Assembly: GCF_019203985.1 (NCBI RefSeq)
Contig: NZ_JAGSPD010000005.1
Coordinates: forward strand, 1 to 64,000
Direction: 5' to 3'
DNA from: Winogradskyella luteola
GTDB lineage: Bacteria > Bacteroidota > Bacteroidia > Flavobacteriales > Flavobacteriaceae
DNA length: 64,000 nucleotides
The notes below the pieces were generated by a model. That model made no database searches. It saw only the letters and a list, made by a program, of their open reading frames with translations, and was not told the origin of the DNA. A program made the position numbers and the translations under genes. Each line of letters opens with the position of its first letter. Within the stretch, counting starts at the first letter, position 1. Positions 1 through 64,000 of the stretch are shown one piece after another.

Positions 1-18
1 ACATTTTACTTTAAAGCG

Positions 19-354
19 CTAATCTAATTTAAACTCATATTCTCGTTCTACTTTACAGATTCTTACATTGTACCAGTTGTACCATTGTTCGCGTCCTTTT
101 TGCTGGGCGAACAAATGTTCTGTATTTGCTTTCCAGTTTTTAATGGCTTCTAAACTTTCCCAATAACTTACTGTAATACCTAGACTAGCACTGAGCGCAG
201 TCGAAGTATTATTTCTCGCACTATCAATGTCTAAATAACCTTTTTGCTGTTTAGCCAAGGCTTCCATTTTGTTGGCCATTTCAGTATAGCCTTCGGTCTC
301 TTCTGTTTGTGTTGATGTGAATATTACAGCGTAATAAGGAACATTTTCTTTCAT
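19..354 (-). CDS. Antibiotic biosynthesis monooxygenase (ABM) family protein
   Basis: A 111-residue soluble protein with no signal peptide. The pattern of a short beta strand (YYAVIFTS), a helix around residues 20-38, a central GITVSYWESLEAIKNWK segment (about residues 59-75) and the end strand (VRICKVEREYEF) is that of the dimeric alpha/beta barrel of the ABM/YgiN family. Family members include heme-degrading enzymes and small quinone or polyketide monooxygenases, but most are uncharacterised, so the substrate cannot be named. The length is normal for the family and the start is ATG. It lies 104 bp downstream of the SH3 protein on the same strand, with a perfect hairpin in the gap, so it is probably transcribed separately. 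Confidence 0.8.
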   Translation of the reverse strand: MKENVPYYAVIFTSTQTEETEGYTEMANKMEALAKQQKGYLDIDSARNNTSTALSASLGITVSYWESLEAIKNWKANTEHLFAQQKGREQWYNWYNVRICKVEREYEFKLD

Positions 355-414
355 ATACTTTCTATACTGTAAGGGTTATCTAACCCTTTTGGGTATTGGT
401 TAGTTTTAAATAAA

Positions 415-444
415 ACCTACAAGGTGTTCAAAAACCTTGTAGGT
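415..444. repeat. Perfect hairpin, dispersed-repeat type
   Basis: Arms ACCTACAAGG (415-424) and CCTTGTAGGT (435-444) are exact inverse complements around a 10-nt loop. A degenerate copy occurs at 30025-30053. There is no clear T-tract, so I read it as an intergenic repeat that may also act as a transcription barrier. Confidence 0.6.
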
Positions 445-458
445 CAAATTAATATTAT

Positions 459-1313
459 TCATGAACGTTTAGGTATTTTAAATTCAATAATTTTTTCTGT
501 GACATTATCTTCAAAATCCGTCAATATAAATTTAATAAAAACACGATTTGTAGAGACACTAACAGGAAAATCTTTTACATTTTCAATAGTCTTTACATAA
601 GCTAACCAATCTTCGCCACATTTATCTACAACGTCATCTTTTAAATCCTTTGTCGCTGTTTCAATAAAATTAATCCAATCCCTTTCTGTGTAAGTTGAGG
701 TTTCAAACGTATTGGTTTTTAATTGCTTCAACGGTTTCCACTCGGTGTCAAACTGCTTCCATTCGTTGGTGTTACATTTAACATCAGAGCTCATAAATGA
801 AAAACTATTTTCATAACGTTGAAACAAACTCACATGCTTGTAATCGTTATCAACTAGCACTATATTTTTACCTTCAGGTGAATCACTTGCATCAACGTTG
901 ATTGTCGCCTTATCTTCACTTTTTAAATCGTGCGTTCTTTTATAATCACTTGTCGCTATATTTTTAACCTCAACTTTTACCTTGTCTAGATTTAGCCTAA
1001 TTGTTCTGGCGATTTTGTTTGGTGATAAATACCCATTGAAAACATAACCGATATGGTTTCTGGTTTCTACCTTTACCCATTCACCACTTACTTTCTCTCC
1101 ACCATCCAATACCACAAGTTTTTTATTTGTTTTTTCAATAATCCCAATGGCTTCACCATAGACTAGTTTACTTAGCATTTTGGCACTAATGTCTGGTTGA
1201 TCTCTAAGAGACAAACCACTTTCTGCAGCTACATAAGCTTCTTCTTGTTGTGCAGTTAATACTGCTAGATTGCACATGAATCCGATCGCTAAAATCATTT
1301 TTAAATAGTTCAT
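459..1313 (-). CDS. Secreted protein with bacterial SH3 domain
   Basis: A 284-residue protein with an N-terminal signal peptide (MNYLKMILAIGFMCNLAVLTAQ). Residues of about 26-100 form a bacterial SH3 (SH3b) domain: SGLSLRDQPDISAKML is the usual entry strand, followed by GEAIGIIEK, GEWVKVET and GYVFNGYL. SH3b domains commonly bind peptidoglycan or act as adaptors. The rest (residues 100-284) shows no family I recognise. It has a Cys pair at about 180 and 230 and many charged residues. The protein should be exported to the periplasm or beyond. It is preceded by about 300 bp without a gene. Role unknown. Confidence 0.75.
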   Translation of the reverse strand: MNYLKMILAIGFMCNLAVLTAQQEEAYVAAESGLSLRDQPDISAKMLSKLVYGEAIGIIEKTNKKLVVLDGGEKVSGEWVKVETRNHIGYVFNGYLSPNKIARTIRLNLDKVKVEVKNIATSDYKRTHDLKSEDKATINVDASDSPEGKNIVLVDNDYKHVSLFQRYENSFSFMSSDVKCNTNEWKQFDTEWKPLKQLKTNTFETSTYTERDWINFIETATKDLKDDVVDKCGEDWLAYVKTIENVKDFPVSVSTNRVFIKFILTDFEDNVTEKIIEFKIPKRS

Positions 1314-1366
1314 AATTTCTTGTTTTTAAGTTAAACATTTTAGCGGTTTGTTTTCTTAGGATTCTT

Positions 1367-1382
1367 GCCTGTCGACCGACAA
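1367..1382. repeat. Dispersed 16-mer (GCCTGTCGACCGACAA)
   Basis: The inverse complement, TTGTCGGTCGACAGGC, matches 15 of 16 bases at 24700-24715. Both copies are intergenic. The core is near-palindromic (CTTG..CTGTCG.CGAC.AAG). Confidence 0.55.
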
Positions 1383-1437
1383 GTATTTAGTTTATACAGA
1401 ACTTGTTTTCAATATCTATTAGTTCTTTTTTAGTTTT

Positions 1438-1562
1438 GTCATTTCGAGTAAATTTCAAGCTTTCAAGGGCTAAAAATTGTATCGAGAAACAAGAAACATC
1501 ATTTGCTTAAATGTTCTTGATAAAATTCTGACGAAAAAAAATCAGAATTACTCGAACTGACG
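1438..1562. repeat. Degenerate inverted-repeat element, copy 1
   Basis: The left end GTCATTTCGAGTAAATT (1438-1454) and the right end AATTACTCGAACTGACG (1546-1562) are imperfect inverse complements. The inside carries GTATCGAGA (1479-1487). The same GTATCGAGA followed by TACTCGAACT occurs at 57520 and 57581 in a second copy. The structure resembles a decayed miniature element with no coding capacity. Confidence 0.55.
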
Positions 1563-1613
1563 TTTGTTTTGTTATCCTGCAGGGTCTTTTTTAATCTTAT
1601 AGGTCTCCTCCAG

Positions 1614-4600
1614 TTACTTTTCAACAGTTACCCATTCGCCTTTATGTCTTACCAAATAGTCATCATTATCGTACATAGCTTCAGCTTGTGATCCAGGTAA
1701 ATAATAGGTACCTAAGTATGATGCATTCAACATTACTGTAAAGGTTTTGGTACCATATTTTCCTTTTCTACTCATATCAAAATAGAAATTAACACGGTCA
1801 TCTCGTATATCTGTAAATCGCGCTTGACTTACTGTTGTCTCCCCAAAGTCCGTAAAACGTGTATTTACAATATCCCACCCTGATGGGAAAATTTGGGTTA
1901 ATGCGACATCACTTACATAATCTCTAGTTAAGTTTGAAATACTGACCGTTGCTACAAAATCCTGACCTTGCTGCAGTTTGGTCACATCAATTTTGTTGCC
2001 TTGTAAATCTTTATAAACTGTTGAAATTGAAAAACCTCGTTGCTCTGCCAATTCTTCTCCTAATTTTAATTTCCCTGAGTTGAGAATACGAACATAAACC
2101 AGGTTATCTTTTCCATTTGAAATCGTCATTTGGTTTGATCCATCATTGATCGGAATGTTACGCTGTGCTATACCATTTTGAGTGTCAATAGTTTCTGTTT
2201 TTCCATTGATACTGTACGTAACTTTTAAATCTTTACCACCATTTTGAGTAATCATTTTACCAATGGCCAACAAACTGTAAGCTGTAGTTTGGGTACTCAT
2301 CCATGTATCACTAGATAAGGATTTAGCAATGCTTTTTGCTAAATCTGTCTTTTTAGTATGATTTATAAGCAACATCGTTTCTAATGCCATGGCTCTATTT
2401 CTATGGGTAGAACCGTAGGTGTAGTTATCTTTTTTATCTGATTCAAAATCAATATTTGCAGATTTAGAAATAGCTTCACTTGCTTCTTTTTGTCCTGCTA
2501 AAGCATAAGCCGCAGCCAATCTCCATTTGGCATCATTTGAAATCTCTTCGAATTCTCTTAATCGGTTCATGCTCGCTAAATCTGGACTTCCAGCTAAAGC
2601 CAATGTGTATAAACGGTATGCTTGAGCAAAATCACTGTGATAATTTCTATAGCTTGGTCTCCAATTGCGAGCGGCTTGTCTTTGGTAGTTAATCCAATTG
2701 TTTTTAAAGGCGAGTGGTAGAACATACCCTTTTTTCTCAGCTTCAATCATAAAATGACCTGCATAACTGGTTCCCCAATCATTGGCAGAACTCTCTCCCA
2801 TCCAATAGCCCAATCCACCAGTGGCATTTTGAAAACGTCCTAATCGTCTAATACCATTTTCAATATTACGTTGCACCTGCTTTTTCTTTTGTTCAGCTAG
2901 ATCAAAAACATCGGCTAAGTACAATTGTGGAAATACACTAGACGTTGTTTGCTCCACACAACCATGTGGATAACGAATTAAATATGCCATACGTTTTGAG
3001 AAATCCATTGGTGGCAAAGTTGAAAATTCTATTGTTGCAGAATTACTTCCCTGAACTCCAAAAGTTGAAAAGTCAATAGTTTGATTGCCATTGGCCTGCA
3101 ATTCTTTATCAATTACACGAGAGGTCATTGGATTTGGATTTTCTACATCGATCTCTACTTTATAGGTTGATTTCTCTCCATTCCCTGTAGCCACAACTTC
3201 GATGGTATTAATGCCTTTTGCTTTGGTAACATCCAATTCAAAATAGATCATTTTTTCATCGGGTTTACTGAATTGTAGTGATTGTGTTTTGTTTCCTTTT
3301 ATGGTAATACCGTCACTAAGATTAACAGAAAGATTGACGTTTTTCACCTTCTTTTCCATCGCAAAAACAGTGACAGGAAGCGTTACTTTTTCTCCAGGAC
3401 TTAACTTACGTGGCAAAGTTGCCAAGACCATTAATGGTTTTTTAACCTGTACTGATTTTTCTGCGCTACCATAAGCTTCAGTAGTATTGTCACCTGCGAT
3501 GACCATTGCTCTAACAGCACCAACATAATTTGGCATTTTTAGTTTGTGCGTTTTGGTTTGTCCCTCTTTTAATAAAAACGGTCCCAAATACGTGACTACT
3601 GGTTTAAAGCGATTTGCTTTTTTGTTTTTGCCTTTTGCAGCTGCACCATCACCACCAATAGCAAATACTTGATCGATACTACCAGAATAGGCTCCGATAA
3701 CATCATCGAAAACATCCCAAGTTTTTACTCCCAAAGCTTCGCGAGCATAGAAACTGTTCCATGCATTTGGGGTTTTAAAACGTGTTAGGTCTAACAAACC
3801 TTCTTCAACCACAGCAATGGTGTAAGTCATGGTTTTTTTATTCTTTTCTGAAACTTTTATCTCGTAAGATTGCTCAGGTTTTATAACATTAGGCATGTTG
3901 ATTTGCGGTTCTAACTTTGTGGCAGGATTTTCGACCATCATAGGAATAATACCATACAAACGAATTGGCAAATCATTGGATGTAATAGCGTGTGGTTGCA
4001 ATAATGAAATATTGATGAACACGTTTGGAGCCATTTCTGCTGTAACAGGAACATCAATAGTCGTTTCACCTGGTTTGGTTTTTACCCATTGGTGCTGCAA
4101 AACTTCAGTGCCGTTTTCAATACTCACTAATGCCCTACCTTCGCTACCAGAAGGGAACGTGAGTTTAGCCGTATCACCAACATTATAGTTGTCTTTGTCT
4201 GTTGAAAAGATTAACATTTTAGCTGCTTCTTTATCTCCTGATGGTGAGTTAGACCACCAATTTTTATAGAAATAGGCTGTGCGACCTGTTGCGTGGCCAC
4301 TAACAGGGTCTACCACTCTAATTAAATAACGACCTCTATCATTTTCAGGAATGTTGACTTTAAAACTCGCTTTTCCGTTTGCATCTGTATTTATAGAATA
4401 GTGTTTTACAGGTCTATGATAGTTGCTAGATACGTAACTAGCCAAATTATCATAGGAGGAATTCCACCACCAACGCCATTCAATTCTGTAGACTTTTACC
4501 TCTAAGTTATTGCGTTGAATAGGTTTGCCTTCAGCAGTAACTGTAGCAATATCAAAGGTGTGATTTTCGTCTGTAAAAAAAGACCCGTAATTATTGCCTT

Positions 4601-7202
4601 TGGGTGATTGCAGCCCAACAAAACTCTCATAAGGTGCATAAGGCATCGTAAATGCATCGAGTGAAAAATCACCTCCGTTTTCAAATGCTCTTACCAAGAA
4701 TTGTGCTTTTAACATACCTGGCGCATTCTTCCCGATGTTTAATTTAGTATTGACTTTAGCATTTCCATTGGCATCTAAATTATCCTCAAAAACATTGGTT
4801 TCTTCTGTACTGAATTTTTTAGTTGGATCATTGAACACATAGTTTTTATAGCCTTCAAAACTCGTATTCGACGTTGTGAATTTCGCTTTTATTTCGGCTT
4901 TTAAATTTTTTGCCGGTGCTCCGTGTAACCAGGCTACGTTTAAGTCACCTTGCAATGGTTTGTTGTTAGTTAAGACCTTATCTTTAAAATCAATTTTAAT
5001 TTTTAGTCGATTCGGCTTAACCGTTTCAATCTTTAAGTTTTTACTGAATTTAGCTCCACCAACAGATACCTTGGCGTTGTAGTTTCCTGTTTTATAATCT
5101 GGTGAGGTTGGCACTTTAAAATCATAGAAATTATTGATATTGTCTACGGATACTTTTCTGTAAACCAGCTTTCCGACAGGATCTGTGATTTCTAGTTTTA
5201 CGGGGTGACGTTTTGGTAATTTATTGGCTTTGTCATTAAGTATAAAAGTTAAGAACAAACTATCTCCCGGTCGCCAGACTCCACGCTCTCCATAGATGTA
5301 ACCTTTAAGTCCACGTTGTAATCTACTGCCCGACACATCAAACTTACTCAATGACAAGGAATTGCCATCAAAAAGCTTAACGTAGCTCACATTTTTTCCT
5401 TTTGAAACAATGGCGAAAGCAGCACGTTTTTTAGCATCTAATTCTATGATTCCGTCACTGTTGGTGTTGCCTTTAGCCAGTTCTTGTTGCTGGTAATTAT
5501 ATAGTGCGACTTCTGCATTTGCTTCTGGATTAGTGGATAGAATATTGGTGACTGCCAAGAAGTAAGTATTATCATTACCTTGCTTTGCAATGACCCCTAG
5601 ATTAGAACCAATTAAGTTGAGTGAAACCGTTTTATTACCATAGTTAAAGTATGACTCTGTGCATGGATTGTTTCGGTCTCGATATCTATAATTGGTGTTT
5701 CTGTAACGGTAAGTCAAATTATCCCAATAGCGTTCTTCTCTGAGTTCGGCTTCTTCATCAGAAATATCCTCTAAAGCATAGAAATCTTCCTCGTAATAAT
5801 CATCATAGTAGTCGTCATAATAATCGTCTTCTTCGACTTCAGTAGTTTCAGATTTTGATGTACAATCGTATAAAGAATAATCTTGTTTATAACTTACTTC
5901 CACTCTGTAAATAGCACCTGGATCTGCTTTTAAATATTTAGACAAATCAATACTGTAAGCTTTCCATTTGCCTGTATTTTGTGTGTCATCTTGTATTAAT
6001 GTAATGGTTTCTTTAGCAATTCTGCGTCCTACATTTCTAATGGCATTTTGATTATTGCTGTTAAGATTATTGGTCTGTAAAAATTGAAGTACATTATCTT
6101 CAAAAAGTTTAATAATCCTAACATCAACTTTGCTGAGATTAACAGCTTCAAAATTGAATTTTAAATCCTTTGAATTGGGAAGAATTGAACCATTACTTAT
6201 CAAACGCACTTGTGGTTTTAGTTCTTCGAATGTTAAGGTTTGCGCAAATGGATTTTTAAGTTTAAAACCGTCAGTATTTTTAATGCCCGTAAACACATCG
6301 ACCCTAATATCGCCAACTAATTTTTTATCTGGATAGACTTTGAGAACATTTCCATCAACAATATATCTTGGGTTTTTCACATTTTGAATTGTTACCAAAC
6401 CTGCAAAATTCTGTTGCTTTTTTAATGGGTCTGAAAAATTAATAGATAAGTATTGCTCTGGGTTTTGGATGACATTAGTTTCTACAATACTGAAGTTGTT
6501 TTTACCAGGAATGGTGATAAAGTTCTCTCCTTTATTTTCAGCTTTAATAGCTTTACCATCCCAAGCAATATCAATCTTGATATCCTCTATATTGCGCTTA
6601 ATACTGTCTATTTTAAATTCAAAATATTTTGAAGGTTCTGGCACTTCTAGCCAAACAATATTTAGGTTTTTTTTGTTCTGTTTCGCTGATACTACTTTTT
6701 TAGCATCTTCTAAAGTAATTACATCCGAAGAGCGTAATTGACCCAATACGTATTGCCATTCTTTACTATAAGATTGCAAATTGTTGGTCATGATGTTAAA
6801 ACTCGGTGTGATGGTTTTAAACTCAAAGGTGTAGTTTGCAAATTCTTTAGGGATATTTTTATAGATGTCACCCAATTTTACGGTAACCCCATAAGCTTTT
6901 GCTGGCTCTAAAGGTTCGTCTGGTGTAAAAAGTAGAGTATGTTTATTAAGTGCTCTTAATGCCCCTTGTATATGAGGTTGTGTTTCAATTAAATCCGTAT
7001 CTAACTCTTGCTCTGCTTCCCAACCTTCAACTTCACTAGCAAGATTTATTCTAATTGGCGATGTTACCGAAATTACTCCTGAGGTTGTATAACTTATGTA
7101 ATCTCTATACTTAAAGATATTATCCGTTTCTACTGGCTTTTTTTTACATGAAATTACAATTACGATGAGTGCTAGGAAGGCAAGGTGCTTTTTGATCTGC
7201 AT
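1614..7202 (-). CDS. Thioester-containing alpha-2-macroglobulin family lipoprotein
   Basis: An 1862-residue protein with a lipoprotein signal peptide (lipobox VISC, lipidated Cys19). It contains the macroglobulin features in order: N-terminal extension domains, an MG2 domain with GVWRPGD at about 640, the alpha-2-macroglobulin core (YVGAVRAMVIAGDNTT, about 1220), and a thioester motif PHGCVEQTT with Cys1415 and Gln1418. A helical TED-like barrel follows, then a C-terminal receptor-type domain. Bacterial members are thought to trap attacking proteases covalently at the cell surface or in the periplasm. The length is normal for the large type with thioester. An unusual Asp/Tyr-rich run lies at about 452-474. 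The usual partner penicillin-binding protein PbpC is absent next door. The nearest gene is an isoaspartyl peptidase lipoprotein 128 bp upstream on the same strand. Start is ATG. Confidence 0.93.
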   Translation of the reverse strand: MQIKKHLAFLALIVIVISCKKKPVETDNIFKYRDYISYTTSGVISVTSPIRINLASEVEGWEAEQELDTDLIETQPHIQGALRALNKHTLLFTPDEPLEPAKAYGVTVKLGDIYKNIPKEFANYTFEFKTITPSFNIMTNNLQSYSKEWQYVLGQLRSSDVITLEDAKKVVSAKQNKKNLNIVWLEVPEPSKYFEFKIDSIKRNIEDIKIDIAWDGKAIKAENKGENFITIPGKNNFSIVETNVIQNPEQYLSINFSDPLKKQQNFAGLVTIQNVKNPRYIVDGNVLKVYPDKKLVGDIRVDVFTGIKNTDGFKLKNPFAQTLTFEELKPQVRLISNGSILPNSKDLKFNFEAVNLSKVDVRIIKLFEDNVLQFLQTNNLNSNNQNAIRNVGRRIAKETITLIQDDTQNTGKWKAYSIDLSKYLKADPGAIYRVEVSYKQDYSLYDCTSKSETTEVEEDDYYDDYYDDYYEEDFYALEDISDEEAELREERYWDNLTYRYRNTNYRYRDRNNPCTESYFNYGNKTVSLNLIGSNLGVIAKQGNDNTYFLAVTNILSTNPEANAEVALYNYQQQELAKGNTNSDGIIELDAKKRAAFAIVSKGKNVSYVKLFDGNSLSLSKFDVSGSRLQRGLKGYIYGERGVWRPGDSLFLTFILNDKANKLPKRHPVKLEITDPVGKLVYRKVSVDNINNFYDFKVPTSPDYKTGNYNAKVSVGGAKFSKNLKIETVKPNRLKIKIDFKDKVLTNNKPLQGDLNVAWLHGAPAKNLKAEIKAKFTTSNTSFEGYKNYVFNDPTKKFSTEETNVFEDNLDANGNAKVNTKLNIGKNAPGMLKAQFLVRAFENGGDFSLDAFTMPYAPYESFVGLQSPKGNNYGSFFTDENHTFDIATVTAEGKPIQRNNLEVKVYRIEWRWWWNSSYDNLASYVSSNYHRPVKHYSINTDANGKASFKVNIPENDRGRYLIRVVDPVSGHATGRTAYFYKNWWSNSPSGDKEAAKMLIFSTDKDNYNVGDTAKLTFPSGSEGRALVSIENGTEVLQHQWVKTKPGETTIDVPVTAEMAPNVFINISLLQPHAITSNDLPIRLYGIIPMMVENPATKLEPQINMPNVIKPEQSYEIKVSEKNKKTMTYTIAVVEEGLLDLTRFKTPNAWNSFYAREALGVKTWDVFDDVIGAYSGSIDQVFAIGGDGAAAKGKNKKANRFKPVVTYLGPFLLKEGQTKTHKLKMPNYVGAVRAMVIAGDNTTEAYGSAEKSVQVKKPLMVLATLPRKLSPGEKVTLPVTVFAMEKKVKNVNLSVNLSDGITIKGNKTQSLQFSKPDEKMIYFELDVTKAKGINTIEVVATGNGEKSTYKVEIDVENPNPMTSRVIDKELQANGNQTIDFSTFGVQGSNSATIEFSTLPPMDFSKRMAYLIRYPHGCVEQTTSSVFPQLYLADVFDLAEQKKKQVQRNIENGIRRLGRFQNATGGLGYWMGESSANDWGTSYAGHFMIEAEKKGYVLPLAFKNNWINYQRQAARNWRPSYRNYHSDFAQAYRLYTLALAGSPDLASMNRLREFEEISNDAKWRLAAAYALAGQKEASEAISKSANIDFESDKKDNYTYGSTHRNRAMALETMLLINHTKKTDLAKSIAKSLSSDTWMSTQTTAYSLLAIGKMITQNGGKDLKVTYSINGKTETIDTQNGIAQRNIPINDGSNQMTISNGKDNLVYVRILNSGKLKLGEELAEQRGFSISTVYKDLQGNKIDVTKLQQGQDFVATVSISNLTRDYVSDVALTQIFPSGWDIVNTRFTDFGETTVSQARFTDIRDDRVNFYFDMSRKGKYGTKTFTVMLNASYLGTYYLPGSQAEAMYDNDDYLVRHKGEWVTVEK

Positions 7203-7330
7203 TGTGCTGATGGATTTAGTGGTAAAACTTCGATTTAGAAAGAAGGTAAGTGCTTTCTTGTTAAATAAGTACGGTGGTTTTTTAGTGTTTAGACTTTGGG
7301 TTGTTGTTAAATTGTTCTTAAAGTTATTGA

Positions 7331-8443
7331 TTACTGATTGTAAATACCAATAGTCAGCTCTCCTTTATCGTTCATCATCGCTCTATACATACCAGCAGTA
7401 TTAAATTCTGCAACCATATTACCGCTTTTATCTACAGCTACAACACCACCATCACCACCTAAATCTGCAACTTTACCTAAAACTATTTTAGCAGCTTCTT
7501 TTAAGCTTAATCCTTTATAATCCATCAAGGCAGAAATATCGTGTGCTACTTGGGCTCTAATAAAATATTCACCCCAACCAGTACTAGATACAGCACATGT
7601 GGTATTATTGGCATAGGTACCAGAACCTATAATCGGTGCGTCTCCTACTCTACCGTAACGTTTATTTGTCATACCACCAGTAGAAGTTCCTGCTGCAAGA
7701 TTTCCGTTTTTATCCAATGCAGCACAACCTACTGTTCCGAATTTAGAATTCTTAATATCGGCATCATAGAAATCTAAATATGCAGATTCTGTATCTATTT
7801 TACCTTCCTTTTTTGCTTCCCTTTCTTTAACACACTTAAGGGATTCTAAACGCCTATCTGTATGAAAATATAAAGGCTCAACAATGGTTAGACCTTGCTC
7901 TTTAGCAAAAGCTTCAGCACCTTTACCAGAGAGCATCACGTGCTTAGATTTTTCCATCACAGCTCTTGCTAAATTTATGGGATTTCTAACCGTTGTTGTA
8001 CCGGCAGATGCACCAGCATTTAACGTTTTTCCGTCCATAATTGATGCATCTAGCTCATTAGTCTCAGCATTCGTAAAAACTGCGCCTTTGCCAGCATTAA
8101 ACAAAGGTGAATCTTCCATAACGTTAATCGTTCTGGTAACAGCATCTAAACTTGTGCCTCCATTTTTTAAAATCTCATACCCTACTTTTATGGCTTCTTC
8201 TAATTTCGCCTTGTAAGCCGCTTCTTTTTCTGGTGTCATATGCTTCTTGAGAATTGTACCTGCTCCACCGTGGATAATAATAGCGAATTCTGGTTTTGAG
8301 TCTCTATTAAGCTCATCTAGTTTTTCTGAGTTAGTCTTATCTGTTCTTTTTATATTCTCAGGATTATCATCTGGATTTGGAAGTAATTCACTACAGGCTA
8401 AAAGTAAGAATAATATTACAATAAAAGGAATAATTTTCTTCAT
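7331..8443 (-). CDS. Isoaspartyl peptidase / L-asparaginase (Ntn hydrolase), lipoprotein
   Basis: A 370-residue protein with a lipoprotein signal (LLLAC, Cys17), so it is probably anchored facing the periplasm. The family signature IIIHGGAGT is near residue 56. The autocleavage site FGTVGCAA supplies the nucleophile Thr237, and GTSTGGMTNKRYGRVGD follows as in EcAIII/IaaA enzymes. These proteins self-cleave before the Thr and remove isoaspartyl residues from damaged peptides, or hydrolyse L-asparagine. The length of the mature protein is normal. It may form a loose surface protein-protection or peptide-turnover unit with the macroglobulin downstream, but the pairing is an inference from adjacency only. 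A lipid-anchored version fits the export-heavy style of Bacteroidota. Confidence 0.9.
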   Translation of the reverse strand: MKKIIPFIVILFLLLACSELLPNPDDNPENIKRTDKTNSEKLDELNRDSKPEFAIIIHGGAGTILKKHMTPEKEAAYKAKLEEAIKVGYEILKNGGTSLDAVTRTINVMEDSPLFNAGKGAVFTNAETNELDASIMDGKTLNAGASAGTTTVRNPINLARAVMEKSKHVMLSGKGAEAFAKEQGLTIVEPLYFHTDRRLESLKCVKEREAKKEGKIDTESAYLDFYDADIKNSKFGTVGCAALDKNGNLAAGTSTGGMTNKRYGRVGDAPIIGSGTYANNTTCAVSSTGWGEYFIRAQVAHDISALMDYKGLSLKEAAKIVLGKVADLGGDGGVVAVDKSGNMVAEFNTAGMYRAMMNDKGELTIGIYNQ

Positions 8444-8564
8444 GACGAATTAGATTTATAAGTGCTTTAAAGTTACATTTTTTAGAGTTCAAGCTTCAAG
8501 TAAAACTGAGTTTTTATTAGTAACTTCGCATCGAAATTTAATAATTCATAAAAAATAAGCATAT

Positions 8565-10118
8565 ATGGAAGCAGTTGCTACCGATTTCGGAATAAAAGAA
8601 GCGTTACAACAATTAGGTGTAAAGGCTATAAATGATGGAACTTCAACAGGCTCTAATAATTTTTCAAACGGTGAAATCATCGAATCCTATTCACCAGTAG
8701 ATGGGCAATTAATTGGAGAAGTAAAGACAACAACAAGAGCAGATTACGACAAAGTAATGGATGCTGCGACTAAGGCATTTTTAACTTGGAGAGATGTACC
8801 TGCACCTCAACGTGGGGAAATCGTTCGCCAATTTGGAAATAAATTAAGAGATTTAAAAGAACCACTTGGGAAGCTTGTATCTTACGAAATGGGTAAATCT
8901 TTGCAAGAAGGTTATGGTGAAGTGCAAGAGATGATAGACATTTGCGATTTTGCAGTTGGTTTATCGCGACAATTAAACGGACAAACTATTCCTTCTGAAC
9001 GCCCAGGACATGTTATGAGAGAGCAATGGCACCCAATTGGTGTGGTTGGGATTATCTCAGCATTTAACTTTCCGGTTGCTGTTTGGTCTTGGAACACAGC
9101 CTTAGCCTGGATTTGTGGCGATGTTTGTGTGTGGAAAGCTTCAGAAAAAGCACCTTTATGCTCAATAGCATGCCAAAATATTATTGCTGATATTTTAAAA
9201 GACAACAACTATCCTGAAGGTATTTCTTGTATCGTTAATGGAGATTATAAAGTAGGAGAATTTATAACAACAGATTCTAGAATTCCTTTAGTCTCTGCAA
9301 CAGGTTCTACAAGAATGGGACGTATTGTTGGTGCTACGGTTGCTGAACGCTTTGGGAAATCATTATTAGAATTAGGTGGTAATAACGCCATCATTATTAC
9401 ACCATCTGCAGATTTAAAAGTAGTAGTTCCCGGAGCTGTTTTTGGTGCTGTAGGTACTTGTGGTCAACGTTGTACAAGTACACGTCGTTTAATTATTCAC
9501 GAATCTGTTTACGATAAAGTACGCGACGCGATTGTTGGCGCTTATGGCCAATTAACCATTGGTAATCCTTTGGATGAAAAAAATCATATCGGGCCATTAA
9601 TTGATAAAGATGCTGTAAATACGTATTTAGCCGCCATTGAAAAGGCAAAAGCTGAAGGCGGAAATGTATTGGTAGAAGGTGGTGTTTTAGAAGGCGAAGG
9701 TTACGAAAGTGGTTGTTATGTTAAGCCAGCAATTATTGAAGCTGAAAACCATTTTGAAATTGTACAACACGAAACTTTTGCACCTGTCTTGTACTTAATG
9801 ACATATTCTGGCGAGGTTGAAAATGCCATTGCTATACAAAACGGGGTTGCTCAAGGTTTATCGTCTGCAATTATGACCAACGAAATGAAAGAAGCTGAAA
9901 AATTCTTGTCTTATGCTGGCTCCGACTGTGGAATTGCCAATGTAAATATCGGTACATCCGGTGCTGAGATTGGTGGTGCTTTTGGTGGTGAGAAAGAAAC
10001 AGGTGGTGGACGTGAGTCTGGATCCGATTCTTGGAAAATTTATATGCGCAGACAAACCAATACTATAAACTATTCTGATGAATTACCTTTAGCACAAGGC
10101 ATTAAGTTTGATTTGTAG
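8565..10118 (+). CDS. amaB: Aldehyde dehydrogenase, antiquitin (ALDH7) type
   Basis: A 517-residue cytosolic NAD-dependent aldehyde dehydrogenase. The catalytic Cys303 is in GTCGQRCTSTRR and the general base Glu269 in LLELGGNNA. The wording of both motifs and GGAFGGEKETGGGRESGSDSWK near the C terminus match the ALDH7 (antiquitin, alpha-aminoadipic semialdehyde dehydrogenase / piperidine-6-carboxylate dehydrogenase) family. In bacteria this enzyme (AmaB/Pcd) acts in lysine catabolism and oxidises aminoadipate semialdehyde. No other lysine-degradation gene is adjacent, so the physiological substrate is inferred. It stands alone: the gene on the left is divergent and a strong terminator follows at 10207. 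Start ATG. Confidence 0.85.
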   Translation: MEAVATDFGIKEALQQLGVKAINDGTSTGSNNFSNGEIIESYSPVDGQLIGEVKTTTRADYDKVMDAATKAFLTWRDVPAPQRGEIVRQFGNKLRDLKEPLGKLVSYEMGKSLQEGYGEVQEMIDICDFAVGLSRQLNGQTIPSERPGHVMREQWHPIGVVGIISAFNFPVAVWSWNTALAWICGDVCVWKASEKAPLCSIACQNIIADILKDNNYPEGISCIVNGDYKVGEFITTDSRIPLVSATGSTRMGRIVGATVAERFGKSLLELGGNNAIIITPSADLKVVVPGAVFGAVGTCGQRCTSTRRLIIHESVYDKVRDAIVGAYGQLTIGNPLDEKNHIGPLIDKDAVNTYLAAIEKAKAEGGNVLVEGGVLEGEGYESGCYVKPAIIEAENHFEIVQHETFAPVLYLMTYSGEVENAIAIQNGVAQGLSSAIMTNEMKEAEKFLSYAGSDCGIANVNIGTSGAEIGGAFGGEKETGGGRESGSDSWKIYMRRQTNTINYSDELPLAQGIKFDL

Positions 10119-10206
10119 TTAGTGTTATGAAGAGAAAAGATATCTTAATATTAATTATAATAAATCTTTAGAATAGAAAATACGTATTTTGAAATAAGTA
10201 AAAATA

Positions 10207-10238
10207 AAAACCGTTCCTAAACTAGGAGCGGTTTTTTA
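10207..10238 (+). terminator. Rho-independent terminator after the aldehyde dehydrogenase
   Basis: The stem AAAACCGTTCCTA / TAGGAGCGGTTTT (one G-U pair, 3-nt loop) is followed directly by a T-run. It lies about 90 bp after the stop codon. Confidence 0.85.
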
Positions 10239-10319
10239 ATTACCTATATTTTAGAATCATAGCTTCGGAATAGTTATTGTGGTAATTAAACCATTACACA
10301 CATTCTAAGTCTAATCTAC

Positions 10320-11693
10320 ATGACACCAAAAGAACTTCAACATTTATATTGGCGTGCAGGTTTTGGCATAAAACCAAAACAACTAATGTCTAGCAGCAAT
10401 AACAGAAAACAAGTTGTTGATGCCATTTTTGAAGGTTCTAAAAACACGGATAATTTAAACATAGATCTATCATATCTTAATGGTGTTGTCCCAAAAGATC
10501 TTAAAAAATATCCTTCATTGGCGAAGGAAATCAGTAAAAAAAACAGGAAAAGCATACTAGATCTTAATTATGCATGGATTGATCGGTTGATGCACCCAAG
10601 AGAATTATTGCGAGAACGTATGACTCTATTTTGGGCCAATCATTTTGTGTGTAGAGATCGAAACCCAAAACATTCACAACAATACAACAATACACTTAGA
10701 GCATATGCTTTAGGTGATTTTAGAGCTTTTGTAAAAGCCATTTCCAAGGAAGCGGCAATGCTAAAATATTTAAACGGAAAGCAAAACAGAAAGCGTAAAC
10801 CAAACGAGAATTTTGCACGTGAGTTGATGGAACTTTTCACTTTAGGGGAAGGACATTATACCGAAGAAGATATTAAAGAAAGTGCGCGTGCTTTTACAGG
10901 ATACAACCATAATTTTAAAGGAGAATTTGTATTTAGAGAATTTCAGCACGATTACGATTTCAAAACATTTTTTGGCAAAACAAGTAAATATGATGGAGAT
11001 GCTATTATTGATAGGATACTTGATAACAAACAATGTGCAAGATTCATATCAGAGAAGGTCTATTGCTACTTTGTAAATCCTACTCCAAATAAAATACATA
11101 TCGAAGACATGGCAGATGTTTTCTATAAAGATTATAATATTGAAAAATTGATGCGTTTCGTATTTATGTCTAATTGGTTTTATGACGAAGCTAATATTGG
11201 TGCAAAAATAAAATCGCCTATCGAATTTTTGGTTGGTATGGTTACAACCGTTCCTGTAATATTTGAAAGAAAAAAAGACCTATTGGCTATTCAGAGATTA
11301 TTGGGACAAATGTTATTAGACCCACCAAATGTAGCTGGATGGAAAGGCAACAGAGCATGGATAGATGCCAATACTATTATGGTAAGGCTAAAACTGCCAT
11401 CACTTTTATTGAACAATGCTTTAATCTCTCTTAAAGGATATGGTGATTTTAATGATAAATTCAAAGAACAATATTTTAAGAGAAGTAAAAGAAAGCTCCC
11501 TTTTAAAACTGTACCAGATTGGGATATGTTTCTAAACGATTTTAAGTCCGTTAAAACGGAAGCACTTACAGATATTATCATTCAAGGAACTATTAACAAT
11601 GGAACCACAGCTTATTTAAAGACACTAAATAAAGCATCTAAGCGTGACTTTTGTGTGCAGTTAATGTCGTTGCCAGAATACCAAATGTGCTAA
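10320..11693 (+). CDS. DUF1800 family protein
   Basis: A 457-residue protein of the DUF1800 family. It shows the family landmarks LYWRAGFG at the N terminus, LRERMTLFWANHF (about 100-112), NFARELMELFTLGEGHYTEEDI (about 163-184) and ARAFTGY, and PPNVAGWKGNRAWID near 340. The function of DUF1800 is not established. It is nearly always encoded next to a DUF1501 protein, as here: the downstream gene starts 2 bp after this stop codon, so the two are translationally coupled. No signal peptide is evident from this start. Possibly works with its exported partner; the biochemical role is unknown. Confidence 0.88.
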   Translation: MTPKELQHLYWRAGFGIKPKQLMSSSNNRKQVVDAIFEGSKNTDNLNIDLSYLNGVVPKDLKKYPSLAKEISKKNRKSILDLNYAWIDRLMHPRELLRERMTLFWANHFVCRDRNPKHSQQYNNTLRAYALGDFRAFVKAISKEAAMLKYLNGKQNRKRKPNENFARELMELFTLGEGHYTEEDIKESARAFTGYNHNFKGEFVFREFQHDYDFKTFFGKTSKYDGDAIIDRILDNKQCARFISEKVYCYFVNPTPNKIHIEDMADVFYKDYNIEKLMRFVFMSNWFYDEANIGAKIKSPIEFLVGMVTTVPVIFERKKDLLAIQRLLGQMLLDPPNVAGWKGNRAWIDANTIMVRLKLPSLLLNNALISLKGYGDFNDKFKEQYFKRSKRKLPFKTVPDWDMFLNDFKSVKTEALTDIIIQGTINNGTTAYLKTLNKASKRDFCVQLMSLPEYQMC

Positions 11694-11695
11694 TT

Positions 11696-12883
11696 ATGGA
11701 TAGAAGAAAATTTATAAAAAATTCGGCATTGGCAAGTAGCCTGCTTTTTGTGCCCAGTTTTGTAAAGGCTTTCGAGTCAACAACCACAGAAGGGTTTGGC
11801 TATAAGCGATTGGTTATTGTTCAGTTGGCAGGTGGAAACGATGGTCTAAATACCATAATTCCCCATAACAATGACATCTATTTTAATTCAAGACCGCGGT
11901 TGGCCATTACAAAAGATATTATAAAACTAAATGATAATTTAGGGTTTCATCCAAGTTTAGGACCACTTCGCTCTTTGTTTGATAATGGTGAATTATCCAT
12001 CATCAATAATGTTGGTTATCCAAATCCTGTGCGCTCGCATTTCAGGTCAATGGATATATGGCAAACAGCAAGTAGTTCTGATGAGTATTTACAAAGTGGT
12101 TGGTTAGGACGTTACTTGGATAAGTATGGTAAAAAACCCTATAATGCCATTGAGATGGACGAGCAGTTAAGCTTAGCCATGAAAGGAGAGCGTTTTAATG
12201 GTATTGCCACTGATAATTATAAAGTACTTTATAAGACCGCTAAAGACCCTTTTTTTAAAAGTGTACTTAACCATTATAACGATGCACATTTAAGTGAGCA
12301 TAATTTAGGCTATCTATATCAAACCATGATTGAAGCCAAATCGTCAGCTAAGTATATTTATGAGACCACCAAAATAAAGTCATCACAACAAGACTATCCG
12401 CAAAATAAATTTGCAAAGCAGCTTAAAAATGTGGCTCAGTTTATAAATTCAGACTTAGATACAAAAGTATTTTATACCTCACTGGGTGGTTTCGATACGC
12501 ATGCAAATCAACAAAATAAGCAAGCTAAATTATTAAAGCAATATGCAGAAAGTGTGTTGGCATTTGTAAAGGATTTAAAGCAAAACCAACGGTTTGAAGA
12601 TACTTTAATTTTAACCTTTTCAGAGTTTGGAAGACGCGTCAAACAAAATGCAGCCAATGGAACGGATCATGGTGCCGCCAACAATATTTTTGTAATTGGC
12701 AAAAATTTAAAGCAATCCGGTTTCTATAATAATCTAGCAAGCTTAAGTGATTTAGACAAAAATGGCGACTTAAAATATGAGATTGATTTTAGAACAATTT
12801 ATGCCACAATTTTAAATCATTGGCTAAAGGCTGATGATACTACTATTTTAAACAACAGCTTCACAAAGCTTAACTTTATATAG
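11696..12883 (+). CDS. DUF1501 family protein with Tat-like signal
   Basis: The start is placed at the ATG at 11696, 2 bp after the DUF1800 stop, rather than at the longer in-frame possibility at 11651 that would overlap it. The product is 395 residues. The N terminus MDRRKFIKNSALASSLLF has the twin-arginine pattern (RRKFIK), so export in folded form is likely. Family features are QLAGGNDGLNTIIP (about 38-51), NPVRSHFRSMDIWQTA, GGFDTHANQ and FSEFGRRVKQNAANGTDHG, the last resembling the metal-binding part of the alkaline-phosphatase superfamily. Function not known; the co-occurrence with DUF1800 suggests a shared extracytoplasmic job. Confidence 0.88.
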   Translation: MDRRKFIKNSALASSLLFVPSFVKAFESTTTEGFGYKRLVIVQLAGGNDGLNTIIPHNNDIYFNSRPRLAITKDIIKLNDNLGFHPSLGPLRSLFDNGELSIINNVGYPNPVRSHFRSMDIWQTASSSDEYLQSGWLGRYLDKYGKKPYNAIEMDEQLSLAMKGERFNGIATDNYKVLYKTAKDPFFKSVLNHYNDAHLSEHNLGYLYQTMIEAKSSAKYIYETTKIKSSQQDYPQNKFAKQLKNVAQFINSDLDTKVFYTSLGGFDTHANQQNKQAKLLKQYAESVLAFVKDLKQNQRFEDTLILTFSEFGRRVKQNAANGTDHGAANNIFVIGKNLKQSGFYNNLASLSDLDKNGDLKYEIDFRTIYATILNHWLKADDTTILNNSFTKLNFI

Positions 12884-12931
12884 ACAAAAAAACCTTGTTT
12901 CAGAACTACCTCAGGCAGTCAAAACAAGGTT
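12884..12931 (-). terminator. Hairpin terminator reading leftward, between convergent genes
   Basis: Arms AACCTTGTTT (12891-12900) and AAACAAGGTT (12922-12931). On the minus strand the hairpin is followed by a run of Ts (the A-run at 12885-12892). It lies 160 bp past the AlbA_2-like gene, and its stem can also stall plus-strand transcripts from the DUF1501 gene. Confidence 0.65.
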
Positions 12932-13091
12932 ATATAATTGATTAATAGCACACCAAAGATGCAAGTAATTTTTGTTTGTCCTTTAATTTTTTTGATGAAT
13001 GGTCGAAAAAAATGTATAATCAGTAGTATTTTTAAAAGCACCTCGATAAGATGCAAATAATATGGATTAAATCTGCTCAAATTCCGACGAA

Positions 13092-14234
13092 CTAATTATA
13101 CTTTACCTTTCGTAAAATCCTAATAGTTTCCTTGTAAGACTGATAAAGCTCAGAACTGTACTTTTTAACATAAGCTTTTGCATAATCTAATTTAGGCAAA
13201 GCATCTTCAAAGCCGTTGAGATAGCAAATTAAATAACTAGCCGCCAAGTTTTCTAAATCCCCCAATTCGTGATTTCCCAACATTATACCTTTTTCAAGCT
13301 TTTCGAGAATGGCATTATTGGTATTATAAATATGATGCAATACTTTTTTATCGTATTGCGGTGGTTCAAAAACCAAATTAGCTTCAATAGAGTAGTTAAC
13401 GTTATTATCAAAACGAATGGTTTTTTCTTCAAGTTTATAATATTTATAAGACTGCTGAAGTCCAAGTCTAACATATTCTACAATCTTGAAAGAATCATCA
13501 TCATAGAAAATAGCAACTTCGTCTAATGCCGAATAAAACAAACGCACTTGCTCATTAATCAGTTCAATATCCACGCGAGAATAAAATATTTCATCCTTTA
13601 AGTGCTTTTTGTCACCAGACCAACAGAGTACAAAATATTCCTTAAAGACTTTGTATTGTGGATTAAAATCTTTTCGCTTATTCATAAAGTCAAATACACC
13701 ATCAAGCGTCAATTGAATATTGTTCTGAGCATGATTTTCAATGGCCGAGACTATTTCTGAGTTAACATCTTTAATTTCAATATCAAAAACCTTAGGCATG
13801 CTCATGCTTCCATCTCTAAAGAAAACGGAACCGCCATAATATTTCCAGATGTTTTTTCTTAATGCCGTAATATCTTCGTTAGATCTAATAGTTACTAAAC
13901 CGACCACTTTATCGTCTGGCAAATGTGGAAAGGGAATATTTTCGTACTGTACAATTGGTGGATTGGTTAAATAGGCATTAATGAGGTTTTGAATTTTACT
14001 GTCGTCAAAAAAATCGACTCCAATAATTTTGTTATCCTCGTCCTCTACACCAATGACGATATACGAGTTGTTTTTGGGATTGCTATTGGAGAGTGCACAA
14101 ATATGCTTTAAGAATTTAGCCTTTCCCTCTTTATGGCTAATGTCTACTTTTCGTTTTTTATCATAAAAACTGTTCTCATCGTTATGAGCTAAGAGGTTTT
14201 TTATGAGTAGACGTTTGTTAATCATAGTTCTCAT
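13092..14234 (-). CDS. AlbA_2 / Schlafen-like putative DNA- or ATP-binding protein
   Basis: A 380-residue cytosolic protein. Residues of about 28-100 match the AlbA_2 (divergent AAA-4, Schlafen core) pattern: a charged entry, KFLKHICALSNS, the central strand SYIVIGVEDEDNKIIGV, then a helix and NPPIVQYENI. The remaining two thirds are not a family I recognise. AlbA_2 proteins occur in transcription regulators and in some defence and RNA-cleaving proteins; no activity is assigned here. It is the last gene of a minus-strand run SDR - HD - this gene. An ATG at 14225 would give a start clear of a 20-bp palindrome (14233-14252) that overlaps the first codon given here, so the true protein may be 3 residues shorter. 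Confidence 0.7.
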   Translation of the reverse strand: MRTMINKRLLIKNLLAHNDENSFYDKKRKVDISHKEGKAKFLKHICALSNSNPKNNSYIVIGVEDEDNKIIGVDFFDDSKIQNLINAYLTNPPIVQYENIPFPHLPDDKVVGLVTIRSNEDITALRKNIWKYYGGSVFFRDGSMSMPKVFDIEIKDVNSEIVSAIENHAQNNIQLTLDGVFDFMNKRKDFNPQYKVFKEYFVLCWSGDKKHLKDEIFYSRVDIELINEQVRLFYSALDEVAIFYDDDSFKIVEYVRLGLQQSYKYYKLEEKTIRFDNNVNYSIEANLVFEPPQYDKKVLHHIYNTNNAILEKLEKGIMLGNHELGDLENLAASYLICYLNGFEDALPKLDYAKAYVKKYSSELYQSYKETIRILRKVKYN

Positions 14235-14252
14235 TCTTGCATAAGCAAGAAT
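14233..14252. repeat. Perfect 20-bp palindromic hairpin
   Basis: ATTCTTGC - ATAA - GCAAGAAT. It sits between the HD gene and the AlbA_2-like gene and touches the first start codon of the latter. It resembles half of the inverted repeat at 15641-15716. Confidence 0.6.
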
Positions 14253-14255
14253 TGC

Positions 14256-14885
14256 TTAAAGCTGTTCAATTTCTTTTTTTAAGTTCTCTCTAGCCTGATT
14301 TTCATATTTCATTTTATAAGCTTCTGTAAAGTACAATGTTTTGCATTCTAAAAAATGCTGAAGTACTTTTTTTCGACCTGATTTATATATAAAATTAGGA
14401 TAGATTTTATATTCTCTTCTAATTTGCTTAGTGTAATTTTCATAGATATTCCATTCCCTTCCAAGAATAGATAAATCAAAATCTAAAAGATAGGCATTGT
14501 CTTTGTTTCTGTTTAAGATAACTTTATGCTTTTTGGTCGAAATAATTAAGTTTTGAATACTTTTTAGCCTTTTTTCTTCAAAATTTAGAGTTTTGATAGT
14601 TTTCTGAGCAAAAAGAGCACTTTTTTCTTCATTATCTTTTTTAGTGGATTTATAAATAATATCATGGTACCAAATTGCAAAAACCAAAGCATCATAATCT
14701 TCAATATGACTTTTAAATTCCTCAGCTTGTAAAAGCATACTTTGGATATGCGAAAGATTATGGTAGTGTCTATTTTTATCAGAATAATGTTTTAAAATAT
14801 CATCCCAAAGTAAAATCATGCTAGTCTGTTCTTCTGTATATTTTGAAGATAAATAAAACCATTGAGATTTTAGTTCAGTAATCAT
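14256..14885 (-). CDS. HD-domain metal-dependent phosphohydrolase
   Basis: A 209-residue soluble protein of the predicted HD-superfamily phosphohydrolase group often found in Bacteroidota. The metal ligands are visible as RHYHNLSHI (His42 and His46) and IWYHDIIY (His74-Asp75), with a later Asp in LLDFDLSILG. HD proteins hydrolyse phosphate esters of nucleotides or related compounds; the substrate is unknown. Its start overlaps the stop of the upstream SDR gene by 4 bp, so the two are translationally coupled. Confidence 0.8.
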   Translation of the reverse strand: MITELKSQWFYLSSKYTEEQTSMILLWDDILKHYSDKNRHYHNLSHIQSMLLQAEEFKSHIEDYDALVFAIWYHDIIYKSTKKDNEEKSALFAQKTIKTLNFEEKRLKSIQNLIISTKKHKVILNRNKDNAYLLDFDLSILGREWNIYENYTKQIRREYKIYPNFIYKSGRKKVLQHFLECKTLYFTEAYKMKYENQARENLKKEIEQL

Positions 14886-15634
14886 TGAGATTTCTTAACA
14901 ATAGTAGAACTAGCCTGAGCTGTACAAAACACTAATACATCAGCAATATTTACATGAGCTGGTCTGGATACTGCAAAATGAATGACCTCAGCAACATCCT
15001 CAGCCTGCAAAGCTTTGTAGCCTTTGTAAACATTATCTGCCACATTATCGCCTTTAAAACGTACTTCGGAAAATTCGGTTTCTACCAACCCAGGGTTAAT
15101 TGCAGAAACTTTTATCCCGAATGGATTAAGATCAATTCGCATGCCTTCAGTAATGGCCAAAACCGCATGCTTGCTGGCACAATACACATTACCTTTAGGA
15201 TAAACTTCTTTGCCTGCCGATGAGCCAATATTAATGATATGTCCGGATTGTCGCTCTGTCATTCCCGGAATTACAGCTTTACTCACATAGAGTAATCCTT
15301 TTACATTGATATCCATCATGGCATCCCAATCATCGAGATTTCCAGTTTGTATCGGATCTAATCCATGCGCATTTCCAGCATTATTAATCAGTATATCTAT
15401 ATCTTGAAAGTCTTTCGGTAATGATGCAATAGCTTCTAAAGTTTTTTCTCTATCTCGTACATCAAAATTTAAAGTGTGTACATGTGTTTGTTTAGATAAT
15501 ACCTTTTCAATACTATCTAAGCGTTTCTGCCTTCGGCCACATAACACCAAATTGATACCGTGTTTGGCAAACTCGTGAGCAGTGGCTCTACCTATTCCGC
15601 TTGTTGCGCCAGTTATTAATGCTGTTTTTTTCAT
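14882..15634 (-). CDS. Short-chain dehydrogenase/reductase (YdfG-like)
   Basis: A 250-residue classical SDR. The NAD(P) loop is TGATSGIG (residues 8-15), the NNAG motif is at 84-87, and the catalytic set is Ser138, Tyr151 and Lys155 (GSSAG...YCASK). Arg34/Arg35 after the second strand favours NADP. Sequence style and length fit the YdfG group (3-hydroxy-acid / serine dehydrogenase, malonic semialdehyde reductase). The real substrate is not shown by context. Upstream is an inverted repeat and then an aldo/keto reductase on the same strand. Confidence 0.85.
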   Translation of the reverse strand: MKKTALITGATSGIGRATAHEFAKHGINLVLCGRRQKRLDSIEKVLSKQTHVHTLNFDVRDREKTLEAIASLPKDFQDIDILINNAGNAHGLDPIQTGNLDDWDAMMDINVKGLLYVSKAVIPGMTERQSGHIINIGSSAGKEVYPKGNVYCASKHAVLAITEGMRIDLNPFGIKVSAINPGLVETEFSEVRFKGDNVADNVYKGYKALQAEDVAEVIHFAVSRPAHVNIADVLVFCTAQASSTIVKKSQ

Positions 15635-15640
15635 AGTTCT

Positions 15641-15716
15641 GTCATTTCTGCAAAGGCAGAAATTTTATTTTTCATTCCATCTATAATAAGTGGATTCCTG
15701 CCTTTGCAGGGATGAC
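15641..15716. repeat. Intergenic inverted repeat with 22-nt arms
   Basis: Left arm 15641-15662 (begins GTCATTTCTGCAAAGG) and right arm 15695-15716 (ends CCTTTGCAGGGATGAC) pair with 3 mismatches around a 32-nt loop. It fills the whole gap between the aldo/keto reductase and SDR genes. Related short hairpins of the TTCCTGC...GCAGAAA type are at 55465 and 57433. Confidence 0.7.
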
Positions 15717-15718
15717 AA

Positions 15719-16582
15719 TCAAGGCACTTTATGTCCTTGGCTAGCCACTAAAATCAGAAACCAATCCTCTAGTTCAAGCTCAATTTTTGAGGCTTCCATG
15801 GCTTGGGTCAGTCGTGTTGTATTTGTCGTACCAACCACGGGATGAATTCCAGCTGGATGCTTTAATATCCAAGATAATAGCAACTGGTCTTCAGTAGCCT
15901 TATATTTATCCATAAGTTCGCCAAGCTGTTTATGAATACGTCTGGTTTGTTCGTTATCTTCCCTAAAAACTGAACCCAAAGGCGACCATGCCATAGGCTT
16001 AATACCACAAGTTTTCATATAATCTAAGATACCATCGTGCATGGCAGAATGCTGCGTCAATGAAAATTCAATTTGGTTCACATCTATGTCCATACGCAAA
16101 CCAATCATCTCCATTTGAGATGGTGTAAAGTTAGATACACCAAAGTCCCTAATTTTCCCTTGCTTTTTTAAAACGGTTATGGCTTCAGCAATTTCTTCAG
16201 CCACCATTAAGGGACTTGGTCTGTGCAAAAGCAACAAATCCAAGTATTCAGTTTCAAGATTTTTTAAGGACGCTTCAACGGACCAAATAATATAATCTTT
16301 ACTGTAATCGTAATGCTTTACTTTGTTAGCTCTGTTATCGCATAAATACTGAATACCACATTTAGAAATCAGTTGCATATCTTTGCGCTTTATTCCAGAT
16401 TCTGTAAAAGCCTTTCCGAAATCGGCTTCCGTGGTATAAGCACCATAAATATCGGCATGGTCAAAGGTTGTGATATTATTGGAAATACAATGGTGCATTA
16501 AAGCGACCATTTCTTTTTTTGAGAGTTGTTTGCCCCAGCTTCCCCAGGTCATAGTACCTGCAATTAATCGAGAATATGTCAC
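15719..16582 (-). CDS. Aldo/keto reductase (YdhF-like)
   Basis: A 287-residue TIM-barrel oxidoreductase. The catalytic tetrad is visible: Asp41 and Tyr46 in TFDHADIYG, Lys74 in ISKCG, His120 in LLLLHRPSP. GVSNF (about 148-152) is the usual mid-family motif. The opening AGTMTWGSWG and overall length match the YdhF subgroup of NADPH-dependent reductases. The start is GTG at 16582, the only sensible start. The gene is divergent from the DUF4382 lipoprotein, with about 100 bp of shared upstream region. Confidence 0.88.
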   Translation of the reverse strand: MTYSRLIAGTMTWGSWGKQLSKKEMVALMHHCISNNITTFDHADIYGAYTTEADFGKAFTESGIKRKDMQLISKCGIQYLCDNRANKVKHYDYSKDYIIWSVEASLKNLETEYLDLLLLHRPSPLMVAEEIAEAITVLKKQGKIRDFGVSNFTPSQMEMIGLRMDIDVNQIEFSLTQHSAMHDGILDYMKTCGIKPMAWSPLGSVFREDNEQTRRIHKQLGELMDKYKATEDQLLLSWILKHPAGIHPVVGTTNTTRLTQAMEASKIELELEDWFLILVASQGHKVP

Positions 16583-16686
16583 TTTTTTTTCAGTTTATAT
16601 CGGTTTTTCTGCAATTGGTGTATAAAAATACTCAAAACATAATGAATAGTGTATTCTTGTTATGTAATTATTCCATAACCCAAATC

Positions 16687-17256
16687 ATGAAACATTTACA
16701 AACTACAAGAGCTCTAATTTATATACTCATTTTTTCTGTTTCTTTTGCTAGTTGTACCAAAGAGGACATCAGTAATTCTGACGACACTACTAATATTACA
16801 GTAAAATTAAAAAGTACAATAGGTCAGCTCGATAAGGTATTTATAGATATAGAAGATGTTCAGTTTAAAGTAAAAGAAGACGAAAACTCACCAAATGCTT
16901 GGATAAGCTTAAATACAATCAACCAAGGCACATACAACGCATGCCATTTAAATGAGGAATCTTCATTATTACTGGTAGATCATATAAAGATTGAATCAAC
17001 TTTTATCCATGAGATACGATTAGTGCTCGGAGACAATAATTTTATGGATGTTAACGGATTGCTTATGAGTTTGGACATATCAGATTTAGGCAATGCTACA
17101 CCATCAAATTTAATAAAGACAGAGCTTTTGGCAAACAAGACTTATGAGTTTGTAATAGATATGGATATCGATGAATCCATTCATTTTAATGAAGACCAAA
17201 ACATGATGGTTTTAAATCCAAAATTATATACCGCAATACGACAATTTGAATATTAA
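16687..17256 (+). CDS. DUF4382 domain lipoprotein
   Basis: I start this gene at the ATG at 16687 because it gives a clean lipoprotein signal (IFSVSFASC, Cys23). The longer in-frame form from 16576 would overlap the divergent reductase. The 189-residue product has the DUF4382 layout: ITVKLKSTIGQLDKVFIDIEDVQFK, a stretch ending in EIRLVLGDNN, and VIDMDIDESIHFN near the end. DUF4382 proteins are predicted periplasmic or surface beta-sandwich proteins of unknown role. It is a single-gene unit, closed by a terminator at 17281. Confidence 0.78.
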   Translation: MKHLQTTRALIYILIFSVSFASCTKEDISNSDDTTNITVKLKSTIGQLDKVFIDIEDVQFKVKEDENSPNAWISLNTINQGTYNACHLNEESSLLLVDHIKIESTFIHEIRLVLGDNNFMDVNGLLMSLDISDLGNATPSNLIKTELLANKTYEFVIDMDIDESIHFNEDQNMMVLNPKLYTAIRQFEY

Positions 17257-17280
17257 TTATCCTAATCCATAATTAATCAC

Positions 17281-17321
17281 AAAAAAAGGGCAATACAATA
17301 ATAGTTTTGCCCTTATTTTTT
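17281..17321 (+). terminator. Rho-independent terminator before the Bat operon
   Basis: Stem AAGGGCAA (17286-17293) / TTGCCCTT (17307-17314), followed by a T-rich tail. The upstream A-run would let it work on both strands. Confidence 0.8.
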
Positions 17322-17414
17322 AACCAATTGTTAACAGCAACTACCGAATAATTTTAACATTTTGCACTTCGGAAAAAACACTAATAACGGTTTTGCTTTT
17401 AAACCCTATAACTT

Positions 17415-18416
17415 ATGGAAGAAACGAGTACAATTGACATTAAATCAATTAATGAAAAGATAGAAAAGGAAAGTGCATTTGTCGATCTTTTAACCTTAGA
17501 AATGAATAAGGTTATCGTTGGACAAAGGCATATGGTAGAACGCTTATTGATAGGCTTGCTTGGGCAAGGTCATATTTTATTGGAAGGTGTTCCTGGTCTA
17601 GCAAAGACCTTGGCAATTAATACCTTATCCCAAGCTATTGATGCTAGTTTTAGCAGAATTCAGTTTACACCAGATTTATTACCAGCAGATGTTGTTGGTA
17701 CATTAATATACAATATTAAAGAGAACGACTTTACCATTAAAAAAGGTCCAATCTTTGCTAACTTCGTTTTGGCAGATGAGATTAACAGAGCACCGGCCAA
17801 AGTACAATCTGCTTTATTGGAAGCCATGCAAGAAAAGCAGGTTACCATAGGTGATGAAACTTTTATCTTAGACAAACCATTCTTGGTAATGGCAACCCAA
17901 AATCCTGTTGAGCAAGAAGGAACGTATCCTTTACCTGAAGCTCAGATAGACCGTTTTATGCTAAAAACAGTTATTGACTATCCAAAGATCGACGAAGAGC
18001 AACTTATTGTTAGAGCCAACTTAAAAGGAGCATACGAAAAAGTAAATCCGGTGGTGTCTATAAAGCAAATTCTAAGTGCACAAAAGGCTGTTAGAGAAGT
18101 ATACATGGATGAGAAAATCGAAAAATATATTCTAGATATAATTTTCGCGACACGTTATCCTGAGAAATATAAGCTAGGGGATTTAAAAGCCTTAATTTCA
18201 TTTGGGGCTTCACCACGTGGAAGCATCAACTTGGCAACAGCTGCAAAATGTTATGCCTTTATTAAGCGAAGAGGCTATGTCATCCCTGAAGATGTTAGAG
18301 CTGTTGTGCACGATGTATTGCGCCACAGAATAGGTATTACTTACGAGGCCGAAGCGGAAAATGTCACTTCAGAAGATATTATCAATAAGATTGTAAACGA
18401 AATCGAAGTCCCTTAA
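17415..18416 (+). CDS. MoxR-family AAA+ ATPase
   Basis: A 333-residue MoxR-type AAA+ ATPase. Walker A GVPGLAKT is at residues 58-65, Walker B FVLADEINRAPAK near 119, sensor region MATQNPVEQEGTYPLPEAQIDRF near 160, and a C-terminal lid with ISFGASPRGS. MoxR ATPases act as chaperones for von Willebrand factor A (vWA) proteins, and here the DUF58 and two vWA genes follow. It is the first gene of the Bat (Bacteroides aerotolerance) operon. The 160-bp gap to the next gene is filled by a 7-nt periodic repeat (see 18459-18570). Confidence 0.95.
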   Translation: MEETSTIDIKSINEKIEKESAFVDLLTLEMNKVIVGQRHMVERLLIGLLGQGHILLEGVPGLAKTLAINTLSQAIDASFSRIQFTPDLLPADVVGTLIYNIKENDFTIKKGPIFANFVLADEINRAPAKVQSALLEAMQEKQVTIGDETFILDKPFLVMATQNPVEQEGTYPLPEAQIDRFMLKTVIDYPKIDEEQLIVRANLKGAYEKVNPVVSIKQILSAQKAVREVYMDEKIEKYILDIIFATRYPEKYKLGDLKALISFGASPRGSINLATAAKCYAFIKRRGYVIPEDVRAVVHDVLRHRIGITYEAEAENVTSEDIINKIVNEIEVP

Positions 18417-18458
18417 AAAGAGTTTTCAGTATTCAGTCACACTTAATAGCTGCTCACT

Positions 18459-18570
18459 AAAAACGGAATACTAAAGTTTAAATCTATAATCGCAAAAAAC
18501 GGAATACTGCGACTGAAAACTGTTTACTGAATAATGCCTACTGAAAACTGAGACTGCCAACTGTTAACTG
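18459..18570. repeat. Short-period ACTG repeat array
   Basis: A 14-bp direct repeat AAAAACGGAATACT occurs at 18459-18472 and 18495-18508. After it, nine ACTG motifs start at 18506, 18512, 18519, 18526, 18540, 18547, 18553, 18560 and 18567, that is at steps of 6-7 nt with one step of 14. The array fills the gap between moxR and the DUF58 gene. Confidence 0.7.
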
Positions 18571-18575
18571 AAACA

Positions 18576-19442
18576 ATGGATACCAAAGAACTTCTAAAAA
18601 AAGTACGAAAAATAGAGATTAAGACACGTCGTTTGTCTGATCATATTTTTGGAGGAGAATACCACTCGACTTTCAAGGGGCGTGGTATGACCTTTTCCGA
18701 AGTTCGTCAATATCAGTTTGGTGATGATGTTAGAAATATTGACTGGAATGTTACCGCACGTTATAATGAACCTTACGTAAAAGTCTTTGAAGAAGAGCGC
18801 GAACTCACCATGATGCTCATGGCTGATGTGTCTGGCAGTAAACTCTTCGGAACCAAAAATCAATTTAAGGACGAAATTGTTACAGAAATTGCTGCGACCC
18901 TTGCCTTTTCTGCAACCCAAAATAATGATAAGATAGGGCTAATCTTATTTTCTGATGATATTGAACTTTACATACCGCCAAAAAAAGGACGCTCGCATGT
19001 ATTGAGAATTATTAGAGAATTACTAGAGTTTAAGCCTAAAAGCAAAAACACAGATATAGCTCAAGCACTTAAGTTTTTATCTAATGTGATGAAAAAGAAA
19101 GCCATTGTGTTTGTACTTTCCGATTTCATAGCAGACGACTATAAACAGACCTTAAAAATAGCTTCGGGAAGACATGACATTACGGGTATAAGAATATATG
19201 ATAAACACGAGGAGACAATTCCCAATGTAGGAATGGTGCAAATGGAAGATGAAGAAACGGGTGAGCTATTATTGGTAAATACGGCTTCAAAAAAAGTGAG
19301 ACAGAATTATGGTAAATTTTATAATGATAAAGTCGATTATTTTAAAGATAGTTTTACCAAATCGGGTGCAGGTACTATAGATTGCCGTGTGGACGAAAGC
19401 TACGTTAAAAAGCTGTTGGGCTATTTTAAACGAAGAGGATGA
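18576..19442 (+). CDS. DUF58 domain protein (vWA-like) of the Bat operon
   Basis: A 288-residue DUF58 protein. The signature GRGMTFSEVRQYQFGDDVRNIDWNVTAR spans about residues 30-60, split here as GRGMTFSEVR and GDDVRNIDWN. A vWA-like fold follows with MADVSGS near 86 carrying the MIDAS-type DxSxS. No membrane segment. In the Bat system DUF58 proteins are taken as MoxR substrates or partners. The preceding gap carries ACTG repeats and the following gap carries TGTAA repeats. Confidence 0.92.
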   Translation: MDTKELLKKVRKIEIKTRRLSDHIFGGEYHSTFKGRGMTFSEVRQYQFGDDVRNIDWNVTARYNEPYVKVFEEERELTMMLMADVSGSKLFGTKNQFKDEIVTEIAATLAFSATQNNDKIGLILFSDDIELYIPPKKGRSHVLRIIRELLEFKPKSKNTDIAQALKFLSNVMKKKAIVFVLSDFIADDYKQTLKIASGRHDITGIRIYDKHEETIPNVGMVQMEDEETGELLLVNTASKKVRQNYGKFYNDKVDYFKDSFTKSGAGTIDCRVDESYVKKLLGYFKRRG

Positions 19443-19446
19443 TGAA

Positions 19447-19471
19447 TGTAAAATGTAAGTGTAAATTGTAA
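19447..19471. repeat. TGTAA short-period repeat before the next Bat gene
   Basis: TGTAA occurs at 19447, 19454, 19460 and 19467 (steps of 7, 6, 7). AAATTGTAAAG (19463-19473) has its exact inverse complement CTTTACAATTT at 19575-19585 inside the following coding region. Confidence 0.6.
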
Positions 19472-19479
19472 AGTAAGTT

Positions 19480-21210
19480 TTGAAAGACGAAATTATAAAT
19501 AAAGTTGAGGTTAAGAATAGGTTTCGAGTTGGCTCTAGGTTAAAGGCTCGTAATCTTCTATTGCTTTGCTTATACTTTACAATTTGTAATTCGTACTTGT
19601 ACAGCCAAGTTAAAACCGAAGTTGATACTACCAAAATCCGAATCGGAGAGCAAATCAATTATAAAATAAAAGTTGAAGCGGACTCTTCGTCTTTGGTTGT
19701 GTTTCCAGAGGGACAAACATTTATGCCTTTAGAAGCTGTTGAAGCTCTAGACATTGATACCACTAAAAAGGATTCTAAATTTTTATTATCTCGAATATAT
19801 AAACTCACTCAGTTTGACTCTGGTTCTTACACCATACCAAGACAAAAAATTATAATAGACGAAAAACCATTTTTTACAGATTCTCTTCAAGTAGACGTCA
19901 ATACCATAGAGGTTGATACCACCAAACAGAAACTCTATGATATTAAACCCATCATAGAGGTACAAAAAAGTGGGAGCAATTGGTGGAAATGGTTGTTAGC
20001 GATTATAGCAGCTATTGTATTGGTCGCATTTTTATTGTGGTGGTTTATTTGGAGGAAAAAACCATTGACCGAAGAAGAGGAAATTGCTTTATTACCACCT
20101 TATGATCGTGCAAAATTAGCACTACAAAAATTAGATGAAAGTCAGTATTTAATACGCTCCGAGGTAAAAGAATACTATTCCGAATTAACATTTATCATCA
20201 GAAAATATCTTGATGAAAAAGTATATGATCGTGCTTTAGAGAGCACAACAGATGAGTTAATTGCCAGATTACAATTGTTAAAAGAGGGGAATCAAGTGCA
20301 TTTAACTAAAGATACGATTCAAAATCTTCAATCCATATTAAAACGTGCCGATTTAGTAAAGTTTGCCAAATCAGCTCCAGATACAGCATTAGCTGAAATG
20401 GATAAAGCAACCATTACCAAGGAAGTAGATGCGGTAAAGGCCAGCTTGCCTGAGCCTACCGAGGAAGAAAAGCTATTAGACCAACAATACAAAGAAGCCC
20501 AAGAGCGCAAAAAGAAACGTAGAAAAATTGTCCTAACCGTTGCTATTTCTCTATTCTTAATCGTTGCCACAATTGTAGGTTTTGGTATTAAATATGGTTT
20601 TGGGTATGTAAAAGATACCATTGTTGGCCATGAGAGTAAGGAGTTGTTAGAAGGTGAATGGGTAGAGAGTGCTTACGGTTTTCCACCAATTTATATAGAA
20701 ACACCTAAAGTACTCAAGCGAACTGAAGTTGAAGTACCAAAAGAATACCAGGATAAAATAAAAACTTCTTTATTTAGGTATTTGGCATCAGAATCCGGAA
20801 TTGACATTCAGGTGAGTACAACGGCTTTTAACAATCAGTCAGAACAAGCAGGTGAACAACAACAAATGTCTGATGAGGAAAAAGCACAAGACCTGTTAAA
20901 AGCTTCAGAGAACTATTTAAAAAAGTTAGAAACTCAAGGGGCTCAAGATATTACTGTAAAAAGAGAGCAGTTTATTACTCCTAATGCTGCAGCGGGATTG
21001 AAGACTTTTGGCAGTATGAATTTTTCTTTAGATGAAAATAAATCAGAACTCGCTAATTATATTATCCTACTTTTTAGAGCAGAAAATATAAGACAACAAA
21101 TAGTTTTAGTATGGAGAGGTGAGGATTCTTATGCCGATGATATCATTGACAGAATATTAGATTCCATAGAACTAAACCCAGACGAACCAGTAGAAGAAGA
21201 CAAAGAATAA
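19480..21210 (+). CDS. Bat-operon membrane protein with DUF4381-like region
   Basis: A 576-residue protein with a signal sequence (about 1-43), a periplasmic beta-rich domain resembling the BatD N-terminal repeat (about 44-160), a transmembrane segment at 168-191, and a DUF4381-like cytosolic domain (about 205-330: PPYDRAKLALQKL, YYSELTFIIRKYLDEKVYDR, STTDELIARL). A second transmembrane segment is at 349-370, followed by a C-terminal domain of about 200 residues that I do not recognise. The only plausible start is TTG at 19480; no ATG lies before the signal peptide. The stop overlaps the batA start (TAATG). It probably belongs to the inner-membrane Bat complex. Confidence 0.8.
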   Translation: MKDEIINKVEVKNRFRVGSRLKARNLLLLCLYFTICNSYLYSQVKTEVDTTKIRIGEQINYKIKVEADSSSLVVFPEGQTFMPLEAVEALDIDTTKKDSKFLLSRIYKLTQFDSGSYTIPRQKIIIDEKPFFTDSLQVDVNTIEVDTTKQKLYDIKPIIEVQKSGSNWWKWLLAIIAAIVLVAFLLWWFIWRKKPLTEEEEIALLPPYDRAKLALQKLDESQYLIRSEVKEYYSELTFIIRKYLDEKVYDRALESTTDELIARLQLLKEGNQVHLTKDTIQNLQSILKRADLVKFAKSAPDTALAEMDKATITKEVDAVKASLPEPTEEEKLLDQQYKEAQERKKKRRKIVLTVAISLFLIVATIVGFGIKYGFGYVKDTIVGHESKELLEGEWVESAYGFPPIYIETPKVLKRTEVEVPKEYQDKIKTSLFRYLASESGIDIQVSTTAFNNQSEQAGEQQQMSDEEKAQDLLKASENYLKKLETQGAQDITVKREQFITPNAAAGLKTFGSMNFSLDENKSELANYIILLFRAENIRQQIVLVWRGEDSYADDIIDRILDSIELNPDEPVEEDKE

Positions 21211-22214
21211 TGTTTGAAAATATAGAATTTTTAAATAAAGAATTATTTTGGTTCCTATTGCTTTTGCCAATAGCATTGGTTTGGTATGTCCTTAAACATA
21301 ACAAGCAAACAGCAGAGTTAAAGATATCGAGCATTAAGGGTTTTAAAACAACGTCATCGTTTTGGTCTAAGTTTAAACATGTACTTTTTGCTTTACGCCT
21401 CATTGCTCTGGGCTTATTGATTACAGCATTAGCAAGACCAAGAACCGTAGATGTCTCAACCAAAACCAAAACGACCAGAGGTATTGACATTGTAATGTCC
21501 ATCGATGTTTCTGCAAGTATGTTAGCCAAAGATTTACGCCCAAATCGTTTAGAGGCTTTAAAAGAGGTCGCTGCAGATTTTATAGATGGCAGACCAAACG
21601 ATAGAATAGGTTTGGTAGAATACGCCGGTGAAGCTTACACTAAAACACCAATTACCAGTGATAAATCCATAGTACAACGCTCACTTAGGGATATTAAATA
21701 CAATACAATTATCGAAGGAGGTACTGCCATTGGCATGGGACTGGCGACTTCAGTGAATCGTTTGAAAGACAGTAAAGCTAAAAGTAAGGTTATTATATTA
21801 TTAACCGATGGTGTTAACAACGGAGGGTTTATAGACCCTAAAATTGCCAGCGAATTAGCTTTAGAATATGGTATTAAAGTCTACACTATTGGATTGGGAA
21901 CTAATGGCATGGCATTATCTCCGGTTGCCATTAATCCTAACGGAACGTTTAGATATGGTCGTCAGCAAGTAGAAATTGATGAAGACTTGTTAGAGGAAAT
22001 AGCTGAAGTAACCGGAGGAAAATATTTTAGAGCAACTAACAACAAGAAACTAGCAGAGATTTATAACGAAATCAATAAGCTCGAAAAAACCGAAATAGAA
22101 GAAAAGAAGTATTACAATTACGATGAAAAATACAGGCCATTGGTGTTGTTAGCTGGCTTATTATTATTGATTGAGATACTATTAAGAAATACAATATTTA
22201 GAAGCTTTGTATAA
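21210..22214 (+). CDS. batA: BatA, vWA-domain aerotolerance protein
   Basis: A 334-residue membrane protein. Two N-terminal transmembrane segments (about 12-29 and 56-76) precede a vWA domain with an intact MIDAS motif DVSAS (Asp99, Ser101, Ser103), and a third transmembrane segment lies at about 308-326. This is the standard BatA topology with the vWA domain facing the periplasm. The start overlaps the previous stop by 1 bp, and the next gene begins directly after this stop, so translation is tightly coupled. Confidence 0.93.
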   Translation: MFENIEFLNKELFWFLLLLPIALVWYVLKHNKQTAELKISSIKGFKTTSSFWSKFKHVLFALRLIALGLLITALARPRTVDVSTKTKTTRGIDIVMSIDVSASMLAKDLRPNRLEALKEVAADFIDGRPNDRIGLVEYAGEAYTKTPITSDKSIVQRSLRDIKYNTIIEGGTAIGMGLATSVNRLKDSKAKSKVIILLTDGVNNGGFIDPKIASELALEYGIKVYTIGLGTNGMALSPVAINPNGTFRYGRQQVEIDEDLLEEIAEVTGGKYFRATNNKKLAEIYNEINKLEKTEIEEKKYYNYDEKYRPLVLLAGLLLLIEILLRNTIFRSFV

Positions 22215-22733
22215 ATGGGAAAAGGAGTTATCATACAAGCAAGCTCTAGAAGCGATGGGGATACAAATTGTATCGTTACGGTATTGAAAAAGAAGACCGA
22301 TTTTGACGTCATTGATCTAAACCAAAAGCATATTGGACATTTTGATTATAAGTTTAAGAACAAGAATGACGATTTTAAGCCACTCTTCTATGAGATTACT
22401 GAAAAATACAACACCATCATTTTTGCTACCCCAATATATTGGTATACGATGAGTGGTTTATTAAAAGTGTTTTTAGATAGAATTTCTGATTTTCTGTACG
22501 ATGAAAAGGATATTGGCCGACGATTAAGAAAAATGAAAATGGGTATTGTGAGTTCTAGTAATGAAAATATGGTGTTTGACGGGTTCGCTATGCCATTTGA
22601 AAAAAGTGCAGAATATTTAGGCATGAAGTATCTGGGGCATCTTCATACGTGGATACAAAAAGGAATTATTCCTAACGAAGTAATGCAATCGATAGAAGCA
22701 TATACAAACAAAAAGCTATTAGCTAATGTTTAG
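22215..22733 (+). CDS. NAD(P)H-dependent FMN reductase-like flavodoxin-fold protein
   Basis: A 172-residue cytosolic protein of the flavodoxin/NADPH-dependent FMN reductase superfamily. The phosphate-binding loop of FMN is visible as QASSRSDGDT (residues 8-17) and the isoalloxazine-side loop as ATPIYWYTMSG (71-81). It begins 0 bp after the batA stop and its last 8 bp overlap the batB start, so it is embedded in the Bat operon and very probably co-translated. Such a gene is not part of the batA-E set as I know it. An electron-transfer or quinone/flavin reductase role alongside an oxidative-stress system is an inference. No signal peptide. Confidence 0.82.
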   Translation: MGKGVIIQASSRSDGDTNCIVTVLKKKTDFDVIDLNQKHIGHFDYKFKNKNDDFKPLFYEITEKYNTIIFATPIYWYTMSGLLKVFLDRISDFLYDEKDIGRRLRKMKMGIVSSSNENMVFDGFAMPFEKSAEYLGMKYLGHLHTWIQKGIIPNEVMQSIEAYTNKKLLANV

Positions 22734-23763
22734 ACTCGACGAAAAAATATGGTTTTGGACGTTATTGGTTATTCCAGTAATCATTCTATTATTTCTTTTA
22801 CAGCAGGTTTGGAGACGTTCTGCACAAAAGAAGTTTGCGGATTCAGCCTTATTAAAACGTTTAAGTCCCAATCAATCACTTTTTAAAAGTATACTAAAAC
22901 TATTGGTGTTATGTAGTGCTTTTGCGTGTTTATCCTTAGCATTAGTAAACCCAAAAATTGGTACTAAATTAGAGACCGTCCGTAGCCAAGGTGTTGATAT
23001 TGTTTTTGCGGTAGATGTATCAAAAAGTATGCTCGCAGAAGATATTGCACCAAACCGGCTAGAAAAATCGAAACAACTGGTAACTCAGATCATCAATAAC
23101 CTAGCAAGTGATCGTGTTGGTATTATTGCCTATGCAGGTAAAGCTTTTCCGCAATTACCAATTACAACAGATTACGCATCTGCAAAGATGTTTTTACAAA
23201 ATATGAATACAGATATGCTGTCGTCTCAGGGCACGGCAATTCACGAGGCCATCCAATTAGCAAAGACCTATTATGATGACGAAGAGCAAACCAACAGAAT
23301 ATTAATTATCATTTCAGATGGAGAAGACCATGGTGGAGAAGCTGTTGATATTGCAGAAGAAGCCAATGAAGAAGGTATTAGAATTTTAACCGTCGGTGTG
23401 GGTGACCAAAAAGGAGGTCCAATACCAATAAAACGAAATGGTGTTATACTTAATTACAAAAAGGACAATAACGGAGAAACAGTTATTACACGTTTAGACG
23501 AAACCACTTTAAAGGAAATAGCAGAAGAAACCGACGGAGTTTACATCAACGGAAGTAATACAACAGAGGTTGTAGAAACTATAAAGGAATTGCTCAATAA
23601 GATGGATAAAAAAGAGTTTGAATCTAAACAAATTGCAGATTTTAAAGATCAATTTCAATGGTTTTTAGGTTTGGGGATTCTACTATTATTTATAGATATA
23701 TTCTTTTTAGAACGCAAAACAGCTTGGTTAAAGAAGCTAAATCTGTTTAATGAGAATTTTTAA
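22726..23763 (+). CDS. batB: BatB, vWA-domain aerotolerance protein
   Basis: A 345-residue paralogue of BatA with the same plan: transmembrane segments at about 8-27 and 54-75, a vWA domain with MIDAS motif DVSKS (Asp97, Ser99, Ser101), and a C-terminal transmembrane segment near 312-330. It starts inside the end of the flavoprotein gene (8-bp overlap). BatA and BatB are thought to form a complex handled by MoxR. A 67-bp gap separates it from batC. Confidence 0.93.
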   Translation: MFRLDEKIWFWTLLVIPVIILLFLLQQVWRRSAQKKFADSALLKRLSPNQSLFKSILKLLVLCSAFACLSLALVNPKIGTKLETVRSQGVDIVFAVDVSKSMLAEDIAPNRLEKSKQLVTQIINNLASDRVGIIAYAGKAFPQLPITTDYASAKMFLQNMNTDMLSSQGTAIHEAIQLAKTYYDDEEQTNRILIIISDGEDHGGEAVDIAEEANEEGIRILTVGVGDQKGGPIPIKRNGVILNYKKDNNGETVITRLDETTLKEIAEETDGVYINGSNTTEVVETIKELLNKMDKKEFESKQIADFKDQFQWFLGLGILLLFIDIFFLERKTAWLKKLNLFNENF

Positions 23764-23830
23764 GATTTAAATTTTCTTTAACGCTAATAAAACATAGGGT
23801 TTATTACTTTTAAATTAAAGTACAAAAAGC

Positions 23831-24652
23831 ATGAAGTTTCACTTAATAATATTTGTAGCATTAATAAGCTTTTCAGGCTTTTCGCAAGAGGATGACAAAG
23901 CACAATTAAAAGCAGATAAAAGAGCCACGAATCTGGTTTATAAAGCTAATGAATTGCTCGAAGAAGACAATTATATCGAAGCTGAGATGGAATATAGAAA
24001 AGCCATTTCCGAAGCTCCGAATAAAGCCGTTGGGGCTTATAATTTAGCACATTCATATTACAAAAAAGGAAGTTTTGATGAAGCTCTGTATAGAAGTCAG
24101 GAAGCAGCCAAAAATGCCACTACCAAGGATGAAAAACACAGAGCATATCATAACATTGGCAATATTTTAATGCAGAATGAATTGTGTAAGGAAGCTGTTG
24201 AAGCTTTTAAAAGTGCATTGAGAAATAATCCAACAGATGAAGAAACACGTTATAATTTTGCTTTAGCTAAAGAATGTGCGGAAAAGCAAAAAGACGGTGG
24301 TGGCGAAGATGATAAAAAAGACGAAAACAAGGACGAAGAAAAGGATAAGGAAAACGAAGAGAAGAAAGAAGACGAAAACAAAGACAAAAAGGACGAAGGA
24401 GATAAAGACAAAAAAGAAGGAGATAAAGAAGAAGACGAAAAAGGAAAACCTAAAGACGACAAAAAGGATGGTAAAGGAGACGATAAAGAAGATAAGAAAA
24501 ATCAGAAACCAAAACCAAAGCCTGGACAAATGTCTCCTCAGCAAATAAAAAATATTCTTGAGGCGATGCAAAATCAAGAACAGAAAGTACAAGAAAAAAT
24601 GAATGCTGAAAAGCAAAAAGGTGCTAAGGTAAAAACTGAAAAAGACTGGTAA
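23831..24652 (+). CDS. batC: BatC, exported TPR protein with charged low-complexity tail
   Basis: A 273-residue protein. It has a signal peptide (MKFHLIIFVALISFSGFSQ), three or so TPR units (about 30-150: NLVYKANELLEEDNYIEAE, AYNLAHSYYKKGSFDEAL, AYHNIGNILMQNELCKEAV), a Lys/Asp/Glu-only region of about 75 residues (about 153-228), and a C-terminal conserved segment PGQMSPQQIKNILEAMQNQE. This is the usual BatC design. The low-complexity DNA gives long false ORFs on other frames, which I disregard. The Bat TPR proteins probably mediate periplasmic interactions. Confidence 0.9.
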   Translation: MKFHLIIFVALISFSGFSQEDDKAQLKADKRATNLVYKANELLEEDNYIEAEMEYRKAISEAPNKAVGAYNLAHSYYKKGSFDEALYRSQEAAKNATTKDEKHRAYHNIGNILMQNELCKEAVEAFKSALRNNPTDEETRYNFALAKECAEKQKDGGGEDDKKDENKDEEKDKENEEKKEDENKDKKDEGDKDKKEGDKEEDEKGKPKDDKKDGKGDDKEDKKNQKPKPKPGQMSPQQIKNILEAMQNQEQKVQEKMNAEKQKGAKVKTEKDW

Positions 24653-24699
24653 TCAAAATTCAATCACTAAATCCGTAAAGGGTCACACGGAGCTTGCCT

Positions 24700-24715
24700 T
24701 TGTCGGTAGACAGGC
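24700..24715. repeat. Dispersed 16-mer, second copy
   Basis: TTGTCGGTAGACAGGC, 15/16 identical to the inverse complement of 1367-1382. It lies in the batC-batD gap within a repeat-like stretch (24675-24733) that also creates a false GTG start for batD. Confidence 0.55.
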
Positions 24716-24736
24716 GTAGTCAAAGTGTCTTTAAAA

Positions 24737-26512
24737 ATGAAATTCACAAAACACATATCAATTCTATTTTTATTACTTGCTACAAGTATTGCTTCTGCTC
24801 AGGTTAAATTTGAAGCTAAGGTAAGCAAGAAGAAACTTGGTGTTAACGAACGTTTGCGTATAGATTTTGAGATGAATAAAGATGGAGATAATTTTGTACC
24901 GCCAAGCTTTAAGGATTTTACTGTTGTTGGCGGACCGAATACCTCTTTAATGAATTCTTATACTAATGGAAAAAAATCGTACTTAAAAACCTACTCTTAT
25001 TTTTTAGCACCTAAAAAGCGGGGAAAGTTAACTATTAAGCAAGCTACAATAGAAATTGATGGGGAAGTATACAAAACATTTCCAGTAACCGTTAATGTTA
25101 CTGCTGCTGTAGATCGACCAAACGCACCACCGGGAGCTTCAGAAATTGCTTCAGAGAATATTCATTTGGTTGCAGAAGTTTCTAAAACTGACCCTTACTT
25201 AAATGAAGGGTTTACAGTAGTTTATAAATTATACGTTTCACCAGAAACGGGAGTAAGCAACTGGCGAGAAAAGGACAATCCAAGGTATAATGATTTTTGG
25301 AGTCAGAATATAGAAATTAAAGGTCTTAATATTCAAAAAGGACTATATAAAGGTGAAGAGTATCGTTATGTTGTCCTAAGAAAAACGGTACTTTATCCTC
25401 AAAAAACAGGGAAATTAAAAATTGAGCCTTTGGTCTTAGATATTACTGTTGAAGTCCCAACAGGAAGAGCTGATATTTTTGGCCGTGCCATAATGACCAA
25501 GGTTCCTAAAACCGTAACAGCTGGTAGTAGAACCATAAATGTGAAACCATTACCCGAACAAGAAAAACCTTCAGACTTTAAAGGTGCCGTTGGTGATTTT
25601 TCATTTCAGGTAACAACTTCCAAAACAGAGTTGGATGCAACAGAATCGCTTCAAGCCAAAATTGAAGTTTCAGGAAAAGGAAATCTTAAGCTTTTTGAGC
25701 TTCCAAAACTAACCACTCCAAGTTCATTGGAAGTCTACGAGCCAGAACACCAAGAGAATGTGCGCACTAATTTAAACGGAATGCAAGGTCGTATATCAGA
25801 TACTTACACTATTGTACCTCAGTATAGGGGAAAATATCCGGTACCTCCTATTTCATTTTCTTATTTCGACTTAAAAACCGAAACTTACAAGCGTATTACC
25901 TCAGATGAGATTGTAATCAATGTTTTAGAAGGACCAACAGCTGCGGGTACCAATTCCAGTAACTCTACAACATCAGCTAATCCCAAACAAACTGTTAGAT
26001 CAAATACCAATGCATTTGCATTTATAAAAACAACAACAAACTGGTCTAGCATTAGGAGCACACCGTTTTTTAAATCTACCGGATTTTGGTCTCTGCTATT
26101 ACTGCCATTTTTGGCTATTCCGTTGGCAATCATAATTAGAAAGAAAAAAGATGAACGCGATGCTGATGTACAAGGTAATCGCATAAGAAGAGCAGATAAA
26201 CTGGCACGAAAATATTTAAGTGAAGCAAAGAAACATTTAGGGCAGAAAGAAGCATTCTACGAGTCTTTGGAGCGAGCACTTCATAATTATTTAAAGGCAA
26301 AGTTAAACATAGAAACCAGCGATTTTAACAAAGAAAAGATTGAAGCCTTACTTTTAGAACGACAAGTAGAAAATGATGTGATTTCAAACTTTATCTCAAT
26401 CTTAGAAAATTGTGAATTGGCACGTTATACACCTATAACCCAAGTTACCATGCAGAACGATTATGATAAGGCTGCAAAAACCATTTCACTAATCGATAAA
26501 CAAATAAAATAA
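24737..26512 (+). CDS. batD: BatD family protein (oxygen tolerance)
   Basis: A 591-residue protein. I choose the ATG at 24737, which gives the signal peptide MKFTKHISILFLLLATSIASAQ, over a GTG 12 bp upstream that lies in repeat-like sequence. A large periplasmic beta-sandwich region follows (about 22-440; typical BatD strands such as FEAKVSKKKLGVNERLRIDF and KSYLKTYSYFLAPKKRGKLT). A single transmembrane segment lies near 450-470 (WSLLLLPFLAIPLAIII), and then a cytosolic helical tail (KEAFYESLERALHNYLKAKLNIETSDF). The stop overlaps the batE start (TAATG). Expected to be anchored in the inner membrane with the other Bat proteins. Confidence 0.92.
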   Translation: MKFTKHISILFLLLATSIASAQVKFEAKVSKKKLGVNERLRIDFEMNKDGDNFVPPSFKDFTVVGGPNTSLMNSYTNGKKSYLKTYSYFLAPKKRGKLTIKQATIEIDGEVYKTFPVTVNVTAAVDRPNAPPGASEIASENIHLVAEVSKTDPYLNEGFTVVYKLYVSPETGVSNWREKDNPRYNDFWSQNIEIKGLNIQKGLYKGEEYRYVVLRKTVLYPQKTGKLKIEPLVLDITVEVPTGRADIFGRAIMTKVPKTVTAGSRTINVKPLPEQEKPSDFKGAVGDFSFQVTTSKTELDATESLQAKIEVSGKGNLKLFELPKLTTPSSLEVYEPEHQENVRTNLNGMQGRISDTYTIVPQYRGKYPVPPISFSYFDLKTETYKRITSDEIVINVLEGPTAAGTNSSNSTTSANPKQTVRSNTNAFAFIKTTTNWSSIRSTPFFKSTGFWSLLLLPFLAIPLAIIIRKKKDERDADVQGNRIRRADKLARKYLSEAKKHLGQKEAFYESLERALHNYLKAKLNIETSDFNKEKIEALLLERQVENDVISNFISILENCELARYTPITQVTMQNDYDKAAKTISLIDKQIK

Positions 26513-26973
26513 TGAGAATAATTATTTTTATGTTTTTGTGTTGTTTTAGTCTTTTTGGATTTTCCCAAAACGACCAACGTTTTGAGAATGCAAACGCTTT
26601 ATATAACGAAGGTAAATATGCTGAAGCTATTGATACTTATTTATCTATATTAGACTCTGGTGTACACTCTTCAGAATTGTACTATAATCTTGCAAATGCT
26701 AACTACAAGCTCAATAATATAGCTCCTAGTATTTTCTATTATGAAAAAGCGCTTCAACTCAACCCTGATGATGAAACCATAAAAGATAATCTGTCTTTTG
26801 CCCAAAAAATGACCATTGATGCCATTGATAAAGTTCCTGAGGTTGGTTTTTCAAAAATTATTAAGAATGTAGTAAATACTTTTAATGCCGATACTTGGGC
26901 AAAAATTGCTATTGGTGGTGTTTTTGTATTTGTTTTACTGTTCTTAATGTATCACTTCTCTTATACCTCATAA
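26512..26973 (+). CDS. batE: BatE, N-terminal part (TPR + first TM), ends at an in-frame stop
   Basis: A 153-codon reading frame with a signal peptide (MRIIIFMFLCCFSLFGFSQ), TPR units (about 24-100: ANALYNEGKYAEAIDTYLS, YYNLANANYKLNNIAPSI) and one transmembrane segment (about 131-148). It then meets TAA at 26971-26973. The next codons continue in the same frame with a second transmembrane helix and an SH3 domain, which is the normal C-terminal half of BatE. A nonsense change such as AAA to TAA would explain this. Whether this half is functional alone is unknown. Its start is coupled to batD. Confidence 0.85.
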   Translation: MRIIIFMFLCCFSLFGFSQNDQRFENANALYNEGKYAEAIDTYLSILDSGVHSSELYYNLANANYKLNNIAPSIFYYEKALQLNPDDETIKDNLSFAQKMTIDAIDKVPEVGFSKIIKNVVNTFNADTWAKIAIGGVFVFVLLFLMYHFSYTS

Positions 26974-27270
26974 AAAAAACGAATCGCTTTTGTTACAAGT
27001 GTTGCAGGTTTATTGTTGGCTTGCTTTTCTGTATCAATGGCATTTCAAAAAGAGCATTTAGAAAAAAAGGATAATCCAGCTATTGTATTTGCTCAAGAAA
27101 GTAGAGTGAAAAGCGACCCTAATAGAAACTCTGAAGAAGTGTTTAGACTGCACGAAGGCACGAAAGTTCAGGTTTTGGAAACTTACGAAGACTGGAACAA
27201 AATTATGCTTTCGGATAATTCAACAGGGTGGATTCCATCTCAAGATATAAAGCTCTTAAATACGTTTTAA
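26974..27270 (+). pseudogene. batE: BatE, C-terminal part (second TM + SH3), separated by the stop codon
   Basis: Directly after the TAA the frame continues KKRIAFVTSVAGLLLACF as a transmembrane segment. An SH3b-like domain follows: NPAIVFAQESRVKSDPNRNS, EEVFRLHEGTKVQVLETYED, and a tail WNKIMLSDNSTGWIPSQDIK. The frame is unbroken to 27270 and shows no other damage, so the lesion is recent, or the stop is bypassed, or the part is translated on its own from TTG 27013 or ATG 27037. There is no room for a separate promoter of obvious quality. Read through, the whole gene would be about 252 residues, a normal BatE length. Confidence 0.7.
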
Positions 27271-27325
27271 TTATTATTTAACAAAATCGTATATTGGTAA
27301 TGTTATATTTGTTGTAGCACAACCT

Positions 27326-27619
27326 ATGATTTTGAAAAAAAACTTAGCACTTTTTTTCATGATATTTTTCATGTTTATAATAAGTGCACCCATCATTATT
27401 GTATCAATGGACAATTCATTTGATACCACAATTTTCTTTGATATAAATGAAGAAGAAGAAAAAGAGAGTGTTAAACTTCTTTTTGAAACCGCATCTCTAG
27501 ATTTGGAAGATTTTTACACAGACCGCACCGATTTAAATTCAAATTCATATACATTTAAAGCCTATTCAAAACCACATCTCAATTTGGTTTTTCCTCCTCC
27601 CGAAAAAATTCTAGGCTAA
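27326..27619 (+). CDS. Small conserved membrane/secreted protein next to SulP
   Basis: A 97-residue protein with one N-terminal hydrophobic segment (about 8-27), an acidic stretch (NEEEEKES, about 41-48) and a proline-rich end LNLVFPPPEKILG. I recognise the layout as a short protein seen upstream of SulP-type transporters in Flavobacteriaceae, but no function is known to me. It lies 55 bp after the Bat operon and 87 bp before the transporter, so it could belong to either transcript. A small transporter-associated membrane peptide is a reasonable guess only. Confidence 0.6.
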   Translation: MILKKNLALFFMIFFMFIISAPIIIVSMDNSFDTTIFFDINEEEEKESVKLLFETASLDLEDFYTDRTDLNSNSYTFKAYSKPHLNLVFPPPEKILG

Positions 27620-27706
27620 CAGAAAATTCTCAAATCAGACCAATGAAGGTCTAATCTTTTAACTCTATTCAAGGGATTTTACCCTTAAAATTTATAATTT
27701 AACATT

Positions 27707-29305
27707 ATGTTCAAAAAATTAAAAAGTGATTTCCCAGCAAGTATTGTCGTATTCTTTGTTGCTCTACCGTTATGTCTAGGTATTGCATTAGCTAGTGGGG
27801 CACCATTATTTTCAGGCTTAATTGCTGGTATTATTGGTGGTATTGTTGTGGGGTTTCTCAGTGGTTCGCAAATTGGTGTCAGTGGACCAGCAGCTGGTTT
27901 GGCTGCAATTGTACTCACTGCAATTACAGCACTTGGCGGTTGGGAGAATTTTCTTGTGGCAGTGGTTCTAGGTGGTGCAATTCAGTTATTGTTTGGAGTT
28001 CTTAGATTAGGTATCATAGGATATTATTTTCCATCTTCTGTTATCAAAGGTATGCTTACGGGTATCGGTATAATTATTATTTTAAAGCAGATTCCTTATT
28101 TCTTCGGAATTGATAAAAACCCCGAAGGGGATTTCGCATTCCTACAAGTTGATGGAGAGAATACACTTACCGAGCTTTTGAAAACTTTAAATGCATTATT
28201 GAGTGGCAATTTTGATAAAGGCGCTACCATTATTGCACTTATAGCAATAACCATACTTATTTTATGGAGCAATGTATTGAGTAAAAAGGGTAAATTTTTT
28301 CAGCTTGTACAAGGCCCTTTGGTTGCTGTAGTTGCAGGTATTATTTACTTTTTCCTTACTAGAGATTCTAGTATGGCACTAAGTGTTGACCATTTGGTTT
28401 CCGTTCCTGTACCAGAAAGCTTATCTGATGTAAAATCTTTATTAGCCTTCCCAAATTTTGAAGTCATTACCAGGGGAGATGTAATACTAACAGGATTTAC
28501 CATTGCTTTAGTTGCTTCTTTAGAAACACTATTATGTGTTGAAGCTACAGACAAATTAGATCCTCATAAGCGTGTAACACCAACCAATCGCGAATTGTTG
28601 GCACAAGGTACTGGTAATATGATATCAGGATTTATTGGTGGGCTTCCAATAACACAGGTTATCGTTCGTAGTTCGGCGAATATCCAATCTGGCGGACAGA
28701 CCAAAGCGAGTGCCATAATACATGGGTTTTTATTACTCATTTCAGTTCTTACAATACCGCACATCCTCAACTATATTCCATTATCAGTCTTGGCAGCGAT
28801 ATTATTTATCGTAGGATATAAGCTCGCAAAACCTTCGACTTTTAAAGCCATGTATAATGGAGGATGGATGCAATTTGTTCCGTTTATTGTAACTGTGCTA
28901 GGAATTGTGTTTACAGATCTATTAAAAGGGATCGGACTCGGATTGGCCGTTGGAATTTTTATTGTACTTTTTAGAAGTTTTCAAAACTCTCATTTCCTTC
29001 ACAAAGAAGGAGAAGATATTGATGACGGAAAAATTAAAATGACTTTGGCAGAAGAGGTCACTTTTTTTAATAAAGGTGCTATTTTAAAAGAGCTAGATCG
29101 CCTTCCTGAAAATTCTTATTTTGAATTGGATGTTAGAAAAACCCGATACCTCGATAATGACATCATTGAAATTCTTGATGATTTTGCCATAAAGGCTAAA
29201 GAGCGAAACATTGACATAAAGATATATTCAGAAAGAGGTACAGTGGAAAACCCAGAGAGTTTTATTGAGTTTTTTAAACTGAGACCTAAAAACGGAAAAT
29301 CATAA
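27707..29305 (+). CDS. SulP-family anion transporter with STAS domain
   Basis: A 532-residue inner-membrane protein with 10 or more hydrophobic segments in residues 5-415 and a C-terminal STAS domain (about 430-530: EEVTFFNKGAILKEL, YFELDVRKTRYLDNDIIEIL). The signature GLPITQVIVRSSANIQSGGQTK (about 311-332; first part GLPITQVIVR) is the SulP core. The family carries sulfate, bicarbonate or dicarboxylates. A beta-carbonic anhydrase begins 28 bp downstream, which points to bicarbonate as the substrate, as in BicA-like systems. That is inference from context. Confidence 0.92.
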   Translation: MFKKLKSDFPASIVVFFVALPLCLGIALASGAPLFSGLIAGIIGGIVVGFLSGSQIGVSGPAAGLAAIVLTAITALGGWENFLVAVVLGGAIQLLFGVLRLGIIGYYFPSSVIKGMLTGIGIIIILKQIPYFFGIDKNPEGDFAFLQVDGENTLTELLKTLNALLSGNFDKGATIIALIAITILILWSNVLSKKGKFFQLVQGPLVAVVAGIIYFFLTRDSSMALSVDHLVSVPVPESLSDVKSLLAFPNFEVITRGDVILTGFTIALVASLETLLCVEATDKLDPHKRVTPTNRELLAQGTGNMISGFIGGLPITQVIVRSSANIQSGGQTKASAIIHGFLLLISVLTIPHILNYIPLSVLAAILFIVGYKLAKPSTFKAMYNGGWMQFVPFIVTVLGIVFTDLLKGIGLGLAVGIFIVLFRSFQNSHFLHKEGEDIDDGKIKMTLAEEVTFFNKGAILKELDRLPENSYFELDVRKTRYLDNDIIEILDDFAIKAKERNIDIKIYSERGTVENPESFIEFFKLRPKNGKS

Positions 29306-29333
29306 AAATTAGACATAACTAAAAAATATATAA

Positions 29334-29963
29334 ATGAAAACCACAGCGATAACCAAAGACGTACAAAGTGAATTAACACCAAATAGTGTATTACAAGATT
29401 TACTGGAAGGCAATAAACGATTTGTAAACGGAAATCCTGAAGGTGCAGATAATGCTGCACTTGTGAGCCAAACTACAAGCGGACAGTATCCAAAAGCTGT
29501 CATCTTATCTTGCATAGATTCTCGCGTACCTGTAGAAACCGTATTAGACCAAGCTATTGGAGACATCTTTGTTGCCAGAGTAGCTGGCAATTTTGAGAAT
29601 GCAGATATTTTAGGAAGCCTAGAATACTCGTGTAAAGTTGCAGGAAGCAAATTGGTTTTGGTTTTAGGCCATGAAGCTTGTGGTGCTGTAAAAGCGGCTT
29701 GTGATGGCGTAGAATTAGGGAATATAACGCATTTATTAAGCAATATTTTACCAGCAGTACATCAGTCTGCAGAAGAAGTAGAAGGTAAAGCTAATTCTTC
29801 TAACAAAGCTTTCGTTGCAAAAACTGTAGAAAATAATGTTAGGCTTACCATGAATCGTATTCGTATTAAAAGTCCTATTTTAAAGGAGATGGAAGACAAT
29901 GGCGAGATTTCTATCGTAGGAGGTGTCTATAGTTTACATACGGGTAAAGTAGAAATGCTGTAA
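29334..29963 (+). CDS. Beta-class carbonic anhydrase
   Basis: A 209-residue enzyme that interconverts CO2 and bicarbonate. The zinc ligands are Cys60 (ILSCIDSR), His113 and Cys116 (GHEACG), with the Asp62-Arg64 dyad intact. No obvious export signal, so probably cytosolic. Coupled to the SulP transporter (28-bp gap), it likely handles imported or respiratory bicarbonate. The 3' flank (29964-30156) holds only degenerate repeats. Confidence 0.93.
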   Translation: MKTTAITKDVQSELTPNSVLQDLLEGNKRFVNGNPEGADNAALVSQTTSGQYPKAVILSCIDSRVPVETVLDQAIGDIFVARVAGNFENADILGSLEYSCKVAGSKLVLVLGHEACGAVKAACDGVELGNITHLLSNILPAVHQSAEEVEGKANSSNKAFVAKTVENNVRLTMNRIRIKSPILKEMEDNGEISIVGGVYSLHTGKVEML

Positions 29964-30024
29964 TGTTATTTAAAGCATAGTATTTTTCAAACTGAGCTCT
30001 ATTACTAACAGGCTATTTTAACAT

Positions 30025-30053
30025 ATCTGCAAGGTTTTTGATACCTTGTAGGT
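30025..30053. repeat. Degenerate copy of the 415-444 hairpin
   Basis: ATCTGCAAGG (30025-30034) and CCTTGTAGGT (30044-30053). The right arm is identical to that at 435-444; the left arm has two changes. Confidence 0.5.
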
Positions 30054-30091
30054 ATTTAAGACATACTTAAATATAGGATACAATAAAATTA

Positions 30092-30153
30092 TTCGCTTTG
30101 CTCTGAATGATAAAACCAAACGTATTTCGACTGTGCTCAATGTGACATTTGAC
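30092..30153. repeat. Pair of degenerate dispersed repeats downstream of carbonic anhydrase
   Basis: TTCGCTTTGCTCTGAATGAT (30092-30111) recurs nearly unchanged at 61340-61360. TTTCGACTGTGCTCAATGTG (30125-30144) resembles the sequence at 35113-35132 and, inverted, the left end of the element at 57484. Confidence 0.5.
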
Positions 30154-30156
30154 TAT

Positions 30157-30669
30157 TTATACTTGTTCGGTTTCTTGCAGTTCCGCTTCACTCTTTATGA
30201 GATTAGGGAAAATCATAGGAGCCAAAGATTTTACAGGTTTATAAAGTATACTTTCTTCCAAATCTTCTTTTTCCATAAAAGGAAGTGTACTATTCAATTT
30301 ATTGAAAACAATAAGTAAAACACTAAGAATAAGGCCAATCTTAAGCGCACCAAAAATGCCACCAGCTAATTTGTTAACGATGCCTAAAGCTGCAAAATCA
30401 GCAAGCTTGGTCAATGCCTTTCCTGCAAGACTTATAAGTAAAACAATAATGACAAAAGTGATTGCAAACGCTACAATATTGATGGTCTTTTGATTCCAAT
30501 CTACTTTAGATTCTAAAACTTCTGCAGCAAAACCACTAAAATGAATCGCGCCATAAACGCCCAACACTAAAGCAACTAAAGAAGCTACCTCAACAAAAAG
30601 ACCTTTCATGGCACCTCTTATTAATCCAAACAATAACAAAGAGCCTAAAATAATGTCAATGATACTCAT
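30157..30669 (-). CDS. CvpA family membrane protein
   Basis: A 170-residue protein with four hydrophobic segments and the CvpA start IDIILGSLLLFGLIRGAMKGLF (first part IDIILGSLLLFGLIRG). CvpA proteins are small inner-membrane proteins linked to colicin V production and envelope homeostasis; the mechanism is unclear. Gly- and Ala-rich helices and length match the family. Divergent from the 123-residue conserved protein upstream of pheS. Confidence 0.88.
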   Translation of the reverse strand: MSIIDIILGSLLLFGLIRGAMKGLFVEVASLVALVLGVYGAIHFSGFAAEVLESKVDWNQKTINIVAFAITFVIIVLLISLAGKALTKLADFAALGIVNKLAGGIFGALKIGLILSVLLIVFNKLNSTLPFMEKEDLEESILYKPVKSLAPMIFPNLIKSEAELQETEQV

Positions 30670-30775
30670 AATACTAGCGGTTTTAGCAAACGTACATAAA
30701 TTTTACCATTTTAGAATAATAACGCAAATCAAGAGCGTTTAGTTTATTAACTTTGAAGTCTGGTTTAATAAAAGA

Positions 30776-30793
30776 TTTCCACATGTGTGGAAA
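30776..30793. promoter_or_regulatory. Perfect 18-bp inverted repeat abutting a start codon
   Basis: TTTCCACA - TG - TGTGGAAA, ending one base before the ATG at 30794. It could be an operator or an RNA hairpin at the translation start. No regulator is assigned. Confidence 0.4.
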
Positions 30794-31156
30794 ATGAGCA
30801 TGGCAAGAGACGAGCAATTAAAAGAACGGTGGAATTTAGTAGTGGAAAAACTCTCCAATCAGTTTGCCGATGGTGATCGGCTAGACTTAGATTCTATTAT
30901 ATATCTTATTGGCATTCAAGAACTTGGACAAATACACAGAGCATATAAAAAAGACCATAAGCTAGACCTTATGCATATTGCAGTATGTAAACTTTTAGAG
31001 CCTTATGGTTTTTATGAGTTCGATTTTGTTGACGATGATGGCTGGCCGCACTACAAGGTAAAGGAACAGTTGCCATTTTTAAAAGCGGGAGAGCAAAGCG
31101 TCTTAATGAAAGAAGCTATTGTGAACTATTTTGTTGAAACTGAATATATCGATTAA
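30794..31156 (+). CDS. Conserved hypothetical protein upstream of pheS
   Basis: A 120-residue soluble, acidic protein with no signal or membrane segment. I take ATG 30794 (MSMARDEQLKERW) as the start; ATG 30800 is equally possible, and a GTG at 30785 falls inside a palindrome. The pattern LIGIQELGQIHRAYKKDHKLDLMHIAVCKLL...PYGFYEF suggests a compact helical protein (longest unit quoted: LIGIQELGQIH). I recognise it as a small protein conserved in Flavobacteriia but know no function. It lies 35 bp ahead of pheS, though pheS has its own promoter-like box in between. Confidence 0.7.
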   Translation: MSMARDEQLKERWNLVVEKLSNQFADGDRLDLDSIIYLIGIQELGQIHRAYKKDHKLDLMHIAVCKLLEPYGFYEFDFVDDDGWPHYKVKEQLPFLKAGEQSVLMKEAIVNYFVETEYID

Positions 31157-31163
31157 GATTTTT

Positions 31164-31171
31164 TAAATTTG
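31164..31171 (+). promoter_or_regulatory. Bacteroidota -7 box upstream of pheS
   Basis: TAAATTTG fits TAnnTTTG, 20 bp before the pheS ATG. A well-spaced -33 TTG is not clear. Confidence 0.4.
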
Positions 31172-31191
31172 CGATCTGAATAAACGGTATC

Positions 31192-32211
31192 ATGATAGAT
31201 AAGCTAAAAGAACTCATTGCAGAAGCCGAAGCATTTACAACCCAATCTAAGGAAGAAGTTGAGGCATTTCGTATTAAATATCTAGGCTCTAAAGGATTAT
31301 TAAAACAGTATTTTGCGGAATTTAGAAATGTAGCGAACGACCAAAAGAAAGAGTTTGGACAAACCATAAATCAGCTTAAAAAAACAGCTGAAGAAAAGGT
31401 TAATGCTTTAAAAGAAGAGCTCGAAAGCAAAGAAGAAGATAATGGTATTTACGGCGATTTATCTCGTCCTGGAGAACCCATTGCTTTAGGAGCACGCCAT
31501 CCTATTTCTATCGTAAAAAATCAGATTATTGATATCTTTTCACGTATTGGTTTTAATGTTAGTGAAGGCCCAGAGATTGAAGATGATTGGCACAACTTTA
31601 CAGCATTAAATTTACCAGAATACCATCCTGCTCGCGACATGCAGGATACGTTTTTTATTCAGACCAACCCAGATATCTTGTTACGTACACACACCAGTTC
31701 TGTACAGGTGCGTTATATGGAAAATAACAATCCCCCTATTCGTACGATTTCACCGGGCCGAGTATATAGAAATGAAGCCATTTCCGCACGCTCACACTGC
31801 TTTTTTCATCAAGTTGAAGGTCTGTATATAGATAAAGATGTGAGCTTTGCAGATTTAAAGCAGACCCTACAATATTTTACGACTGAAATGTTTGGTAAAT
31901 CTAAGATTAGATTACGCCCATCTTATTTTCCATTTACTGAGCCAAGTGCTGAAGTTGATGTGTATTGGGGGCTGGAAACGGAAACGGATTATAAAATCAC
32001 CAAAGGTACAGGCTGGCTAGAAATTATGGGTTGCGGTATGGTTGATCCCAATGTATTGGAAAACTGCGGCATTGACTCTAAAGCATACTCTGGTTTTGCA
32101 TTTGGAATGGGCATTGACCGTATTGCAATGTTACTCAACCAGATTAGTGATATTCGCTTATTGAGTGAAAATGATGTGCGTTTTTTAGAGCAGTTCAAAA
32201 GTGCGCTTTAA
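31192..32211 (+). CDS. pheS: Phenylalanyl-tRNA synthetase alpha subunit
   Basis: A 339-residue class II aminoacyl-tRNA synthetase subunit. It has the N-terminal coiled-coil arm (about 1-85), GEPIALGARHPI, LRTHTSSVQVR, motif 2 (GRVYRNEAISARSHCFFHQVEG, about 184-205, first part GRVYRNE), and motif 3 GFAFGMGIDRIAML near 305. It pairs with PheT to charge tRNA-Phe; pheT is not in this window. Length normal, ATG start. Confidence 0.97.
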   Translation: MIDKLKELIAEAEAFTTQSKEEVEAFRIKYLGSKGLLKQYFAEFRNVANDQKKEFGQTINQLKKTAEEKVNALKEELESKEEDNGIYGDLSRPGEPIALGARHPISIVKNQIIDIFSRIGFNVSEGPEIEDDWHNFTALNLPEYHPARDMQDTFFIQTNPDILLRTHTSSVQVRYMENNNPPIRTISPGRVYRNEAISARSHCFFHQVEGLYIDKDVSFADLKQTLQYFTTEMFGKSKIRLRPSYFPFTEPSAEVDVYWGLETETDYKITKGTGWLEIMGCGMVDPNVLENCGIDSKAYSGFAFGMGIDRIAMLLNQISDIRLLSENDVRFLEQFKSAL

Positions 32212-32280
32212 TTTGCCATTCTGAACTCATTTCCTGAGCTCTGCGGAAGTATAATTTAGAATCTATGGATACTCAAAATA

Positions 32281-32682
32281 TTATTCCAAGTGTTTCGCAT
32301 CTTCAATAGTAAAGACAGACTTCCTGAATTCAGAAGGCTTTTTGTCGTTTAAAAGTTTTAAGCCACCAGTCGCTTTTATGAGTTCAGCAAAATGTGTTTC
32401 TCTACTTTCATATTGTTCTTTATTAGAATAAGTGGTCACCAATAACAGATGAAAAGGTGTATCTTCGGTATATAGGGATTCCATTAATTGAAAGGAATGG
32501 ATATAGCCTTTTTCAACAGCATTCAACCTTAATTGTTTCCAGTTGTTTTGAAAATAATAAATAGCTTCCTCGGTATTGTTGTTCAAAATTTCAATAGTCT
32601 CAATCGTAGTGATTTTTTCTTTGATCTGAGCAGTACACATAACACAAAAAAGAATAATTGGAATAATAAGTCTAATCTTCAT
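32281..32682 (-). CDS. Secreted hypothetical protein
   Basis: A 133-residue protein from the ATG at 32682 (a GTG one codon upstream is less likely). It has a signal peptide (MKIRLIIPIILFCVMCTAQ) and a mature part of about 115 residues with LRLNAVEKGYIHSFQLM, FHLLLVTTYSNKEQYESRE and a C-terminal FRKSVFTIED. The alternation of strands and helices is reminiscent of an ABM-like alpha/beta barrel, but I cannot assign a family. Convergent with pheS. Function unknown. Confidence 0.65.
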   Translation of the reverse strand: MKIRLIIPIILFCVMCTAQIKEKITTIETIEILNNNTEEAIYYFQNNWKQLRLNAVEKGYIHSFQLMESLYTEDTPFHLLLVTTYSNKEQYESRETHFAELIKATGGLKLLNDKKPSEFRKSVFTIEDAKHLE

Positions 32683-32762
32683 CACGTACGTTTTAGAATT
32701 TGATTCTAAATTAAGAATTTAGCATTTCATGAGCTTCAATTTAGTGTATAATTAACATGAAA

Positions 32763-33134
32763 TCAAAAAGGCGTATTTTCTTCGACCTGCTTAAGTAACC
32801 ATCTAATCTCGTCTTCTTTAACATCGTCAGCACTTTCAAACTTTATACGTTTGGCATGTTTACCTTTTCCTGAAAACTTTAAACGTTGGTGCACAATGCT
32901 ATCAATGTGATGTACATACAGCATACAGGTATCTTTAGCGGCTTGCTGAATACCGCACAATACATTTTTAGCATCGCCTCTACTATAGAGTACCAATTTT
33001 ACTTTAGCACCACCAAGAATGGACTCTTCTGCATTTGGAAAAAAACCCAAGACAATAGATCTTAATTTTAAACCTATACGCTGCGCTTCAGAAGCATTAA
33101 CAAATGTGCTTTTAAAAGCTTCGAGATCGTTCAT
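32763..33134 (-). CDS. DUF1801 domain protein
   Basis: A 123-residue cytosolic protein of the YdhG/DUF1801 type. It shows a helix-rich start, then VLYSRGDAKNVLCGIQQ and DTCMLYVHHIDSIV, then FSGKGKHAKRIKFESADDV, where the family has its conserved phosphate-like binding strand order. The function of the family is unknown. It is a single gene divergent from the 131-residue protein at 33251. Confidence 0.75.
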   Translation of the reverse strand: MNDLEAFKSTFVNASEAQRIGLKLRSIVLGFFPNAEESILGGAKVKLVLYSRGDAKNVLCGIQQAAKDTCMLYVHHIDSIVHQRLKFSGKGKHAKRIKFESADDVKEDEIRWLLKQVEENTPF

Positions 33135-33250
33135 AATACCATATTTTAAAATTAAGTTTTTCTTCTTAAAGAATTATTTAGCTTTGTTCTCAAATTTAAT
33201 GAGATTAGTGCTTTCATTAGATACAAATACTGAAACAAGTTCAGCATAAA

Positions 33251-33646
33251 ATGAAAAAAGACATTAAAATTCCAAAGGTTAAAGATGTGTATATTGCAGT
33301 AGTAAAAGAAGAGCATCTAGACTACAAAACACAAGATTGGAATGCCTATATCATTAACAATAGTGATGCGGATTTAGATACGGTTCTTATCGTATCTCAA
33401 GGAATGTCCGAAGATAAAATGACTCCTCCAATGCGCCATACGATTTCTAAATTACCTGCTAGGAGTTACGCAAAGATTGAGTACTTACAGGAAAAAGTTT
33501 TGGAACTTAATAATTCGTTTAAAATAACTTTTTTTGAAGGCAACCAAATGTTTGACAAAACATATCTGTTTAGAAAAAACACCATAAACGAAAAAGCTTT
33601 ACAAACAGTTCCTTTGATGCAGTTGAAAGGTGTGCTCGTTCAATAA
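33251..33646 (+). CDS. Conserved hypothetical protein (DIKIPKVKDVYIAVV family)
   Basis: A 131-residue soluble protein, beta-rich, starting MKKDIKIPKVKDVYIAVVKE and ending LPLMQ-like plus LKGVLVQ. I recognise it as a protein conserved in Flavobacteriia. I recall homologues sometimes labelled phenylalanyl-tRNA synthetase subunit, a label the sequence does not support: no class II motif is present. The ATG start is 8 bp upstream of motif DIKIP. The downstream membrane protein begins 7 bp after this stop, so the two form an operon. Confidence 0.7.
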   Translation: MKKDIKIPKVKDVYIAVVKEEHLDYKTQDWNAYIINNSDADLDTVLIVSQGMSEDKMTPPMRHTISKLPARSYAKIEYLQEKVLELNNSFKITFFEGNQMFDKTYLFRKNTINEKALQTVPLMQLKGVLVQ

Positions 33647-33653
33647 TGGAGTT

Positions 33654-33977
33654 ATGGAAGACTTAAGAAAAGAACTTCAACGGCTTTCAAAAGACCCCAT
33701 TATTTCAAAGAAATATAGAAATATAAAACTGTTTTCTTATCTGATAAGAACGTTTATAGCTGTAGTGATTATTTACTTCTTATGGTATTATGAATGGATA
33801 AAATGGGTATTGTACATTTATATCCCTATTAATTTAATTTCACTCATTTCTATTTTTGGATGGAATCTGTTTTTGAATAAAAGGATTAAAAAATCGCAAC
33901 TTCAGATCGAAGAAGTCATAAGTACAATTGATGAAGAAAGAGGAGTAATTAATCCAACTTGTCCGTCAGCTTCTTAA
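33654..33977 (+). CDS. Small two-TM membrane protein
   Basis: A 107-residue protein from the ATG at 33654 (MEDLRKELQRLSKDPI); an upstream GTG would overlap the previous gene. Two hydrophobic segments (about 28-45 and 50-73) lie between charged ends. Function unknown. Its last 29 bp overlap the 3' end of the convergent gpsA gene. Confidence 0.65.
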   Translation: MEDLRKELQRLSKDPIISKKYRNIKLFSYLIRTFIAVVIIYFLWYYEWIKWVLYIYIPINLISLISIFGWNLFLNKRIKKSQLQIEEVISTIDEERGVINPTCPSAS

Positions 33978-34950
33978 ACACCTTTTTAGGATTCTTATTT
34001 TCGTACAAAACGTCATAAACCGCATTGATTATAGGTAACTTCGTCTTTTTTAAATTCTTCTCATTTAATAAAAACGCACTTTTGGTGGCATAGTAACCTT
34101 CAGCAATCATATTCATTTCCATCTGTGCAGATTTCACCGTGTAACCTTTACCTATCATATTGCCAAACATTCTATTACGAGAAAACACAGAATAACCCGT
34201 TACCAATAAATCCCCCAAATAGGCTGAATTATTAATATTGCGCTTCATCTTATGCATTTTCTTAATAAAACGTTTCATTTCCCTTATGGCATTGCTCATC
34301 AATACACTCTGAAAGTTGTCACCATAACCCAAACCATGTGCAATACCCGCAGCAATAGCATAAATATTCTTTAACATCACTGCATACTCCACACCGATAA
34401 TATCATCACTGATTTTTGTCTTAATGTAAGAGCTCGATAAGTTATTAGCTATGGCTTGCGCTTTTACTGGGTCTGCACAAGAAATGGTAAGATAAGATAA
34501 GCGTTCTAAAGCTACCTCTTCTGCATGGCATGGACCAGCGATGACCGCTATATTTTCAAAAGGGATGTTGTAAATATCATGGAAGTGCTCACCTACCAAT
34601 AAACCCGATTCTGGTATAATTCCTTTTACTGCTGAAACTATGGTTTTTCCACTAATATCTGTGGTAAGTTTTTCGAGTTCAGAATGCATAAAAGCCGACG
34701 GAATCACAAAAATAAGTACATCTGCCCATTCAGCAATTTCATTAATATCATTACTGAGTTTTAATTGTTCTATATGAAATTCTACCGAGCTTAAATAACT
34801 GGGATTGTGCTGTTCTTTTAAAAGATGTTCCTTAGTGTAGACACTGCGCATGTACCAACCGACTTCATCTAAGTTTTCGCAAAGCATTTTTACAATGGCA
34901 GTTGCCCAACTTCCAGCCCCAAAGACCGCATATTTTTTGGTGTCGCTCAT
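33949..34950 (-). CDS. gpsA: Glycerol-3-phosphate dehydrogenase [NAD(P)+]
   Basis: A 333-residue enzyme reducing dihydroxyacetone phosphate to sn-glycerol-3-phosphate for phospholipid synthesis. The nucleotide loop GAGSWATA is at 11-18. VSAVKGI (catalytic region), GPCHAEEVA, the substrate Lys region VEYAVMLKNIYAIAAGIAHG (about 193-212), and GLGYGDNFQS follow. I use ATG 34950; the longer form starts with TTG at 34977 and adds nine residues without homology value. The 3' end overlaps the convergent small membrane gene. Confidence 0.93.
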   Translation of the reverse strand: MSDTKKYAVFGAGSWATAIVKMLCENLDEVGWYMRSVYTKEHLLKEQHNPSYLSSVEFHIEQLKLSNDINEIAEWADVLIFVIPSAFMHSELEKLTTDISGKTIVSAVKGIIPESGLLVGEHFHDIYNIPFENIAVIAGPCHAEEVALERLSYLTISCADPVKAQAIANNLSSSYIKTKISDDIIGVEYAVMLKNIYAIAAGIAHGLGYGDNFQSVLMSNAIREMKRFIKKMHKMKRNINNSAYLGDLLVTGYSVFSRNRMFGNMIGKGYTVKSAQMEMNMIAEGYYATKSAFLLNEKNLKKTKLPIINAVYDVLYENKNPKKVFKKLTDKLD

Positions 34951-35102
34951 AGAAATAGTTTCGTTTAAGTCATTCAAAAATACACAAATTTTAGAGAATG
35001 ATTCTTGGTTTTTCCGCTGTCAATCTATGGCCAGTTACTAAACTTGTAGAAGTATAGTTAATATTCTTTTTAGGTCAATACACCCATTGTACATTGTAAT
35101 GA

Positions 35103-35139
35103 AATTTGACATTTTGACTACGCTCAATTTGATATTTCA
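35103..35139. repeat. Degenerate dispersed repeat upstream of the 35211 lipoprotein
   Basis: TTTTGACTACGCTCAATTTG (35113-35132) differs by four bases from 30125-30144. The 260-bp gap from gpsA otherwise shows nothing I can name. Confidence 0.5.
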
Positions 35140-35210
35140 ATCGGTATTAAAATTTGACTTTGGCACACGTTTTGAAATTATAAAAGTAATAACCCTAAAA
35201 CCGTTAGATT

Positions 35211-36155
35211 ATGAAGACGATAAAACTATTACTTGTATTTGCACTCAGTGCAACATTGTTTACCTCATGTTATACTGAGGAAATAAACATTAACGATAAT
35301 GACCCTGCAATTTCATTAAATCAATTGCTGCAATCTTACGATTTGTGGTACGTGGATATTAACGCTACCCAAGGTTATGGCGAAACTCCATTTTTACAAA
35401 TTGCCTTTACACTGAGCTTTGATAATGGTCGTATGTATGCCAATAATAATTTAGTAGGTTTGGGTAGTCAAGGTAATGGATTTGGTGTGCAAATAGGAAA
35501 TTACGATGCCTATGATATGATATTGGATGTTAACCACACCGTCGATGGGTTTGAGTCTTTTGATGTGTTTCAAATAGACAACAATACTATTGAGCTATAC
35601 AATCCGTTTAATGACACGTCTTACTTTTTAGACGGTTATCAACGCTCTAATTTTGATTATGACTTTGTCTTCTACGACAATATTCATTATTTCTTGCAAG
35701 AGTATGAGGCTTGGGAAAAAGTATACACAAGTGAGTTTGGAGCTTTAAATGAGTTTGATAATGAAAACTATTTACAGTTTTTATCTGGTGGAAACGATTC
35801 TACATTTAGAAGCTCGCAAGATGTAAATGTGAACAATCCAAATAATATCTACTGGGATTACACAGGGTTTTATGGTGTAGGAGATATTACAGGAAATATG
35901 TACCTAAAAACATTAACATTAGATTATGATTTCTTTGACAATGAATTCTTTGAACTCAGCGTTATTGATGATGGTAGGATAGAGTTGTTCCATGCAAATT
36001 CTGGCACAGTATATGAGTTTGAAGGAAGAGGATATATTGCTTATTACAGAAGTTCTGATACCCAAGGCCGAATTACAGAGACAACGGAAATGCCCAAAAA
36101 ACGTAAACAAAAATTACCTAAGGTAGATAACCCTAGAAATAATACTCGAAGCTAA
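35211..36155 (+). CDS. Lipoprotein of unknown function
   Basis: A 314-residue protein with a lipoprotein signal (LFTSC, Cys20). The mature part is rich in Asp, Asn, Tyr and Phe, with repeated strands such as LLQSYDLWYVDINAT, IELYNPFNDTSYFLDGY and IELFHANSGTVYEFEGRG, suggesting a beta-sandwich with internal duplication (two units around residues 35-145 and 185-280). A basic tail KKRKQKLPKVDN follows. Probably exposed on the envelope. No catalytic motif seen. It ends 24 bp before a terminator. Confidence 0.7.
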   Translation: MKTIKLLLVFALSATLFTSCYTEEININDNDPAISLNQLLQSYDLWYVDINATQGYGETPFLQIAFTLSFDNGRMYANNNLVGLGSQGNGFGVQIGNYDAYDMILDVNHTVDGFESFDVFQIDNNTIELYNPFNDTSYFLDGYQRSNFDYDFVFYDNIHYFLQEYEAWEKVYTSEFGALNEFDNENYLQFLSGGNDSTFRSSQDVNVNNPNNIYWDYTGFYGVGDITGNMYLKTLTLDYDFFDNEFFELSVIDDGRIELFHANSGTVYEFEGRGYIAYYRSSDTQGRITETTEMPKKRKQKLPKVDNPRNNTRS

Positions 36156-36178
36156 ATTTTGGTTGGTTATTTAGTTTC

Positions 36179-36220
36179 AAAAACGCTCAGTTGATACTTG
36201 TCGACTGGGCGTTTTTATTT
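36179..36220 (+). terminator. Rho-independent terminator
   Basis: Stem AAAAACGCTCAGT (36179-36191) / ACTGGGCGTTTTT (36204-36216) with one G-T pair, followed by a T-rich tail. It closes the 35211 lipoprotein gene. Confidence 0.85.
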
Positions 36221-36328
36221 TGAAGTGACTTTAAGGGTTTACCTAGTGTCTAAAAAATAGAGCTTGTCACTAATTCTTTATTACATCACTTGAATGCAAT
36301 TACACCACATTGTGACCAAGCCTTACCC

Positions 36329-37501
36329 ATGGATTTTAAAACTAGAAATGGCAGAACTCTTAACCTAAATATTTTTAATATACTCATCATATCAGGAGTA
36401 GTACATGGTATAATCTTCAGTGTAATTGTATTGAGTCAAAAAAAATATGCCACAAATAATGTTAAATACCTCTCTCTAATAGTATTATTTCTCTCATTAA
36501 GTAACTTTAAATATTGGTTATTGGACACCAAGTTAATTGATCTCTACCCCATAATTAAATACATATACATACCTTGGCATTGGTTAGTGTTACCTATGTT
36601 CTATTTTTATGTGCAAAAATTTATTGGAAAACAACCCATTACCAAAATATTAAGCGTATACTTAATCGGCCCCTTTGTGCTGGTCCTGTTTATACATATA
36701 GTGCAGGTGTTTTATAAGTTAACGGTAAACAAGGCCTATGATATACCATCACATTTTAGCAGAGGGATTTTTGTCTATGTGGAATTCTTCTCAATTGCGT
36801 TCAATATTATACTTATGGTTTTAACTCATAAAATGATAATTAACCATGAGAAAGATATTTCTTATGATATAAAATGGATAAAATCGGAAACAAATTGGCT
36901 GAAAAAACTCATATACCTTGGAATGCTAACCTGTTTGTTTTGGTTCTGTGCTATAAGCATTGTCGTAATATACGACCTTAATAGATCATATGTTTTCTAC
37001 CCAATGTGGATTGGTATATCTATACTTGTATATTGGATAGGGTATATAGGCCTTCAAAAATCTAAACAACTTGAAGAGCGAATTGGATTAAGAAAAAAAA
37101 GAATTGCCCTAATTGAAAATTTAAAGAAAAATAGTCACAACACCCAAAACAAAAACACTTTCCTTAGAAAACCAAATGTCATTGAAGTTATAGAAGATAT
37201 GTTCAACAATGAAAAGTTATATCTTAACCCAAACTTAAGCTTAGAATATTTAGCTAATAAGGTTAACCTAAGTACAAGTCATCTTTCAAAAGTCATTAAT
37301 AACCAAAAAAATATGAATTTTAAAGACTATGTAAACGGTTATAGACTTGAAGAAGCTAAAAAATTACTAAAAGATAAAAATTATGATAACTATACAATCG
37401 TAGCCATAGGTTTAGAGTGTGGTTTTAATTCAAAATCAGCATTTTACAGTGCTTTTAAAAAACAATATCAACAAACACCAAACCAATTTAGAAATGTATA
37501 A
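36329..37501 (+). CDS. AraC-family regulator with N-terminal membrane domain
   Basis: A 390-residue protein. I use the ATG at 36329 (a TTG at 36290 is the longer option). About six to seven hydrophobic helices fill residues 15-250. A short linker and a C-terminal AraC DNA-binding domain follow (about 295-390) with both helix-turn-helix units: YLANKVNLSTSHLSKVINNQ and VAIGLECGFNSKSAFYSAFK plus QTPNQFR. Membrane-bound AraC proteins of this type are common in Bacteroidota and are thought to sense an envelope signal and act on nearby genes. The lipoprotein gene starts about 95 bp downstream on the same strand, an obvious candidate target. Confidence 0.88.
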   Translation: MDFKTRNGRTLNLNIFNILIISGVVHGIIFSVIVLSQKKYATNNVKYLSLIVLFLSLSNFKYWLLDTKLIDLYPIIKYIYIPWHWLVLPMFYFYVQKFIGKQPITKILSVYLIGPFVLVLFIHIVQVFYKLTVNKAYDIPSHFSRGIFVYVEFFSIAFNIILMVLTHKMIINHEKDISYDIKWIKSETNWLKKLIYLGMLTCLFWFCAISIVVIYDLNRSYVFYPMWIGISILVYWIGYIGLQKSKQLEERIGLRKKRIALIENLKKNSHNTQNKNTFLRKPNVIEVIEDMFNNEKLYLNPNLSLEYLANKVNLSTSHLSKVINNQKNMNFKDYVNGYRLEEAKKLLKDKNYDNYTIVAIGLECGFNSKSAFYSAFKKQYQQTPNQFRNV

Positions 37502-37596
37502 ACTTGTCCTATTTTTTGTTGTTCTGCAAGTTTCGGGACATGGGTGTTGGTAATTATACAGAACTTTGGGTATTGAAAATTAAAAAATCCTACTTT

Positions 37597-38991
37597 ATGA
37601 AAAATCTTTTCAAACTCATTTATCTATCAATTGCCCTATCTACCCTTTTTTGCTGCGAAAAAGAGGATAACGGCACCGCCCAGAACGAAAACTTTAAAAC
37701 GGTATCCGTTGATGATGCCATGGGTTTTCTGAACCTAAGGACAGTAAAAAAGACCAATGCCAACAGTTACCTTACCAACATATCCACGGATGTGCAGCAA
37801 GAACAGATCACCAATACCGATGAGCTGCTTACCATTGTACCAGCAGCAACAATCCATCAACAGCACTATAGCCATATACTGCTTTTAGAGATCGATGGGG
37901 AGATACAGAGTGTGGTGTTCAGTATGACCCCAGATGAAAGTCCCGACTCGGAAGCTTACGATGGTGAACTGCTCATTACAGACCTTGATGGCAGCTTCAT
38001 AAAGGGATACACCGTAGAAAACGGAATTTTGCAAACCGAGTACCTGGGATTCCCAGACGTTTATGGCAAAGCCGTGACCCAAAAAAACGATTGTACGGAT
38101 TGCCCCTATTCTGTCTGTGACTATTGCGACCTGGAGGAGGTCGATATAGGGTTCGTTGGCGGCAGCTCTGGTCTGCCTCAAGTCAATTATATCGTCGTCG
38201 GTAGCATCTTTGACCGAGGGAACAGTGGCGGCTATATTGACTTTGGCTGGAACTCTGGCGGTGGCGGAGGAGGAGGCTCGTCGAGCCCCAATATTACCCC
38301 TTACCAAGGCTTCCTAAATTCGCTCACACTGGCGCAACGTAATTTTTTAACGGCTAATACGCCCTTAAAAATCAATATCCAAAACTTCTTTTCCGAAAAT
38401 GGGCACAGTGAGGCTAATGAGAGTTTTATAACAGATATTATTATTTATTTAATGGGTAATCCCAACTCATCTTTAGAATTTAATATTAACCTAGACCCTA
38501 ACAATGCTCTACATTTTGATTCTTTCGAAGAAGCTGAAGACTATTTTGACAGCTTATCTAGTAGTAATTACACACATGTATCTTCAGTTTTTGAAATAGG
38601 CTCGGTTAGAAGAGACGTACACTCATTAGAATTCAATAATTTTCCTCAAGCTAACATAGTCACCTCAATCAAAGCAATGATACCAGACGATAACAATGCT
38701 TTGGAATGTTTGAACATCTTAAATGTAAGATCAGAATTAGAAGGTAATAACACGTTGTTTGATTGGACGCAGCTTGATAGTGAAGATCCCAATGACAGCA
38801 GTGGGCCTGTAATTGAAATAAATGAATCTACAGACAGCGTTAAAATATCTGTTGAAGGTGAAATGTTGGTTGGATTAAACATTGGTGGTTACCCTCTCAG
38901 AAGTAGACATTTAATAACGGTTGTTATTACATATAATTATTCAACAGCTCAGATTAACGAAGATTATTGTTATTGGTATTATACTAATTAA
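37597..38991 (+). CDS. Mosaic lipoprotein, candidate polymorphic-toxin-like carrier
   Basis: A 464-residue protein from ATG 37597, with a lipoprotein signal (STLFC, first Cys about residue 19). The N-terminal half (about 20-200) is a conserved-looking export domain (HILLLEIDGEIQSVVFSM, GELLITDLDGSFIKGYTVEN), then a Cys cluster CTDCPYSVCDYC and a linker of eight glycines near 228-236. The C-terminal half opens with FLNSLTLAQRNFLTANTPLK and ends in a segment of about 150 residues that I do not recognise. By hand count the DNA falls from 50-60% GC (38161-38280) to 30-33% (38401-38580) at the linker. That is what module exchange looks like in polymorphic toxins, but no toxin motif is identified. 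Confidence 0.6.
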   Translation: MKNLFKLIYLSIALSTLFCCEKEDNGTAQNENFKTVSVDDAMGFLNLRTVKKTNANSYLTNISTDVQQEQITNTDELLTIVPAATIHQQHYSHILLLEIDGEIQSVVFSMTPDESPDSEAYDGELLITDLDGSFIKGYTVENGILQTEYLGFPDVYGKAVTQKNDCTDCPYSVCDYCDLEEVDIGFVGGSSGLPQVNYIVVGSIFDRGNSGGYIDFGWNSGGGGGGGSSSPNITPYQGFLNSLTLAQRNFLTANTPLKINIQNFFSENGHSEANESFITDIIIYLMGNPNSSLEFNINLDPNNALHFDSFEEAEDYFDSLSSSNYTHVSSVFEIGSVRRDVHSLEFNNFPQANIVTSIKAMIPDDNNALECLNILNVRSELEGNNTLFDWTQLDSEDPNDSSGPVIEINESTDSVKISVEGEMLVGLNIGGYPLRSRHLITVVITYNYSTAQINEDYCYWYYTN

Positions 38992-38998
38992 GCACTTT

Positions 38999-39451
38999 AT
39001 GAAAACACAGTCTCTTATTATAATATTATTAATTCTTCTAATGATTAATTGTACGGTTTACAAACCTTTTTCAAGTAATAAGAATAGAAAAGAGTCTACA
39101 AGGCAGATTAAAGACACCTTTAATCTTACGTCAGAAGAATTTAAGCAGATTAATGAAGATTCTATATTGTTTGAGATATCTGAGTCTTTAGCCAAACAAG
39201 TGAGTTTTAAAACAACTAATCGACGTATAGATTCTTTTTTAAGCGGTAACTATGAAAAAAAGCAATTATTAATTGCATTGAATATTGACCAATTAAAACT
39301 CAAAGGAGAATTTGATTTTGATTATACAGATAAATTTAATGGTCGAAGGCTATACTTTAATACAGTTAAAGAGTATGAAGAGTTTATGAAAAAATTGGAC
39401 TGTAGTTTTATAAAAAAGGTAAATTTTAAAGTAGATACATTAAAAAACTGA
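38999..39451 (+). CDS. Small putative lipoprotein downstream of the mosaic protein
   Basis: A 150-residue protein from ATG 38999, 8 bp after the previous stop; the in-frame upstream extension overlaps that gene and is rejected. The N terminus MKTQSLIIILLILLMINCTV has a hydrophobic stretch and a Cys at 18, a plausible though non-canonical lipobox. The mature part is charged, with LTSEEFKQINEDSILFE, RRIDSFLSGNYEKKQLLIAL and FNTVKEYEEFMKKLDCSF. No known family. Its tight coupling to the mosaic lipoprotein makes it a candidate partner or immunity protein (inference). Confidence 0.6.
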   Translation: MKTQSLIIILLILLMINCTVYKPFSSNKNRKESTRQIKDTFNLTSEEFKQINEDSILFEISESLAKQVSFKTTNRRIDSFLSGNYEKKQLLIALNIDQLKLKGEFDFDYTDKFNGRRLYFNTVKEYEEFMKKLDCSFIKKVNFKVDTLKN

Positions 39452-39453
39452 AT

Positions 39454-39615
39454 ATGGAAACAGTAATATCCCCGAGTATTGGCTTAATAATATGGCGACT
39501 GCTCATGATTGCCATTATGATATGTTTTATAATCTCAATGGTTAAACTTTATAGAAAAGTCACAAAATATATTGATTTGAAATCTAAGTACTACGAAAAC
39601 AAAATGGAACTTTAA
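39454..39615 (+). CDS. 53-residue single-TM protein
   Basis: ATG at 39454, only 2 bp after the stop of the small lipoprotein gene. It encodes 53 residues: a short polar start METVISPSIG, one hydrophobic helix of about 22 residues (LIIWRLLMIAIMICFIIS) and a basic tail KLYRKVTKYIDLKSKYYENK. The coupling and a full-length helix argue that it is real. Function unknown. Confidence 0.5.
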   Translation: METVISPSIGLIIWRLLMIAIMICFIISMVKLYRKVTKYIDLKSKYYENKMEL

Positions 39616-39717
39616 AAAAGTCTCGTAATTATACGGTATGAAGCCTTTATCCCCATATGATTAATGTCGACAAAGAATTATACTATGAGAACAGCTTAAA
39701 CTAAACAACGAATAAAA

Positions 39718-39819
39718 ATGAAAACAAAAAAAACAGTTATAACAACAATAGTAATAGTAGTAATGATAATTTTAGCTTTCCTTTATCTATTAAGCAATAT
39801 AAAATTATGTGGTCAGTAA
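39718..39819 (+). CDS. 33-residue membrane peptide
   Basis: ATG at 39718, stop TAA at 39817-39819, 33 codons. It opens MKTKKTVITTIVIVVMIILA and ends LLSNIKLCGQ: two or three lysines and one hydrophobic helix. It starts 15 bp before the next gene ends its leader. It may be a genuine small membrane peptide or chance; only its composition supports it. Confidence 0.3.
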   Translation: MKTKKTVITTIVIVVMIILAFLYLLSNIKLCGQ

Positions 39820-39834
39820 TTTAAAGACTTATTT

Positions 39835-40560
39835 ATGTTAATCACAATATTTATAGTTTTTGCATTGTGTTTTATCATTGAGCGCATAAAGCCTGGGTGG
39901 CATTTACCGCAAGTCCCTACATGGACAATAAGGGTTTTGGCCATTAATTTTGTACAACTATTCGTTGTAGTCATAGCAGGGTTTACATGGGAAGAATGGT
40001 TGTCTTCTTCATCTATCTTTAGATTATCAGATTTTGTCAATCCTACCTTGGGAGGTGGAATAGCTTACATTATTGCAACCTTTGTGTTCTATTGGTGGCA
40101 TAGATGGAGGCATACTGTAAATTTTCTATGGTTACATTTTCATCAAATACATCACAGCCCACAACGAATCGAGGTAATCACCTCTTTTTATAAACACCCT
40201 TTAGAAATGGTTCTCAATTCAATCATTGGCAGTTTATTGGTTTATATGTTATTAGGTCTTAGTATTGAAGCAGGAGCCGTCTATACTTTATGTACCGCAC
40301 TTGGGGAATTCTTTTATCATACAAATATTAAAACACCTCAATGGGTTGGCTACATTTTTCAACGACCAGAAATGCATAGAATCCATCATGAATACAATAA
40401 GCATACAAACAACTATGGTGATATAGTTTGGTGGGATATGCTATTTGGCACATATGAAAACCCTAAAGAATTTAAAACCTCATGTGGCTTTGATAATGAA
40501 AAGGAGCAGCGCTTGATTGACATGCTGAAATTTAAAGATGTACATGAAGAAAACTTGTAG
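39835..40560 (+). CDS. Sterol desaturase / fatty acid hydroxylase family protein
   Basis: A 241-residue membrane di-iron enzyme. The histidine boxes are HRWRH, HQIHH and HRIHH, with a further HTNIK upstream of the third, as expected for the fatty acid hydroxylase superfamily. Four or so hydrophobic segments surround them. Members hydroxylate or desaturate lipids and sterol- or carotenoid-like compounds with O2; the substrate here is unknown. In this accessory region it may modify a membrane lipid, but no partner redox gene is adjacent. Confidence 0.88.
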   Translation: MLITIFIVFALCFIIERIKPGWHLPQVPTWTIRVLAINFVQLFVVVIAGFTWEEWLSSSSIFRLSDFVNPTLGGGIAYIIATFVFYWWHRWRHTVNFLWLHFHQIHHSPQRIEVITSFYKHPLEMVLNSIIGSLLVYMLLGLSIEAGAVYTLCTALGEFFYHTNIKTPQWVGYIFQRPEMHRIHHEYNKHTNNYGDIVWWDMLFGTYENPKEFKTSCGFDNEKEQRLIDMLKFKDVHEENL

Positions 40561-40637
40561 TGGCGTAATTGGAAATCAAAAGTCACTTGTGAGTCAATCT
40601 AGCTACAAAGATTTATCATAAATATAAAGAATTAATA

Positions 40638-41165
40638 ATGAAACAACAAGATCATATCGGTTTTTACAATTGGGTAAAGTTTTTAATTGCAGGCATATTG
40701 ATGCTGTTCTTTTTAAACAGTAACTCACAAGAAAACTACGTAAAATTGCCAAAAACACAGAGCAGTTGTCCCATGATAATTGTTAACGACAATATCATCG
40801 CTAATGAAAGCTTTATCAACAAATACAAGACTTTGATTATTAAAGTAAGGGTATTGAAAGATAGACATTATCATACAGTTCATAGATCTTCCAACCTAAG
40901 TGAAAACGGAACTGTCTTTGTGGAGTTGGATCAAAAAATAAAAACCAAGTCACAATGTGATTTAAACAAATTTTTTGGAATAGATAAAAACAATGACGTT
41001 TACGTTAATGGATATTTAATTGAGGATGCTAAATATAAAATTGCCGTAGAGAGTATCATTGATATTGAGTTAATCACGCCAAACTCAACAAACAAATTAA
41101 AACGTAAGTCAATTAACGTTTGGACCATCACTAAAGAAGAACGGGAACAGGGATGTAAACAATAG
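40638..41165 (+). CDS. Secreted hypothetical protein
   Basis: A 175-residue protein with a hydrophobic segment preceded by a polar stretch (FLIAGILMLFFLNSNSQ, about 15-31), probably a signal peptide. The mature part contains SSCPMIIVNDNIIANESFIN, VRVLKDRHYHTVHRSS and three Cys in all. Family not recognised. It ends 19 bp before the convergent TlpA-like gene. Confidence 0.6.
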   Translation: MKQQDHIGFYNWVKFLIAGILMLFFLNSNSQENYVKLPKTQSSCPMIIVNDNIIANESFINKYKTLIIKVRVLKDRHYHTVHRSSNLSENGTVFVELDQKIKTKSQCDLNKFFGIDKNNDVYVNGYLIEDAKYKIAVESIIDIELITPNSTNKLKRKSINVWTITKEEREQGCKQ

Positions 41166-41183
41166 GCTACAGAATAAATTCGC

Positions 41184-42485
41184 TTACAAATCCTTCAAAA
41201 CCACTTCCAAATCCTCATAGCCATAAGGCTTTGCCATAATAATCTTGGATGCACTTAACAAAAAGTACATAGGTGTAGCGGCAACACCATAGGTTTTTAC
41301 AATGGGGTTTCCCCATTTACCCAAACCGATGTTATGGATAAAATCGGGGTAATTTTTAATCTCTTCTGTCCATTTGGTGGGTTCATCTTCCAAACCAAAA
41401 GCCACTACTTTTATATTGGGTTTTTCGGCAACCAATGCCTTTACTTTAGGAAGTTCTTTTAAACAATGTCCACAGCCACTACTCCAAAATATAAGCAGAT
41501 AATATTCCGAGCCTTTTAAATCGTGAAGACTTGAAGTGTTCTCACCATATATAATTTCAAAATTAGGGGCTTTGGTACCCAAAGATGTATTTTTATAGGA
41601 TGTGATGGTTTCTGCCAAAACCTTATTACCAGTAGCGTTAGCCAGGTCTAATAAATGATTTTCGGTAATATAATTGGCAAGCTCGTGGTTTTCTAAGGTT
41701 ACAAAACGTTGCCATAGAATTTCCATTAAACTCGTTTTAATAATACGATCGTCGTTACTAATCGCATCGGCTACTTGATCTACCAAATCCTTATAGGATT
41801 TGTTCGTAGGGTTTTCTATCATATTAAAAACATAACCTGTTACTCTATCGACCAAAAACGAAGAACTCTGCAATAGATAATTACTAAAATCTATCTGACT
41901 TAAAAAATGCTGTTTTAGATGGTTAGAATAGGCGCTAACATCTTCGTACTGCGGAGGTATATAAGGTCTATTGGCCGTGATAAATGCAGAAACCAATTTG
42001 TCTTTTGAAGATTCTTCATACGCCAACTGTGTATCCTTTACTACCTTAAAAATAGATGCAAAGCCATCCTCGTCTGTATTGGCTTTAGAATAATAATTAC
42101 TAATGGTTTTGTTAACCATGTCCATGCTGTGCAGATAGGAATTCCAGAGTTTGTTTTCTTCAGATTCGGTAAATTCCACACCTTTATCATAACTAAAATT
42201 AAAGGCTACGGTTTCCTTGCCATCGTATATAAAATCGAAATTGTTTTCTTCTGGCGGAACAGCGTACACAATTTTATAAATTCCTGGAGTCACTGTAGAA
42301 TCCAATGGAATTTCAAAATTACCAAGACTATCTAATTTCCCCCTATTTACATAGTTGGCACCTTCTGGTGTAGCCTTGTATAAAAAGGCATAGGAAAAAT
42401 CTTCTGCTGGCGAAAAGTTTCCTTTTACACTTTGAGAAAAGGCGAAACAAGGAACTAAGAACAAGGAAAGGATTAATTTTTTCAT
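41184..42485 (-). CDS. TlpA-like thioredoxin with DUF4369 N-terminal domain
   Basis: A 433-residue exported protein: signal peptide MKKLILSLFLVPCFAFSQ, an N-terminal DUF4369-like beta domain (about 20-110), a helical middle, and a C-terminal thioredoxin fold. The redox motif is CGHC (Cys338, Cys341 in SSGCGHCLKELP) and the cis-Pro is in AATPMYFLL. Such proteins reduce or exchange disulfides in the periplasm of Bacteroidota. Single gene, ATG start. Confidence 0.9.
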   Translation of the reverse strand: MKKLILSLFLVPCFAFSQSVKGNFSPAEDFSYAFLYKATPEGANYVNRGKLDSLGNFEIPLDSTVTPGIYKIVYAVPPEENNFDFIYDGKETVAFNFSYDKGVEFTESEENKLWNSYLHSMDMVNKTISNYYSKANTDEDGFASIFKVVKDTQLAYEESSKDKLVSAFITANRPYIPPQYEDVSAYSNHLKQHFLSQIDFSNYLLQSSSFLVDRVTGYVFNMIENPTNKSYKDLVDQVADAISNDDRIIKTSLMEILWQRFVTLENHELANYITENHLLDLANATGNKVLAETITSYKNTSLGTKAPNFEIIYGENTSSLHDLKGSEYYLLIFWSSGCGHCLKELPKVKALVAEKPNIKVVAFGLEDEPTKWTEEIKNYPDFIHNIGLGKWGNPIVKTYGVAATPMYFLLSASKIIMAKPYGYEDLEVVLKDL

Positions 42486-42528
42486 TTTATATGGTTTTAT
42501 CGCGATAACTGCTTCAATAATTAAGCCA

Positions 42529-43392
42529 TTATGCCTTTTTAGATCTAATACTTTCTATAACAACCGTGCATAATATTAAGAGACCTCCAACAAATGTATG
42601 TATTGTTGGTATTTCTTTCAAGAAAAAATAAGCAATTATAATACCGAAAACAGGTTGTGCGCTTCCAATAATACTTGCTGTACTCGCTTTAAAATATTTT
42701 AGGCTATTAACAAACAGCGTATGTCCAATAACAGTCGTTAGAAGCCCCAACAATATTACATAAGGATATTGTGTGGTGATATTTGAAGTATCCATAACAT
42801 ATAAAACCGGAGCTAAAATAACGGTAAGTATAGCGACTTGATAAAACATTAACATAGTAGGGTTATACTTTACTACATGGCTTTTTAGTATAAGAATACG
42901 AAGTGCATAACAGACTGCTGATAATAACCCAAAGAGAATCCCTTGAAGTTGACCGCTTTTTATATCAAGATCAGGCGCTAAAATGTAAATACCTACAAGC
43001 ACAATAATACCTAAAACAATATGAACAGGATCGAATTTTACTTTAGAAAACAAGGGCTCCAAAAGTGCCGTAATTACAGGAAAAGTGAACAACGACAACA
43101 TCCCGATAGCCACATTAGAAAATTTTAAGGCGTAAAAATAGGTAATCCAATGTGCTCCCATACATACAGCACCAACTAAAAATGTCCACCGATCCTTACG
43201 CGTATAGATCTTTAAATCAATGCCCTTGTAAAGACATAAAACCAATAAAAATACCGCTGCAATAGCTGAACGCCACCAAATTACAACTGGTGTCGGTAAG
43301 GCAATGTATTTACCCAAAGCACCTGAAGTACTGATGAAGATTGTAGCAACCGTAAGCCACAGTAGGTGATTTAAATGTGAATTTTGTTTCAT
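42529..43392 (-). CDS. EamA-family (DMT) transporter
   Basis: A 287-residue protein with ten hydrophobic helices arranged as two EamA repeats (FISTSGALGKYIALPTPVVIW... and ...VILLGLLTTVIGHTLFVNSLKY; motifs quoted in part: STSGALGKYIALPTPVVIWW and LLGLLTTVIGHTLFVNSLKY). Drug/metabolite transporters of this type export amino acids, nucleosides or drugs. No specific substrate is indicated. A 14-bp perfect palindrome (43414-43427) lies in its upstream region. Confidence 0.9.
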   Translation of the reverse strand: MKQNSHLNHLLWLTVATIFISTSGALGKYIALPTPVVIWWRSAIAAVFLLVLCLYKGIDLKIYTRKDRWTFLVGAVCMGAHWITYFYALKFSNVAIGMLSLFTFPVITALLEPLFSKVKFDPVHIVLGIIVLVGIYILAPDLDIKSGQLQGILFGLLSAVCYALRILILKSHVVKYNPTMLMFYQVAILTVILAPVLYVMDTSNITTQYPYVILLGLLTTVIGHTLFVNSLKYFKASTASIIGSAQPVFGIIIAYFFLKEIPTIHTFVGGLLILCTVVIESIRSKKA

Positions 43393-43523
43393 TCATTTAA
43401 AATTTGTCAATTCAATTCAATTGAATTTTAAGTCATTAAATTGTAACATTTAGATTAAAAAAACTTTGGTAATTCTAGATACAGTTTTTCATACTCCAAA
43501 ACCAATAGAACAGACTTTAATCT

Positions 43524-46500
43524 TTATATTTTAGAAAGTGCTGCCAGTGCCTGTTTTATAGATTTTATGTTTTCAAATGTAATGAGTAAACGCAATCCGT
43601 TTCGGGTTTGCTTTTCTTTCATTTTACATTGGCCCGCATTAGTTTGCACAAACTGTAAAACTTTGGTAAAAGCTTCGGTTTGATAGAATTTACTTTGTTG
43701 GTCATTTATAAAATAGCCTATCAATTTACCCTGTTTCATAATGAGTTTTTCAATTCCCATTTTAGTGGCAATCCATTTTAAACGTACACTATCAAAAAGG
43801 TCAGAAACTTGTGTTGGTAATTCGCCAAAACGATCAATAATTTCAGATTCAAACTTCTCTAGTTCCTCTTCTGTTTTTATGGCATTGAGTTTTGTATATA
43901 GATTGAGACGTTCGGTAATATTGTTGACATAGTCATCTGGAAAAAGTAATTCAAAATCCGTGTCTATCGTTATATCTTTAACATATTGCTTTGGCTTACC
44001 ATCATCTTCATACAGATCTGCAAACTCTGACTCCTTTAGTTCTTCAATGGCTTCGTTTAAAATCTTCTGATAGGTATCGAAACCTATATCGTTTATAAAT
44101 CCACTTTGCTCACCACCGAGTAGGTCTCCGGCACCTCTAATTTCCAAATCCTTCATGGCGATGTTAAATCCGCTGCCGAGCTCGGTAAATTGTTCTAAAG
44201 CGGTGATGCGTTTGCGAGCATCGGTGGTCATTGCAGAATATTCTGGTGTAATGAAATAACAAAAGGCCTTTTTATTGCTTCTACCTACACGACCTCGCAT
44301 TTGATGCAGATCGCTCAATCCAAAATTATTGGCATTGTTGATAAATATGGTGTTAGCATTGGGAACGTCTAAACCGCTTTCTACAATGGTTGTACTCACC
44401 AAAACATCGAACTCACCATTGATAAATGCGAGCATGAGTTGCTCTAGTTTTTTACCATCGAGCTGCCCATGGCCGATGGCAATTTTGGCATCTGGAACCA
44501 AACGCTGAATCATCCCGGCAACTTCCTTTATGTTTTCTATTCTGTTGTGAATAAAAAATACTTGGCCTCCACGCTGAATTTCATAACTAATAGCATCGCG
44601 AATGGTCTCTTCGTTAAAGCGAATTACGTGACTTTCAATCGGGTATCGGTTTGGCGGAGGTGTGTTTATTACAGACAAGTCCCTTGCGGCCATTAAGCTA
44701 AACTGAAGTGTTCTGGGAATGGGAGTGGCGGTTAATGTCAATACATCTACGTTTTCTTTTATCGTTTTCAATTTTTCTTTTACGGCAACACCAAATTTCT
44801 GTTCTTCATCTACGATAAGTAGTCCCAGATCTTTAAACTTTACATTTTTATTCGCAAGTTGGTGCGTACCAATGATGATGTCTACACTCCCTTTTTCCAA
44901 ACCCTCTAACGTTAATCGTTTTTCTTTAGCAGTTTTAAAACGGTTGACATATTCTATCGTAACAGGGAAAGCTTTTAGGCGCTCCTTAAAAGTACGGTAA
45001 TGCTGATAGGCCAAAATGGTTGTAGGTACCAAAACGGCAACCTGTTTTCCGTTATCAACAGCTTTAAAAGCCGCTCTTATGGCGACTTCAGTTTTACCAA
45101 AACCAACATCGCCACAGACCAAACGGTCCATTGGGCGCTCGCTCTCCATATCTGCTTTTATATCTGCCGTTGACGACACCTGATCTGGCGTGTCCTCATA
45201 CACAAAAGAGGCCTCAAGCTCGTGCTGCATATAACTGTCTGGAGCGTATTGAAAGCCTTTTTTAAGCTTCCGTTTGGCATAGAGCTTAATGAGGTTAAAA
45301 GCAATTTCCTTAACTCTAGATTTGGTTTTCTGTTTTAGATTTTTCCAAGCCTTACTTCCTAGCTTGTATATTTTTGGCGGTTTACCATCCTTACCATTAA
45401 ATTTTGTGATTTTATGTAACGAATGAATACTTAAATACAGTACGTCCCGTTCACCATAAATCAATTTTATGGCTTCTTGTTTTTTGCCCTCAACATCTAT
45501 TTTTTGTAATCCGCCAAACTTACCAATACCATGATCTATATGAGTTACATAATCCCCAATTTCGAGATTTGTGAGCTCTTTTAAGGTAATAGCCTGCTTT
45601 TTGGCGTAGCCATTCTTAAGATGAAATTTGTGGTACCGATCAAAGATCTGATGGTCAGTGTAAACTGCTATCTTATGTATCTTATCAATAAAACCCTGAT
45701 ACAATGAAAGTACTACCGTTTTGTAATGTACTTCTTGCTCAATATCATCAAAAATATCGTGAAAACGTTTTGCCTGTTGTTCACTTACGCAAGCGATATA
45801 ATTGGCAATTCCGTTCTGGTGGTTTTCATTTAGATCTTCAATAAGCAAATTGAATTGTTTGTTGAACGAAGGTTGTGGTTTGGTATTGAATTCAATTACG
45901 GAGGCATTAGTAGAAACTTGTGATGCCGCAATCTCTTTTTTGTCTGGGTGAGATTCTATGCTTTGCCCTAGATGAGAAAAGAAACTCTGCGAACCAAACT
46001 CAATCAAATTGTATTCTAAAAATTGATGTTTCAATACCTCGGAGCTACAGAACAATTCTTCTGGTGAAGCATGCTTTATATCTGAAGACAACTTATTGAA
46101 AGCCTCTTCGGCTTTAGCAAAAAACTCATCGATTCTTGAAAACAGCAAAGATGCGTTCTTAGAAAAAATAACCGTTTTATTAGAAATGTATTTTAAAAAA
46201 CTCTCACGGCTTTCTGCAATTTGCTTATTGGCAACATTAGGTATAATACTTACTTTTTTAATACGCTCAGTGGAAAGTTGTGTCTCAACATCGAAAGTTC
46301 TAATGCTATCAACTTCGTCACCAAAAAACTCAATACGGTAAGGCTCATCGTGCGAAAAAGAGAATACGTCTATAATACCTCCTCTCACGGAAAACTCCCC
46401 CGGTTCTGTCACAAAATCGACACGTTTAAACTTATATTCAAAAAGGACTTCATTTACAAAATCGATACTCAGTTCATCGCTAACGGTAACCTTTAAGGTA

Positions 46501-46922
46501 TTTTTCTCTAATTCTTTTTTAGTAACCACCTTTTCAAAGAGAGCATCGGGATAGGTAACAATTACAGCTGGTTTTTTTCTTGAATTGATTCGATTTAAAA
46601 CCTCAGCCCTAAGTAAAACGTTGGCATTATTGGTTTCTTCTATTTGGTAAGGTCTTCTATAGCTTCCAGGGTAAAACAATACATCTTTATCGTTGATGAG
46701 CTGTTCTAAATCATTGAGGTAATAGGCTGCTTCCTCTTTGTCATCAAAAATCAACAAAAATGGTTTGTCAGCAGTTTTAAATGCTTCGGCCACAACTATT
46801 GAGAACGACGATCCTACAAGGCCCTTTAAATGTATTTTATTTTCGGTTTGGGTAATAGCATTTTGCAGATTTTGCAGTTGCAAAGTCTGTGCAAAAGTTT
46901 GGGAAATGAATGCTTTACTCAA
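43524..46922 (-). CDS. mfd: Transcription-repair coupling factor
   Basis: An 1132-residue Mfd. The UvrB-homology module occupies about 20-330, an RNA polymerase-interacting CarD-like domain about 450-520 (EIGDYVTHIDHGIGKFGG), and the translocase core follows with Walker A CGDVGFGKTEVA, DEEQ box LIVDEEQKFG, TATPIPRTLQ, and HNRIENIKEV. The TRCF C-terminal domain is at about 1000-1100. It removes stalled RNA polymerase at lesions and recruits UvrA. The start is TTG at 46922; homologues begin similarly (MSK...), so I accept it. A TATATTTG box lies 19 bp upstream. Confidence 0.96.
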   Translation of the reverse strand: MSKAFISQTFAQTLQLQNLQNAITQTENKIHLKGLVGSSFSIVVAEAFKTADKPFLLIFDDKEEAAYYLNDLEQLINDKDVLFYPGSYRRPYQIEETNNANVLLRAEVLNRINSRKKPAVIVTYPDALFEKVVTKKELEKNTLKVTVSDELSIDFVNEVLFEYKFKRVDFVTEPGEFSVRGGIIDVFSFSHDEPYRIEFFGDEVDSIRTFDVETQLSTERIKKVSIIPNVANKQIAESRESFLKYISNKTVIFSKNASLLFSRIDEFFAKAEEAFNKLSSDIKHASPEELFCSSEVLKHQFLEYNLIEFGSQSFFSHLGQSIESHPDKKEIAASQVSTNASVIEFNTKPQPSFNKQFNLLIEDLNENHQNGIANYIACVSEQQAKRFHDIFDDIEQEVHYKTVVLSLYQGFIDKIHKIAVYTDHQIFDRYHKFHLKNGYAKKQAITLKELTNLEIGDYVTHIDHGIGKFGGLQKIDVEGKKQEAIKLIYGERDVLYLSIHSLHKITKFNGKDGKPPKIYKLGSKAWKNLKQKTKSRVKEIAFNLIKLYAKRKLKKGFQYAPDSYMQHELEASFVYEDTPDQVSSTADIKADMESERPMDRLVCGDVGFGKTEVAIRAAFKAVDNGKQVAVLVPTTILAYQHYRTFKERLKAFPVTIEYVNRFKTAKEKRLTLEGLEKGSVDIIIGTHQLANKNVKFKDLGLLIVDEEQKFGVAVKEKLKTIKENVDVLTLTATPIPRTLQFSLMAARDLSVINTPPPNRYPIESHVIRFNEETIRDAISYEIQRGGQVFFIHNRIENIKEVAGMIQRLVPDAKIAIGHGQLDGKKLEQLMLAFINGEFDVLVSTTIVESGLDVPNANTIFINNANNFGLSDLHQMRGRVGRSNKKAFCYFITPEYSAMTTDARKRITALEQFTELGSGFNIAMKDLEIRGAGDLLGGEQSGFINDIGFDTYQKILNEAIEELKESEFADLYEDDGKPKQYVKDITIDTDFELLFPDDYVNNITERLNLYTKLNAIKTEEELEKFESEIIDRFGELPTQVSDLFDSVRLKWIATKMGIEKLIMKQGKLIGYFINDQQSKFYQTEAFTKVLQFVQTNAGQCKMKEKQTRNGLRLLITFENIKSIKQALAALSKI

Positions 46923-46940
46923 GTTCCTTTATTTGATGTG

Positions 46941-46948
46941 CAAATATA
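46941..46948 (-). promoter_or_regulatory. Bacteroidota -7 box of mfd
   Basis: On the minus strand TATATTTG (46948 to 46941), matching TAnnTTTG, ending 18 bp before the TTG start codon. The -33 element is weak. Confidence 0.5.
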
Positions 46949-46969
46949 AAATTTTTGCGGTGTTATTAA

Positions 46970-47000
46970 TTGAAATTATCTATTATTAGAATTATATTTG
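46970..47000 (+). promoter_or_regulatory. Bacteroidota promoter of the terB-like gene
   Basis: TTG at 46970-46972, then 20 nt, then TATATTTG at 46993-47000. This fits the TTG / TAnnTTTG pattern. The ATG follows 22 bp on. It is back to back with the mfd promoter. Confidence 0.6.
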
Positions 47001-47022
47001 CACTCTATAAAAAACAGTATAT

Positions 47023-47454
47023 ATGTCATTTTCAGAATTATTTGAAAGCGGATTTAAAAAGCGAAATGAAGACCATTTTGCAGCCATAGTAAGAGTTGCA
47101 ATGAGCGATGGAGTTATCAATGATGCAGAAAAGGCGTTTTTAGACCGTTTGGCTATTCGCTTAGATATTACAGAGCTCGAATACAAAGACATTCTAAAGG
47201 ATTATAAAAGTCATCCTATTAATGCACCACATTCTTACGACAAACGCCTAGAACGTTTATACGATTTGGCGCGTATGGTTTGGGCAGATCATATTGAAGG
47301 CCCAAATCAATTGGGATTATTAGAAAAGCTTTGTATCGGATTAGGATTTAACCAAGACAACGTAAAATATATTGCTGATAAAGCTTTAACGCTAGTACAT
47401 TACGAAGTAGACTTGGAGGAGTTTACTGAGAGAATGAAAAAAATGAACCAGTAG
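47023..47454 (+). CDS. TerB-family tellurite resistance-like protein
   Basis: A 143-residue all-helical cytosolic protein. The TerB core reads AAIVRVAMSDGVINDAEKAF (about 20-39), with the Asp pair that can bind metal, and a second half LARMVWADHIEGPNQLGLLE. TerB domains occur in stress-response and metal-related systems; stand-alone copies like this one are common and poorly understood. Divergent from mfd; closed by a shared hairpin terminator with fbp. Confidence 0.85.
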   Translation: MSFSELFESGFKKRNEDHFAAIVRVAMSDGVINDAEKAFLDRLAIRLDITELEYKDILKDYKSHPINAPHSYDKRLERLYDLARMVWADHIEGPNQLGLLEKLCIGLGFNQDNVKYIADKALTLVHYEVDLEEFTERMKKMNQ

Positions 47455-47473
47455 TAGATTTTAGAAAAAAATT

Positions 47474-47500
47474 AAGCGAACATTAATGTTCGCTTTTTTT
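47474..47500. terminator. Bidirectional terminator between terB-like gene and fbp
   Basis: AAGCGAACATT-AATGTTCGCTT is a perfect 22-bp palindrome (47474-47495) followed by T7, with an A-run on its other side. It overlaps the fbp stop codon region and serves both convergent genes. Confidence 0.88.
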
Positions 47501-48512
47501 ATTCTGCATTGCGCATAAACTCCTCAGCTTTTTCCACCATATTCTTACTTCCACAAATAAAAGGTACACGCTGATGTAGTTCGGTAGGTTGAATATCCAT
47601 AATACGTGTAAAACCATCACTGGCTTTACCATTGGCTTGTTCTGCTAAAAATGCCATAGGATTACATTCGTACAGTAAACGCAATTTACCATTACTTGCT
47701 TTAGAACTTTTTGGGTACATGTAAATACCACCTTTTATCATGTTTCTGTGAAAATCAGAAACCAACGAACCAATATATCTACTGGTATATGGTCTGTCCC
47801 CTTCTTCCTCTTGGCAGTATTTTATATAGTTTTTAATGCCCTTTGGAAAATGAATATAGTTCCCTTCATTTACTGAGTAGATACGGCCATCTTCGGGGAA
47901 TTGCATATTGGGATGCGATAAGTAATAGGATCCAATGGCAGGGTTTAAGGTAAAACCGTTAACGCCATCGCCTGTTGTATAAACCAACATGGTAGACGTT
48001 CCATAAACCACATAACCCGCCGCTACTTGCTGATTTCCTTTTTGAAGAAAATCCTCGAGCTGCACAGGTGTACCAATAGGAGTCACACGCCTGTAAATTG
48101 AAAAAATAGTTCCCACAGATACATTCACATCAATATTAGACGAGCCATCTAGCGGATCAATCAACACAACATACTTATTTTGATGGTTTTCGTCCTGACT
48201 GTTTATGGTAATAAAATCGTCTTCCTCTTCACTGGCTATACCACAGACAATATTTCGCTTTGTCATGGTCTGTATAAACTTCTCATTGGCATAAACATCT
48301 AATTTCTGTTGGTCCTCACCTTGAATATTGGTATCACCAGCCGCACCAATAATATCAACTAGACCCGCTTTATTAACTTCGTGATTAACCACTTTTGCCG
48401 CTAAACGAATAGAATTTATTAATCTCGAAAGCTCACCAGAGGTATATTTGAAAGACGCTTGATTTTCAATGATAAATTCACCTAGAGTTTGATTTATTTT
48501 AGAGTTAGACAT
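47499..48512 (-). CDS. fbp: Class I fructose-1,6-bisphosphatase
   Basis: A 337-residue enzyme for gluconeogenesis, hydrolysing fructose-1,6-bisphosphate to fructose-6-phosphate. It carries the metal and phosphate site [20 protein letters not shown] (about 116-135), with EEEDDF upstream, and later [20 protein letters not shown] (AMP/substrate side). Length and order of motifs are standard for class I. ATG start at 48512; the next gene is divergent with a 224-bp shared gap. Confidence 0.95.
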
Positions 48513-48706
48513 GGAGTGGTATATTGATTAGATGGCACAAATATCGCATTTTTTAACAAACTATATCGTTTTCGTACTGTAAACTATTTACAAGTAAACC
48601 TAAGTTCTTTTTTTAGTATAACCTTATAAAATATTTAAGTAAATCTGTAAGCATTTAAAATGCAATTATCGCATAAATAAATTATGGATTAAAGCGAGTT
48701 TTAGAT

Positions 48707-48714
48707 TATATTTG
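48707..48714 (+). promoter_or_regulatory. Candidate -7 box of the GNAT gene
   Basis: TATATTTG matches TAnnTTTG, 22 bp before the ATG. No good -33 element is seen. The rest of the 224-bp gap is AT-rich with no other structure. Confidence 0.4.
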
Positions 48715-48736
48715 ATTTTCGTTTTCATAATTAATA

Positions 48737-49216
48737 ATGACTCTACCTAGACCAGCAACTAAAGAAGATATGCCAAGGGTTTTAGAGCTAATAAATGAAT
48801 TAGCCGTGTTTGAAAAAGAGCCCGAAGCAGTTGAAATCTCATGCTCTGATTTAGAACGTGATGGCTTTGGCGAGCTCCCCAAATTTAAATGCTTTGTTGT
48901 AGAAGTAGAAAACAAAGTTGAAGGTTTGGCATTGGTTTATCCAAGATATTCAACCTGGAAAGGTAAAGCACTGCACCTCGAAGATCTCATTGTAAGTAAA
49001 GCATGCAGATCCAAAGGTCTAGGAACACAACTCTTGGATACCGTAGTAAAATACGGAAAAGCAATTGGAGTAAAACGCATAAGTTGGGAAGTCTTAGACT
49101 GGAATGAACCAGCCATTGCATTTTACGAAAGTAAAGGCGCAAACGTTATGAGAGATTGGGATGTGGTACAACTCGATGAGAACGGAATCAACGCTTATTT
49201 AAAGAATATTAACTAA
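48737..49216 (+). CDS. GNAT family N-acetyltransferase
   Basis: A 159-residue acetyltransferase. The acetyl-CoA loop is ACRSKGLGTQLL (about 94-105), preceded by the beta-bulge strand LHLEDLIVS and followed by WNEPAIAFYESKGA. The arrangement resembles the spermidine/spermine (diamine) acetyltransferase branch, and ELAVFEKEPEAVEIS near the N terminus is typical of it; the substrate remains a guess. It is 30 bp upstream of the aspartate kinase gene, so the two are probably co-transcribed. Confidence 0.85.
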   Translation: MTLPRPATKEDMPRVLELINELAVFEKEPEAVEISCSDLERDGFGELPKFKCFVVEVENKVEGLALVYPRYSTWKGKALHLEDLIVSKACRSKGLGTQLLDTVVKYGKAIGVKRISWEVLDWNEPAIAFYESKGANVMRDWDVVQLDENGINAYLKNIN

Positions 49217-49246
49217 AAAAGATTCTCATTTTTACGAGAAGTATAT

Positions 49247-50497
49247 ATGCAGATTTTTAAATTTGGGGGAGCATCGGTAAAAGATGTTAAAGGTGTGAAA
49301 AATTTAGCCAAAGTTTTAAACACCACAGGTTACAAGAATACTTTAGTGGTCGTTTCTGCCATGGGAAAAACCACTAATGCTATGGAATTGGTCATCAAAA
49401 ATTATTTTGAAAACAAAGCAGAACTGCAAAGTTCTATCCATGATGTTATAAAATATCATAATGAAATTCTGCTAGGTTTGTTTGACAATGAGCGTCATCA
49501 GGTATTTTTAGCTGTTAAAGCCCTTTTTGATGAATTAAACTTATTTTTTAAAAGCAATAAATCACCAGATTACAATTATGTCTATGACCAAACTATAGGT
49601 TTTGGTGAGTTAGTTTCTACAACAATTATCAGTCATTATCTCAATGATATAGGTTTAAAAAATAATTGGTTAGATGTTAGAGACTACATAAAAACCGATA
49701 ATTATTACAGACGTGCCAACGTTAATTGGGAAGTGACCCAAGCCCAAATTTCTTCTCAACTTAATACATCAGTCCTAAACATTACCCAAGGATTCTTAGC
49801 CAGCGATGCAAATAATTTTACTACCACTTTGGGCAGAGAAGGTAGTGATTATACGGCGGCTATTTTTGCGTATTGTTTAAATGCCAATAGTGTTACCATT
49901 TGGAAAGATGTACCTGGTGTTTTAAATGCAGATCCTCGCTATTTTGAAAATGCACAATTGCTTAACCAAATTTCTTACAGAGAAGCGATAGAGTTGGCAT
50001 TTTACGGAGCTTCGGTCATTCATCCAAAAACACTTCAGCCATTACAACGCAAGGAGATTCCATTGCATGTAAAGTCATTTTTAAACCCTAATGCTAATGG
50101 TACTTGTGTTAGTAAAGGAAAAACCTTGGAGCCAGAAATTCCGTGTTTTATCGTAAAGAAAAATCAGATTTTAATTTCACTGTCATCATTAGATTTTTCA
50201 TATATCGTTGAAGAAAATATCAGTGAGATATTTAGCTTATTGCACCTATACAAAATGAAAGTTGATGTTATTCAGAATTCAGCCATTAGCTTTTCTGTTT
50301 GTATCGATAACCTATACAACAATCTCGAAAAGTTGCTTCAACATTTAAGAGCAAAATTTAAAGTCACATCTCACGAAAATGTAAGTCTTTATACTATAAG
50401 GCATTATAACCAAGCTGCAATAAAAGAACTCGAAAAAGATAAGACCGTACTGTTGAAGCAGTTAACACAAGAAACGATTCAAATAGTAACTAAATAA
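49247..50497 (+). CDS. Aspartate kinase (monofunctional)
   Basis: A 416-residue amino-acid kinase fold enzyme that phosphorylates L-aspartate at the start of lysine, threonine and methionine synthesis. The opening MQIFKFGGASVKD carries the KFGGxSV motif. TTLGREGSDYTAAIFA (about 204-219), KDVPGVLNADPR and EAIELAFYGASVIHPKTLQP follow. The C-terminal part is shorter and more diverged than the usual ACT pair, so feedback control may be weak or absent. No other pathway gene is adjacent. Confidence 0.9.
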   Translation: MQIFKFGGASVKDVKGVKNLAKVLNTTGYKNTLVVVSAMGKTTNAMELVIKNYFENKAELQSSIHDVIKYHNEILLGLFDNERHQVFLAVKALFDELNLFFKSNKSPDYNYVYDQTIGFGELVSTTIISHYLNDIGLKNNWLDVRDYIKTDNYYRRANVNWEVTQAQISSQLNTSVLNITQGFLASDANNFTTTLGREGSDYTAAIFAYCLNANSVTIWKDVPGVLNADPRYFENAQLLNQISYREAIELAFYGASVIHPKTLQPLQRKEIPLHVKSFLNPNANGTCVSKGKTLEPEIPCFIVKKNQILISLSSLDFSYIVEENISEIFSLLHLYKMKVDVIQNSAISFSVCIDNLYNNLEKLLQHLRAKFKVTSHENVSLYTIRHYNQAAIKELEKDKTVLLKQLTQETIQIVTK

Positions 50498-50516
50498 CAT
50501 TTACTACATTTGTTTT

Positions 50517-52349
50517 ATGGGGAAATCATCTAATATGGGATTAGTTACGGCAAAAGAGGTTGCCAAAGCAATCCATGCAGATAAGTATGGTTTCTTAGGA
50601 ACGTTTTTTGGTTGGATATTGATGAAAGTACTCAAAATTTCTACGATAAATAAAATATATAAGCGCAACAAACACTTATCTAACGTAGACTTTTTGAATG
50701 CATTACTTGATGATTTTCAGATTAAATTCGAAATTCCCGAAGAAGACTTAAAAAGACTTCCTAAGGACGGTGCTTATATCACCATTTCTAACCATCCATT
50801 GGGCGGAATAGATGGTATTCTACTATTAAAATTAATGCTAGAACAGCGAAGTGACTTTAAAATTATTGCCAACTTTTTGCTTCATAGAATTGAGCCTCTT
50901 AAACCTTATGTAATGCCAGTAAATCCTTTTGAAGATCGTAAGGATGTAAAAAGTAGTATCGCTGGATTTAAAAATGCCATTTTGCATTTAAGGGAAGGGC
51001 ATCCGCTTGGAGTATTTCCAGCGGGAGAAGTATCGACCTACAGAGATGGTAAATTGGTAGTGGATAAACCTTGGGAAGAAGCTGCAATGAAACTTATTCA
51101 AAAAGCAGAAGTTCCCGTAGTTCCTATTTATTTTCATGCCAAAAACAGTCGCCTTTTCTATAGATTATCTAAAATAAGTGACACGCTTAGGACTGCTAAA
51201 TTACCTTCGGAGTTGTTAACACAAAAGCGTAGGGTTATAAAAGTAAGAATAGGCCGGCCTATCTCTGTTAAAGACCAGAAGGAGCACAACGCACTTGCTG
51301 ATTTTTCAGAATTCCTAAGGCGTAAAACCTACATGCTATCAAAATCTTTTGAGGATAAACCAAAGATTTTAGATAATCTACAGTCGCAACTTAAAGTATC
51401 CAAAGAGCCAAAACGTATTGTAACCCCGATAGATACAGATGTTATGATTGCCGAGGTTGAGCAACTCAAACAAAAAGATTGCAGACTTTTAGTAAGCAAA
51501 AATTATGAAGTGTATTTGGCTTCGGCTAAGGACATGCCAAATATTCTAAGGGAACTCGGAAGACTAAGGGAAATTACTTTTAGAGAGGTTGGTGAAGGCA
51601 CAAATGAAGCTATAGATCTTGATACTTTTGACACCTATTATCATCATATGTTTTTGTGGGACAATGAAAATAACATGGTCGCTGGAGCGTATAGAATGGG
51701 TTTGGGCTCTCAGATTTTTGAGCGTCATGGCATTGACGGTTTTTATTTACAAGACCTATTCCGTTTTGAACCCGAGCTTTACAAAATGATGAGCCAGTCT
51801 ATTGAAATGGGGCGTGCTTTTATCATTAAAGAATACCAACAAAAACCAATGCCTTTATTTTTACTTTGGAAAGGTATTGTACACACTACTTTGCGTTATC
51901 CTGAGCATAAGTACCTAATAGGCGGTGTGAGTATAAGCAATCAGTTTTCTAACTTTTCTAAGAGTTTGATGATTGAGTTTATGAAATCTCATTATTACGA
52001 TCCTTATGTAGCGCAATATGTGCATCCTAAGAAAGAATTTAAGGTAAAATTGAAAGATGCCGATAAGGATTTTGTGTTCGATGCTACCGAAGCCGACTTA
52101 AACAAGTTTGATAAAATCATTGACGAGGTTGAGCCAGGCGCATTACGTTTGCCCGTTTTACTTAAAAAGTACATAAAACAAAACGCCAAACTTGTGGCAT
52201 TTAATGTTGATCCATTATTCAACAATGCAGTTGATGGTTTAATGTATATAAAAATTGCTGACCTACCTGAAAGCACCGTGAGACCTGTGATGGAAGAATT
52301 TCAGGCAGAACTCGAGCGAAAATTCATGGAAAATGGAGAAGATAAGTAA
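50517..52349 (+). CDS. Fused PlsC + GNAT acyltransferase (OlsF-like)
   Basis: A 610-residue bifunctional lipid acyltransferase. The N-terminal half (about 75-290) is a PlsC/lysophospholipid acyltransferase domain with SNHPLGGIDG near 93, where His and Asp are separated by five residues instead of the usual four, and FPAGEVS near 166. The C-terminal half (about 320-530) is an OlsB-type N-acyltransferase of the GNAT fold with EMGRAFIIKEYQ and PLFLLWKGI. Fusions of this kind (OlsF, studied in Flavobacterium johnsoniae) make ornithine lipids; Bacteroides glycine-lipid enzymes are the split relatives. ATG 50517 is given; ATG 50535 is possible. Confidence 0.85.
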   Translation: MGKSSNMGLVTAKEVAKAIHADKYGFLGTFFGWILMKVLKISTINKIYKRNKHLSNVDFLNALLDDFQIKFEIPEEDLKRLPKDGAYITISNHPLGGIDGILLLKLMLEQRSDFKIIANFLLHRIEPLKPYVMPVNPFEDRKDVKSSIAGFKNAILHLREGHPLGVFPAGEVSTYRDGKLVVDKPWEEAAMKLIQKAEVPVVPIYFHAKNSRLFYRLSKISDTLRTAKLPSELLTQKRRVIKVRIGRPISVKDQKEHNALADFSEFLRRKTYMLSKSFEDKPKILDNLQSQLKVSKEPKRIVTPIDTDVMIAEVEQLKQKDCRLLVSKNYEVYLASAKDMPNILRELGRLREITFREVGEGTNEAIDLDTFDTYYHHMFLWDNENNMVAGAYRMGLGSQIFERHGIDGFYLQDLFRFEPELYKMMSQSIEMGRAFIIKEYQQKPMPLFLLWKGIVHTTLRYPEHKYLIGGVSISNQFSNFSKSLMIEFMKSHYYDPYVAQYVHPKKEFKVKLKDADKDFVFDATEADLNKFDKIIDEVEPGALRLPVLLKKYIKQNAKLVAFNVDPLFNNAVDGLMYIKIADLPESTVRPVMEEFQAELERKFMENGEDK

Positions 52350-53388
52350 AGTTATTGTTTTACTGTTTTTATTAAGTTCGTTAATTATTCGCTCTCAAAC
52401 CTTTATCGGTAAGGTTGTTGATTCCCAAAATTTAGCATTAGAAAACGTTGCTGTATATTTTGATAATACATCTATTGGAACCGTAACAGATAGTCTGGGC
52501 AATTTTTTCATAAATCATTTAGAAACACCCAACAAGCCATTAGTGTTTAGATTAGTAGGATACGAAGTGTTAGTAGTTGATAATCCTTTAAAGGATAATC
52601 TTAAAAAAATAATACTTTATGCAAAACCAGAAATATTAGACGATGTTATAATAGAAGCTGACCCATGGACAAGACAACGAAAAGAAAATTACTTTAAGAG
52701 TTATTTTTTGGGGAAGAATCAAATGAAAGAATATTGTAAAATACAGAACATTGAAGATGTGGATTTAAGATTTAGTCCGTCAGATGGAATACTTTACTGT
52801 ACCTCTGATAAACCAATTTTAGTGGAACATAAAAAACTTAGCTATTTAATAGAGGTAGATTTAGATTATTTCAATTTAACATTTAATAAATTAAACATGG
52901 GTGATTTAAAGTTTTCATTATCACCCCGTATCATAAAAGGAGCTATTCGAACATTCTATAAAGAGTTGGTTAACAATGGCAAAACATCTAAACGAAAATT
53001 AAAGTTAAGAGATGAGGTCTATGAGCTTTCATCTTTAAGATTCTATAGAGCCATGATAAATGAAACCCTACCTCAAGATAATTACAAAATGTATTATGAG
53101 GATACTGTTGTTGACACAAAAGAACACATTAGGGTAAACAAGGTTGGTGCTTTTTTTTCTATAGCGTTAAAAAATGACACATATCTTATTGAGGATAAAT
53201 TTGGAAACAAAACGCAAATTGCGCCTCTTCAGCAAATTTTTATCGTAAACAAGAATGGCTATCTTATCGATGAGAATGGAGGTATATCTAATAAAAGAGC
53301 ATTCGCTTTTCGTGGTCATTTAGGTAATTTAGGGATTAGCATGCGATTGCCAGATGATTATATATGTTCAAATTGTACTAAGCTCTAG
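52333..53388 (+). CDS. Exported carboxypeptidase-regulatory-like protein, tandem copy 1
   Basis: A 351-residue protein with a signal peptide (MEKISKVIVLLFLLSSLIIRSQ) and an N-terminal CarboxypepD_reg-like beta domain (about 23-105: GKVVDSQNLALENVAVYFDN, SIGTVTDSLGNFFINHL). The remaining 240 residues form a second domain shared with the next gene. It starts inside the last 17 bp of the acyltransferase gene, so it is translationally coupled. Proteins of this type are envelope proteins of Bacteroidota related to the plug-side extensions of TonB-dependent receptors, but no receptor is present. Confidence 0.8.
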   Translation: MEKISKVIVLLFLLSSLIIRSQTFIGKVVDSQNLALENVAVYFDNTSIGTVTDSLGNFFINHLETPNKPLVFRLVGYEVLVVDNPLKDNLKKIILYAKPEILDDVIIEADPWTRQRKENYFKSYFLGKNQMKEYCKIQNIEDVDLRFSPSDGILYCTSDKPILVEHKKLSYLIEVDLDYFNLTFNKLNMGDLKFSLSPRIIKGAIRTFYKELVNNGKTSKRKLKLRDEVYELSSLRFYRAMINETLPQDNYKMYYEDTVVDTKEHIRVNKVGAFFSIALKNDTYLIEDKFGNKTQIAPLQQIFIVNKNGYLIDENGGISNKRAFAFRGHLGNLGISMRLPDDYICSNCTKL

Positions 53389-53405
53389 TGTTTTAATCGA
53401 AAAAA

Positions 53406-54416
53406 ATGAAATTAAAATCTTTCTTATTTTTTATATTGTTACCATGCATTTGTGGCTCTCAAGTTATTAAGGGCAAGATAATTGACAAAGCTACAAAGCA
53501 ACCATTGGAAACCGTAGCAGTGTATTTTGACAACACAACTATTGGAACAACAACAGATGAAAAAGGTGAGTTTTCAATTTCATATACAGAGGCCATTCAA
53601 TCTACATTAGTGATTTCTTATTTGGGTTATGAAAAAGTTTTAATTTCAGATTTTAGAAATCAGAACAACATCACCATAGAAATGGTTGAGGCTGATAACG
53701 AACTTGATGAAGTCCTTATAGAATATGATGATGGTTTAACCAGGAAGCAAAAACTAAGGTTGTTTAAAAAAGAATTTTTAGGTTCTTCAACGTTTGGAAA
53801 ATCTTGTACGATTTTAAATGAGGATGACATTATCTTAAACTATGATAAGCAAGATAGAACTTTACATGCAAGTGCTAGAGTGCCTATAGTTGTAAAAAAT
53901 AAAGCTTTACAATACGAGGTTAATTTTGACGTGAAAGACTTTGAAATAGAATTTAGATATGTTGACCCCAGTATTAATAAATTTGTACTAAAAAAAGTGG
54001 CTTTTCAAGGAACTTCATTTTACAAAAACCTAGAGAAAGCTGATCGTAAAAAGACTTTAAAAAATAGGGAGAAAGCTTACAAAGGTTCTATACAACATTT
54101 TATGCGTTCGCTCTATAAAGAAAATATACGCGATGAAGGCTATAGGATATTTTCTGGAAAATTTATGGTGAACGAATGGGCACATTTTAGAATTGAAAAG
54201 TCTAAAGACAGTAGTTATAAAAAGGTGGTACTAAAAGATAAGGTATCGATTTTATATGATAAGAAGTTTCAATCGAGTTTAGAAGTATTGGTACCTGAAT
54301 TTTTTGTGAACTCGTATGGTTATTACCTACCTATACTTGGTGTTTATTTTAGTGGAGAGATGGGCAGTCAGCGTCTAGGTGACATGCTTCCTTTTGATTA
54401 TGAGCTAAAAGATTAA
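53406..54416 (+). CDS. Exported carboxypeptidase-regulatory-like protein, tandem copy 2
   Basis: A 336-residue paralogue of the preceding protein, 17 bp downstream. Signal peptide MKLKSFLFFILLPCICGSQ, then the CarboxypepD_reg-like domain (GKIIDKATKQPLETVAVYFD, TIGTTTDEKGEFSI), then the shared C-terminal domain (RKQKLRLFKKEFLGSSTFGK vs RQRKENYFKSYFLGKNQMKE in copy 1). The pair came from a local duplication and has diverged strongly. Function unknown. Confidence 0.8.
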   Translation: MKLKSFLFFILLPCICGSQVIKGKIIDKATKQPLETVAVYFDNTTIGTTTDEKGEFSISYTEAIQSTLVISYLGYEKVLISDFRNQNNITIEMVEADNELDEVLIEYDDGLTRKQKLRLFKKEFLGSSTFGKSCTILNEDDIILNYDKQDRTLHASARVPIVVKNKALQYEVNFDVKDFEIEFRYVDPSINKFVLKKVAFQGTSFYKNLEKADRKKTLKNREKAYKGSIQHFMRSLYKENIRDEGYRIFSGKFMVNEWAHFRIEKSKDSSYKKVVLKDKVSILYDKKFQSSLEVLVPEFFVNSYGYYLPILGVYFSGEMGSQRLGDMLPFDYELKD

Positions 54417-54446
54417 AACAAAAAACCCAGAATTAGTATTCTGGGT
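54415..54446 (-). terminator. Leftward hairpin terminator of the TM2 operon
   Basis: ACCCAGAAT (54425-54433) - TAGT - ATTCTGGGT (54438-54446). On the minus strand a T-rich run follows (A-run at 54418-54425). It lies 20 bp past the TM2 gene and abuts the stop of the convergent gene. Confidence 0.8.
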
Positions 54447-54466
54447 CTAGATATGTTTTATGGTTT

Positions 54467-54967
54467 TTAAAACCAAGGTTTTTTGCCCACTTGATACATA
54501 TTATAAAACTCTGCATCAGATTTGGTTAAGTAGATGATTCCTTCAATTAGTCCAATAATACTCATAATCCAGACTAAGAATACACCAATACCAACACAAG
54601 AGAGTACAATACCAATTAAAGTTATACCAAGCATAATACCACCTTCTTTATTGTAACCTAAAATAAATTTATGGATACCTAAACTTCCGAAAATGATTCC
54701 TAATATACCTGCTAACACTTTTTTATTGTCACCAGTAGCTTCTTGGTAAGCCTCTTTAGCGCTATCTGAAAATTCTTTAGCGGTTTCCTTAGCTTCATCT
54801 GCAAATTCAGAAGCTTTTGCTTTGGCCTTTCTTCCTAACTCTTCTGCATCATCAGCTAATTCACTAGCTTTTTGGCTTATTTTATCTCCTGTTCTTTTTG
54901 CCCCTTCTTTTGCGTCATCTAACATATCGTTAAGATCATCTCCTAAATCTTTATTATCGTCTGCCAT
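54467..54967 (-). CDS. TM2-domain protein with long amphipathic LEA-like helix
   Basis: A 166-residue protein from ATG 54967 (MADDNKDLGD); an upstream in-frame extension would run into the VOC gene and lacks sense. Residues 15-78 are a single predicted amphipathic helix made of Ala/Lys/Asp/Glu repeats (KASELADDAEELGRKAKAKA, EFADEAKETAKEFSDSAKEA) like LEA or apolipoprotein segments. Residues 82-150 form the TM2 domain with GIIFGSLGIHKFILGYNKEG and two hydrophobic helices. A tail DAEFYNMYQVGKKPWF follows. A membrane-anchored stress or surface-coating helix is a guess. Last gene of a minus-strand operon. Confidence 0.8.
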   Translation of the reverse strand: MADDNKDLGDDLNDMLDDAKEGAKRTGDKISQKASELADDAEELGRKAKAKASEFADEAKETAKEFSDSAKEAYQEATGDNKKVLAGILGIIFGSLGIHKFILGYNKEGGIMLGITLIGIVLSCVGIGVFLVWIMSIIGLIEGIIYLTKSDAEFYNMYQVGKKPWF

Positions 54968-55028
54968 AATTTTAAATTGTTTTTTAGTTAATTTATTGAG
55001 TCTAAAATTAATAAAAAAACAAATGCAA

Positions 55029-55415
55029 TTATTTAAAAGCCGCATCAATAGGTTCCCACAATTCAATTTTATTGTTTTCGTTGTCCATAATCCATGCAAA
55101 TTTTCCGTAGTCGTAAGTCTCCATATCTCCTACAATGGTCACTCCTTCATCCTTTAAAACTTTTAGCAATGCTTCAAGATTTTCAACCCTATAGTTAAAC
55201 ATAAAGTCTTTTTTAGAAGGCTCATAGTATTTTGTATCTTCTGCAAACGGACTCCATTGGGTAGAACAATCATTGCCGTCTTTGTCTTTCCACCAAAAGG
55301 TACAGCCGTAATCGTCGGTGTTAAATCCAAGGTGTTTTTTATACCAATCTTTTGAGGCTTTTGGGTCTTTGCTCTTAAAGAACAAACCGCCAATTCCTGT
55401 TATGCGTTTTTTCAT
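55029..55415 (-). CDS. VOC family (glyoxalase-like) protein
   Basis: A 128-residue vicinal-oxygen-chelate protein made of two beta-alpha-beta-beta-beta units: ITGIGGLFFKSKDPKASKDW and WYKKHLGF..., then VENLEALLKVLKDEGV and IMDNENNKIELWEP. The end ENNKIELWEP carries the usual final Glu metal ligand. Substrate unknown; relatives include glyoxalase I, bleomycin-binding proteins and dioxygenases. A second VOC gene lies upstream in the same cluster (56538). Confidence 0.85.
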   Translation of the reverse strand: MKKRITGIGGLFFKSKDPKASKDWYKKHLGFNTDDYGCTFWWKDKDGNDCSTQWSPFAEDTKYYEPSKKDFMFNYRVENLEALLKVLKDEGVTIVGDMETYDYGKFAWIMDNENNKIELWEPIDAAFK

Positions 55416-55420
55416 TTTAT

Positions 55421-55483
55421 CTTGAATTTATTTCAGGATCTCTTAAAATGGAAACCCTGATAAGTTCCTGCAAAAAGCAGAAA
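55421..55483. repeat. Degenerate repeats between VOC and DUF1801 genes
   Basis: CTTGAATTTATTTCAGGATC (55421-55440) resembles the stretch at 32219-32240. TTCCTGCAAAAAGCAGAAA (55465-55483) is a small hairpin related to the one at 57433-57450 and to the arms at 15641-15716. Confidence 0.5.
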
Positions 55484-55526
55484 TCTTTTTTTAAATTAAA
55501 CTTTGATTTTATTTTGTAAACACAAC

Positions 55527-55985
55527 CTATTTCTTCTTTATGGCCGTTTCGTAAATGTCTATCCACTCATCACAAGTCATTTTTCTAGTGAGTTCTCCAA
55601 TCAGCTCTAAAGGAATATCATCCATTTTTTTAAATCTTATGCAACTTTTACCCATATCTAATTTGCGTTTGCAGTGTTTGGGATATTCATTAATAAACCA
55701 GTCATGCAGTTCTTTTTTAGCATAGATGCCACTATGGTATAGGTTTACTGAATTTTTTTGTGAAGCAAAACTCATAAATGGCAAAGGTGTGTTTGGGTCG
55801 CAATGGTAACCATCTGGATACACCGAATGTGGTACATAGTAACCTATCATTTTGTAAATCATCCCTTCTTCAAAACCTTTTGGCAAGTTGTCGCTTATAA
55901 CTTTACGTAATTTTTTTAATGTGTCTTGGCGTTCCTCAGGAACTTGGCTAATATAGTCTGCCGGAGATGTTGCTTCGTATTGCAT
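55527..55985 (-). CDS. DUF1801 domain protein
   Basis: A 152-residue cytosolic protein of the DUF1801 family, second in this window. The family pattern is seen in RQDTLKKLRKVISDNLPKGF (about 19-38), EGMIYKMIGYYVPHSVYP, FMSFASQKNSVNLYHSGIYA and KLDMGKSCIRFKKMDDIP. Function of the family unknown. It lies 22 bp downstream of the DUF4199 gene. Confidence 0.85.
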   Translation of the reverse strand: MQYEATSPADYISQVPEERQDTLKKLRKVISDNLPKGFEEGMIYKMIGYYVPHSVYPDGYHCDPNTPLPFMSFASQKNSVNLYHSGIYAKKELHDWFINEYPKHCKRKLDMGKSCIRFKKMDDIPLELIGELTRKMTCDEWIDIYETAIKKK

Positions 55986-56007
55986 GATTATAGATTGATT
56001 ATAGAAG

Positions 56008-56514
56008 TTATTTTCGTTGTAGGATTAATCCAGATATTAAAGATATAACAAATCCTAAAATCATAACGGACACGAACATTATTAGTGCCATAAAACTGGG
56101 ACTTCCATAGTCCTCCATTTGCTGTTTTAACTCCGCGCTTTTAACTTTTAATTCTTCAGGAGATAATGTTGCTTCCATCTTTTTTGTGGAGTATTCTAAA
56201 TAATCACTCGCAAAATCTGGGTTAATCTGGGTTGTATAGATATAATCGAAAACTGCTACTCCAACTGCAGAACATAAAGCAATGAGCATTCCGATTGCAA
56301 GCGCTTTTAACAGAGACACTTTACCATTATTCACTTTATCTCGATAGTGTCTAATTCCGAAATAAACAAAGAGCAAAGAGAGAACCATTGAGGTGTATCC
56401 AATAATTTCTCCATAGTCATAATCTACTTCCATTCCAAAGAGAAACGGAAACCCGAAAAATAAAAAACCGCTTAATAATGCATAAACACCATATTTAATT
56501 ACTGTACTTTTCAT
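56008..56514 (-). CDS. DUF4199 membrane protein
   Basis: A 168-residue protein with four hydrophobic segments (about 7-27, 36-54, 70-90 and 140-165). A periplasmic or cytosolic loop between the third and fourth contains TLSPEELKVKSAELKQQMED. The pattern (FGIRHYRDKVNNGKVSLLKA) is typical of DUF4199, a Bacteroidota family of unknown function. Located between VOC and DUF1801 genes with 20-odd bp gaps, so co-transcription is likely. Confidence 0.85.
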   Translation of the reverse strand: MKSTVIKYGVYALLSGFLFFGFPFLFGMEVDYDYGEIIGYTSMVLSLLFVYFGIRHYRDKVNNGKVSLLKALAIGMLIALCSAVGVAVFDYIYTTQINPDFASDYLEYSTKKMEATLSPEELKVKSAELKQQMEDYGSPSFMALIMFVSVMILGFVISLISGLILQRK

Positions 56515-56537
56515 CTTGAACTAATTTGATTTATTGA

Positions 56538-56909
56538 TTATATGTGTTGGTCAATTAAAATAGTATTTCCATCAGGGTCATAAAATACGATGCTTGCAGG
56601 GCCAGAGTCAGCTCCTTCTGTTTCACGTTCTAGCTTTACATTATTGTCTTTGAGATGTTTTTCAATAGTTCTTACATCATCATAAGATTTTAAAGTATTA
56701 GCATTTTGATCCCAACCAGGATTAAAAGTCAATATGTTTTGTTCAAACATACCTTGAAAAAGACCAATAAGTGAGTCTTCGTTTTTCATGATTAAATAAT
56801 TGTTTTTTATGTCACCTGCAAAGACCGTAAAGCCTAAAGTTTCATAAAATGATTTTGAAGCGTGAATGTCTTTTACACTCAAACTTACCGAAAAGGCTCC
56901 TAATTTCAT
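56538..56909 (-). CDS. VOC family (glyoxalase-like) protein
   Basis: A 123-residue VOC protein: SVSLSVKDIHASKSFYETLG at the start of the first unit and ASIVFYDPDGNTILIDQHI as the last strand, where the usual Glu ligand is replaced by Asp (ILIDQH). Substrate unknown. It is 23 bp upstream of DUF4199 and about 107 bp downstream of the LuxR regulator gene. Confidence 0.85.
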   Translation of the reverse strand: MKLGAFSVSLSVKDIHASKSFYETLGFTVFAGDIKNNYLIMKNEDSLIGLFQGMFEQNILTFNPGWDQNANTLKSYDDVRTIEKHLKDNNVKLERETEGADSGPASIVFYDPDGNTILIDQHI

Positions 56910-57016
56910 GAGAATAAATTTTAAGATTATTACAGAACAAAGCTATTATAAGTGCCTAAACACCAAGTCATACTAAAGTACCAAAGCACTAGTACCTTGG
57001 TCTAAAAGTATATTTT

Positions 57017-57427
57017 TTAAATGATTTTGCATGCTTTAGCAATTTGTACAGCTTGAGTTCTACGCTTTGCATTAAGTTTTAAGAATAAATTTGAAACATG
57101 CGTCTTTATAGTACTCTCAGAGAGAAATAGTTTTTCTCCTATTTCCTTATTCGATAAGCCTTCAGAAATATGTAGTAAGACTTCGTATTCTCTTGAGCTG
57201 ATTTCTAAATCTTTAATCTTATTATGGTTTATTTCAGCAGATTCGGTTTGGTTAGGCTTGAGTGATTTTTTGTTGATAAATACACCAATAAAGAAAAACA
57301 CAATTGCTATAACTGCAACAATTAACTCCACTTTTAGACTACCAGAAATAACGGCATATTTACTAAATTGAAATAACAGCAGCAATGCAAGTATGAGCAT
57401 TCCAAAAATGAGAATGGTTTTCTTCAT
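57017..57427 (-). CDS. LuxR-type regulator with two N-terminal TM helices
   Basis: A 136-residue protein with two N-terminal hydrophobic segments (about 4-25 and 31-50) followed by a LuxR/GerE helix-turn-helix (about 74-132: LEISSREYEVLLHISEGLSN, KEIGEKLFLSESTIKTHVSN). There is no receiver or ligand domain, so it would be a membrane-tethered DNA-binding protein. It heads the run VOC - DUF4199 - DUF1801 - VOC - TM2, which it may control. A TTCCTGC...GCAGAAA hairpin lies just upstream of its start. Confidence 0.85.
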   Translation of the reverse strand: MKKTILIFGMLILALLLLFQFSKYAVISGSLKVELIVAVIAIVFFFIGVFINKKSLKPNQTESAEINHNKIKDLEISSREYEVLLHISEGLSNKEIGEKLFLSESTIKTHVSNLFLKLNAKRRTQAVQIAKACKII

Positions 57428-57432
57428 ATTTA

Positions 57433-57450
57433 TTTCCTGCGTAAGCAGAA
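57433..57450. repeat. Small hairpin upstream of the LuxR gene
   Basis: TTCCTGCGTAAGCAGAAA; arms pair with one or two mismatches. Related to 55465-55483. Confidence 0.45.
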
Positions 57451-57483
57451 ACTTTTTGTTTTAGATTACTAAAATATAGAAAA

Positions 57484-57596
57484 TTGTCACATTGAGTGAT
57501 ACTGACCTTATGGAGTAGTGTATCGAGATGTCATTTAAGGTTAAATGTTCTCTATATATTTCGAATCTATAAAGTTGAAATACTCGAACTAGCAAC
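57484..57596. repeat. Degenerate inverted-repeat element, copy 2
   Basis: It starts TTGTCACATTGAGTGAT and includes GTATCGAGA (57520-57528) and TACTCGAACT (57581-57590), both shared with the element at 1438-1562 in the same order. It fills the gap between LuxR and the dehydrogenase gene. Confidence 0.55.
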
Positions 57597-58573
57597 TATT
57601 TAAACTTTAGTATGATTTTATCTACAATAGTTTGTGCCAATTTTATATTGCTTTCAATGGTCCAGCCTGCAACGTGTGGCGTTAGAAGTACATTGTCAGC
57701 ATTTATTAAGTATTGTAATGCCTCAGGCAAGTTACTCTTTTTACCTTTTCGCATCCATTGAAATTTAGGCTTATCTATTTTAAATACATCTTCAAAGGAT
57801 GTTTTTTCATATTCTAAAACATCTAAACCAGCACCTAAAATTTTTCCAGAATCTAATGCACTAACCAGATCTTCTGTCACTACACTTTTACCGCGGGCTG
57901 TGTTTATCAACCAAAATGATTTTTTAAAATTATTGATGAATTCATTATTCACCATACCCAAGGTTAAAGGGGTTTGAGGTGTGTGTAAACTTAATACATC
58001 TGCTTGTTCTTGAAGCGCTTCTAACGAGACTTGCTTACAATTTTCATCCCCAACATTAGCTTTTATATCATAGCAAAGGACTTCTACATCAAAACCTTTT
58101 AATTTTTTGGCAAAGGCTTTTCCCATATTGCCATAACCAATGAGTCCAACAATTTTTCCATCGAGCTCTAAACCACGATTGGCCTTGCGCAACCATTTGC
58201 CTTGTCTTACTTCTTTGTCTGCTTTGTTGAGTTTGTTAAATAACGATAGTAACATTCCCAATGTATGTTCGCCTACAGCATTTCGGTTGCCCTCTGGTGC
58301 AGCGATGAGATGAATACCTTTCTGCTCGGCATATTCGCAATCTATATTTTCTAAACCAGCACCAACGCGACCTATAAATTTTAGGTTTTTTGCAGCGTCC
58401 AAAAATTGTTTGTCTATTGAGAATCTACTACGAATAATGATGCCATCATAATCTGATATTTTGGCTTCAAGCTCAGCTTTTGAAGAAATATAGTCTTCAT
58501 GATTGGTGAAGCCTAAATCATTGAGTTGATTAATTAGTAGTTGATGATTGCTGTCTAAATGAAGTATTTTCAT
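57596..58573 (-). CDS. D-3-phosphoglycerate dehydrogenase-like 2-hydroxyacid dehydrogenase
   Basis: A 325-residue D-isomer-specific 2-hydroxyacid dehydrogenase. The nucleotide loop is GLIGYGNMGKAFAKKL (about 143-158), with the catalytic Arg in LINTARGKSVV, Glu in GLDVLEYEKTS and His in LLTPHVAGW. No C-terminal ACT domain is present, so it is the short form. The N-terminal RVGAGLENIDCEYAEQKGI fits SerA-type enzymes. A role in serine synthesis is plausible but no serC or serB is adjacent; other hydroxy acids are possible. Confidence 0.85.
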   Translation of the reverse strand: MKILHLDSNHQLLINQLNDLGFTNHEDYISSKAELEAKISDYDGIIIRSRFSIDKQFLDAAKNLKFIGRVGAGLENIDCEYAEQKGIHLIAAPEGNRNAVGEHTLGMLLSLFNKLNKADKEVRQGKWLRKANRGLELDGKIVGLIGYGNMGKAFAKKLKGFDVEVLCYDIKANVGDENCKQVSLEALQEQADVLSLHTPQTPLTLGMVNNEFINNFKKSFWLINTARGKSVVTEDLVSALDSGKILGAGLDVLEYEKTSFEDVFKIDKPKFQWMRKGKKSNLPEALQYLINADNVLLTPHVAGWTIESNIKLAQTIVDKIILKFK

Positions 58574-58683
58574 AAGCCCATCTTAATCTTCCCAGAGAGA
58601 AGAAATTATTATGTGGTATAAATTTATTGTTTTGCTCCATTTTCCCCTTCTGGGGGAATTTCCACAGGACAAAAGGACTTTTT

Positions 58684-59049
58684 TTATATCCAAGGATATT
58701 CAGTTTGTGTCATTTCATCTTTCACTCTACCCGTATGGGCTGTATTCAATTTCTCAAAGAGTAAAAGATGTACCTCTTCACCATCTTTGGTTGATGGGTT
58801 GTGCTCTACTCCTTTTGGAACCACAATTAGTTCGCCTTCTTTTACGACTTCTGTTCTGTCTCTAAATTGCATATAAAGTGTACCTTTAATGACCTGAAAC
58901 AATTCGTCCTCGTCATCATGGCTATGCCAAACAAACTCACCTTTTATTTTGGCAAGTATCACTTGCATATCATCTACCGTTGCGATACGATGCGGATGCC
59001 ATTGCTTTGAAAACAAAGCATGTTTGTCTTTAATACTTATTGGTTTCAT
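58684..59049 (-). CDS. Cupin-domain protein
   Basis: A 121-residue single-domain cupin. The first metal motif reads WHSHDDEDELFQVIKG (about 41-56) with two His and a Glu, and the second GVEHNPS (about 80-86) gives the third His. It is likely a small metal-binding enzyme or sensor; the substrate is unknown. It lies 26 bp downstream of mgtE on the same strand. The 110-bp stretch to its left holds only a C/G-rich degenerate sequence (58634-58665). Confidence 0.85.
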   Translation of the reverse strand: MKPISIKDKHALFSKQWHPHRIATVDDMQVILAKIKGEFVWHSHDDEDELFQVIKGTLYMQFRDRTEVVKEGELIVVPKGVEHNPSTKDGEEVHLLLFEKLNTAHTGRVKDEMTQTEYPWI

Positions 59050-59075
59050 GTAATAAAGTTACAAAAGGATTTGTA

Positions 59076-60449
59076 TTAAATTCCTAGAATCAGTTTGGCA
59101 ATCAATAAATATATAACAATGCCAAAAATATCATTGCTTGTGGTAATAAATGGTCCTGTAGCAATGGCCGGGTCAATGCCTCTTTTTTCTAAAAACAATG
59201 GCACAAAAGTTCCTATGAGTCCTGCGACGATAATTACTGCGATTAATGATACAGAGATTGCCAATGCTAAATCGAATTTTTGAGTCCAAGCCCAAACAAA
59301 TAAAAAGAGAAATAAGGATAAAATCACCCCGTTTAGAGCTGCTAGTAGCATCTCTTTTATCAGGCGCTTGTTAACACTGCCCTTTACATCATCATTGGCT
59401 AAACCTTGAACAATAATTGCACTAGATTGCACACCAACATTACCTGCCATAGCCGCAATTAATGGTGTGAATAAAAACAAAATCAATGCCTGCTCAGGAA
59501 GATAATCTTCAAAATAAAACATAATAATAAAAGCTCCTACACCTCCAACCAAACCTAAAAACAACCACGGTAATCGTGCTCTGGTCAATTCAATGATACT
59601 ATCATCGGCTTCTACATCTTGTGTAATACCTGCTGCTAATTGGTAATCCTTATCGGCTTCTTCCTTAAGGACATCAACAATATCATCAATGGTAATTCTT
59701 CCTAGTAACGTATGCGTATCGTCGACTACAGGAATGGCTTCCAAATCGTATTTTGCCATCACTTTGGCAACGTCTTCATCATCGTCATTTACGTGAACAT
59801 AATCCACGTTATCTTTAGCTATTTCTGCAATTTTCTGATCACTTTTAGCAACAATCAAGTCCTTTAGCGACAAACGCCCAATTAGTTTTTCTTGTTTATC
59901 AACGACATAAATAGAATGCACACGTGTTACTTCTTTGGCTTGCCCTCTAATTCTGCGTAAACAACCTGCAACGGTCCATGTCTCATAAACTTTAACCAGT
60001 TCTTTTGCCATGAGACTACCGGCAGTGTTGTCATCGTAAGTAAGTAGCTCCTGAATTTCTGCTTTATGCTCTTCATCTTCAATTTGCGATATAACTGCTT
60101 CTTGGCGTTCCTGAGGAAGTTCTGCAATAATATCTGCGGCATCATCGGTATCTAACTCTTCAATCTCTTCTGCAATTTCCTTAACCGATAAATTTTGAAG
60201 TACTTTTTCACGGTTATCCTCATCGAGCTCTATGAGAATATCCGATGTGGTATCTGAGTCTAAAAGCTTAATTACATAAACGGCGTCATCTAAATCTAAT
60301 TCATCCAGAATTTCGGCAATATCTGCGTAGTGAAACTCATTAAGAAGATTTTTGAGTTCCTTATCACTTTGCTCTTCGACAAGGAATTCTACCTTTTCGA
60401 TAAGTTCATCTGTGAGCTGAAATTGTATGTTATCTTGAAGTTCTTCCAC
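59076..60449 (-). CDS. mgtE: Magnesium transporter MgtE
   Basis: A 457-residue Mg2+ channel. The N-terminal acidic MgtE_N domain (about 15-135) has ADIAEILDELDLDDAVYVIK and ELPQERQEAVISQ. Two CBS domains follow (about 140-200 and 205-265), then five transmembrane helices (about 285-457). The pore region AIATGPFITTSNDIFGI carries the conserved Asp that binds Mg2+ at the channel entrance. The CBS and N domains close the channel at high Mg2+. It is 72 bp downstream of rsmA on the same strand, a common pairing in this group. Confidence 0.96.
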   Translation of the reverse strand: MEELQDNIQFQLTDELIEKVEFLVEEQSDKELKNLLNEFHYADIAEILDELDLDDAVYVIKLLDSDTTSDILIELDEDNREKVLQNLSVKEIAEEIEELDTDDAADIIAELPQERQEAVISQIEDEEHKAEIQELLTYDDNTAGSLMAKELVKVYETWTVAGCLRRIRGQAKEVTRVHSIYVVDKQEKLIGRLSLKDLIVAKSDQKIAEIAKDNVDYVHVNDDDEDVAKVMAKYDLEAIPVVDDTHTLLGRITIDDIVDVLKEEADKDYQLAAGITQDVEADDSIIELTRARLPWLFLGLVGGVGAFIIMFYFEDYLPEQALILFLFTPLIAAMAGNVGVQSSAIIVQGLANDDVKGSVNKRLIKEMLLAALNGVILSLFLFLFVWAWTQKFDLALAISVSLIAVIIVAGLIGTFVPLFLEKRGIDPAIATGPFITTSNDIFGIVIYLLIAKLILGI

Positions 60450-60521
60450 AGTAATCGCCTTATGTTTTCCGATATAATTTCAAAATAAATGTTTTTGAAA
60501 TAACTCGATATGACAATATGT

Positions 60522-61310
60522 TCAGTTTTTGTCTTTTTCTATCAACGACGTCAGCTCAATAAACTGCAAAACGCTTAATTGCTCTGGTCGCTGCCCAAAG
60601 ATAGTATTTGCTTTTAAATTATCGGAAAGATTAAAGGTTTTTAAACTGTTACGTAATGTTTTTCTACGTTGCTGAAACCCTGTTTTAACCACTTTGAAAA
60701 ATAATTTTTCGTCGCACGGCAAGGTATAGTTCTCTTTTCTCTTAAGCAATAATACGCCAGAGTCTACTTTTGGTGGTGGATTAAAAACCGAAGGCGGCAC
60801 CGTAAATAGATACTTAGCATCATAAAATGCTTGGGTCAGTACAGAAAGAATACCATAAACCTTAGAGCCTTCTTTAGAACAAATGCGTAAGGCGACTTCT
60901 TTTTGAAACATCCCAGAAAACTCAGGTATTTGGTGACGCATTTCTAAAGTTTTAAATACAATTTGGGAAGATATATTATAAGGAAAGTTACCTATTATGG
61001 CAAAAGGCTGATCTTTAAAAATTTGGGTTAAATCGTATTTTAAAAAGTCCTTTTCGTAAATTCTAGGAGCTAGGTTAAGGTAATTGTTTTTTAGATAATC
61101 TACAGACTCCGTATCAATTTCTATGACATGAGTTGTAATATCCTTTTCTAGTAAATACTTGGTCAATACTCCCATGCCTGGGCCAATCTCTAAAACATCT
61201 TTGTAACCATTGAGGGACAAAGTGTCTGCTATTTTTTGAGCAATCGTTTCGTCTCTAAGGAAATGTTGTCCTAGATGTTTTTTTGCTTTAACTTGGTTTT
61301 GGTTTGCCAC
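60522..61310 (-). CDS. rsmA: 16S rRNA dimethyladenosine transferase RsmA (KsgA)
   Basis: A 262-residue methyltransferase that dimethylates A1518 and A1519 (E. coli numbers) of 16S rRNA. The N terminus [13 protein letters not shown] is the family opening. The SAM loop is [10 protein letters not shown] (about 41-50), and the catalytic motif is [11 protein letters not shown] (NFPY variant of NLPY). The C-terminal helical domain has [14 protein letters not shown]. Length normal; ATG start. Confidence 0.96.
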
Positions 61311-61339
61311 TAATGGAAGTATTAATTTAATTGAGATGC

Positions 61340-61363
61340 TTCGCTTATGCTCTGAATGACAAA
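61340..61363. repeat. Dispersed degenerate repeat upstream of rsmA
   Basis: TTCGCTTATGCTCTGAATGA (61340-61359) matches 30092-30111 except for one inserted base and one change. It ends 1 bp before the DUF4286 stop codon. Confidence 0.5.
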
Positions 61364-61364
61364 C

Positions 61365-61685
61365 TTAGCTGAAATTTACCGAATACTCGTCGATAACTTC
61401 TAACTCAGTTCTAAAAGCAAGTGATTTGTCGGCAAAGCGTTGCAAACCATCTTGTCTTAAACGCTCTGCATCTTCTGCATAATAGGCATTTAAAGCTTCT
61501 CTAGAATGTGCTCTGTACTGAATAGAATAAGTATCTGTTTCTTCATCGTCTACCAAAACTTTGGTGAGTTTGGCTTCTTTAAATTTACCCGTAGCCAATA
61601 CTTGCGGTATGTGCTCTTTTATCCAGTTTAGCCATTCTGTGTTTATGGTTTTATCGACGTTTACTGTGACGTTATATATAATCAT
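61365..61685 (-). CDS. DUF4286 family protein
   Basis: A 106-residue cytosolic protein with the DUF4286 pattern: IIYNVTVNVDKTINTEWLNW at the start, HIPQVLATGKFKEAKLTKVL, then YSIQYRAHSREALNAYYAED. The fold is probably an alpha/beta ferredoxin-like barrel. Function unknown. It precedes rsmA and mgtE on the same strand, a gene order often kept in Flavobacteriia, so an operon is likely. Confidence 0.88.
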   Translation of the reverse strand: MIIYNVTVNVDKTINTEWLNWIKEHIPQVLATGKFKEAKLTKVLVDDEETDTYSIQYRAHSREALNAYYAEDAERLRQDGLQRFADKSLAFRTELEVIDEYSVNFS

Positions 61686-61847
61686 TTTTTAGGGATTAGG
61701 AATGAGGTGTTAGTAGTTGGTTGCAAAAGTATTAAATAGGATTAAGTCAGTAATTAAAAAAGCCCTGATATAAACTATTGGTCTAAGATTTCTTACATAA
61801 ATGTTTTTAAGGTTAACTTATTTTTTATGAGTAAGCTTAATTACAAC

Positions 61848-62246
61848 TTATTCAACATTATTATTCGCTTTTTTAAAACTGATTATAGGGAAATTTTTAT
61901 CCTTCAGCTTCAAATCTGCTCTTATTGATTTTATCAATTCTGTCAAATAGAAGTTATGGGCTTCTAGAGATTTTCCAACACCATTATCTTCATAGTCAAG
62001 CATCTTTTTAATCACATTTTCACTTGCTATTAAAAACATTTTATCTCTAGCTAGTACAAATCGAGTTAAAGATTCTTCATTATCATTTGCTGTATGATTG
62101 TGCAACGATTCTACAAAAGAGGTATAATGTTCTTCTTTAAGTTTTCTTATTTGAAGAATTAAGCTATTCTTATTAGCTAATAGCGCACCAATGGCAGATA
62201 CTGTTATCGCTGTTATCGCTCCTAAGATTGAGATTAATAACTCCAT
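61848..62246 (-). CDS. Membrane-anchored hypothetical protein
   Basis: A 132-residue protein with one N-terminal hydrophobic helix (ISILGAITAITVSAIGALLA, about 5-24) and a helical cytosolic part (ILQIRKLKEEHYTSFVESLH, TRFVLARDKMFLIASENVIK). The layout is of a small single-pass protein with a coiled-coil-like domain. No family assigned. It sits between the TPR gene (33 bp) and DUF4286 (162-bp gap with no structure seen). Confidence 0.6.
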   Translation of the reverse strand: MELLISILGAITAITVSAIGALLANKNSLILQIRKLKEEHYTSFVESLHNHTANDNEESLTRFVLARDKMFLIASENVIKKMLDYEDNGVGKSLEAHNFYLTELIKSIRADLKLKDKNFPIISFKKANNNVE

Positions 62247-62278
62247 GGAAATTTAAATTAGTTTTCAGTTTGTTAACA

Positions 62279-64000
62279 CTAATTAATACTATCACCTCTA
62301 AGCATCCTAAACTTCTTTCGAGCTTCAATGAAGTATATGCTATCTTCAAAATCGAAAATGATTTTTTCGTAAAGCTGTTTGGCTTCTTCTGGTTTTGCCA
62401 AATGTGTATTGTAAAGTTCGGCTAAATAATAATGTGCGTCATCAGCTAAAATATCTTCGCGATAGTCTGTAATTATTTGCAAATAATTAGCTACGGCCTT
62501 ATCGTATTGTTTTTTCTTTTCGAAAAGTTTTGCTTGCTGAAATAAGGTTTGGTCGATAATACTTTCTCCTTTGTGTTCTTCCAATATTCTATCTAAAAGG
62601 GCAATTGCACCGTCGGTTTTGTTCTGAAATGCAAACAAATCTGCTTTTGCATAATGTTTTAATGCCGTTTGAAGGCTGTCTTCATATTTATTATCAGAAA
62701 TTAGAAGTTTTAAATCCAAGGCGTCATTGGCAATGAGTTGAGATGTCGAGGACTTTAAAATTTTGAGTTGGGATTCTGCCCAATCAAAATCACCTTTGTA
62801 GTAGCTCGTTTTTGCGACTTTAAATCGTGCTTCTTGTGAAATGGTACTATTCTTTAAACTCATTTGAATTTGCGAATAGAAAATTAAAGCTTCATTAAAA
62901 CGTTCTTGCAAGACTAAAATGTCTGCCAATAACAACTTGACTTTAGCCTCTTGAAATTCGGAAATATTCAATTTCATGCTTTTTCTTAAGAAAGCCGTCG
63001 CACTTTCGGTATCTTTTTTATGAAACGCTAAAAACTCTCCATAAGCTAATTGCAGCGGTAATGTTAATTCAGACTTTCCGAATTCGTCAAACAGGGCATT
63101 ATAGCTTTCATCGATACGCTTCAGTTCTTTTTCGGATGCATTTTGGGTATCAATTTCTAAAATGTATTGGTGGGCCGTTAATGCTGTACTGGCATCTTGT
63201 GTTGTCTCTAAAATATAATTGAAAATATCTTTGGAGGTATCATCATCATTGTCTTCTAGGGCTGTAACTGCCAACTCTATGATTCGGTCTAAACTTTCAG
63301 GATTGCGTTTGTAAAGTGCTTTTTCTTGTATAAATGATTTGTTATAAGCTTTCTCCTGTACATATAGCCAGCTCAATAATTCGTACCAATACGGACTTGG
63401 CTCTTGCTGAATTCTCTTAAGAAGCAATCGTCTTAAATAGGTGTTGCTTTCATTGGATTTGTTTTCGGATATGAAATCACTAACCGCACGTTTTATATTA
63501 TTAAGGTAATTTGGTCTATAGGCTATGTAATCCATATAGTTTTCGAACATTTTTTCAATGTTTCCTTGATCTCCGTAAATGCGTGCCAATTGTATGCTGT
63601 AATTTTTATCTGGTGTTAATAGTTTTCCTTTATCGTATACACTAATAGCTTGTTCCAACAGGGAATGATCTTCAAATTTTTTAGCAATACTATAGATGTA
63701 ATTGGGGTTTTCGTCAACATGAGCTATAGCTTCTTCATACAATATATTTGCTCTGTCCAGACTATCTTTGAGCTGAAAGTTGTAGCCTAGCTCTACCAAT
63801 AGTGTTGGGTTTCGTCGTTTCGCTAAGCGTTGTGCCAATATATTTTCTGCTTCATCAAACTGTTCTAATTGTTGATGCGTATCAACCAATTTGTAGATGT
63901 ATTTGTAACTGTATGGCTTTTCTTTATTAAGATTCTCGTATATAACAAGTGCTTTTTTAAAGTCGCCTTTTTTGTAATAACTATCGGCAAGCACCTCACT
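62279..64000 (-). CDS. TPR-repeat protein (5' end beyond the window)
   Basis: At least 573 residues, running off the right edge; the frame continues upstream of the last internal start (GTG 63994). The sequence is a chain of tetratricopeptide repeats: VLADSYYKKGDFKKALVIYE at the start of the visible part, IYSIAKKFEDHSLLEQAISV, SYYKGDFDWAESQLK and LFEKKKQYDKAVANYLQI. A C-terminal ADDAHYYLAELYNTHLAKPE segment is also present. TPR chains of this kind serve as protein scaffolds; export cannot be judged without the N terminus. Followed by the small membrane protein gene. Confidence 0.85.
   Translation of the reverse strand, partial: SEVLADSYYKKGDFKKALVIYENLNKEKPYSYKYIYKLVDTHQQLEQFDEAENILAQRLAKRRNPTLLVELGYNFQLKDSLDRANILYEEAIAHVDENPNYIYSIAKKFEDHSLLEQAISVYDKGKLLTPDKNYSIQLARIYGDQGNIEKMFENYMDYIAYRPNYLNNIKRAVSDFISENKSNESNTYLRRLLLKRIQQEPSPYWYELLSWLYVQEKAYNKSFIQEKALYKRNPESLDRIIELAVTALEDNDDDTSKDIFNYILETTQDASTALTAHQYILEIDTQNASEKELKRIDESYNALFDEFGKSELTLPLQLAYGEFLAFHKKDTESATAFLRKSMKLNISEFQEAKVKLLLADILVLQERFNEALIFYSQIQMSLKNSTISQEARFKVAKTSYYKGDFDWAESQLKILKSSTSQLIANDALDLKLLISDNKYEDSLQTALKHYAKADLFAFQNKTDGAIALLDRILEEHKGESIIDQTLFQQAKLFEKKKQYDKAVANYLQIITDYREDILADDAHYYLAELYNTHLAKPEEAKQLYEKIIFDFEDSIYFIEARKKFRMLRGDSIN

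Follow-up and report, generated by a model that had tools for sequence, protein, structure and literature searches.

A lone in-frame stop codon at the helical hairpin of batE in Winogradskyella luteola, found in none of the relatives examined

The bat operon and the frame of batE

The window, a stretch of 64,000 nucleotides of DNA from the marine bacterium Winogradskyella luteola, carries on its forward strand the genes of a conserved moxR-bat stress operon. These are moxR (starting at 17415), a DUF58 gene identified by Pfam (starting at 18576), a gene without a Pfam match (19480-21210), batA (starting at 21210), an oxidoreductase gene (22215-22733), batB (starting at 22726), batC (starting at 23831) and batD, which ends at 26512 where batE begins. 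The names moxR (MoxR-type AAA domain), batA and batB (VWA/BatA domains) and batC (TPR domain) were assigned from domains together with gene order, and batD from Pfam BatD. All of these frames are open. The expectation that the remaining Bat genes would be intact was borne out, for moxR as well, both by the frames and by comparison with the nearest relative, the uncultured Winogradskyella sp. isolate 408-3Z (locus L033, with genome G058 taken as the same genome). The split gene stands in the place of batE, directly after batD and downstream of moxR, the DUF58 gene, batA, batB and batC.

Several genes in and around the operon differ from the nearest relative. The 576-residue frame at 19480-21210, between the DUF58 gene and batA, is 71% identical to its counterpart in G058 as against 96-97% for its neighbors, and has no Pfam match. 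The gene at 22215-22733 encodes a 172-residue protein of flavodoxin-like or NADPH-dependent FMN reductase type (Pfam Flavodoxin_2 5e-13, FMN_red 5e-12) and sits exactly between batA and batB, which abut in G058 with no such gene between them. It was matched at E 1e-15 or better in five of the 68 genus genomes, the window's own counted; in one of these (G030) a homolog of 67% identity occupies the same batA-batB slot, and in the other three neither batA nor batB was found in the approximately 3.5 kb examined around it. The bat operon appears to have captured a redox gene here. Following batE, a forward-strand gene for 97 residues (27326-27619) without Pfam or NCBIfam match is 69% identical in G058, with a dN/dS of 0.17, the highest among the genes compared. 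Farther on, G058 has an extra 620-residue frame (contig C16, 31697-33559) between the SulP-type and carbonic anhydrase genes, which is missing at 29291-29334 of the window; its best match in the window, at 26% identity, is the SulP-type transporter gene at 27707-29305.

The frame of batE opens with ATG at 26512 and runs for 153 codons to a TAA at 26971-26973 (codon 154). This 5′ half (26512-26973, forward strand) encodes a signal-like N-terminus, TPR repeats (Pfam TPR_1 3.7e-11, TPR_2 4.2e-11) and a first hydrophobic helix at approximately residues 126-149. Past the TAA the sequence goes on with AAA AAA CGA in the unchanged frame, and this forward-strand continuation (26974-27270) encodes a second hydrophobic helix and an SH3 domain (Pfam SH3_3, E 2.9e-8) in 98 codons before the natural stop at 27268-27270. 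Frame translation of 26974-27270 revealed no second stop and no change of frame before the natural end. With NCBIfam, both halves gave only matches below the curated cut-offs. The two halves jointly align over residues 1-252 to the one-piece BatE of 252 residues in the nearest relative, at 85% identity and with one stop, so that the split gene is not a chance pairing of neighboring frames. The original prediction of a batE cut by a lone in-frame stop with both halves intact thus agrees with the coordinates, the frame and the TPR and SH3 domains alike, and its count of six As after the stop was correct, the A-run being eight bases long when the two As of the TAA are included.

An AlphaFold model of an intact relative's protein (33-row alignment, mean pLDDT 77.2, pTM 0.42) has two helices, at residues 126-149 and 153-186, followed by strands between residues 188 and 248. 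The stop thus falls where the chain turns from one hydrophobic helix to the other. Judging from hydrophobicity and the positive-inside rule, both helices would cross the membrane, with the turn, which adjoins a Lys-Lys-Arg stretch, on the cytoplasmic side.

Distribution, altered codon and constraint

On BatE sequence, the closest relatives of the window belong to Winogradskyella, and the identity to the BatE of isolate 408-3Z is 86% for the N-terminal half and 84% for the C-terminal half. A search of the genus found the SH3 half in all 68 genomes, the window's own included. In 65 of them it lies inside an open frame of 251-271 codons, and only in the window's genome is there a 98-codon SH3 frame made by a stop. 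The short frames of two genomes (G039 and G045), taken up as possible further splits, are cut by contig ends only and are open across the junction, as are all 67 other genus genomes; similarly, the internal stops marked in G004 and G005 proved to be the natural end of the gene, two residues early. In a search of the family the SH3 half was matched in 394 of 395 genomes, and among the matches listed all but the window's own lie in frames of 249-291 codons; some rows of the family and class searches carry similar marks of an internal stop, with frame lengths that are those of whole genes. Since TPR and SH3 parts share one frame across the other genus genomes and the family matches listed, the SH3 half is normally kept. 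A class-wide search matched the SH3 half in 57 of 89 genomes, a figure that says little about BatE because this half was the only query. Separate genes for the two halves occur in none of the 67 other genus genomes and in none of the family matches listed, and an old two-gene split was rejected since no relative examined has two genes. The alignment with the batE of relatives, which the original prediction had named as a check, used a collection of 80 loci overlapping in species with the genus and family search set. Two of these run off a contig end, and the 78 complete genes all read through, leaving the stop private to the window among these loci. As far as the genomes were examined, the split would appear to be private to the strain or species.

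At the column of the stop, the 78 relatives have Ser in 38 cases, Thr in 13, Leu in 12, Val and Ile in four each and Gly in three, with Tyr, Trp, Ala and Asn once each. Neither Lys nor a stop occurs there in any of the 78. The proposal that the stop arose by an AAA-to-TAA change within the A-run consequently fails, as the column holds Ser, Thr or another residue but never Lys, and a lysine codon turned stop was rejected as the origin. The stop is best explained, from the aligned sequences, as one substitution in a codon of the Ser, Thr or other kind. The column varies freely, so the residue at this position is not critical.

The downstream half still looks like a sequence under purifying selection. 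Measured against the nearest relative, dN/dS is 0.089 for the N-terminal half (153 codons) and 0.096 for the C-terminal half (98 codons), with dS of 0.73 and 1.12, respectively; the test of dN/dS suggested earlier for the SH3 half, run here against the nearest relative, thus returned the same constraint as in the half before the stop. Of the columns at least 90% conserved in the 78 relatives, the window keeps 39/39 in the C-terminal half and 61/64 in the N-terminal half, very close to the 39/39 and 60/64 kept by the intact nearest relative, and all 15 invariant columns of the C-terminal half are retained. When 44 loci (L034-L079, titled Winogradskyella in nearly all cases) were used to polarise the amino acid changes, three fell on the window's side and 13 on that of the nearest relative in the N-terminal half (five unclear), and six on each in the C-terminal half (four unclear). 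Had the C-terminal half been free of selection over the whole branch, more than 100 changes would be expected by a hand estimate that multiplies about 230 nonsynonymous sites by half of dS. The polarised counts, treated by hand as Poisson, allow neutral decay for no more than approximately 6% of the branch, a rough figure because dS is near saturation. Overall, batE evolves more rapidly than its operon neighbors (dN/dS 0.09-0.10 vs. 0.010-0.035 from moxR to batD), and its two halves are alike in this.

Origin of the stop codon

These observations are probably accounted for by a recent, private nonsense substitution in batE, carried by the strain or species as far as examined. The original prediction had left the choice between a very recent loss and a sequencing error, and both are in keeping with a split found in no other genome examined, a conserved C-terminal half and the lack of a second lesion. 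Under a nonsense substitution, batE would yield a protein of 153 residues consisting of the periplasmic TPR domain and one membrane helix and ending at the cytoplasmic turn, without useful translation of the second helix and SH3 domain. With the stop at the hairpin turn, the stub has probably retained its ability to insert in the membrane. It may keep part of the role of BatE, which could explain the survival of the allele, at least in culture. Certain observations sit less easily with a nonsense allele. The site of the stop is open in the 67 other genus genomes, suggesting that this is not a loss the genus readily undergoes, and the stop falls within the few codons where a split would be least harmful, a mild hint of something beyond bad luck. 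The faster change of the whole of batE relative to its operon also counts against a recent lesion, although the halves are alike.

A sequencing or assembly error, in which batE would be intact in the organism and one base of the draft wrong, is unlikely, although a lone wrong base is possible. It would leave, as is seen here, a single lesion shared with no other genome examined and without decay downstream, and the stop adjoins an A-run in a genome (3,527,247 bases) available as a draft in 50 contigs. In that genome the 20-base sequence surrounding the stop is unique. The two halves lie in one frame, so that a substitution is needed; a homopolymer length error of the usual kind would not produce the lesion, since a one-base change in the length of the A-run would break the shared frame. 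The quality of the assembly speaks against an error too, with a completeness of 99.92% and no other clear in-frame break in the collinear 36 kb or in 258 kb elsewhere. Collinearity with the nearest relative's contig extends over the first 36.2 kb of the window, and among approximately 30 collinear genes, as counted by our own reading, only batE has an internal stop; the remaining collinear rows that contain a stop represent frames that overlap real genes. A possible second broken gene at 16519-17253 was rejected, the stop lying upstream of the ATG of that gene.

A scan based on composition covered 322,337 bases, made up of the window and 20 stretches outside it (258 kb), and was confined to in-frame stops with approximately 50 codons or more on each side, frameshifts being outside its scope. 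Of 93 same-frame pairs tested it flagged 15, with batE the only clear case. Nine of the 15 have an in-frame ATG at most 10 codons past the stop and were set aside, by eye and without comparison to relatives, as neighboring genes and one antisense frame, and four more were rejected as broken genes because they lie opposite a long open frame. A weak candidate at position 7401 of stretch L129 (241 then 93 codons, with a weak coding score and no Pfam match downstream) counts to some degree against the lesion in batE being an isolated one. Tested at 1180 mid-gene codons chosen at random in the training genes, the local criterion of the scan is passed at 1143, an optimistic figure. The collinearity and the scan together make a generally error-rich assembly unlikely.

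Taken jointly, a functional split and readthrough are quite improbable. A functional split, in which translation would end at 26971 and start anew a short way downstream, the second helix and SH3 domain rejoining the first half in the membrane as a separate protein, is by itself very unlikely. The position of the stop at the modeled hairpin turn, which makes each half a topologically sound piece, and a C-terminal half constrained like the N-terminal half would both suit such an arrangement. So would an excess of promoter-like sites, of which 26400-27400 holds 11 where 5.0 (sd 1.9) are expected, scored with the E. coli-type consensus, which is not that of Bacteroidota. The only terminator-like hairpin found is weak and lies at 27004-27024, at the start of the second half, and no relative examined has two genes. 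To our knowledge, Bacteroidota lack Shine-Dalgarno sequences and A-rich stretches serve in start selection. An A-rich upstream sequence is described as promoting initiation in Flavobacterium johnsoniae in the available text of PMC6847099. The A-rich sequence before ATC 26983 scores above 77% of the genome's start regions, a percentile due to the A-run and read from a profile built on the first ATGs of 121 long frames in the genome, which are not all necessarily true starts and were scored with the profile built from themselves. This A-rich stretch is the coding sequence for Lys-Lys-Arg and is present in intact relatives too. ATC is not among the usual starts, being a very rare start codon. The re-initiation earlier envisaged at TTG 27013 or ATG 27037 finds no footing, as these codons and TTG 27016 score at the 1st percentile of start regions, below most internal ATGs, and all lie inside the modeled second helix. 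TTG 27013 is codon 168 and ATG 27037 codon 176, within helix 153-186, so that much of the helix would be lost. Just past the stop a good context was found only at the unusual ATC 26983, with no usable start in a start-like context. The particular version in which the second half is made within the species by termination-coupled re-initiation at this AUC, nine bases past the stop and driven by the A-rich sequence, with the halves reassembling in the membrane, is highly improbable.

Readthrough giving a small amount of full-length BatE is scarcely credible even with an open and conserved frame past the stop, TAA being generally held to be the least leaky stop codon, the RNA around it folding no better than shuffles (z -0.52), 26000-28000 giving no Rfam family at threshold and no suppressor being among the six tRNA genes found in 12 of the 20 stretches sampled, which represent a small part of the genome.

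Comparison with BatE and with recent nonsense pseudogenes

The nonsense allele looks like an ordinary one rather than a new two-protein arrangement. According to the available text of PMC3557215, Bat proteins were found via aerotolerance in Bacteroides fragilis and are proposed to form a periplasmic complex, and Leptospira biflexa without them was unaffected in growth rate and morphology, with no protection against oxidative stress demonstrable (PMC3557215). Given the Leptospira biflexa result, loss of the SH3 half would be plausible if the strain is a cultured one. If the stop is real, the strain is a natural test of BatE without its SH3 half. The case serves mostly as a caution that a premature stop between two intact halves is the signature of a fresh nonsense allele, or of a wrong base.

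The gene resembles the BatE of the moxR-bat (Bacteroides aerotolerance) operon of Bacteroidota in its place after batD, its TPR half, its two-helix hairpin and its SH3 half. It differs from the BatE of the relatives examined, which is encoded in one frame, in that the open frame joining the halves is interrupted by the stop at codon 154. In having a single in-frame stop with no other lesion, absent from the relatives examined, it is like recent nonsense pseudogenes, which likewise show one substitution-type lesion between conserved flanks in one genome only.
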